Shown: positions 1-21,132 of the stretch, piece by piece
Layout of the letters: every line of letters starts with the position of its first letter
Position numbering within the stretch: the stretch's first letter is position 1
Virus record (IMG/VR): IMGVR_UViG_3300009450_000006
Coordinates: 1 to 21,132 of that record
DNA length: 21,132 nucleotides
Source of the DNA: a virus
Strand: one strand, 5' to 3'
Program-made: the position numbers and the translations under genes
Notes under the pieces: model-generated
Database searches by the model: none
What the model saw: only the letters and a program-made list of their open reading frames with translations
Told to the model about the DNA's origin: nothing

Positions 1-2901
1 CTTAAATTCCATTTGCCAATCAAATATGATATTGCGATTCCGCATCGAGAAAGGCGGTAATTGTTGCTGGCAGTCGGCATCAAAGAGGTAGATGGTGTCG
101 CTTCCGTTTGTTGCGCTACCAACATAAAGTGCGCCATTTGCAAGCAGAATGCTTGAGGGGCGTGAACTTGCACCTACAAATAAATTAGTTACGACATTGT
201 ATGATTGCGTGTCATAGCCAAATACGGTATCGGTTACGCCAACAATTCCACCTGTATAAATTACTCCACCAAATTCAGTGAAGAAATAAAACTGATATGT
301 AATTGCAATTGATTGAACTATTGCAAGGGTATTTACATTTATGACATCAATACTATTTCTGCCTACCCAAATTTCATTTCCTACTAATTTAATTGCGTAT
401 GCACTCGTAACAGCAATAAATCCAACGTGTGTTAGTGTGGTATAATTAACTCGCTCAACACTCGTACTGCCTTGACACGCTACCCATATTTCGTTAATAG
501 AAGGTATAAACTCGACTTGTTGCGCTCCCGTACCCGCACCCAATGCAATAGGTGTACCTACAACGGTATTTGTATTTACATTTATGCGCTCAATTTCATT
601 TGCTGTACTGTTTACAACAATTAATTCTTGTGTTTGCGAAATGTATTTTAGACCCCTCAATGTATCGCCCAATGTGCCTATGGCAATTGTTGCAGTAATT
701 GAACGGCTTGTAACTGAAATGCACAACACATCGGACAAGACATTAGCACCAGTAACATACACGCAATTATTTACAGGGCAGTACTCGCTGTTTTCGGGCT
801 GAAATGTCGCTGGCAACGCAATTGCCGTAACGAATGTAAATGAATTTGCATCGAAAATGTGTACCTCGTTGTTCGTAACATCCAACGCCCACACCTCAGT
901 CGTTGTCGGTATGTATTGCATTTCACCTCTGTACGTTGCCAATGCCACCCCGCTCTGCATCGCCCCAAAACTCGTCCCGAAATTACACTGATTCACCTGC
1001 GTTGCAATCACGCAATCTAAAGACGCATCCACAACAGGCACACGCTGGAACTGACCCTCTACACGTTGGAATAATCCCTCTCTGCCTATGTTGCGATAAA
1101 TGTTGTCAGGTATGGTAAATGGGAATGTCATTTCGATATTACCGCCTGTACCTTGCGATACCATGCCCTCTTCCGTAAATATCGCACCGCAGGTATTCTT
1201 TGCCTGTGGCTGGAAAAACATGGTATCGAGTAGCAAATTACCCGTAAGTGGATTCTGTTCATAGACATCCAATCTAACGGCCTGTAACGCCTCTCTTGCA
1301 TCGGTAAGCAACCCACCTGTCTTTGCACTTAACTCTGCATTGGTTGCGCTCAAATCCAATCTCAACGACGCTTCCAAATCCATATTGACAGGCACATCTC
1401 GTAAGGTCTGAACTAAACTGCCATATTCCTGCTCAACGGTGCGCCATACCAAATCCAAACTATTCAACGGCATGGCTTCGTCGTCGTAATTAATTAATTG
1501 AATCGGTTGTGGCGTAATCGTGCTACGAGTTTCTTGATCTATATTGCTCATGGCAACAAATATGAACCGATAGTTTAACGACACACCCGAAACTCCCTCA
1601 AGTTCCGGATGCAGTGCGCTGATATCGAACTCGGCTTGGAAATTATTACCACTGATATTTACAGGTGCAACCGTTGGTGTGATATTCGTGCTCGCTGTTA
1701 AATTCGTCAAATCGGCTTGCTCGTATTCGTAATTCTCGTAGTAATCCAATTGATTGTTCTGCGCATCATTCCGTATCATGTACACCCACATCGCATCAGG
1801 AACTGTGCCCGCTGGGTTGGTGCTGATATAATCAAAATCAACTACAACCGAAGTGGGTCGGGTTGTGCTTAAGTAATCTGTTGCCGTACTCGTTGCAGTG
1901 CGTGCCAATGTAACACTATTCAACGTCAATCGCATTGGTGATGCAGTTACACTTGGCTCATTGTAGAACGGCAATTCAGCCTTTATCGAGAATATCGCAT
2001 CCTGATACACTGCTCCAATTGTGCGATAAACAACTGTTGCCCATGTCATGTATTTGGGATTTCGATATACCGAATTTTCCGAAGCATTATTTAATTCCAA
2101 TCCATTCCTGACGCTATTCTTGAGCAGTACGTCGTGATTGTTTATGAAATTATTACCCGCTGGCTGTGTCGTATCTTCCGGCATGTTGAACTCAATCGTA
2201 ATGGTTAAACTCGTACCACCACTTGCAATCACGCATCCAATATAAGGTGTCTGTGCGCTGTTCTCCTCGCTTGGTTGTTCACCATACCACTCCATTTGGA
2301 ATGCGCCATCAACGCCTTCTTCCTCACTTAAACAGACTCTATACTTCCATCCTGCAACGGGGTAGTCCTGATACGTCCAATTAACTATCTGAGAAAATAG
2401 CCACTGGCTGAAATATATTTCATCGCCAACAACCAATGGTTGAGCAAGGGTGTGCGTTATGCTAAATACATTTCGGTTCGCCATGCAACTGCCATAATAC
2501 ACATCGCAATCCGCATTGAAATTGCTGTTGTCAATCGCTACGATATTGCTGGCATCGTCAAGACTCCATGAGGTTGTATCTATGTCGCAATATACCTCTT
2601 CCCATGTGAGATTGACACGAACGACATGACTGCTTCGGCTGACGAGTATCGTACATGACCCAATGCCCGGCACACCATCACCAACATAGGTTAGCGTGTA
2701 TGTATTGCACTCGCACGGATCGAAATCCTCTGTTGCGGGCAGTCCTGTAAACGCAGGGCAGGTGCAACTAAACGAGTAGGTATGACTACCATCGGAATTA
2801 CAGAACTGCAAGTCGATTGTGTCACCATCACAAATGCGCCCAAGGTTCACATCGAAACTCGCACCATTTACACCTATATCTATAATTTGTCTGTTTGCCA
2901 T
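1..2901 (-). CDS. Large tail-associated protein with seven-repeat YVTN-like beta-propeller (3' end outside window)
   Basis: An open frame starts at the ATG at 2901-2899 and stays open for 967 codons to the window edge, so the C-terminus is missing. The N-terminal part (residues 1 to about 70) is cysteine-rich, and the middle part has no motif I recognise. From about residue 667 to 955 there are seven repeats, each with a V/I-W/Y-V strand, a D/N-rich turn and a 'V-INVNT' strand. Examples are EVWALDVTNNEVHIFD, NEIWVGRNSIDVINVNT and GALYVGSATNGSDTIYLFD. Such repeats are typical of YVTN/YncE-type beta-propellers, and seven would close one propeller. The gene starts 6 nt after the 575-aa tail gene and is the most distal tail gene seen, which fits a tip, fibre or receptor-binding role. 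That role is inferred from position and fold. An exported host-type surface protein is less likely because I see no signal peptide. Confidence 0.8.
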   Translation of the reverse strand, partial: MANRQIIDIGVNGASFDVNLGRICDGDTIDLQFCNSDGSHTYSFSCTCPAFTGLPATEDFDPCECNTYTLTYVGDGVPGIGSCTILVSRSSHVVRVNLTWEEVYCDIDTTSWSLDDASNIVAIDNSNFNADCDVYYGSCMANRNVFSITHTLAQPLVVGDEIYFSQWLFSQIVNWTYQDYPVAGWKYRVCLSEEEGVDGAFQMEWYGEQPSEENSAQTPYIGCVIASGGTSLTITIEFNMPEDTTQPAGNNFINNHDVLLKNSVRNGLELNNASENSVYRNPKYMTWATVVYRTIGAVYQDAIFSIKAELPFYNEPSVTASPMRLTLNSVTLARTATSTATDYLSTTRPTSVVVDFDYISTNPAGTVPDAMWVYMIRNDAQNNQLDYYENYEYEQADLTNLTASTNITPTVAPVNISGNNFQAEFDISALHPELEGVSGVSLNYRFIFVAMSNIDQETRSTITPQPIQLINYDDEAMPLNSLDLVWRTVEQEYGSLVQTLRDVPVNMDLEASLRLDLSATNAELSAKTGGLLTDAREALQAVRLDVYEQNPLTGNLLLDTMFFQPQAKNTCGAIFTEEGMVSQGTGGNIEMTFPFTIPDNIYRNIGREGLFQRVEGQFQRVPVVDASLDCVIATQVNQCNFGTSFGAMQSGVALATYRGEMQYIPTTTEVWALDVTNNEVHIFDANSFTFVTAIALPATFQPENSEYCPVNNCVYVTGANVLSDVLCISVTSRSITATIAIGTLGDTLRGLKYISQTQELIVVNSTANEIERINVNTNTVVGTPIALGAGTGAQQVEFIPSINEIWVACQGSTSVERVNYTTLTHVGFIAVTSAYAIKLVGNEIWVGRNSIDVINVNTLAIVQSIAITYQFYFFTEFGGVIYTGGIVGVTDTVFGYDTQSYNVVTNLFVGASSRPSSILLANGALYVGSATNGSDTIYLFDADCQQQLPPFSMRNRNIIFDWQMEFK

Positions 2902-2907
2902 AATTAA

Positions 2908-4635
2908 TTAAAATTCACCCGTTATTCTTATTGTCCTTTCGCCAAAATTGGCAATGATTGTATTGATTTTGCCCAACACCGTTGTGCCGTATGGAGTCTG
3001 CATCCGCACCGTTCTATTTACCGATAGATTGCGAACCATTGCGCAGTCCATCTTCGCTTCTATTTCGTAATCCCAGAAGCGGTATGGGTTCTGGGTTGGG
3101 TCGTTGATGATGTGAAAATCTTTGTAAATATTCGATGTATTCTGTACTACGTTGTCTTTGTACGAAATAACATATCTCGGATTGAACTGCCTGAACGCGG
3201 TCTGAATATTTTGACCCGTTGATTTATTAAACAAAACAATGTTCTCAAACCTTGCACGTGCTGATGTCAGTGATTGCGTATCCCATTCATAGTATTTAGG
3301 TATGGCAAACTCGTCTTTTTGAATTACGGGTAAATCCAAATTGGCACGCCACGCACTACCCCAAATTATTTGAAACAGCCCTGACAATACACCCTGATTA
3401 ATTCTATTCAGCGTTGATGGTGGATTTTGGTCATTACCAAACCTAACAGGTGCGTAATTTAAATTTACATCCTTCATTTCACGCCATGCTTCATACCCTG
3501 CTGGTTGGCTGTAAATCTTGATGTAGTCGAACGTTGCAGAATACAATTCAACACTATTACTACCGCACCCCTCGGACATATCATCTGCAACCCTGATACG
3601 CTGACCTGCATTTAATTTGCCCTCGTTGTATTTGAAGCAAACACCATTGAGTATATTGCCTTTCTTAGATTCAGCTATTGCATCAAGTAATACGGGCGCG
3701 CTCAAGTAATAATCTTCTCGCTCCATTTTTAATTGTCCGTTTTCAATCCACCATTTCGCATTAAAATTATTTGCGACCTTGTTTAGAAATTCAGTTATGG
3801 TTTCACGCGGTCTATTCTCAACAATGTAGCGTGGTGGGTTACGAAGTCCCGGCTTTATTGGTGCGTAAAAATAAAGTGTAGATGTATAGAATGAATTTGG
3901 GTCTGACAGGAACGAACTCCAAAATGATGGCTGTCCTGTACATCCACAATACGCTGATGCTTGTTCAATGTAATCTACAATACGAGGACTAGGGTGCTTG
4001 CGTCCGCAACCAAATATAATCTCTTGCAAATATGTAGATAGTGCCGTAACGGGATTGTTATTGCCCACTATTGCGCCAATTATCTGACCAAGTATTCCCA
4101 CTACCCAAAATAGTAGCGTTGCCGTTACCATTACGATATCAACCAAGAATCCCGGCTTGGTATCATTGCAGTATTCAATTGCGGGAATGTTTATACCGCT
4201 ATTATTATTTACAAGCCAATGATTAGGGTTAAATGAACCATCTGGATTTTCCAAATCTGTTGTAATTGGCGTACGTTTGAAACACTCGTAAATACGCTCG
4301 TCCGCATCCTCCCTCGTCATGCGTGCCGTAACGAAACAATCGCCTGTGCAGTAATCGACACTATCGCCTTTAATTACGAAATCCTGATACACGAAATCAT
4401 TACAGCACTCATCCCAAATTTGAACTTTAATAAACCGGTATAGTCCCTGCTGGCTTGCAACGAGGGTGTTAAATATCAAATCGAAGCCATCGTCAAAGAA
4501 CTTCAATTCGTTGGTGTATGCCTTCTGAGTTGCGCCCGTTTGTTCATCACGACTATACGTCACACTGAATGACTCCAAGCCATCTATACGCCCTCTAATT
4601 GGTGTGCCGTTTAATCTTACTTGAAGTGTACTCAT
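2908..4635 (-). CDS. Putative phage tail protein (575 aa, cysteine-rich N-terminal half, one hydrophobic segment)
   Basis: The ATG at 4635-4633 overlaps the tape measure stop as ATGA, so translation is probably coupled. Position directly after the tape measure gene suggests a distal-tail, baseplate or tail-hub protein, but I recognise no named family in it. Residues 1-120 look like a beta-rich domain (for example FFDDGFDLIFNTL and QDFVIKGDSVDY) and carry several cysteines: C77, C78, C96, C100 and C118. Residues 162-190 are strongly hydrophobic (core FLVDIVMVTATLLFWVVGILG), long enough to cross a membrane. Residues about 265-320 (RYIVENRPRETITEFLNKVANNF..WWIENGQLKMER) resemble the hub-like domains of tail proteins that read out a stored variable. 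The hydrophobic stretch may act during genome entry; that is inference. Confidence 0.75.
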   Translation of the reverse strand: MSTLQVRLNGTPIRGRIDGLESFSVTYSRDEQTGATQKAYTNELKFFDDGFDLIFNTLVASQQGLYRFIKVQIWDECCNDFVYQDFVIKGDSVDYCTGDCFVTARMTREDADERIYECFKRTPITTDLENPDGSFNPNHWLVNNNSGINIPAIEYCNDTKPGFLVDIVMVTATLLFWVVGILGQIIGAIVGNNNPVTALSTYLQEIIFGCGRKHPSPRIVDYIEQASAYCGCTGQPSFWSSFLSDPNSFYTSTLYFYAPIKPGLRNPPRYIVENRPRETITEFLNKVANNFNAKWWIENGQLKMEREDYYLSAPVLLDAIAESKKGNILNGVCFKYNEGKLNAGQRIRVADDMSEGCGSNSVELYSATFDYIKIYSQPAGYEAWREMKDVNLNYAPVRFGNDQNPPSTLNRINQGVLSGLFQIIWGSAWRANLDLPVIQKDEFAIPKYYEWDTQSLTSARARFENIVLFNKSTGQNIQTAFRQFNPRYVISYKDNVVQNTSNIYKDFHIINDPTQNPYRFWDYEIEAKMDCAMVRNLSVNRTVRMQTPYGTTVLGKINTIIANFGERTIRITGEF

Positions 4636-6935
4636 AGTCGGGTCTTTAATCGGCTCATGTTGGCATGGCTTCGGTCGGTAATTACTGCGATGCCGTTGTG
4701 GTCAATTCGCACATCGGTATGCGGTATGTATTTAGCAATTGATTTGCCTAATAAGTTGTAATCAATCTCACTGCTTTGCTGGCTTGAATAAACTCCCCCT
4801 GTTGCAAGTTTGGCAATGAAGCCTGCTTCCTTATCGGATATTTTGCGATCGTGTGCCAAGTCCATTAATGCACTATATCCGGGCTGGCTATTGATGTCTT
4901 CCGGTACAACACGCTCATTAGGTGTGAGGATGGCATGAACTGAATCCTTGCCACGAACAGCACCTCTTACCATTGGCACTTTCTTCGCTCCCTTGTTGTA
5001 CGGAATGGGTGTGGCAAGTACGATACCTGCTTGAGCCGCACCAAGAGCGGCAATGACGGGCGCAAGTGGCAAGCCCAGTACCGAACCCGATGCAGATGTA
5101 ACGCCTTGCGCAGTGTTCAGTGCGATGTTAAATAGTGCACCCGCCTTGTCTAATACGGCTTGTCTGCGCTTAATCTTACGCAATGACTGCTCGTATTGCT
5201 CCTGACTAATTATACCCTTCTCTAATTGCTCTTGCAGTTGGTTGGTTTGGCTGATGGTATAGGCGTTGTTTAGGGCGTTCAACGTATCAAGTGTCATGTC
5301 GGTAGCGAATACCCTTGACTGCGCCTCTGTCCAAACGGCTTTGGTTCTTTCCTTGCCGTAATTCTTTTCGTATTCCGTTATTTCAGCCTCGACTTTGCGC
5401 ACATCTTTGCCGAACTGCTCGTATAATTCGAGGCGTTTACGCAAATAATCCTCCTCTGTTATTTCACCATACTTGTGTCGCTCATCTAATGCTTGCTCGT
5501 TGGCTTTAAATATTTCATCGAGCATTTTATTCTCGGCCTTCAATCGCTTGTCCTCTATGTCGGCATCAAATGTTGCTTCGGCTATTTGATAATCGAATGG
5601 GTCGGTTGCAGATAGTTGGGTGGCTTGAAGTAAACGGTCTAATTCGAGTTCGTTTAGGCGTTCACGTTCTTTTCGAAGTGCCTCGATTGCACGTAATTCC
5701 TCTTTGGTTAATTTAGTATTCCCTGCTTGAACAATGCCAGTATCTTTAAGCGCATTAATTGAATCGAGTAATATATCACGAGTTGCACGCTTTAATTCTA
5801 ATTCACGTACGCTTTGTTCTGTAATTACAATACCCCCTCCAAATAGTTTCTTTTGACTTGCCTGTATTCGCCTGTCGCCCTCTTCAACCTCTTCAACGTA
5901 TTTGTTATAAGATGCAGTTAATTCTTGATTAATTTCATCCTCTGTCAGCCCAGCCTTTCTTAATGTTTCAATTCTCTTTTGGATTTGAGCATCAATTCGT
6001 TTGCCTTGCTCGTCTAATTGAGATGCACGTTCTGCATTAATTACGGCTTGCTGGTATTCAGCCCACTGACCCGTAAGCATTGCAACGGATGCGGATAGTC
6101 CTTCAATGCCATATGTCAGTAATGATATAGATGCTTCAATAGCACCTGTACGCCCTACGGTTTCAAGAAGTTCATCCCACTTATTGCCCATGCGTGCAAT
6201 TTCGGCAGATAGGCTCGTTGCCATTTTCTGTGCATTCGCCCCAAATGTATTCTCCATCTCTTTGGCAAATTTCGGTAAAACCTCTGATGCGATGAGTTCA
6301 CCACGCTCCATCATTTTACCTAATTCGGCGGTTGATACATTTAATGATTTTGCCATTATGCCCACAGCCGATGGAAGAGCCTCTGCCAATTGCCCCCTGA
6401 GCTCTTCTGCCATGATAGAATTTTTGCTAATCATTTGCGTAAGTGCCGTAAATGCACGCCTCGATTGTTCTGCACTTGCCCCACTGCCTTTGATTGCAAT
6501 GGTCATTGATTTAAATACCTTCTCCGCCTTGCCTATCTCCATTCCTGATGCCTTTGCGCCACCTACAAATGCGGTGTAACTACCTGCAAGCTCTTTGAAC
6601 TCTATCCCTAATTGATTTGCTGTTTGTCGCAGGTCTTCCATTGCCCTGTTGCCCGCTTCCTGACCGCCTTTAATATCTGCAATTCGGGTAGTAAGCGATT
6701 CTATTTCAGCACGAGTTTTAGCTACCTCTTTACCAAATGCTATAAGAGAACTCACCGCAAATGCCCCCGCCACCATTCCACCAATATTACCCAATGCCTT
6801 TTGAAATTGTCCTACTTCGTGAGTGGCTTGTTTGGTTTTCTTATTTACATTATCGACCTCAACACCAGTCTTTTTCAGTCCTTCATCAAATCCTGACGTG
6901 TCTGCGGTGATTTTAAATACTATATTCTGAGGCAT
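4632..6935 (-). CDS. Tail tape measure protein
   Basis: At 767 aa this protein sets tail length and is expected to line the tail lumen until DNA ejection. Residues about 60-270 match the conserved N-terminal domain of tape measure proteins: the segment with 'AFTALTQMISKNSIMAEEL', then RGQLAEALP, then ELGKMMERGEL and SEVLPKFAKEM. A long charged helical part with repeated E/K/R heptads follows (about 300-590), then a hydrophobic region at about 600-645. The C-terminus carries a 'GKDSVHAILTPNERVVP' segment, a motif common at tape measure C-termini. At about 1.5 angstrom per residue, a tail of very roughly 110 nm is implied (general rule, not measured). The gene lies 77 nt after the chaperone extension and overlaps the next gene by 4 nt. 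Confidence 0.93.
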   Translation of the reverse strand: MPQNIVFKITADTSGFDEGLKKTGVEVDNVNKKTKQATHEVGQFQKALGNIGGMVAGAFAVSSLIAFGKEVAKTRAEIESLTTRIADIKGGQEAGNRAMEDLRQTANQLGIEFKELAGSYTAFVGGAKASGMEIGKAEKVFKSMTIAIKGSGASAEQSRRAFTALTQMISKNSIMAEELRGQLAEALPSAVGIMAKSLNVSTAELGKMMERGELIASEVLPKFAKEMENTFGANAQKMATSLSAEIARMGNKWDELLETVGRTGAIEASISLLTYGIEGLSASVAMLTGQWAEYQQAVINAERASQLDEQGKRIDAQIQKRIETLRKAGLTEDEINQELTASYNKYVEEVEEGDRRIQASQKKLFGGGIVITEQSVRELELKRATRDILLDSINALKDTGIVQAGNTKLTKEELRAIEALRKERERLNELELDRLLQATQLSATDPFDYQIAEATFDADIEDKRLKAENKMLDEIFKANEQALDERHKYGEITEEDYLRKRLELYEQFGKDVRKVEAEITEYEKNYGKERTKAVWTEAQSRVFATDMTLDTLNALNNAYTISQTNQLQEQLEKGIISQEQYEQSLRKIKRRQAVLDKAGALFNIALNTAQGVTSASGSVLGLPLAPVIAALGAAQAGIVLATPIPYNKGAKKVPMVRGAVRGKDSVHAILTPNERVVPEDINSQPGYSALMDLAHDRKISDKEAGFIAKLATGGVYSSQQSSEIDYNLLGKSIAKYIPHTDVRIDHNGIAVITDRSHANMSRLKTRL

Positions 6936-6995
6936 AATTTGATTTTGTTTTAACCGTTATATGGCTCAGAGCCTATTCGCTTGGGTAGCGATATG

Positions 6996-7003
6996 CAAAT
7001 ATA
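6996..7003 (-). promoter_or_regulatory. Possible Bacteroidota -7 box before the tape measure gene
   Basis: On the minus strand TATATTTG matches TAnnTTTG, 61 nt upstream of the tape measure ATG, in the only gap of the tail cluster longer than 30 nt. I see no convincing TTTG/TTG element at the usual -33 distance. Weak evidence based on the -7 match alone. Confidence 0.25.
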
Positions 7004-7012
7004 CGAAATTAT

Positions 7013-7339
7013 CTATTTCGCTTGGGTGCTTTGATGCTTTAAATGTATGTCATATCGATACGTATCGAGAATCGCTCCGTACTCGTCTATGCCCTTCTTG
7101 AGTAGTAGGTCGGTTTCACTTATCACGCCCTTGGTAATCTGTGCGTGCATCCAATTTATACTGCGTAACTCGTTCATGTATTCATCAGCCCAGTTTCGTG
7201 TAATGGAAAGATACTCTTTTGGTTTTCGCTCAATTCCATCAAATGTCTTTGTAGGATATGCATACGGATAACATCGTCTGAGATGTCCGACAATTCGATG
7301 ATATAGCGTACTGCTTTCACGATAAAAAAAAACCGACAA
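7013..7339 (-). CDS. -1 frame extension of the tail assembly chaperone (gpGT-like)
   Basis: This frame is open from at least 7339 to a TAG at 7015-7013 and overlaps the 176-aa chaperone frame by 166 nt, in the -1 register. The only start at its 5' end is a TTG inside the upstream gene, with no separate leader. It ends 77 nt before the tape measure gene. This is the arrangement of lambda G/GT and many other long-tailed phages, where a -1 shift near the end of the first frame makes a longer chaperone. The part that looks most like real protein begins near 'EYLSITRNWADEYMNEL'. A shift anywhere in the overlap gives a fusion of about 230 aa. It would act with the shorter form in recruiting tail tube subunits to the tape measure protein (family knowledge). 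A single-base assembly error is the main alternative. Confidence 0.65.
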   Translation of the reverse strand: MSVFFYRESSTLYHRIVGHLRRCYPYAYPTKTFDGIERKPKEYLSITRNWADEYMNELRSINWMHAQITKGVISETDLLLKKGIDEYGAILDTYRYDIHLKHQSTQAK

Positions 7340-7704
7340 TCTTCATCCTCTTGCCATATTTGAATCTTGCGTGCGTTTAGGCTCGGCTTGTAATTGTGCG
7401 GGTCTTCTTCCGGTAGCAATGCAAATACGCAGGCAATATCGACCAATAAAGCCTCGTCTGGAATGTCTGCCACTCGCTTCTTTAATTGGTCGAATTTCGA
7501 ATAGGCATCAATAATTTTACCCGTATTCAGGTCGGCTTCGATTTCTTCAAATGCCTTGACAAGTCGTGTCCCTGTCAATCCCATTGATGCCCGATTTACG
7601 GCAAGGTCAGCAGGTATAACTCGTTCGGCTGGTACGTTCAACCAATCGGTAATCATTGACCACGATGTGCCGTCTTTGGATGTGTAGATGTTGGGGGTTA
7701 TCAT
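7174..7704 (-). CDS. Tail assembly chaperone, 0-frame product (gpG-like)
   Basis: This 176-aa product starts with the ATG at 7704-7702, overlapping the stop of the 69-aa gene as ATGA. The sequence is mixed alpha with no recognised catalytic motif. A charged helical middle (residues about 45-85) and a downstream helical part ending 'HLMELSENQKSIF' can be seen. The assignment as tail assembly chaperone rests on its place just before the tape measure gene, its size, and the long -1 overlapping frame. In other phages the short form is made in excess over the frameshifted form. An N-terminal fragment of this same gene (first 13 codons, one residue different) occurs again at 8031-8069. Confidence 0.65.
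   Translation of the reverse strand: MITPNIYTSKDGTSWSMITDWLNVPAERVIPADLAVNRASMGLTGTRLVKAFEEIEADLNTGKIIDAYSKFDQLKKRVADIPDEALLVDIACVFALLPEEDPHNYKPSLNARKIQIWQEDEDCRFFFIVKAVRYIIELSDISDDVIRMHILQRHLMELSENQKSIFPLHETGLMNT
7216..7227 (-). promoter_or_regulatory. Candidate late -1 slip site GAA AAC CAA AAG
   Basis: In the chaperone 0 frame the minus strand reads GAA AAC CAA AAG. A slip of -1 on AAG (codon 163) continues as GAG TAT CTT (E-Y-L), joining '..MELSENQK' to 'EYLSITRNWADEY..'. This is not a perfect X-XXY-YYZ heptamer. However, both frames look protein-like on their respective sides of this point, which the T9 site does not achieve. Confidence 0.35.
7324..7332 (-). promoter_or_regulatory. Candidate slippery run of nine T (UUUUUUU) in the chaperone gene
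   Basis: The minus strand reads CGG TTT TTT TTT ATC in the 0 frame (codons 125-127 are Phe-Phe-Phe). A -1 slip gives TTT TTT TTT TAT CGT. It fits the X-XXY-YYZ rule exactly and sits near the 5' end of the overlap. The 0 frame beyond it still looks like real protein for about 35 residues, so use of this site is less certain than its sequence suggests. A nine-base homopolymer is also where indel errors are common. Confidence 0.4.
7666..7704 (-). repeat. Copy 1 of 39-bp direct repeat: start of the chaperone gene
   Basis: This is the first 13 codons of the chaperone gene. It matches 8031-8069 at 38 of 39 positions; the single change (7675 versus 8040) turns Lys into Asn. In both copies the ATG overlaps the stop of an upstream small gene as ATGA. 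Confidence 0.9.
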
Positions 7705-7910
7705 TCTGCGATTATTTTATAAACTTCAATTAGTTGCTTTGAGTAGTATTTACCCGCCTCTAATTGGGTATGCTTTCCATCACCAATATGCAATAGTCGC
7801 TCTGGTTCGCCCATCGAATGCATTTTAATTTCAGTTATAATTGCACCTAAAAAAGATGCAACCTCTTCATGGTTTTTACCATCGTAAAAAATTTTGTCTT
7901 GATTTTCCAT
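7701..7910 (-). CDS. Hypothetical protein, 69 aa (cassette B between TerL and chaperone)
   Basis: A small acidic-to-neutral protein that I do not recognise. It starts MENQDKIFYDGKNHEEV, contains a helix SFLGAIITEIKMHSM and a turn ERLLHIGDGKHTQL, and ends in another helix (KQLIEVYKIIAE). The ATG at 7910 follows a TTTAACAATC leader shared with the 86-aa gene upstream. The stop overlaps the chaperone ATG by 4 nt. Its surroundings (a TerL-end sequence before it, chaperone start after it) duplicate those of the 86-aa gene, although the two proteins show no visible similarity. It therefore looks like an alternative occupant of the same slot. A head-tail connector or minor accessory role would fit the position, but nothing in the sequence proves it. 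Confidence 0.6.
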   Translation of the reverse strand: MENQDKIFYDGKNHEEVASFLGAIITEIKMHSMGEPERLLHIGDGKHTQLEAGKYYSKQLIEVYKIIAE

Positions 7911-8026
7911 GATTGTTAAATGTTTAATTATTACACATCAGCAAACTTACCCAATTTAGCGAACCTATCCAAATATTGGCGGTGAAATGTCCATAGGTAA
8001 TATTCGAGGCAGTCGAATAAGTGGCC
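7908..8026 (-). repeat. Copy 2 of 119-bp direct repeat: duplicated 3' end of TerL plus leader
   Basis: This stretch matches 8324-8442 at 109 of 119 positions with no gaps and a constant offset of 416 bp. On the minus strand it encodes the last 31 residues and stop of the terminase (GHLFDCLEYYLW..KFADV). Across these 32 codons the six differences from the intact gene are all synonymous (five third-position, one first-position Leu change). The remaining differences lie in the short leader. The copy therefore diverged as working coding sequence before it was joined here. Confidence 0.92.
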
Positions 8027-8069
8027 AATTTGTGCCGTCATTGGATGTGTAGATGTTGGGGGTTATCAT
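7965..8069 (-). pseudogene. Chimeric remnant: chaperone start fused to out-of-frame TerL end
   Basis: The ATG at 8069 overlaps the stop of the 86-aa gene as ATGA and begins MITPNIYTSNDGT, the N-terminus of the chaperone. After codon 13 the sequence joins, through AATT at 8027-8030, to a copy of the TerL 3' end read in another frame, and stops at TAG 7967-7965 after 34 codons. It is a recombination scar rather than a functional gene. If translated it would make a 34-aa peptide and could carry ribosomes toward the 69-aa gene. Confidence 0.8.
8031..8069 (-). repeat. Copy 2 of 39-bp direct repeat: duplicated start of the chaperone gene
   Basis: Matches 7666-7704 with one mismatch, offset 365 bp. 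Together with the 119-bp repeats it shows that the unit 'TerL end - small gene - chaperone start' is present twice in tandem with different small genes. Confidence 0.9.
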
Positions 8070-8326
8070 GAATGAATTTTGGTTAAATTATTATACCTTA
8101 CCATTACATCAACGCCTCTCGATTTAACCCATGCCATTTTGCATGATTTGCAAATAGATGATAGTTTGTAAATTCGATTGGCTGACAAGGCGCAAATAGC
8201 CCTGATATAATCGGCATTTAATTTCATTTCACTGCCCCTTTCTAAATAATCTTTAAGTATTTTGTCAATGCTAATAATCTGAACCTTGTCATGTCGTGCA
8301 AGGGTTGACTCTGGTTTTTTTATCAT
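8066..8326 (-). CDS. Hypothetical protein, 86 aa (cassette A between TerL and chaperone)
   Basis: A basic small protein that I do not recognise, starting MIKKPESTLARHDKVQII. It contains a charged helix (IDKILKDYLERGSEMKL), a helix ADYIRAICALSANRIYKL and a CKSC pair near residue 60 followed by a basic segment. Two cysteines alone do not make a zinc site. It starts 20 nt after the TerL stop behind a leader ending in ACAATC, and its stop overlaps the ATG of the truncated chaperone copy as ATGA. This is exactly the junction that the 69-aa gene makes with the intact chaperone. It is most simply the alternative gene for the same slot, perhaps from a sibling phage. Confidence 0.6.
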   Translation of the reverse strand: MIKKPESTLARHDKVQIISIDKILKDYLERGSEMKLNADYIRAICALSANRIYKLSSICKSCKMAWVKSRGVDVMVRYNNLTKIHS

Positions 8327-8442
8327 GATTGTTTTTGGTTTAATTATTACACATCAGCAAACTTACCCAATTTCGCAAATCTATCCAAATATTGGCGGTG
8401 AAATGTCCACAAGTAATATTCGAGGCAATCGAATAAGTGGCC
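8324..8442 (-). repeat. Copy 1 of 119-bp direct repeat: 3' end of intact TerL plus leader
   Basis: This is the partner of 7908-8026. It spans the last 31 codons and stop of the intact terminase gene and the leader of the 86-aa gene. Recombination between the two copies would delete 416 bp, including the 86-aa gene, and leave TerL intact. Confidence 0.9.
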
Positions 8443-9675
8443 TGTCAAATTATCCGGTGGCTTTTTCTCCGCATTGTCACCACGCTGGACGAGTTCCAAA
8501 TCTTGTATGAGGTATTTGCACTTGTTGCTTATTTGAATGTCGCCATGTTTGGACAGGATGGAATTAAGTAATACGATGTAATCCACTGAGTGCGGATTGG
8601 CCGAAAGTAATCGTATCTGACCATCGGATAATTTTAAATAGCCTTTAATTAGTTTCCAATTAGTCATACCCTTTTGGTGGGCAGTCCGATTCCTTCCGCT
8701 TGCATCGCCCGTAAATATCAACCTGTGGTGGTTCGGGTAGCGTGTGCTTATGCGCTGGCACAACTCCGATACGTCCGAGTTAATCAGCCTCTCTTCGCCT
8801 ATGATGCGTATCGTCTTGCGGTCGGGCGTGTGCTGGGCATAGACGCACGTCATTGGCGACACGTTGAAGTCGATACTAACGTAAACAGGCAAATGCGCAA
8901 ACTCAGCGAAATCGGCTACGTGCGCCTTGCGGGTGAACGCATAGGCATAAATTGAACTCTGTGCCGTTATGAGATGCGCCAACACTTCACGCTTGAAGGT
9001 CTGCGGGTCGAGGGTGGCTTCTAATTGCTCGATGTAGCCATCAGGCAGGTTGTGTTTATTTACGTAAGATTCAGCCTGAACAATGGCAATTCGATTTGAT
9101 TCGGTTTGGCTTGCTTCCTTGAGTTCGAGGTAATACTTGACGTTATCGGGTGGGGTGGTGGCGGTTAGGATTTTGTGAGTTAATCCAAGTCGCTTGAATG
9201 TCTGTCCACGAAGCCTTGCACGCAGACGACCTAATGCAAATTCAAAGTTTCGAATGTCACGAGTTTCATCGCATACGATCGCATCCCACTCAGAACCGTT
9301 TACGGTGTTGTAATTGTCCAAACTGGTTAGTACGCCATAGCTTCCCCAACGAAATGTTATGACGTTCTCTGAGCCAATCCGGCTGTATGGCTTGACGCCT
9401 TTCATCTGCTTGTTAATGACGTAATCAACATCAGGACGCAATCCCATTTGCGCCCATGCCGATTCAATGCCGGGCAGTGTAGCTGTCTTCATCATCGGTA
9501 CGGTGGGAGCGCAGATAAGCACCCTTGCGTTTGGTACGGACAGGAATGGAATCGACGCCATGCCAAGCATGAATGTTTTACCCACGCCCACGCCTGTCAC
9601 CATGTGCACCTCCTTCGTGTCGGTGTGGTGAAGGAGGTAGTATGCTTGTTGTTGTGCTTCGTTGAGTTCGGGCAT
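8347..9675 (-). CDS. terL: Terminase large subunit
   Basis: This is the ATPase and nuclease that drives DNA into the prohead and cuts the concatemer. Numbering from the chosen start: Walker A TGVGVGKT at residues 27-34 and Walker B AIVCDE at about 132-137. The C-terminal RNase H-like nuclease has acidic residues in VSIDFNVSP (D269), FTGDASG (D324) and HLFDCLEY (D416). At 442 aa it is a normal length. I chose the ATG at 9675 because it overlaps the stop of the 66-aa gene as TGATG, in line with the coupled junctions elsewhere in this operon. An ATG at 9696 would add seven residues (MDCIESL) and overlap more. The 3' end is duplicated at 7922-8026. Confidence 0.95.
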   Translation of the reverse strand: MPELNEAQQQAYYLLHHTDTKEVHMVTGVGVGKTFMLGMASIPFLSVPNARVLICAPTVPMMKTATLPGIESAWAQMGLRPDVDYVINKQMKGVKPYSRIGSENVITFRWGSYGVLTSLDNYNTVNGSEWDAIVCDETRDIRNFEFALGRLRARLRGQTFKRLGLTHKILTATTPPDNVKYYLELKEASQTESNRIAIVQAESYVNKHNLPDGYIEQLEATLDPQTFKREVLAHLITAQSSIYAYAFTRKAHVADFAEFAHLPVYVSIDFNVSPMTCVYAQHTPDRKTIRIIGEERLINSDVSELCQRISTRYPNHHRLIFTGDASGRNRTAHQKGMTNWKLIKGYLKLSDGQIRLLSANPHSVDYIVLLNSILSKHGDIQISNKCKYLIQDLELVQRGDNAEKKPPDNLTGHLFDCLEYYLWTFHRQYLDRFAKLGKFADV

Positions 9676-9875
9676 CAGTGATTCGATGCAATCCAATCAT
9701 CGCAACTTGCGACACGTGCGTACACGTTGCCTGCACCTTTCGATAACGAGAATGTTGAATTGGTTACGGGGTCGTGCTTGGTAACGATTATTTGCACCGT
9801 ATCGCACATCTCCATGAGTTCCGATACCTTGCGGTCGATCATGGATTCAATTATGTCTTTTTCCGGTTTGGTCAT
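9675..9875 (-). CDS. Hypothetical protein, 66 aa, between TerS and TerL
   Basis: A small protein I cannot name. It has an N-terminal helix with heptad-like spacing (DIIESMIDRKVSELMEM) and a beta-rich C-terminal half (TVQIIVTKHDP, then NSTFSLSKGAGNVYARV). It overlaps TerS by 4 nt (ATGA at 9872-9875) and TerL by 1 nt. Tight placement between the two terminase genes suggests co-production with the packaging motor, but no activity can be read from it. Confidence 0.65.
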   Translation of the reverse strand: MTKPEKDIIESMIDRKVSELMEMCDTVQIIVTKHDPVTNSTFSLSKGAGNVYARVASCDDWIASNH

Positions 9876-10282
9876 TTCTTGAGTTTGTCAATTGCTTCCT
9901 GCGATATGTTTACGGTGATGTTGGGCGGTTGGTAGGCTTCGTCCTGTTTCGATTCGACTTCAATGCGTTCACCGTAATGTCGTGGTGCTTTTTTCGATGC
10001 ACGCCATTTATAAAATTGAGCCAATTCACGCGCCCTTGTAATTTCAGCCATTGTGCCTTCCGCATCGATTAGGACTTGTTCGGCTTTATCGGAATCGGTA
10101 TCAGCACTTAATTGACGTGCCTCTTTGATACGCGCGGAATGTTCGGGAAGGTGGATGAAATCAAAGAAAACGGTCAAACTCATGCCGTATTTGCTTGCCA
10201 TTTCCCTATAACTCATTGAGTTAAGAATATCCTCGATTACTTCGGCTATATCAGGACGCGGTATTTTAATAGGCTTTGCCAT
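9872..10282 (-). CDS. terS: Terminase small subunit
   Basis: 136 aa, expected to bind the packaging site and hand DNA to TerL. Residues about 18-45 (SMSYREMASKYGMSLTVFF) form a helix-turn-helix-like segment. The later part carries AQFYKWRASKKAPRHYGER, a signature of phage small terminases in which a Y-x-W-R-A-S-K segment precedes 'P-x-x-Y-G'. The C-terminus is helical and basic (SQEAIDKLKK). It is the first gene of the leftward operon, and its stop overlaps the 66-aa gene start by 4 nt. A perfect 12-bp palindrome ends 2 nt upstream of its ATG, so transcription or translation may be controlled there. Confidence 0.82.
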   Translation of the reverse strand: MAKPIKIPRPDIAEVIEDILNSMSYREMASKYGMSLTVFFDFIHLPEHSARIKEARQLSADTDSDKAEQVLIDAEGTMAEITRARELAQFYKWRASKKAPRHYGERIEVESKQDEAYQPPNITVNISQEAIDKLKK

Positions 10283-10284
10283 GC

Positions 10285-10296
10285 CGTAAATTTACG
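10285..10296. promoter_or_regulatory. Perfect 12-bp palindrome CGTAAATTTACG before terS
   Basis: CGTAAATTTACG equals its own reverse complement and lies just upstream of the terS ATG (10282). It shares CGTAA/TTACG arms with the other words in this region, so it is probably an operator for the same protein. Confidence 0.5.
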
Positions 10297-10359
10297 AAAT
10301 AAAACGATATTTAATTTGCTTTATTTGCAAAGTTTTGATATGCAAGCAATTACATTTAT

Positions 10360-10372
10360 GGACGTAGGATAG
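10360..10372. repeat. GGACGTAGGATAG word, copy 1
   Basis: This 13-bp word recurs exactly at 10627-10639. It combines the GACGTA and GTAGGATAG elements seen across the control region. Confidence 0.6.
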
Positions 10373-10420
10373 TTCGTTGATTATCAGGTAGTTTAGGATG
10401 ATGTAACTTGAAGATTTTTT

Positions 10421-10436
10421 CATCTTACGTCCGTAA
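10421..10436. repeat. CATCTTACGTCCGTAA word
   Basis: CATCTTACGT recurs at 10581-10590 and CATCTTACG at 10649-10657. TTACG-TC-CGTAA inside it is a 12-bp palindrome with a 2-nt centre, matching the TTACG-GA-CGTAG site at 10623-10634 on the other strand. Confidence 0.6.
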
Positions 10437-10580
10437 CTATACTGAAAACCAATAGAATATAAGTATAAAATAAGATAGTATAAGATATATTTACTTTTTA
10501 AGGTATTTGTAAATTTTTTTTCGTGGCTTTTTGAAAAAAAAATTTAATAGGAAAGTTAGAGTTTGTGAAAAAATCCCCAT

Positions 10581-10590
10581 CATCTTACGT
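10581..10590. repeat. CATCTTACGT word, shorter copy
   Basis: Exact copy of the first ten bases of the word at 10421, followed by AAAAATATG instead of the CCGTAA arm, so it is a half site. Confidence 0.5.
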
Positions 10591-10622
10591 AAAAATATGT
10601 AAAGCGTTGATAATTAAATCAC

Positions 10623-10666
10623 TTACGGACGTAGGATAGATAAAAACACATCTTACGCTATCCTAC
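10623..10666. promoter_or_regulatory. Paired sites with inverted arms GTAGGATAG / CTATCCTAC
   Basis: TTACGGACGTAGGATAG (10623-10639) faces CATCTTACGCTATCCTAC (10649-10666). The nine-base arms GTAGGATAG at 10631-10639 and CTATCCTAC at 10658-10666 are exact reverse complements, 18 bp apart, ending 28 bp before the VRR-NUC ATG. This is a good candidate operator pair or hairpin controlling that gene. Confidence 0.6.
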
Positions 10667-10683
10667 ATATCTTACATATTTGT

Positions 10684-10691
10684 TACATTTG
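10684..10691 (+). promoter_or_regulatory. Possible -7 box TACATTTG before the nuclease gene
   Basis: TACATTTG matches TAnnTTTG but ends only 3 nt before the ATG at 10695, which would make the mRNA leaderless. No -33 element is visible. Listed as a weak candidate. Confidence 0.2.
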
Positions 10692-10694
10692 TGC

Positions 10695-11084
10695 ATGGAA
10701 AAGACCGAAAGTAAAATTCAGCAGGAAGCGATAATGCACATTTGGAACAAATTGCCCGAAACAAGATTGTGTTTATTTCACATACCGAACGGCATGTTCT
10801 CAAATGCTCGTGAAGGGGCAAAATTCAAGGCACAAGGCGTTATCGCAGGCGTTCCCGACCTTGTATTCGTCTGGGCAGGGGAAACGCATTACATAGAGGT
10901 TAAAACGGCAAAGGGGGTATTGAGCAAGCCACAAAAAGCCTTGCATCAAAAATTTGCTGAGCAGGGCGTATTTGTAAATGTGTGCAGAAGTTCTGAGGAA
11001 ATTATTGCGTTTGTTGCCGAATTGGTACAACGAAGTAAATCTGACGCGAACTACATCCGGGCTTCTTCTCCGTCCCCTTATTGA
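10695..11084 (+). CDS. VRR-NUC domain nuclease
   Basis: 129 aa, a complete stand-alone VRR-NUC (PD-(D/E)XK superfamily) nuclease as found in many phages. The core runs FHIPNG (residues 28-33), AKFKAQGVIAGVPDLVF with D55, YIEVKT with E68 and K70, then LSKPQKALH with Q80 and the closing GVFVNVCRSSEE. These match the catalytic D..ExK and Q of the family. In phages it is usually encoded near replicative helicases and probably cuts branched or flap DNA (family knowledge). I chose ATG 10695; a TTG at 10680 would add five residues. The last 83 bp overlap the convergent primase gene, so the two mRNAs are complementary there. Confidence 0.9.
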   Translation: MEKTESKIQQEAIMHIWNKLPETRLCLFHIPNGMFSNAREGAKFKAQGVIAGVPDLVFVWAGETHYIEVKTAKGVLSKPQKALHQKFAEQGVFVNVCRSSEEIIAFVAELVQRSKSDANYIRASSPSPY

Positions 11085-13167
11085 ATGCTAATCGGTTCAA
11101 GCATCTACCAATGCCAACTGCTGACACGCGTATCTGAGTGCGCGATTGTATTTGACTTGCGATTTCGGTCGCGGTTAGTGCGATGCAGTTCGGATCTTGT
11201 GGTTCGCCCATTTCATAATAAGTTAGTAATAGTTCCTCATTGGCATCCGGCGCGGTATTTTTCATACTAACCTTTTGCAACATATCATTTTCATACGCAT
11301 TAAGGAATGCAGATTCACCAGCACTTGTATAGAGGTGGTATGCTTCAATTAGGGCATCTGTTTTGTCAATTTTGTAATATGATTCGAGGTCAATATTCGT
11401 GCAATTAATTGGCACTATGCGCCTGTTGCTACCCTCCTGAATTATATCGGTATCATTGGAAGTACCGCAGAGCATGGCAAGTCGCTTTACATCTTCATAA
11501 TCGCGCGCGTATGCTCTTCTTAATGTGCTGGAGGACGTACCGGATACCGACTTCATGTATCGTGCATCTTGGCTCATTTTACCGCGCCATTCATCGTCGC
11601 AAATAATCCATTTCATTGACATCAGGATTTCATCATCTTGCCCTTTCGACAGGCTGGATTCCTGATAGTAGGAGCGCAATTCTTTAGGTAAAATTTTACG
11701 CCACAACTCGGTTTTACCTGTACCTATTTTGTTGCCATAAAGTACAGGCACAATAGGTGGCACTTCATCACCTAATGCGCCTGCTATAAGCCCGAGGTAG
11801 AATTTAGTCAAGAATAGTTCAACGTAGTTATCTACTACATCGCCATTATCGAGTTCACCGTTTCTGCCCTCAATACAATCAGCAATAGATTTTATGATAC
11901 CAATGGGCGTTCGGTGTGAATTTGATTCGAGAAAGGTAAGCAGTGGATTGTATGCCGTAACGCGGTCACTACGAAGGTATGTGCGTAAAAGGTCTTGCGA
12001 TATTTTCGGTTCAATACTTTTGAGGTTTATAAACATGGAGTTTTCACCGCGGTCGTCAAGTGGTTCGCCATTGTTTTCTAATCGTTTCGTAATGGCATTG
12101 AATTGAAGTTTGTAGTTAGTATTTACAAATAGTTCAATGGTATCAATACTTGTCGTACCTGCTGGCTTCAAGTCGGTTGCGTCGTATGCCTTATCTACAA
12201 TTTCTTTAACATCGGCTTCATCCATGCCTTCAAGCATGCTCATGGTGCGAATAATGCTTTCCTTTTTCTGCCCTGTTTTTTTCCCTTGCTCAACGGCCTT
12301 TATTACTCGGTTTGTTTGGCGCGAAATGGTTTGAATGCCTGCTTCTCGGCAGTGGTATAGAAACGTGCCAATATGTACACCACTACCTTTTCCTTTGAGG
12401 CATGCCGTGTATTGCTTATCGCATACTTTCGGGTTGTATTTTTCTGAATTTTCGCTTACGGCGTGAAAGTAAACGCGTCCTGCTTCATCGAAATAGTCAG
12501 ATATGGCGAAACCAATACGAAGCCATGTGTGATAGTCGCCATTGGTTATATCTATCTTGTTTTGGGCTATTTGCGAAAGTATGCTATTTAGGTCGGCATT
12601 TGGCAGAACTGCACTGGGCAGGTTTTTAGGCGTGTCTTTTTTCGGTATGTACTTTTTGAAGATATGACTTTTTTTATTTTCATAAAGGTGCGGGTCATAA
12701 GATACGAATCGCGCCCGGCTAACATCTTTGCAACTGCGATCTATGCTTATTTGGTAGGTTTGGGCGTAATACCTCTCCAATCCTTCAAATGCATCTTCAT
12801 GTTTGGCAGGGTCGATTTTAACAAGAACAGCCAAACCATTACCTCGAATGCTTTTAAAAGATGCGTAGGTGTAAATATCGCTCCATATCTTATTGGCTAC
12901 CTCAACCATTTGCTCCGGCTCTATATTGTCGATGTCGATGCAAATAAAACCTGAATGCTCAAGCAGGTTGGCTTTATTGCGTTCGGCAAATCGCCCCGAA
13001 ACGGTTGCAATGGGCATCTGCTTTTTGAGTTCAGGGTCTTGCGTTTCGCGTATCGCCATTACCTTATCCTTCCACCTGCCATCTTTTATGTATGATAGAA
13101 ATTGGTCGATAAGAATGGTCTGTTTACCTTTTGTATCTGATATTGATTTGTATATTGAAATCGTCAT
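11002..13167 (-). CDS. Primase-helicase: VirE-N/BT4734-type primase, PriCT-2-like middle, VirE-type P-loop ATPase
   Basis: 721 aa, making primers and unwinding the phage origin or fork. The N-terminal part looks like an archaeo-eukaryotic primase: FICIDIDNI (D78, D80 metal ligands), SFKSIRGNGLAVLV (105-116), and DRSCKDVSRARFVSYDP (143-159). Residues about 195-280 (YHTWLRIGFAIS.. and KGSGVHIGTFLYHCREAG) fit a PriCT-2 domain. The C-terminal ATPase has Walker A GNKIGTGKT (478-486), Walker B WIICDDEW (520-527) and the SNRRIVPI arginine segment (580-587). This matches the virulence-associated E family, a superfamily 3-like helicase. Its start overlaps the stop of the SF2 helicase gene by 4 nt, so the two are made together. 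Confidence 0.9.
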   Translation of the reverse strand: MTISIYKSISDTKGKQTILIDQFLSYIKDGRWKDKVMAIRETQDPELKKQMPIATVSGRFAERNKANLLEHSGFICIDIDNIEPEQMVEVANKIWSDIYTYASFKSIRGNGLAVLVKIDPAKHEDAFEGLERYYAQTYQISIDRSCKDVSRARFVSYDPHLYENKKSHIFKKYIPKKDTPKNLPSAVLPNADLNSILSQIAQNKIDITNGDYHTWLRIGFAISDYFDEAGRVYFHAVSENSEKYNPKVCDKQYTACLKGKGSGVHIGTFLYHCREAGIQTISRQTNRVIKAVEQGKKTGQKKESIIRTMSMLEGMDEADVKEIVDKAYDATDLKPAGTTSIDTIELFVNTNYKLQFNAITKRLENNGEPLDDRGENSMFINLKSIEPKISQDLLRTYLRSDRVTAYNPLLTFLESNSHRTPIGIIKSIADCIEGRNGELDNGDVVDNYVELFLTKFYLGLIAGALGDEVPPIVPVLYGNKIGTGKTELWRKILPKELRSYYQESSLSKGQDDEILMSMKWIICDDEWRGKMSQDARYMKSVSGTSSSTLRRAYARDYEDVKRLAMLCGTSNDTDIIQEGSNRRIVPINCTNIDLESYYKIDKTDALIEAYHLYTSAGESAFLNAYENDMLQKVSMKNTAPDANEELLLTYYEMGEPQDPNCIALTATEIASQIQSRTQIRVSAVGIGRCLNRLAFNKGTEKKPGCSSRQIYFVVPIRQQTQ

Positions 13168-14510
13168 TTTCTAAGTTTTAATTGTACCCTTACCCATCCT
13201 TCTTTATACCCTTTGAAATTAGCGTACTCGCGCAGTTCTGATTCGGTCATTTGCCCCCATTTTTTTCGCAGGTGTTGAGGTACTTTGGGACGTTCAAGTT
13301 CGGCAAATTCGGCCTCAACAGCAATCTTTTCTTTTCGCTTATGTTCGTGACCGCATTCAGGACAAACTACGGTATTTACGGGCATCATGAAGTCGCAAAT
13401 GTCGCATAATTTGACCGACATCGCGCCAATTTTATCGGATTTCTTTTTCTTTTTGGGTTCAAGCGACCATTCCCTATCAATGTCGTGCCACTGGTGACGC
13501 TGAATGTTTTGACCATGGTCTATTACGACACAATGTGATTTATCTTTATGTGGACGCAGACCGCGCCCAACCATTTGCAAGTACAGCGCAAGGGATTGAG
13601 TTGCTCGGTTCAATATTACGCATTCCACGTGTGGCACGTCGAAGCCTTCTGTAAATAGACCCACGTTGCAAATACCCTGAATAAGTCCTGCGCGAAACAT
13701 TGCGATGTTATGATTGCGCATGGTTTCGTTTGTAGTACCATCGACGTGCTCAACGGCAATGCCATGCTTTCTGAACTCCTCGGCAGTCTTAATCGTGTGC
13801 ACAACATTCACGCAAAAGCAAATAAATGGCCTTTGGTTAGCAAAGCGAATATAGTTAGTTACAACACCCGCGTATAATTGTGGCTTGTCATATCGCTTGT
13901 AAAGTTCGGTGTTATCAAAATCCCCGCGCGCTGACTTTATATCGTCTGTCTCTGGTGAATCGCGCACGCCGTATGCCTTAACAGGTACGAGGTGTCCATT
14001 ATCGGTGAGTTCAGTAATGCTTATGGGGTTTACAATTTTGCTGTAAATGTCACCCAGTGGTTTGCCATCCAGTCTGGTGGGCGTGGCAGTCATTCCAATT
14101 ACATACGCATTCGGGTATCGCTCAAGTATCATGATGTAAGAATTTGCCATTGATAAGTGGCATTCATCAATGAAGATTATGTCAGGCGGGAATATACCAT
14201 TCGGACGATTTCGCAAGGTTTGAACGCTTGCCACGTTGAGTTGAGGATTGTTCGATACGTTCTTGCCCTGCACAACGCCGGGACTTAATCCAAACCCTTT
14301 CAACCTTTCAACGGCTTGATCAAGCAATTCTGCGCGGTGGGCAAGAAATAATATAGACTTACCGCGCCCTATTGCGCGCCTTATCATTTCGGCAACGATA
14401 GTAGTTTTGCCACCTCCGGTTGGAACGCATAGGATTGTGCGCTTGTGGTGAGCCATTGCGGTGCGTAGTTGCTCAATCGCATCAGATTGGTACGGTCTAA
14501 GCGTCTGCAT
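13164..14510 (-). CDS. Superfamily 2 DEAD/DEAH-type helicase with C-terminal zinc-ribbon-like motif
   Basis: 448 aa. Helicase motifs in order: LRPYQSDAI Q-like motif (residues 4-12), PTGGGKTT motif I (30-37), AHRAELL (58-63), DECH motif II (115-118), TATPTR motif III (141-146), VDGTT, GLFTEGFDVPHVE motif V (282-294), and QMVGRGLRP motif VI (310-318). A C-x2-C..C-x2-C set (C367, C370, C381, C384) is a likely zinc ribbon for DNA binding. The protein resembles type III restriction/RecQ-like phage helicases that act in replication or recombination. It is cotranscribed with the primase (4-nt overlap) and preceded by a 53-aa ORF overlapping its start by 14 nt. Confidence 0.93.
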   Translation of the reverse strand: MQTLRPYQSDAIEQLRTAMAHHKRTILCVPTGGGKTTIVAEMIRRAIGRGKSILFLAHRAELLDQAVERLKGFGLSPGVVQGKNVSNNPQLNVASVQTLRNRPNGIFPPDIIFIDECHLSMANSYIMILERYPNAYVIGMTATPTRLDGKPLGDIYSKIVNPISITELTDNGHLVPVKAYGVRDSPETDDIKSARGDFDNTELYKRYDKPQLYAGVVTNYIRFANQRPFICFCVNVVHTIKTAEEFRKHGIAVEHVDGTTNETMRNHNIAMFRAGLIQGICNVGLFTEGFDVPHVECVILNRATQSLALYLQMVGRGLRPHKDKSHCVVIDHGQNIQRHQWHDIDREWSLEPKKKKKSDKIGAMSVKLCDICDFMMPVNTVVCPECGHEHKRKEKIAVEAEFAELERPKVPQHLRKKWGQMTESELREYANFKGYKEGWVRVQLKLRK

Positions 14511-14658
14511 TTTTTGGGATTAATTTGTAACCTTGTGCGATAAGTGTTAGGTCGCGCTCCATTAATGATTTTGCGGATTGGTCAATAGTTTTTGACGCCT
14601 TTCCTTTGTAGAATATCAGAACCTTGTTCGATATTTCTATTGTTTTACGTTTTTTCAT
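14497..14658 (-). CDS. Small basic ORF, 53 aa, ahead of the SF2 helicase
   Basis: The ATG at 14658-14656 opens a frame of 53 codons ending at TAG 14499-14497, which overlaps the helicase start by 14 nt. It begins MKKRKTIEISNKVLIFYKGK, is rich in lysine, and has a helix around KSLMERDLTLIAQ. It fills the space between the divergent promoter region and the helicase and would be the first gene of this leftward operon. I do not recognise it; a small DNA-binding regulator is possible from charge and place only. Coding status is supported by position and overlap, not by homology. Confidence 0.5.
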   Translation of the reverse strand: MKKRKTIEISNKVLIFYKGKASKTIDQSAKSLMERDLTLIAQGYKLIPKNADA

Positions 14659-14679
14659 ATTACAAATATGCGTGTAATA
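14658..14679. promoter_or_regulatory. Inverted repeat TATTACA-N8-TGTAATA over the start of the 53-aa ORF
   Basis: Seven-base arms (14658-14664 and 14673-14679) are exact reverse complements around eight bases. The left arm touches the ATG of the leftward 53-aa ORF. The size and position suit an operator repressing the leftward replication operon. Confidence 0.4.
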
Positions 14680-14737
14680 TTATTATGTGCAAAATATTAT
14701 TGGTGAGAAAACAGGTAAAAATGGATGATTCGGTAAA

Positions 14738-14850
14738 AATTATGTAAATTTTTCTACCTCATTCTCAACGAGTTAAAAAAAAATGTCGGTGAGAGTGTCG
14801 GGCGTATTGTGAAAGAATTTACCTTTGAGTATTCAATTAAACAATCACAC
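14738..14850 (+). promoter_or_regulatory. Rightward promoter region, copy 1 (TACCTTTG -7 box)
   Basis: It contains TACCTTTG at 14820-14827, a match to the Bacteroidota -7 consensus TAnnTTTG, about 40 nt before the ATG at 14867. It aligns without gaps to 18094-18206 with about 66 of 100 identical bases. The best blocks are TATGTAAAnTTTTCT (14741), TCAACG, TGTCGGGCGTATTGTGAA (14796-14813) and TACCTTTGaGTATT. The shared AAACAATCAC leader follows. Because the conserved TGTCG-n-GCGTATT block sits at the same distance from the -7 box in both copies, it is probably an activator or sigma-contact site. No standard -33 TTTG is present. Confidence 0.65.
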
Positions 14851-14866
14851 TTTAAACAATTAAGTT

Positions 14867-15250
14867 ATGAAAACAACCAGAACACTTCAAGAAATCGCAT
14901 CGCACTTTGGATGCAAAGTATGGAAAGATAGCCGAGTATATCTTCCGCAATTTGGGTACAAGACCAAGAAGATGCATACCAGCGTTTACCTGTATATTCA
15001 GGATGGCGAGATAAAGGTATCAGCATTCATCGACTGCCCAAGCCAACCCTACGCATGGATTGCAAGTCAAAAAGAGCAGGTGATACAACGTGTGTACAGC
15101 GCACTCGAAGAGATGGAGCAGGAGGCATTAGAGCATGGTGGTAAGGTGCGTGTGTATGGCGAAGGTCATAACGAGGTAATTGTCGAAACGAATACACCTC
15201 CAGCACTTTTGGCTGGCAAAATGCAGGCAGATACGGATTTACTCAAGTGA
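14867..15250 (+). CDS. Hypothetical protein, 127 aa, first gene of the rightward operon
   Basis: I do not recognise this protein. It begins MKTTRTLQEIASHFGCKVWK, where TLQEIASHFGCKV could be a short winged-helix or HTH-like helix pair. A beta-rich part follows (MHTSVYLYIQDGEIKVSAFID), then a long amphipathic helix (KEQVIQRVYSALEEMEQEAL). The start follows promoter copy 1 by about 40 nt, with an A/T leader and no Shine-Dalgarno. The stop TGA overlaps the GTG start of the SNF2-type helicase as GTGA, so it is translationally tied to it. Being the first gene, it may be made early. Confidence 0.7.
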   Translation: MKTTRTLQEIASHFGCKVWKDSRVYLPQFGYKTKKMHTSVYLYIQDGEIKVSAFIDCPSQPYAWIASQKEQVIQRVYSALEEMEQEALEHGGKVRVYGEGHNEVIVETNTPPALLAGKMQADTDLLK

Positions 15251-16434
15251 ATTTACTGCCCGATCAAAAACTTGCGATTGATAAGTTGAATTGTCTGAAA
15301 GTCGGGGCGTTGTTCATGCGCCCCGGCACAGGCAAGACGCTGACTGCCGTAACGCTGGTAAACAGCACCGAAGTACCCGAAGTGATTTGGTTTACGCCAT
15401 TTCGCACCAAGGACAATCTAAGCGCAGAACTTGCCAAATCTGGACTTGTCAAAAATTGCCAAGTCATAGGAATTGAAACACTGTCCGCATCGGATAGAGA
15501 GTATCTGCGCCTATTTAACTTCGTCCAGACGCACGATTGCTTCATAGTGGTAGATGAATCGCTTAAAATCAAAAACAACGACGCTAAGCGCACGCAACGC
15601 ATAATTGAGATAGGCAAATATGCCAAGTACAAGTTGGTGCTGAATGGCACGCCAATATCGAAGAATATACTTGACATCTGGGCGCAGATGGAATTTTTAT
15701 CACCCAAGATCCTCAAGATGGATTTTGCCGAGTTTAAAAATACGTTTGTGAAATGGTCAAAAATGACAAAGTGGGTATCCGGCAGGCAGGTATCAAAAGA
15801 AATTATTCACGAGTTTACGAACATTGATTATTTATACAGCATCATTGCACCGTGTGTGTACGAATCGGATTTGTTTATGCAGGTAAAGAAAATATACAAC
15901 GAAGTCAAGTATAAAATTGCGGACGATGAGATGGAGCAGTACCAGTACCTGAAATCGCACTATCTTGATAATGAAACATTGCGATATTTGAACAACAATA
16001 TCTTCATCGAAATGACCCAGAAGATGCAACATTTGTATTGCGTATCGGAAGATAAGATTATCAAGTTAGATTCGATAATGAGCAGTGTTGAGCATGATAA
16101 AGTTTTGATTTATTGCAAGTACATTAAGAGCAGGCAGATGTTGCAGGAACTATATCCGAATGTATCTATTTTGTCGTATGGTATGCACTCGTTTGGATTG
16201 AATTTGCAAGACAAGTATATTACTATTTATTTCGACAAGACATTCGACTATGCCCAGCGTTTGCAGAGCGAACAGCGTACATATCGCACAGGTCAGAACC
16301 ATGATTGTATTTATTATGACATGACATCAAATACAGGATTAGACGTGCTGGTGAATGACAACATTAGCAGGAAGCAGGGCATGGATGAGTATTTTAGAGC
16401 AGTTAAAATTGAAGAGTTAATTAAACAAATATGA
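15247..16434 (+). CDS. SNF2-type superfamily 2 helicase (phage form)
   Basis: 395 aa with a GTG start that overlaps the previous stop by 4 nt. Helicase motifs: LLPDQKLAIDKL at the N-terminus (Q-like), MRPGTGKTL motif I (24-32), FTPFRTKDNL motif Ia, VVDES motif II (101-105, a DEAH variant), LNGTPIS motif III (132-138), YGMHSFGLNLQ motif V (about 314-324) and QRTYRTGQ motif VI (343-350, compare R-x-x-R-x-G-Q of SNF2 proteins). Small phage SNF2 helicases are usually thought to aid replication or recombination or to displace bound proteins. Its operon partners are ParB-like and PAPS-reductase-like proteins, so a role in that module is also possible. Confidence 0.88.
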   Translation: MNLLPDQKLAIDKLNCLKVGALFMRPGTGKTLTAVTLVNSTEVPEVIWFTPFRTKDNLSAELAKSGLVKNCQVIGIETLSASDREYLRLFNFVQTHDCFIVVDESLKIKNNDAKRTQRIIEIGKYAKYKLVLNGTPISKNILDIWAQMEFLSPKILKMDFAEFKNTFVKWSKMTKWVSGRQVSKEIIHEFTNIDYLYSIIAPCVYESDLFMQVKKIYNEVKYKIADDEMEQYQYLKSHYLDNETLRYLNNNIFIEMTQKMQHLYCVSEDKIIKLDSIMSSVEHDKVLIYCKYIKSRQMLQELYPNVSILSYGMHSFGLNLQDKYITIYFDKTFDYAQRLQSEQRTYRTGQNHDCIYYDMTSNTGLDVLVNDNISRKQGMDEYFRAVKIEELIKQI

Positions 16435-16964
16435 AAAGTCCAGTTTATAATGTTATTGCCGTTCCGATTGATAAAATCGAGGCAAACAATTACAATCCGA
16501 ACCATGTTGCAAAACGTGAAATGGATTTACTTTATCAATCAATTAAATGCGATGGCTACACTATGCCTGTCGTATGCTTTTATGATTCAGATAGAGATAA
16601 ATATATTATCGTTGATGGATTCCACCGATATACGATAATGCTGACCAGAAAGGATATTTACGAGCGTGAGAACGGTATGCTTCCAGTTTCGGTAATTGAG
16701 AAGGATATAAATGACCGCATGGCAAGCACGATAAGGCATAACCGAGCAAGAGGCAAGCATGAAGTTGAATTACAAGCATCCCTCGTTGGTATGCTTAAAT
16801 CGGGATGGGATGAAATGAAAATCATGAAGGAATTAGGCATGACACTGGAAGAGGTTCAGCGTTTAATTGGAATCAAAGGTATTGCATCTGAAATAATGGG
16901 CGTGCCATATTCAATTGAGCGTCAGATAGTGGATGCCGGAGAGGATATTCAAGAGGAAATATAA
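16431..16964 (+). CDS. ParB-like nuclease-fold protein (IbrB/YbdM-like)
   Basis: 177 aa. The N-terminal half is a ParB/sulfiredoxin-type domain: VIAVPIDKIEANNYNPNHV (residues 8-26), a central SIKCDGYTMPVVC, then IIVDGFHRYTIM with the family GxxR at 63-66. Such domains bind or cut nucleotides and DNA. The C-terminal half (KHEVELQASLVGMLKSGWDEMKIMKELGMTLEEVQRL) looks like a helical HTH domain. It overlaps the helicase by 4 nt and the next gene by 1 nt (TAATG). A ParB-like protein next to a PAPS-reductase-like protein is the arrangement of ibrB-ibrA and ybdM-ybdN (known gene pairs), so I read the two as one functional unit. A partition role is unlikely, since no ParA lies beside it. Confidence 0.82.
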   Translation: MKSPVYNVIAVPIDKIEANNYNPNHVAKREMDLLYQSIKCDGYTMPVVCFYDSDRDKYIIVDGFHRYTIMLTRKDIYERENGMLPVSVIEKDINDRMASTIRHNRARGKHEVELQASLVGMLKSGWDEMKIMKELGMTLEEVQRLIGIKGIASEIMGVPYSIERQIVDAGEDIQEEI

Positions 16965-18094
16965 TGGCACGCACAGCAATTAGGGGAATAGAGAATGTAT
17001 TAGATGCAACAAACAAGCGCATTGCATATCTATTCGATAATTACGACAATGTTTCATTATCATTCTCTGGAGGCAAGGATAGCACCGTATTATTTCACTT
17101 GCTCAATGAAGAAGCAAAGAAGCGTGACCGAAAGTTTATTGTTTATTTCCAAGACCAAGAAGCCGAGTATTCAGCAACAATTGAACTTGTAGAATGGGTT
17201 ATGACCCAGCCGAACGTTATACCGCTTTGGTATCAAGTGCCTATATTTATGACCAATGCTTGCAGTACAAGTCAGTTGTTTTTATGGGCATGGGGTGATG
17301 ATGAAAAGTGGGTACGAGATAAGCACCCAGTTGCAATTCACAGCATTGCAAATAAATACCCAAAACGATTCCATAAATTCAATTTATGGGTAGGTCAGAA
17401 CTTGCGTAAATTAGAGGGCAGGAGTGTATCAATTATCGGATTAAGGGCGGAGGAAAGCCCAGATAGAAGATTTGTTTTATTTGGTGAAGATTCGGAAATG
17501 TTTTGGTTGCGCAGAATAAACGAACCGCACAAGGCATATCCAATTATTGACTGGAAGTATAAAGACATTTGGAAGTATTTAATTGAAGGCAATTATAAAT
17601 ACAATCGTATTTACGACAAGATGTACATGCTGGGTCATGACCTTAGAACATTGCGTGTATCTAATTTAATTCACGAGAAGGCATTTAGGTGCTTGACCGA
17701 TTTGCAGGAACTTGAGCCTGATACATACAATAAACTTGAGGCAAGGTTGCAAGGTGTACATACGGCTTCAATTTATGCAAAAGAGGATTTAATTTACTCG
17801 ATTAAAACATTGCCTGATAATTTTAAGACATGGAAGGAATACAAGGACTTTTTATTGAATAGTATTCACCCTGACCTGTCTAAACTATTTAAATTTCAAT
17901 GGAGTAGGTTTGGCGATACTGACGACATCGGAGCATGTAAATACATGGTCAAGCGCATATTGCTTTGCGACTGGGAAGGCAATATTACATGGGCAAGAGA
18001 TAATGAATTTAATTACACGAAAGACCAGATATTACACAAGAACAAATTGAAAAAGGAGGATGAAATTATAAAGAAATGGACGGACACGCTATAA
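16964..18094 (+). CDS. PAPS-reductase-like ATP pyrophosphatase (IbrA/YbdN-like)
   Basis: 376 aa. The PP-loop SFSGGKDSTVLF (residues 33-44) binds ATP, and GLRAEESPDRR (159-169) is the second conserved element of the PAPS reductase family. The C-terminal part (NRIYDKMYMLGHDLRTLRVSNLIHEKA, and EARLQGVH) resembles DUF3440, the region paired with this domain in IbrA/YbdN. The cysteine motif of true sulfonucleotide reductases is absent, so reduction of PAPS is not expected. An adenylating or nucleic-acid-modifying reaction is likelier. A homologous ATPase domain occurs in DndC of DNA phosphorothioation (family knowledge). The gene is last in the operon starting at 14867; promoter copy 2 begins right at its stop. 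Confidence 0.85.
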   Translation: MARTAIRGIENVLDATNKRIAYLFDNYDNVSLSFSGGKDSTVLFHLLNEEAKKRDRKFIVYFQDQEAEYSATIELVEWVMTQPNVIPLWYQVPIFMTNACSTSQLFLWAWGDDEKWVRDKHPVAIHSIANKYPKRFHKFNLWVGQNLRKLEGRSVSIIGLRAEESPDRRFVLFGEDSEMFWLRRINEPHKAYPIIDWKYKDIWKYLIEGNYKYNRIYDKMYMLGHDLRTLRVSNLIHEKAFRCLTDLQELEPDTYNKLEARLQGVHTASIYAKEDLIYSIKTLPDNFKTWKEYKDFLLNSIHPDLSKLFKFQWSRFGDTDDIGACKYMVKRILLCDWEGNITWARDNEFNYTKDQILHKNKLKKEDEIIKKWTDTL

Positions 18095-18206
18095 ATTATG
18101 TAAAATTTTCTCGCTGACAATCAACGCATTGCAAAAAGTTTATGTTTATTTTGTCGTGCGTATTATGAATATAACTACCTTTGGGTATTGAAACTTTAAA
18201 CAATCA
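18094..18206 (+). promoter_or_regulatory. Rightward promoter region, copy 2 (TACCTTTG -7 box)
   Basis: Gap-free partner of 14738-14850. TACCTTTG lies at 18176-18183, TGTCGTGCGTATTATGAA at 18152-18169, and TATGTAAAATTTTCT at 18097. Spacings between the blocks equal those of copy 1 (55 nt from TATG to TGTCG, 24 nt from TGTCG to TACCTTTG). A TTTG at 18150-18153 lies 22 nt upstream of the -7 box and might serve as the -33 element. It should drive the recombination genes from 18211 onward together with the operon under copy 1. Confidence 0.65.
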
Positions 18207-18210
18207 CAAA

Positions 18211-18471
18211 ATGAACACATCAGTAACAAACATTTCATTACAAGGACATCCTTACAATTTAGGCGTAGATACTGCCTTGTCAATTGGATACAACACAAAG
18301 GGTAAGTATTGCATAACGAAGGGGGTTATTAGTTTACATCATGATGGCAGATTCGTGTTTACAACACAAGGCATTGGCGTTTTGATTTCAGATAGTACGT
18401 TGTCTGAGTTTTATCCCGACACGAAAGAAGGTCGCAAGGCTTTAAATGAAAAAATAAAAAACAATAACTAA
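18211..18471 (+). CDS. Hypothetical protein, 86 aa, first gene after promoter copy 2
   Basis: I do not recognise it. The ATG at 18211 follows an AAACAATCACAAA leader; a TTG at 18181 lies inside the promoter and is rejected as start. The protein is beta-rich and soluble (NISLQGHPYNLGVDTALSIGY, CITKGVISLHHDGRFVFT, GIGVLISDSTLSEFYPD) and ends in a basic tail, KALNEKIKNNN. The pattern of short strands with glycine turns suggests a small beta-barrel or OB-like fold, but this is a guess. It is expressed from the same promoter as the recombination genes and is followed by a GC-rich hairpin. Confidence 0.65.
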   Translation: MNTSVTNISLQGHPYNLGVDTALSIGYNTKGKYCITKGVISLHHDGRFVFTTQGIGVLISDSTLSEFYPDTKEGRKALNEKIKNNN

Positions 18472-18486
18472 TACTCACATAGGCAA

Positions 18487-18519
18487 GCGGGCGGGTCGAA
18501 TCAGGAACGACCTGCCTGC
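18487..18519 (+). terminator. GC-rich 12-bp hairpin with short T tail
   Basis: GCGGGCGGGTCG (18487-18498) pairs with CGACCTGCCTGC (18508-18519), ten Watson-Crick pairs and two G-U pairs, around the loop AATCAGGAA. It is followed by GTTT and then AAAAAAC, so the T tail is short. It could be an attenuator that lowers expression of the downstream genes, or a stability element. In 40% GC DNA such a stem stands out. Confidence 0.45.
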
Positions 18520-18536
18520 GTTTAAAAAACATCGCC

Positions 18537-18668
18537 ATGAACTTCCCACTCGAAATACACCCAGACACGTACCTCATTACAAATTATGCAGAGATGGTAC
18601 TGTGTAGCCACTTTGCAGGCAGATTTGAGGTAAACCAAAGTAATCAATTAATCTTTAGACAATCATAA
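18537..18668 (+). CDS. Small ORF, 43 aa
   Basis: ATG at 18537, stop TAA at 18666-18668, two nt before the next ATG at 18671. The peptide starts MNFPLEIHPDTYLITNYAEM and then contains VLCSHFAGRFEVNQSNQLIF. It lies tightly between the hairpin and the 165-aa gene, and its last codons double as the ACAATCA leader of that gene. Codon use looks ordinary and the frame fills the gap, so translation is plausible. No function can be read. Confidence 0.45.
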   Translation: MNFPLEIHPDTYLITNYAEMVLCSHFAGRFEVNQSNQLIFRQS

Positions 18669-18670
18669 TC

Positions 18671-19168
18671 ATGACAACACACTGGAAGAAATTAACCAAC
18701 CCGGATTATTTTGGAAGCCACGACCTCTTCGTGGACGACAACAAGTACAGCGAGGCTATTGTCACGCTGGTAAAGGTCGAGAAGAAAAAGGTCAAAGGCG
18801 CAGATGGCAAGGATTCTGATTGCATCGTAGCGACAACATCAGAAACGAAGCCGATCATCCTGAACAAGACGAACTGCAAGACAATTACGAGGCTGTTTCA
18901 AACGCCTGCTATCGAGAAATGGGCAGGCCGGAAGGTAAAGATAGGCGTTGATAATGTGAAGGCATTTGGCGACATGACCGATGCCTTACGAGTTCGCAAC
19001 GAAGTCATATCGGACGCGCCGAAGCCAACGTATGAAGCCGAGATGAAAGCCATATCGGATGCAAAAGACCTGAACGAACTCAGCGCATTATGGAACGCAC
19101 TGGATGCAAACGGCAAGGCGGTATGCTTGACCGCAAAGGATAAACGTAAATCAGAATTAAGCAAATGA
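18671..19168 (+). CDS. Conserved phage protein of the recombination cluster, 165 aa
   Basis: I know proteins of this look (N-terminal 'HWKKLTNPDY.G..', then 'ILNKTNCKTI', then 'IEKWAGRKVKIGVDNVKAFG') from phage genomes, where they are mostly hypothetical and often close to YqaJ or RecT-type genes. Residues 1-115 appear beta-rich and could be an OB-like single-strand-binding domain. The C-terminal 45 residues are helical (YEAEMKAISDAKDLNELSALWNAL), reminiscent of tails on recombination accessory proteins. The stop overlaps the exonuclease ATG as ATGA at 19165-19168, so the two are made together. A single-strand-binding or exonuclease partner role is inference from these two facts. Confidence 0.65.
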   Translation: MTTHWKKLTNPDYFGSHDLFVDDNKYSEAIVTLVKVEKKKVKGADGKDSDCIVATTSETKPIILNKTNCKTITRLFQTPAIEKWAGRKVKIGVDNVKAFGDMTDALRVRNEVISDAPKPTYEAEMKAISDAKDLNELSALWNALDANGKAVCLTAKDKRKSELSK

Positions 19169-19785
19169 TAGAACACAAAGTAGAGCAAGGCACGCCAGAG
19201 TGGCACAAATTGCGAATAGGTAAAATTACCAGCAGTAGAGTAGCTGACATCATGAAGTCGGATAATTTGAAAGTGGTCGATGCGCTAATATACGAGCGCA
19301 GTTGCCCAGATGATGCGCTATGGGACGCACAGGACGGATATGTATCCGATGCGATGCAGTGGGGCACAGACCATGAAGATGAAGCGGTGCAGGTGTACAC
19401 AGCGCAGACAGGCATCGAGATGGAACGTGTCGGATTCTGCACGCACAAGGTATTTGATTACCTTGCGATGAGTCCAGACCGATTGACTCCAGACCGAACA
19501 GGCGCAGTTGAGGTGAAGTGCCCGAATACGAAGACTCACATTCGCACAATACGCATGGGTGGATTGCCCAACGAACACAAATATCAAGTGCTTCAATACT
19601 TCCTGATTAACGAGGATTTGCAGTGGCTTGACTTCGTATCTTATGACCCAAGATTCGCACCCAGACCGCTTTATATTCACCGCATCACACGTGCTGAAGT
19701 GCAGGCAGATTTGGGTGAACTATTGGCAAACATTGTCAAGTTTTGGGCGAAATTTGAAAAGTATTATCAACAAGTAACATTTTAA
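19165..19785 (+). CDS. YqaJ-type viral recombinase / exonuclease
   Basis: 206 aa. It chews one DNA strand to give 3' single-stranded ends for phage recombination, like lambda exonuclease of the same PD-(D/E)XK fold. Motifs: VEQGTPEWHKLRIGKITSSR (N-terminal family signature, residues 6-25), WGTDHEDEAVQ with E71, MSPDRL with D105, GAVEVKCP with E116 and K118, and YQVLQYFL with Q141 and Q144. This set (E, D, E-x-K, Q) is complete, so it should be active. It starts inside the stop of the 165-aa gene. No RecT or Erf single-strand annealing protein is visible in the window; the 165-aa or the coiled-coil protein could serve in that place. Confidence 0.9.
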   Translation: MIEHKVEQGTPEWHKLRIGKITSSRVADIMKSDNLKVVDALIYERSCPDDALWDAQDGYVSDAMQWGTDHEDEAVQVYTAQTGIEMERVGFCTHKVFDYLAMSPDRLTPDRTGAVEVKCPNTKTHIRTIRMGGLPNEHKYQVLQYFLINEDLQWLDFVSYDPRFAPRPLYIHRITRAEVQADLGELLANIVKFWAKFEKYYQQVTF

Positions 19786-19796
19786 ATTTAAATATC

Positions 19797-21053
19797 ATGA
19801 GCACAGAATTAATCCAAGTCATGCAAGAGTCACCACTTGCAGAAGAAAAAAAAGATGTGGTGAAAAGCCTACTTGCACCATTTTTCGCAAAAGCCGAGGA
19901 ATGGAAATCACAAGTGGATTCAATTGAAATCACCGACCCAAGCCAAACCGACAAAATGGCACTGGCGAAAACGGGCAGGCTTCAATTAAGGCGGTACAGA
20001 TTGGATGCCGAGAAGTTGATTAAGGAACAGCGTGAAATCGTAAAGGCGAGAATGGCAGATGATGTTCTAGAGGATAAAATGCTACTCCGAAGTGGTCAAA
20101 TGGTTGTGGCTGTATTTGACAATCTCGAAACCAAGTTAGAGCACAAAGAGAAGTTTGCAGAGCGTTGGGAGGCTGAACAGCGTGAAATTCGCAGAAAGGA
20201 AAGACTTGCTATTATTGCCGAATTTGGTGTAATTGAAGTGCCCGGGCTTGCTGACTTCCCACAGGACGCATTTGATGCGTACGTAACAGGATTGCGCGCC
20301 AAAAGAGATGCTGAAATCAAGGCAGAACAGGAAAGAATTGAGGCGGCACGTAAAGAGAATTTGCATAACGACCGCAAGTCAAGACTGGCAAAATACGAGG
20401 ATTTCATACCTGAGTTTAATTCGCTTAATTTTGGCGAAATGGATGAAGCCGAGTATATCAAAATCGGGACACAGGCTAAGGCAAAGAAAGACGAATACGA
20501 TGCCGAGCAGGCCAAAATTAAGGCTGAAAACGAGAGGTTTCAAAAAGAAGCGATTAAGGCACAGGAAAGGGCAAATCAAATTAAAGTGTTATCTGCTGAT
20601 AGGTTTAGAAAATTGCAATCACTTGGATTCACCTACCCTTTTGATGATTTAGGAGAAATGCCAGAACCCCATTTCAACCAAATGGCCCAAGAGCATTTAA
20701 AAGAATTTACAGCAAAAGAATTAAAAGCCGAAAAATTACGCAAAGAGAATGAAGCAATCCAGGCGAAATTGAAAGCCGAAGCCGATGCCAAATTAAAGGC
20801 AGAGCAAGAAAAGGAGGATGGATCGATGAAGGCTTATGGGGCGGAGTCGACGTTGCGATGCAACTTGCAACATGAGGGATTGCGGCGCACACGCATGGTG
20901 CTTGCTACTCGCTGGCGGCACCCCCTCACGTTGGATTGCACCCTCGACCCTGTGCCCTGCGGGGCGGCATGCCGCGGCGCTTGCGCGCGGGGCTTTTGCG
21001 CGGCCTCTCTACACCACACACCCACGCGCACACTCACCATACCTAGGGTCTAG
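19797..21053 (+). CDS. Long coiled-coil phage protein (DUF1351-like), C-terminal part replaced by foreign sequence
   Basis: ATG at 19797 behind an AT leader, 11 nt after the exonuclease stop. Residues 1 to about 340 are charged and strongly helical: MALAKTGRLQLRRYRLDAEKLIKEQRE near the start, then alternating E/K/R-A blocks (EAARKENLHNDRKSRLAKYEDF; KAKKDEYDAEQAKIKAENERF). Such proteins accompany recombination genes in many phages; DUF1351 is the nearest family I know, and the match is by appearance. From about residue 342 (position 20820) the frame enters 68% GC DNA and the protein becomes Cys/Arg/Thr/His-rich without coiled coil, up to TAG 21051-21053. The native end is therefore probably missing, and the last 77 residues are not part of this protein. 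Confidence 0.7.
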   Translation: MSTELIQVMQESPLAEEKKDVVKSLLAPFFAKAEEWKSQVDSIEITDPSQTDKMALAKTGRLQLRRYRLDAEKLIKEQREIVKARMADDVLEDKMLLRSGQMVVAVFDNLETKLEHKEKFAERWEAEQREIRRKERLAIIAEFGVIEVPGLADFPQDAFDAYVTGLRAKRDAEIKAEQERIEAARKENLHNDRKSRLAKYEDFIPEFNSLNFGEMDEAEYIKIGTQAKAKKDEYDAEQAKIKAENERFQKEAIKAQERANQIKVLSADRFRKLQSLGFTYPFDDLGEMPEPHFNQMAQEHLKEFTAKELKAEKLRKENEAIQAKLKAEADAKLKAEQEKEDGSMKAYGAESTLRCNLQHEGLRRTRMVLATRWRHPLTLDCTLDPVPCGAACRGACARGFCAASLHHTPTRTLTIPRV

Positions 21054-21132
21054 GGCCTTATAAAAAAACTTGTAAGACTTAAAAAGCCCCGCCTGCCCAG
21101 TGCATTAGGCTTGAGCGGTGCGTGCGGTGTGG
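20820..21132. other. GC-rich segment unlike the rest (probable chimera or foreign DNA)
   Basis: The last 313 bp change sharply in composition. Positions 20881-21060 are about 68% GC, whereas 20581-20640 are 35%. The segment holds the palindrome GCGGCATGCCGC at 20964-20975 and a CTAGGGTCTAGGG doublet near 21044. No phage gene or known mobile-element end is recognisable. Its position at the edge of the sequence suits a contig-end misassembly. Insertion of foreign DNA or a phage-host junction is possible. Confidence 0.6.

Follow-up and report, generated by a model that had tools for sequence, protein, structure and literature searches.

On the minus strand of the viral contig studied here, the 3′ end of the terminase large subunit (TerL) gene and the start of the following tail gene each occur twice, in a tandem that encloses two different small genes. 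The best explanation, which we hold with somewhat better than even confidence, is that a hypervariable slot lies behind a promoter-like element embedded in the TerL end, and that two sibling alleles of this slot were fused by illegitimate recombination. The initial annotation had already read the arrangement as two sibling alleles caught in tandem; the variability of the slot in relatives and the synonymous-only divergence of the TerL ends support this reading, although an assembly chimera remains a serious rival.

Layout of the tandem

In the window (the whole stretch analysed, 21,132 nt), the genes run on the minus strand in the order TerS (9872–10282), 66-aa gene, TerL (to 8347, with a probable ATG start at 9675), 86-aa gene, tail-gene stub, TerL-end copy, 69-aa gene, 176-aa gene and tape measure gene. 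The features of the tandem are as follows.

8347–9696, minus: intact TerL gene (phrog_2, E = 3.6e-20; Terminase_6N; relatives at 75–97%)
8319–8442, minus: TerL 3′ end and leader, repeat copy 1 (direct repeat and local alignment)
8358–8389, minus: promoter-like element TTTG-N20-TAAGTTTG, copy 1, inside TerL (sequence motif)
8320–8352, minus: leader repeat on the 5′ side of the 86-aa gene (34-nt imperfect repeat with 8063–8096)
8066–8326, minus: 86-aa slot gene, cassette 1 (ORF; codon score z 2.8)
8063–8096, minus: leader repeat on the 3′ side of the 86-aa gene, whose last codons are leader-like
8027–8069, minus: truncated start (43-nt stub) of the downstream putative tail chaperone gene (38/39 identical to 7666–7704)
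8022–8026, minus: join between the downstream-gene stub and the second TerL end (GGYCA microhomology)
7903–8026, minus: TerL 3′ end and leader, repeat copy 2, a headless TerL remnant (protein-level E = 1.8e-18; coding differences synonymous only)
7942–7973, minus: promoter-like element TTTG-N20-TAAGTTTG, copy 2 (sequence motif)
7701–7910, minus: 69-aa slot gene, cassette 2 (ORF; codon score z 3.4)
7174–7704, minus: downstream gene encoding 176 aa, intact; from its position, a putative tail assembly chaperone (56 related loci; adjoins the tape measure gene, 4632–6935)

A repeat search and local alignments bore out the gene order, the coordinates and the near-identity of the two TerL ends and the two tail-gene starts proposed in the initial annotation. 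One direct repeat (7903–8026 and 8319–8442) covers 124 nt at 90% identity with a spacing of 416 nt, and the other (7651–7704 and 8016–8069) covers 54 nt at 87% with a spacing of 365 nt. Local alignment reduced these to 119 nt at 92% (E = 1.7e-43) and 39 nt at 97% (E = 5e-12), similarities far above chance. Two refinements emerged: the join is best placed at 8022–8026 (GGCCA), and the first repeat also holds the promoter-like element and the leader. As had been proposed, the TGA stop of each small ORF overlaps the following ATG as ATGA, and the 86-aa and 69-aa proteins were unrelated to each other in blastp; their AlphaFold models reached pLDDT values of 44 and 52, respectively. The name “tail chaperone” for 7174–7704 is a putative one, taken from its position before the tape measure gene; the window protein gave no match to a Pfam or PHROG family. 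A further ORF (7013–7339) begins a second reading frame across the end of the 176-aa gene, an arrangement known from frameshift-made tail chaperones.

Removal of 416 bp in silico left TerL–69-aa gene–next gene and removal of 365 bp left TerL–86-aa gene–next gene, with TerL intact either way, as the initial annotation had anticipated in describing a collapse to the normal single-gene order.

The slot in relatives

Searches of viral contigs with TerL and the next gene yielded 57 distinct TerL/next-gene junctions, the window's own included. The slot was empty in 38 of the 57, most of which had the TerL TGA overlapping the next ATG as ATGA, and was filled in the other 19 with several unrelated genes. 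Besides the window's pair, these encoded proteins of 67 aa (5 contigs), 106 aa, 81 aa (7 contigs), 63 aa (two clades) and 178 aa, the last being an Rv2179c-like 3′–5′ exoribonuclease. The only other relative with two genes (L017) carried a 63-aa and an 81-aa cassette without repeats. The 81-aa gene followed TerL in one clade and preceded it in another, indicating that cassettes move between slots, and its pN was well below its pS; judged from these sequences, the cargo genes appear to be portable and under selection, and might benefit their carriers. Given its optional filling in relatives, the region that separates TerL from the tail gene appears to be a hypervariable cargo slot, of which the two genes in the window could well be alleles. 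The ancestral slot was most likely empty.

Neither of the window's own cargo genes was found elsewhere. The 86-aa protein had no relative in viral contigs, in 50 related records or in phages, and a search for relatives of the 69-aa protein likewise found none. Single-gene alleles holding only the 86-aa or only the 69-aa gene were absent from the junctions of related phages. Duplicated flanks occurred only in the window contig among the 57 junctions, and a scan for sibling leaders returned, among related phages, only the known L006 contig. The tandem is thus known from one contig, and the lack of a second join or of a single-gene allele counts against a fusion.

These results also bear on the suggestion that the repeats are retained as a means of changing, through deletion, from one cargo gene to the other. 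Direct repeats do flank the two cassettes and the 416- or 365-bp deletions would leave clean single-gene alleles, so that such switching is mechanically possible. However, no relative carries the tandem or either gene alone, and no recombinase was found among the slot genes; there is therefore no sign of a programmed switch. In addition, deletion is one-way and the repeats are imperfect (90%). We regard a programmed switch as very improbable.

The same uniqueness favours a different alternative, namely a chimera of assembly or library preparation in which scaffolding or amplification joined the contigs of two sibling strains, the first carrying the 86-aa gene and the second the 69-aa gene, so that no phage has both. 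The tandem is unique among the 57 junctions and its join is missing from other viral contigs; the fragments involved (about 43 and 113 nt) match k-mers or reads in size; and the contig ends in ca. 318 nt of foreign-looking DNA, with a GC content of up to 0.72 against about 0.43. In this end (20815–21132) the GC content rises abruptly to 55%–72%, beginning where homology to the record of L007 stops (20814), and the segment showed no homology to relatives and no match in phage or plasmid records. The GC jump and the loss of homology at the same position indicate that the contig probably has one chimeric end. On the other hand, the sequence shared at the tandem's join is only ca. 5 nt, too short for a path in a de Bruijn graph, and the stub extends 17 nt beyond the last exact match to the other strain's tail gene, so that the ends do not appear to be natural bubble ends. 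A chimera is accordingly a serious possibility, albeit a rather unlikely one.

Divergence of the copies and the join

The fusion of two sibling alleles, the reading that we prefer, draws on the pattern of differences between the copies. Within the coding part of the TerL ends there are six nucleotide differences in five codons, all synonymous (pS 0.35, pN 0); under codon-blind drift, an all-synonymous set would arise with a probability of between 4e-5 and 1e-3, according to how transitions are weighted. Nothing would confine a headless TerL copy to synonymous substitutions, so the divergence predates the join and took place in two functional genomes. The two copies agree at 90 of 96 positions, while each agrees with any relative at no more than 89 of 96, suggesting that the parents were siblings. 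The greater closeness of the copies to each other than to any relative would also be expected if the segment from TerL end through cassette to tail-gene start had been duplicated in tandem within one genome, after which one cassette was replaced and the copies drifted. The headless copy should then have drifted without regard to codons, yet all six differences are synonymous, including a two-step change from TTG to CTA (copy 2), and we consider duplication within one genome quite unlikely. The 45-nt tail-gene start behaves otherwise: the differences between its copies are mostly nonsynonymous, which counts against a fusion of sibling alleles, although this part of the gene is variable in relatives as well.

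At the join, the stub reads ACAAATTGG, like the tail genes of relatives, and then runs into CCACTTATTCG of TerL. GGTCA is present in relatives at both join sites, in the tail gene and in TerL, and this is the signature of a join at ca. 5 nt of microhomology. None of the other viral contigs searched carried the join sequence. In a mosaic breakpoint test along the window, the nearest relative was unchanged at the join and all relatives were about equally distant, so that the test neither supports nor refutes recombination. The presence of a YqaJ/RecE-type exonuclease in the phage counts in favour of the fusion.

Under this fusion, small genes would come and go in the slot, most keeping the ATGA overlap with the tail gene. 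The alleles TerL–86-aa gene–tail gene and TerL–69-aa gene–tail gene would have met, probably in a co-infected cell, where an illegitimate crossover at ca. 5 nt of microhomology could have joined the tail-gene start of one genome to the TerL end of the other. The product would keep TerL and the tail gene complete, once each, and carry the two cargo genes behind their own copies of promoter-like element and leader. An arrangement of this kind should not be stable: recombination between the repeats would be expected to reduce it to one cargo gene.

Promoter-like element, cassette entry and comparison with known systems

The promoter-like element, overlooked in the initial annotation, has the general form TTTG-N20-TAAsTTT and lies in the TerL 3′ end. 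Its synonymous sites are conserved: one Leu codon is TTG in all 41 distinct TerLs, Leu columns averaging 1.6 bits. The two further codons of GGTAAsTTT, GGT for Gly and TTT for Phe, are likewise fixed (41/41), and the Arg, Phe and Ala codons between the fixed codons vary. Equal conservation was reached in only 2 of 20,000 same-residue codon draws, and the N20 spacing was kept in all 57 TerLs checked. In Bacteroidota the −33/−7 consensus is TTTG/TAnnTTTG; the start site follows 4–5 nt downstream, and leaders average 33 nt (PMC6847099). The TerL element matches this consensus apart from a G at −9 in clade 1 and the final A in clade 2. The clade-1 −7 box reads TAAGTTTG, and its G at −9 is rare or disfavoured in Flavobacterium johnsoniae. 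In most clade-1 relatives, the predicted start lies ca. 22 nt before the first slot ATG. A phage of Bacteroidota would fit the gene content, which includes a BT4734-like primase domain; a host search with TerL in bacterial genomes gave no match. We infer from this sequence conservation that the TerL-end element acts as a promoter, which would make the slot gene the first gene of the tail transcript. Because the repeat copies carry both element and leader, each cargo gene has its own promoter-like copy and leader.

Short repeats of junction sequence often border the slot genes. The 34-nt imperfect leader repeat around the 86-aa gene had a local score of 23, reached in none of 2000 shuffles. The leader does not recur as a general motif in this genome. 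A CAATCATG repeat brackets the 67-aa slot gene, and a 15-nt repeat including the first codons of the next gene precedes the 178-aa gene (L025). TerL's own MPELN also opens two genes of the slot between TerS and TerL, one methyltransferase-like (L007) and one of 122 aa (L075). It is conceivable, if doubtful, that cargo slots are kept directly behind promoters embedded in structural-gene ends and that cassettes enter by duplicating promoter, leader or start codons. A newcomer would then take the native start while the old gene kept a copy; the window would represent an unresolved first product, and the 15-nt repeat in L025, the 34-nt repeat of the 86-aa gene and the MPELN starts in L007 and L075 would be resolved products. 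A general rule of “start capture” was considered but proved weak: the start match was at background level for many cassettes, and a general entry rule is therefore not established.

The TerS–TerL junction (9675–9875 in the window, where it holds the 66-aa gene) is a second hypervariable slot, also present upstream of TerL in L006, L007, L009, L014, L022, L067, L075 and L088. Its genes include DPPY-type methyltransferase-like genes with variable middles and genes for 122-aa, 128-aa and 83-aa proteins, and the TerS proteins are of several types. In L002, a start region of 62 nt (436–497 and 2258–2316, 76%) is common to the 67-aa slot gene and to a 92-aa gene lying before the 66-aa gene, as if starts were copied between slots. 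Short direct repeats (30–65 nt, 74%–93%, spacing 110–270 nt) also occur upstream of TerL in L009, L010, L014, L022 and L083.

Phage morons are single-gene insertions between conserved phage genes, and classical ones bring their own promoter and terminator. As with morons, an extra gene is present or absent between two conserved genes at the same junction in related phages (19 filled, 38 empty). In contrast to morons, the slot genes sit behind a resident promoter-like element and are ATGA-coupled to the next gene; the promoter-like element lies upstream, in the TerL end, and in most slot alleles the cassette runs up to or into the next start, so that a terminator would find no space. Site-specific or programmed switches also differ, as neither a slot recombinase nor an alternative form was found. 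The T4-type mobile PeSL regulatory cassettes (Arbiol et al. 2010, cited in PMC4503421) are similar in that small optional genes are swapped between conserved neighbours and repeated regulatory DNA at the borders provides homology for exchange. At the slot studied here, the promoter-like element is repeated, and leader and start-codon repeats border several cassettes. The element is, however, placed within the coding end of TerL, an Rfam search of the window, which gave no match, revealed no promoter/stem-loop unit, and the tandem is most likely made of two fused alleles in a phage of Bacteroidota type. Phage Rad52-like recombinases perform relaxed homologous recombination and produce homology-driven mosaics (PMC3945230). 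Such recombination could explain allele exchange between diverged phages with conserved flanks, the enzyme here being a YqaJ/RecE-like exonuclease, whereas the present join involves only ca. 5 nt of homology and leaves a duplication. The exonuclease gene (19165–19785) adjoins that of a phrog_21613 protein (18671–19168), and the two are a possible phage recombination pair. A literature search for phage tandem duplication by unequal exchange found nothing directly matching.

The feature is thus most likely a variant of known phage cargo-gene exchange, in the form of fused sibling alleles. If real, it is a snapshot of two slot alleles becoming a two-gene slot, a step that is usually erased. It would also provide a testable rule: if slots follow promoter-like elements concealed in the coding ends of structural genes, such elements could be used to predict the sites of small accessory genes in Bacteroidota phages.

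Follow-up and report, generated by a model that had tools for sequence, protein, structure and literature searches.

A SNF2-type helicase linked to IbrA and IbrB across bacterial phyla suggests an uncharacterised enzyme system that marks phage DNA

Genes of the operon

The window, by which we mean the whole stretch of viral DNA analysed (21,132 nucleotides), contains four overlapping genes that encode a small protein, a SNF2-type helicase, the ParB-like protein IbrB and the PP-loop protein IbrA (Table 1). The last three lie, to the base, where the first-pass annotation had placed them, with overlaps of 4 and 1 nt; that annotation recognized a coupled trio and overlooked the gene upstream, which overlaps the helicase gene by 4 nt and brings the coupled set to four. 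Because of these overlaps, the genes are likely to be transcribed and translated together. The virus that carries the operon infects Bacteroidota bacteria.

Table 1. Features of the operon and its flanks, in window coordinates
Feature	Position	Strand	Basis
TACCTTTG box ahead of first gene; weak candidate	14820..14827	+	Sequence pattern
K2-family small protein, 127 aa, first gene of the operon	14867..15250	+	ORF call, K2 profile
SNF2/Rad54-type SF2 helicase or translocase, 395 aa, GTG start	15247..16434	+	ORF call, Pfam, PHROGs
IbrB, ParB-like, 177 aa	16431..16964	+	ORF call, Pfam, PHROGs, AlphaFold
IbrA, PP-loop ATP pyrophosphatase (PAPS-reductase-like) with DUF3440, 376 aa	16964..18094	+	ORF call, Pfam, PHROGs, AlphaFold
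Promoter-like TTTG-N22-TACCTTTG after the operon, ahead of next gene	18150..18183	+	Pattern search

Domains, motifs and predicted folds

The helicase scores above the cut-off of Pfam SNF2-rel_dom (E 1e-10; 41.7 bits against 24.9), matches the PHROGs helicase family phrog_62 (2e-59) and, as a profile, aligns over positions 25-385 with the archaeal SNF2/Rad54 structure 1z63 (E 1.6e-28). It contains the motifs GTGKT, DES..KIKN, NGTP, GLNLQ and QR.YRTGQ; residues G27, K30, D103, E104 and Q340 are identical in 40/40 aligned helicases and the motif VI arginines R344 and R347 in 38/40. With Walker A, the DE box and the motif VI arginines all conserved, the protein is a member of the SNF2-type SF2 enzymes. 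It shares the core SF2 motifs with the Sulfolobus-type Rad54-like protein 1z63 and with phrog_62 but, unlike these helicases, is a minimal single chain of 395 residues, free of added nuclease or chromatin domains and tied to IbrA/IbrB. Neither Pfam nor PHROGs matches the small protein encoded upstream at E < 0.01; it is recognized (E 6e-39) by the profile of a neighbour family, K2, which includes close relatives of the window phage.

IbrB joins a ParB-like NTP-binding domain (DGFHR, TIRHNRARGKH) to a helix-turn-helix of the KorB/Spo0J type, and no C-terminal dimerization domain was seen in it. It matches phrog_2159, a ParB-like family (1e-83), and lies under the cut-off of Pfam ParB_N (E 2.6e-4; 21.4 bits against 26.3). 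The AlphaFold model (pLDDT 77.6) has ParB 7bm8 as its best Foldseek match (E 9e-8); in VIA-align it superposes on KorB 8qa9 (Z 15.2, rmsd 6.3, 153 aligned), on the KorB DNA-binding domain 1r71 (Z 8.9, rmsd 1.6, 56 aligned) and on ParB 7bnk (Z 12.2, rmsd 2.1, 95 aligned), the last of which places it within the ParB NTP-binding fold. The retention of DGFHR noted in the first-pass annotation extends to the relatives, D62, G63, H65 and R66 being invariant in 36/36 aligned sequences. The annotation likened DGFHR to DGQHR of DndB. This marks no special link, since the motif belongs to the ParB/Srx fold in general, and structures matched by the IbrB model include KorB, ParB, Noc, Srx and SerK. IbrB was also rejected as the ParB of a ParABS partition system, although the two have the NTPase fold in common: it scores 22 bits against a cut-off of 58.45 for TIGR00180. 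None of the ten window ORFs scanned with Pfam is a parA.

IbrA carries, in one protein, a PAPS_reduct domain (E 3.8e-17; 63.3 bits, cut-off 22.5) followed by DUF3440 (E 1.1e-9; 38.8 bits, cut-off 25), and matches the PAPS reductase family phrog_2302 (6e-118). Its motifs are SGGKDS, DxE, GxRxxESxxR and YPI.DW. The PP-loop is intact, as first proposed, and has been kept in relatives: S35, G37, K38, D39 and S40 occur in 50/50 aligned sequences and G36 in 47/50. The reductase cysteine is indeed missing. In any alignment column Cys fills at most 32 of the 50 rows, and the cysteines of the window protein itself (100, 243, 325 and 335) are not conserved as such, whereas the catalytic cysteine of CysH is conserved and C-terminal. 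An intact PP-loop together with the lack of a conserved cysteine argues against reduction or a sulfur transfer of the Dnd type. IbrA also falls short of the curated CysH family model (NCBIfam TIGR00434, 35.3 bits against a cut-off of 165.1).

The IbrA model (pLDDT 86.9) has CysH 6vpu as its best Foldseek match (E 9e-8). By VIA-align it superposes on human FAD synthase 8ron (Z 15.5, rmsd 3.2, 173 aligned) and on 4bwv (Z 15.3, rmsd 3.1, 181 aligned), its fold being tied between FAD synthases, which perform adenylyl transfer, and APS/PAPS reductases. The core PP-loop fold is common to IbrA, the FAD synthase/FMN adenylyltransferase enzymes and the APS/PAPS reductases, from which IbrA differs in its extra C-terminal DUF3440 region, its lack of the reductase cysteine and its partners. 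DndC and SspD structures are absent from the PDB match lists, which carries no weight for or against a relationship.

Conservation of the trio

Viruses and prophages from many bacterial phyla keep these three genes side by side. The first-pass annotation had held that helicase, IbrA and IbrB belong together and that failure to co-occur in relatives would speak against it; among helicase loci followed by 2.5 kb or more of DNA, IbrA and IbrB adjoin the helicase in 125/126, or 49/50 after dereplication, across several phyla. The helicase gene overlaps the next gene in 111 of 139 loci. Gene order varies: hel-cys-par in 122 loci, hel-par-cys in 16 and cys-par-x-hel in a Fusobacterium phage (cys, IbrA; par, IbrB). 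The exception to the linkage is a helicase locus, L225, that has an accessory gene of family K5 and no IbrA/IbrB pair. Viral contigs commonly contain the module, which is also present in genomes; annotated phage records matching IbrA and IbrB number 216 and 220.

The trio is not an indivisible unit, for 65/80 IbrA-anchored loci contain the pair without the helicase. The helicase would thus depend on the pair, and not the reverse. Across 50 loci, evolutionary distances of the helicase correlate weakly with those of IbrA and IbrB (r 0.20 and 0.26), while IbrA and IbrB correlate with each other at 0.70, which suggests that pairs swap this helicase among themselves or are only loosely served by it. 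Phage genome papers (PMC4541368, PMC4490671) already name IbrA/IbrB; a description of the trio was not found in the open-licence PMC papers searched.

In 31 of 130 loci a K2 gene is located up to 1.5 kb upstream of the helicase, and a member of K1, K2, K5 or K6 is so placed in 111/130. Only K2 is found in the window, whose six frames give no match to K1, K5 or K6 at E < 1. The four do not form one family, hhalign joining K1 to K5 (E 7e-7, probability 92) and linking neither K2 nor K6 to any of the others. A GNAT gene sits between IbrA and IbrB in many loci and is fused to IbrA in one (L231). A SAM methyltransferase is near the pair in 14/65 pair-only loci, and the methyltransferase family K10 occurs in 0/160 trio loci. 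A second ParB, K4-like, was rejected as part of the trio and belongs to the pair-only type, since it is present in 22/65 pair-only loci against 6/161 trio loci; the 161 include the window itself and locus L001, and raw K4 counts were left out because the K4 profile also matches IbrB.

A shared slot with DNA-modifying cassettes

Cluster B mycobacteriophages provide a genomic position at which IbrA/IbrB can be compared with genes of known or predicted function. The phages compared have homologous terminases (52-63% identity to that of Athena) and a homologous first gene, ParB1. In the slot before the terminase, LizLemon encodes TGT, QueC, QueD, QueE and FolE, and Funsized encodes DpdA with preQ0 genes. 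Lolalove has an amino acid:DNA transferase there (E 4.5e-9), along with a Tet_JBP oxygenase whose match (E 5.5e-6) stays under its cut-off. Athena, which does not have this helicase, carries IbrA/IbrB in the slot; its pair sits where related phages keep genes for DNA modification, verified or predicted. The trio phages lie outside this cluster B slot. LizLemon is a Rosebushvirus, and the DNA of Rosebush is reported to contain dPreQ0 at ~28% of G (PMC6884629).

As in the phage 7-deazaguanine cassettes (ParB/DpdB with DpdA and QueCDE/FolE), a ParB-like protein would here be coupled to a base-modifying enzyme, and in Athena the two cassette types take the same slot. Unlike those cassettes, IbrA is a PP-loop enzyme rather than a TGT, preQ0 genes are absent and IbrB is an additional ParB, distinct from ParB1. 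The ParB-like DpdB is described as a partner of DpdA (PMC12839542) and ParBc as adjoining the carboxymethylcytosine enzyme CmoX (PMC12783734), which makes ParB-like proteins known partners of DNA modifiers. Cultured phages exist for the trio (FCL-2, a phage of F. columnare) and for the pair (Athena, to be set against Suffolk, which lacks the cassette). The text of the FCL-2 paper makes no mention of restriction or digestion. We know of no modified nucleotide in any IbrA/IbrB phage.

Proposed function and alternatives

That the three genes stay linked across phyla suggests a system of enzymes, as yet uncharacterised, that places a chemical mark on phage DNA. Our tentative reading, which we put a little short of an even chance, is that the operon encodes a DNA-modifying module performing ATP-dependent base modification with the help of the helicase. 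IbrA, through its PP-loop and DUF3440 regions, would spend ATP on adenylating DNA, most likely at a base; a small group would then be attached to the activated position, probably via nitrogen or by acyl or adenylyl transfer and not via sulfur. IbrB, with its NTP-binding domain and DNA-binding helix-turn-helix, may be the DNA-loading or specificity partner of IbrA, while the helicase and the small upstream protein may move along or open duplex DNA so that the enzyme reaches the whole genome. Such a modification would guard phage DNA against host nucleases.

DNA modification is favoured because of the linkage, the cassette swap in cluster B, the ParB-like partners of other modifiers, the group-transfer neighbours, the cysteine-free PP-loop and the IbrA fold, tied as it is between adenylyl-transferring FAD synthases and reductases. 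Against it count the weak correlation between helicase and pair, locus L225, the lack of K10 in trio loci, the published effect of IbrA/IbrB on prophage eib genes, the occurrence of the swap in a phage that has the pair alone, and the fact that PP-loop enzymes often act on tRNA. A narrower proposal, that a translocating SNF2 helicase and its small accessory protein carry the cysteine-free PP-loop enzyme and the ParB-like NTPase along phage DNA to install a base modification other than 7-deazaguanine, methylation, glycosylation or phosphorothioate, is doubtful.

Of the DNA-acting roles raised in the first-pass annotation, modification is the one that the phage cassettes favour; for superinfection defence no evidence was found. 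A defence or anti-defence system, in which the translocase and IbrA/IbrB would restrict competing phages or block a host nuclease, is unlikely. SNF2-type helicases do serve in Zorya, Dpd and BREX type 3, and the module's frequency in viral contigs and presence in genomes would suit such a role, as would PADLOC matches, weak and spanning some 80 residues, that link the helicase to DpdE (E 2e-12, 43.6 bits) and ZorD (E 5e-12). These matches are confined to the generic SNF2 core and far under the family cut-off (for ZorD, 41.5 bits against 1500 in NCBIfam NF041790), however, and Pfam and PHROGs detect no nuclease domain in the four genes; more generally, PADLOC gave only partial matches, to SNF2 cores or PP-loops, and identification with ZorD or another known defence system was rejected. 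We regard as similarly improbable a gene-expression regulator, in which an IbrB clamp would relieve silencing, IbrA set its activity and the helicase clear the template. IbrB has a KorB-like helix-turn-helix, several phages annotate IbrA/IbrB as 'co-activator of prophage gene expression', and the pair reportedly activates prophage eib genes (Sandt, in 2002), the only published IbrA/IbrB effect of which we are aware. Repression of ybdNM by YbdO/CitR, as reported (PMC9068703), also counts towards regulation. The window pair is of the IbrA/IbrB type: in the IbrA/IbrB of E. coli prophages and in YbdN/YbdM, too, a protein with PAPS_reduct and DUF3440 adjoins a ParB-like one, and IbrA and IbrB are 33.4% (E 1e-34) and 43% identical to their annotated counterparts in E. 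coli phage PhiR5_2, as the first-pass assignment would predict. Unlike the window trio, the E. coli pair has a proposed role in prophage gene activation, and no helicase of this subfamily lies in the 7.7 kb around the PhiR5_2 pair. Regulation alone leaves unexplained an ATP-pyrophosphatase with an intact PP-loop and the GNAT and methyltransferase neighbours, and no evident target gene was found in the window.

RNA modification has a still smaller chance. IbrA would act on tRNA like TilS or TtuA and keep translation going; the lysidine synthetase and tRNA thiolase folds are within reach of its model (TilS/MesJ 1ni5, Z 12.0, rmsd 3.3, 162 aligned; NcsA 6scy, Z 11.6, rmsd 4.7, 184 aligned), but it is partnered by a SNF2 helicase of the DNA type and by a ParB bearing a DNA-binding helix-turn-helix, and in cluster B phages the module replaces DNA-modifying genes. 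A reduced Dnd/Ssp-like system that phosphorothioates DNA, its sulfur supplied by host IscS, is very improbable. The combination of a PP-loop enzyme, a ParB-superfamily protein and an ATPase partner recalls Dnd/Ssp and the BrxP of BREX type 4, since DndB belongs to the ParB superfamily and DndC is a PP-loop enzyme (PMC10853773, PMC11662687), and the DndC and BrxP models match IbrA weakly. DndC, however, is described as requiring C280 for its iron-sulfur cluster (PMC11662687), whereas IbrA has no conserved cysteine; its DndC score of 16.9 bits against a cut-off of 290.4 led us to reject that identity, and no desulfurase, DndD or DndE is among the recurring neighbour families identified. Least probable, and largely refuted, is that an ordinary replication helicase lies by chance beside a moron pair. 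Phage genomes are packed, phrog_62 is a general helicase family and the co-divergence of helicase and pair is weak, but the trio recurs in nearly all dereplicated loci of several phyla and persists while gene order changes, and distant helicases do not show the linkage: Pseudomonas phage records matching the helicase at low identity number 366, yet the nine unlisted names in the IbrA match list share only 10 records.

Pairs resembling IbrA/IbrB are common among phages and also known in E. coli; the trio adds a third partner, and the cluster B swap points to DNA as the likely substrate. Should a new modification come to light, it would account for a widespread gene pair and extend the means by which phages escape restriction.

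Promoter-like elements and the left end of the window

The box ahead of the first gene resembles the Bacteroidota -7 element. This 8-mer is no commoner in the window than chance (19 occurrences, 21 expected), and at the box the longer pattern TTTGN{17,24}TANNTTTG has no match; TANNTTTG alone is not above chance, and a promoter based on it at the operon start was rejected. In the window the longer pattern has 5 matches against 1.27 expected, a number reached in 0/100 shuffles, and the element after IbrA likely marks the end of the operon unit. Positions 1-2907, seemingly gene-free, were considered for recoding and proved to hold one minus-strand frame that runs off the left end of the window.

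Genomic organization

The SNF2-type helicase, the ParB-like protein (IbrB) and the PAPS-reductase-like protein (IbrA) are encoded exactly where the first-pass annotation had placed them, with the two overlaps that it described; the latter two names are those given to these proteins in phage records. The coupled trio that it had recognized is thus borne out and can be extended. Because the small upstream gene also overlaps the helicase start, the unit comprises four genes.

Coordinates of the four-gene unit and of a pattern on its 3' side
Feature	Position	Strand	Remarks
K2-family small protein	14867-15250	+	ORF; overlaps helicase start by 4 nt
SNF2-type helicase	15247-16434	+	ORF; GTG start
ParB-like protein (IbrB)	16431-16964	+	ORF; 4-nt overlap with helicase gene
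PAPS-reductase-like protein (IbrA)	16964-18094	+	ORF; 1-nt overlap with ParB-like gene
Promoter-like TTTG-N22-TACCTTTG	18150-18183	+	pattern match; 3' of the four-gene unit

The window is a virus record of 21,132 bases. At its left end, positions 1-2907 hold no listed ORF longer than 75 aa; the minus strand there is a single frame open past the left end, which probably cuts off a long structural gene. The right end (20820-21132) becomes GC-rich (55% over 20701-21132), and the ORF at 19797-21053 shows a change of character at its end. This last segment, which gave no blastn match to the fetched comparison loci, may be a chimeric contig end.

Protein families of the trio

The helicase contains a SNF2-related domain (Pfam, E 1e-10) and belongs to phrog_62 (PHROGs, 2e-59), and a profile built for its subfamily hits the Rad54-like structure 1z63 (E 1.6e-28); G27, K30, D103, E104 and Q340 are invariant in an alignment of 40 sequences. 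IbrB corresponds to phrog_2159 (1e-83). Structural matches of its predicted model (pLDDT 77.6) include ParB, Noc and KorB, the second half of the model resembling 1r71, the DNA-binding domain of KorB (Z 8.9, rmsd 1.6, 56 aligned). IbrA combines PAPS_reduct and DUF3440 domains (Pfam), and its predicted model (pLDDT 86.9) lies equally close to FAD synthase and to APS/PAPS reductases (8ron, Z 15.5, rmsd 3.2, 173 aligned; 4bwv, Z 15.3, rmsd 3.1, 181 aligned). Across 50 aligned IbrA sequences, S35, G37, K38, D39, S40, D64, E66, R161, E164, S165, R168, D196 and R231 are invariant, while no cysteine is conserved, the best column reaching at most 32 of the 50 rows.

Co-occurrence of the helicase with the IbrA/IbrB pair

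The open-licence literature searched yielded no account of the trio. IbrA and IbrB themselves are reported from phage FCL-2, where two upstream ORFs are common to the phage and a host genome, in a paper that relays the idea of the two proteins as possible virulence factors (PMC4541368); they are also listed for glacier phages (PMC4490671). Regulation of ybdNM is the subject of PMC9068703, and a ParB-fold survey does not mention PAPS in its available text (PMC12704722).

Annotated phage records matched IbrA 216 times and IbrB 220 times, and in the main genera the two tallies coincide (Flavobacterium 90/90, Mycobacterium 55/55, Streptococcus 21/21). The helicase matched 713, all below 60% identity and most far lower. 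Six of 16 phage loci (two Flavobacterium types, two Streptococcus phages, Fusobacterium phiFN37 and a Listeria-labelled contig) encode the helicase subfamily, and the pair adjoins it in each. We then considered 155 helicase-anchored loci, namely the best 80 of 537 relatives in viral contigs and 75 in genomes, the latter titled as Bacteroidota, Bacillota, Verrucomicrobiota, Alpha- and Gammaproteobacteria, Nocardia and Victivallis. The helicase ORF was found in 154, with both partners nearby in 139; every one of the other 15 except one ends within 2.5 kb downstream. The first-pass annotation had proposed a survey of whether the three genes travel together, and with at least 2.5 kb downstream both partners are present in 125 of 126 helicase loci, or 49 of 50 once helicases more than 62% identical are removed. 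Gene order is helicase-IbrA-IbrB in 122 of the 139 loci, helicase-IbrB-IbrA in 16 and ambiguous in one, and the helicase overlaps the following gene in 111. The sole helicase locus without the pair (Succinivibrio, L225:7562-9317) keeps a K5 accessory and has two highly similar 103-aa ORFs downstream of the helicase.

The converse does not hold. Among IbrA-anchored loci (the best 80 of 321 relatives in viral contigs, some of them short), the helicase is present in 15, IbrA and IbrB only in 63, and IbrA only in two. The view of the trio as one unit therefore stands when read from the helicase, which nearly always has the pair nearby, but not from the pair, which often lacks the helicase. Over 50 dereplicated trios, pairwise distances correlate at r 0.70 for IbrA-IbrB, 0.20 for helicase-IbrA and 0.26 for helicase-IbrB, values reached in 0, 0 and 2 of 2000 permutations, respectively. 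The core is the IbrA/IbrB pair, to which the helicase subfamily is tied yet more freely exchanged. One prophage region holds two pairs (L178:1159-2837 and 7992-11414), of which just one is accompanied by the helicase, and L044 shows the same arrangement.

Further partner genes

Of the 130 loci that extend 1.5 kb or more upstream of the helicase, 111 encode a small protein of family K1, K2, K5 or K6 on that side; the window's small protein was assigned to K2 by profile match, and K1 is related to K5 (hhalign E 7e-7). K6 proteins, of about 390 aa with a Cys-rich N-terminus, are encoded upstream of the helicase in clostridial loci, among others (for example L240:6787-7980). Their profile is matched by 21 ORFs, and a Pfam search gave no match; we take their repeated FRW..W stretches to be reminiscent of a putative HARP-like domain.

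Several or many loci insert a GNAT acyltransferase between IbrA and IbrB (Pfam Acetyltransf_7, E 4e-7), and one natural fusion carries it at the IbrA C-terminus (L231:2960-4696). Loci with the pair but not this helicase subfamily add a SAM methyltransferase family (14 of 65) or a second ParB (22 of 65), and Microbacterium phage Hendrix has consecutive genes for a glycosyltransferase, a methyltransferase, an acetyltransferase and IbrA. Searched with the profiles of these families, the window ORFs gave no match to any of the extra enzymes.

A cassette swap before the terminase and a possible role in DNA modification

In the mycobacteriophage Athena, the pair lies before the terminase, in a slot opened by ParB1, a protein distinct from IbrB. 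Five relatives among the 60 terminase matches listed were compared.

Gene content of the slot before the terminase
Phage	Gene order
Athena	ParB1, two small ORFs, IbrA, IbrB, terminase
LizLemon (Rosebushvirus)	ParB1, TGT, QueC, QueD, QueE, FolE, terminase
Funsized	ParB1, QueF-like, DpdA, QueC, QueD, QueE, FolE, adenylate kinase, terminase
Lolalove	ParB1, Tet_JBP oxygenase, amino acid:DNA transferase, adenylate kinase, terminase
Gordonia NHagos	ParB1, GNAT/ABC-like protein, formyltransferase-like protein, terminase
Suffolk	no cassette before terminase

ParB1 is homologous among Athena and the four cassette carriers (pairwise 42-67%), and the Athena terminase is 52-63% identical to those of the four mycobacteriophages, NHagos being outside this comparison. 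Rosebush DNA is described as carrying dPreQ0 at about 28% of G (PMC6884629). IbrA and IbrB thus occupy a slot that sister phages fill with DNA-modifying genes, known or predicted. The Athena terminase itself (L009:2696-5233), at 846 aa, is longer than its relatives of about 565 aa, to which it aligns in two pieces, the pattern expected of an intein or insertion. In phiFN37 (L014:3713-10459) the order is IbrA-IbrB-x-helicase, followed a few genes on by ParB-TGT-queuosine transporter, and this phage possibly carries two DNA-modification cassettes side by side.

That the trio modifies DNA is a plausible prediction. Against it, IbrAB reportedly activates eib, and the pair that takes part in the cassette swap is not accompanied by this helicase. 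Sulfur chemistry appears less likely for IbrA, judged from its sequence, because it lacks a conserved cysteine. In the modification scheme, IbrA would instead adenylate a position in DNA, IbrB would deliver IbrA to DNA, and the helicase with its small upstream partner would provide access. ParB-superfamily partners of DNA modifiers are on record in DpdB, which accompanies DpdA (PMC12839542), and ParBc genes adjoin the DNA-modifying enzyme CmoX (PMC12783734).
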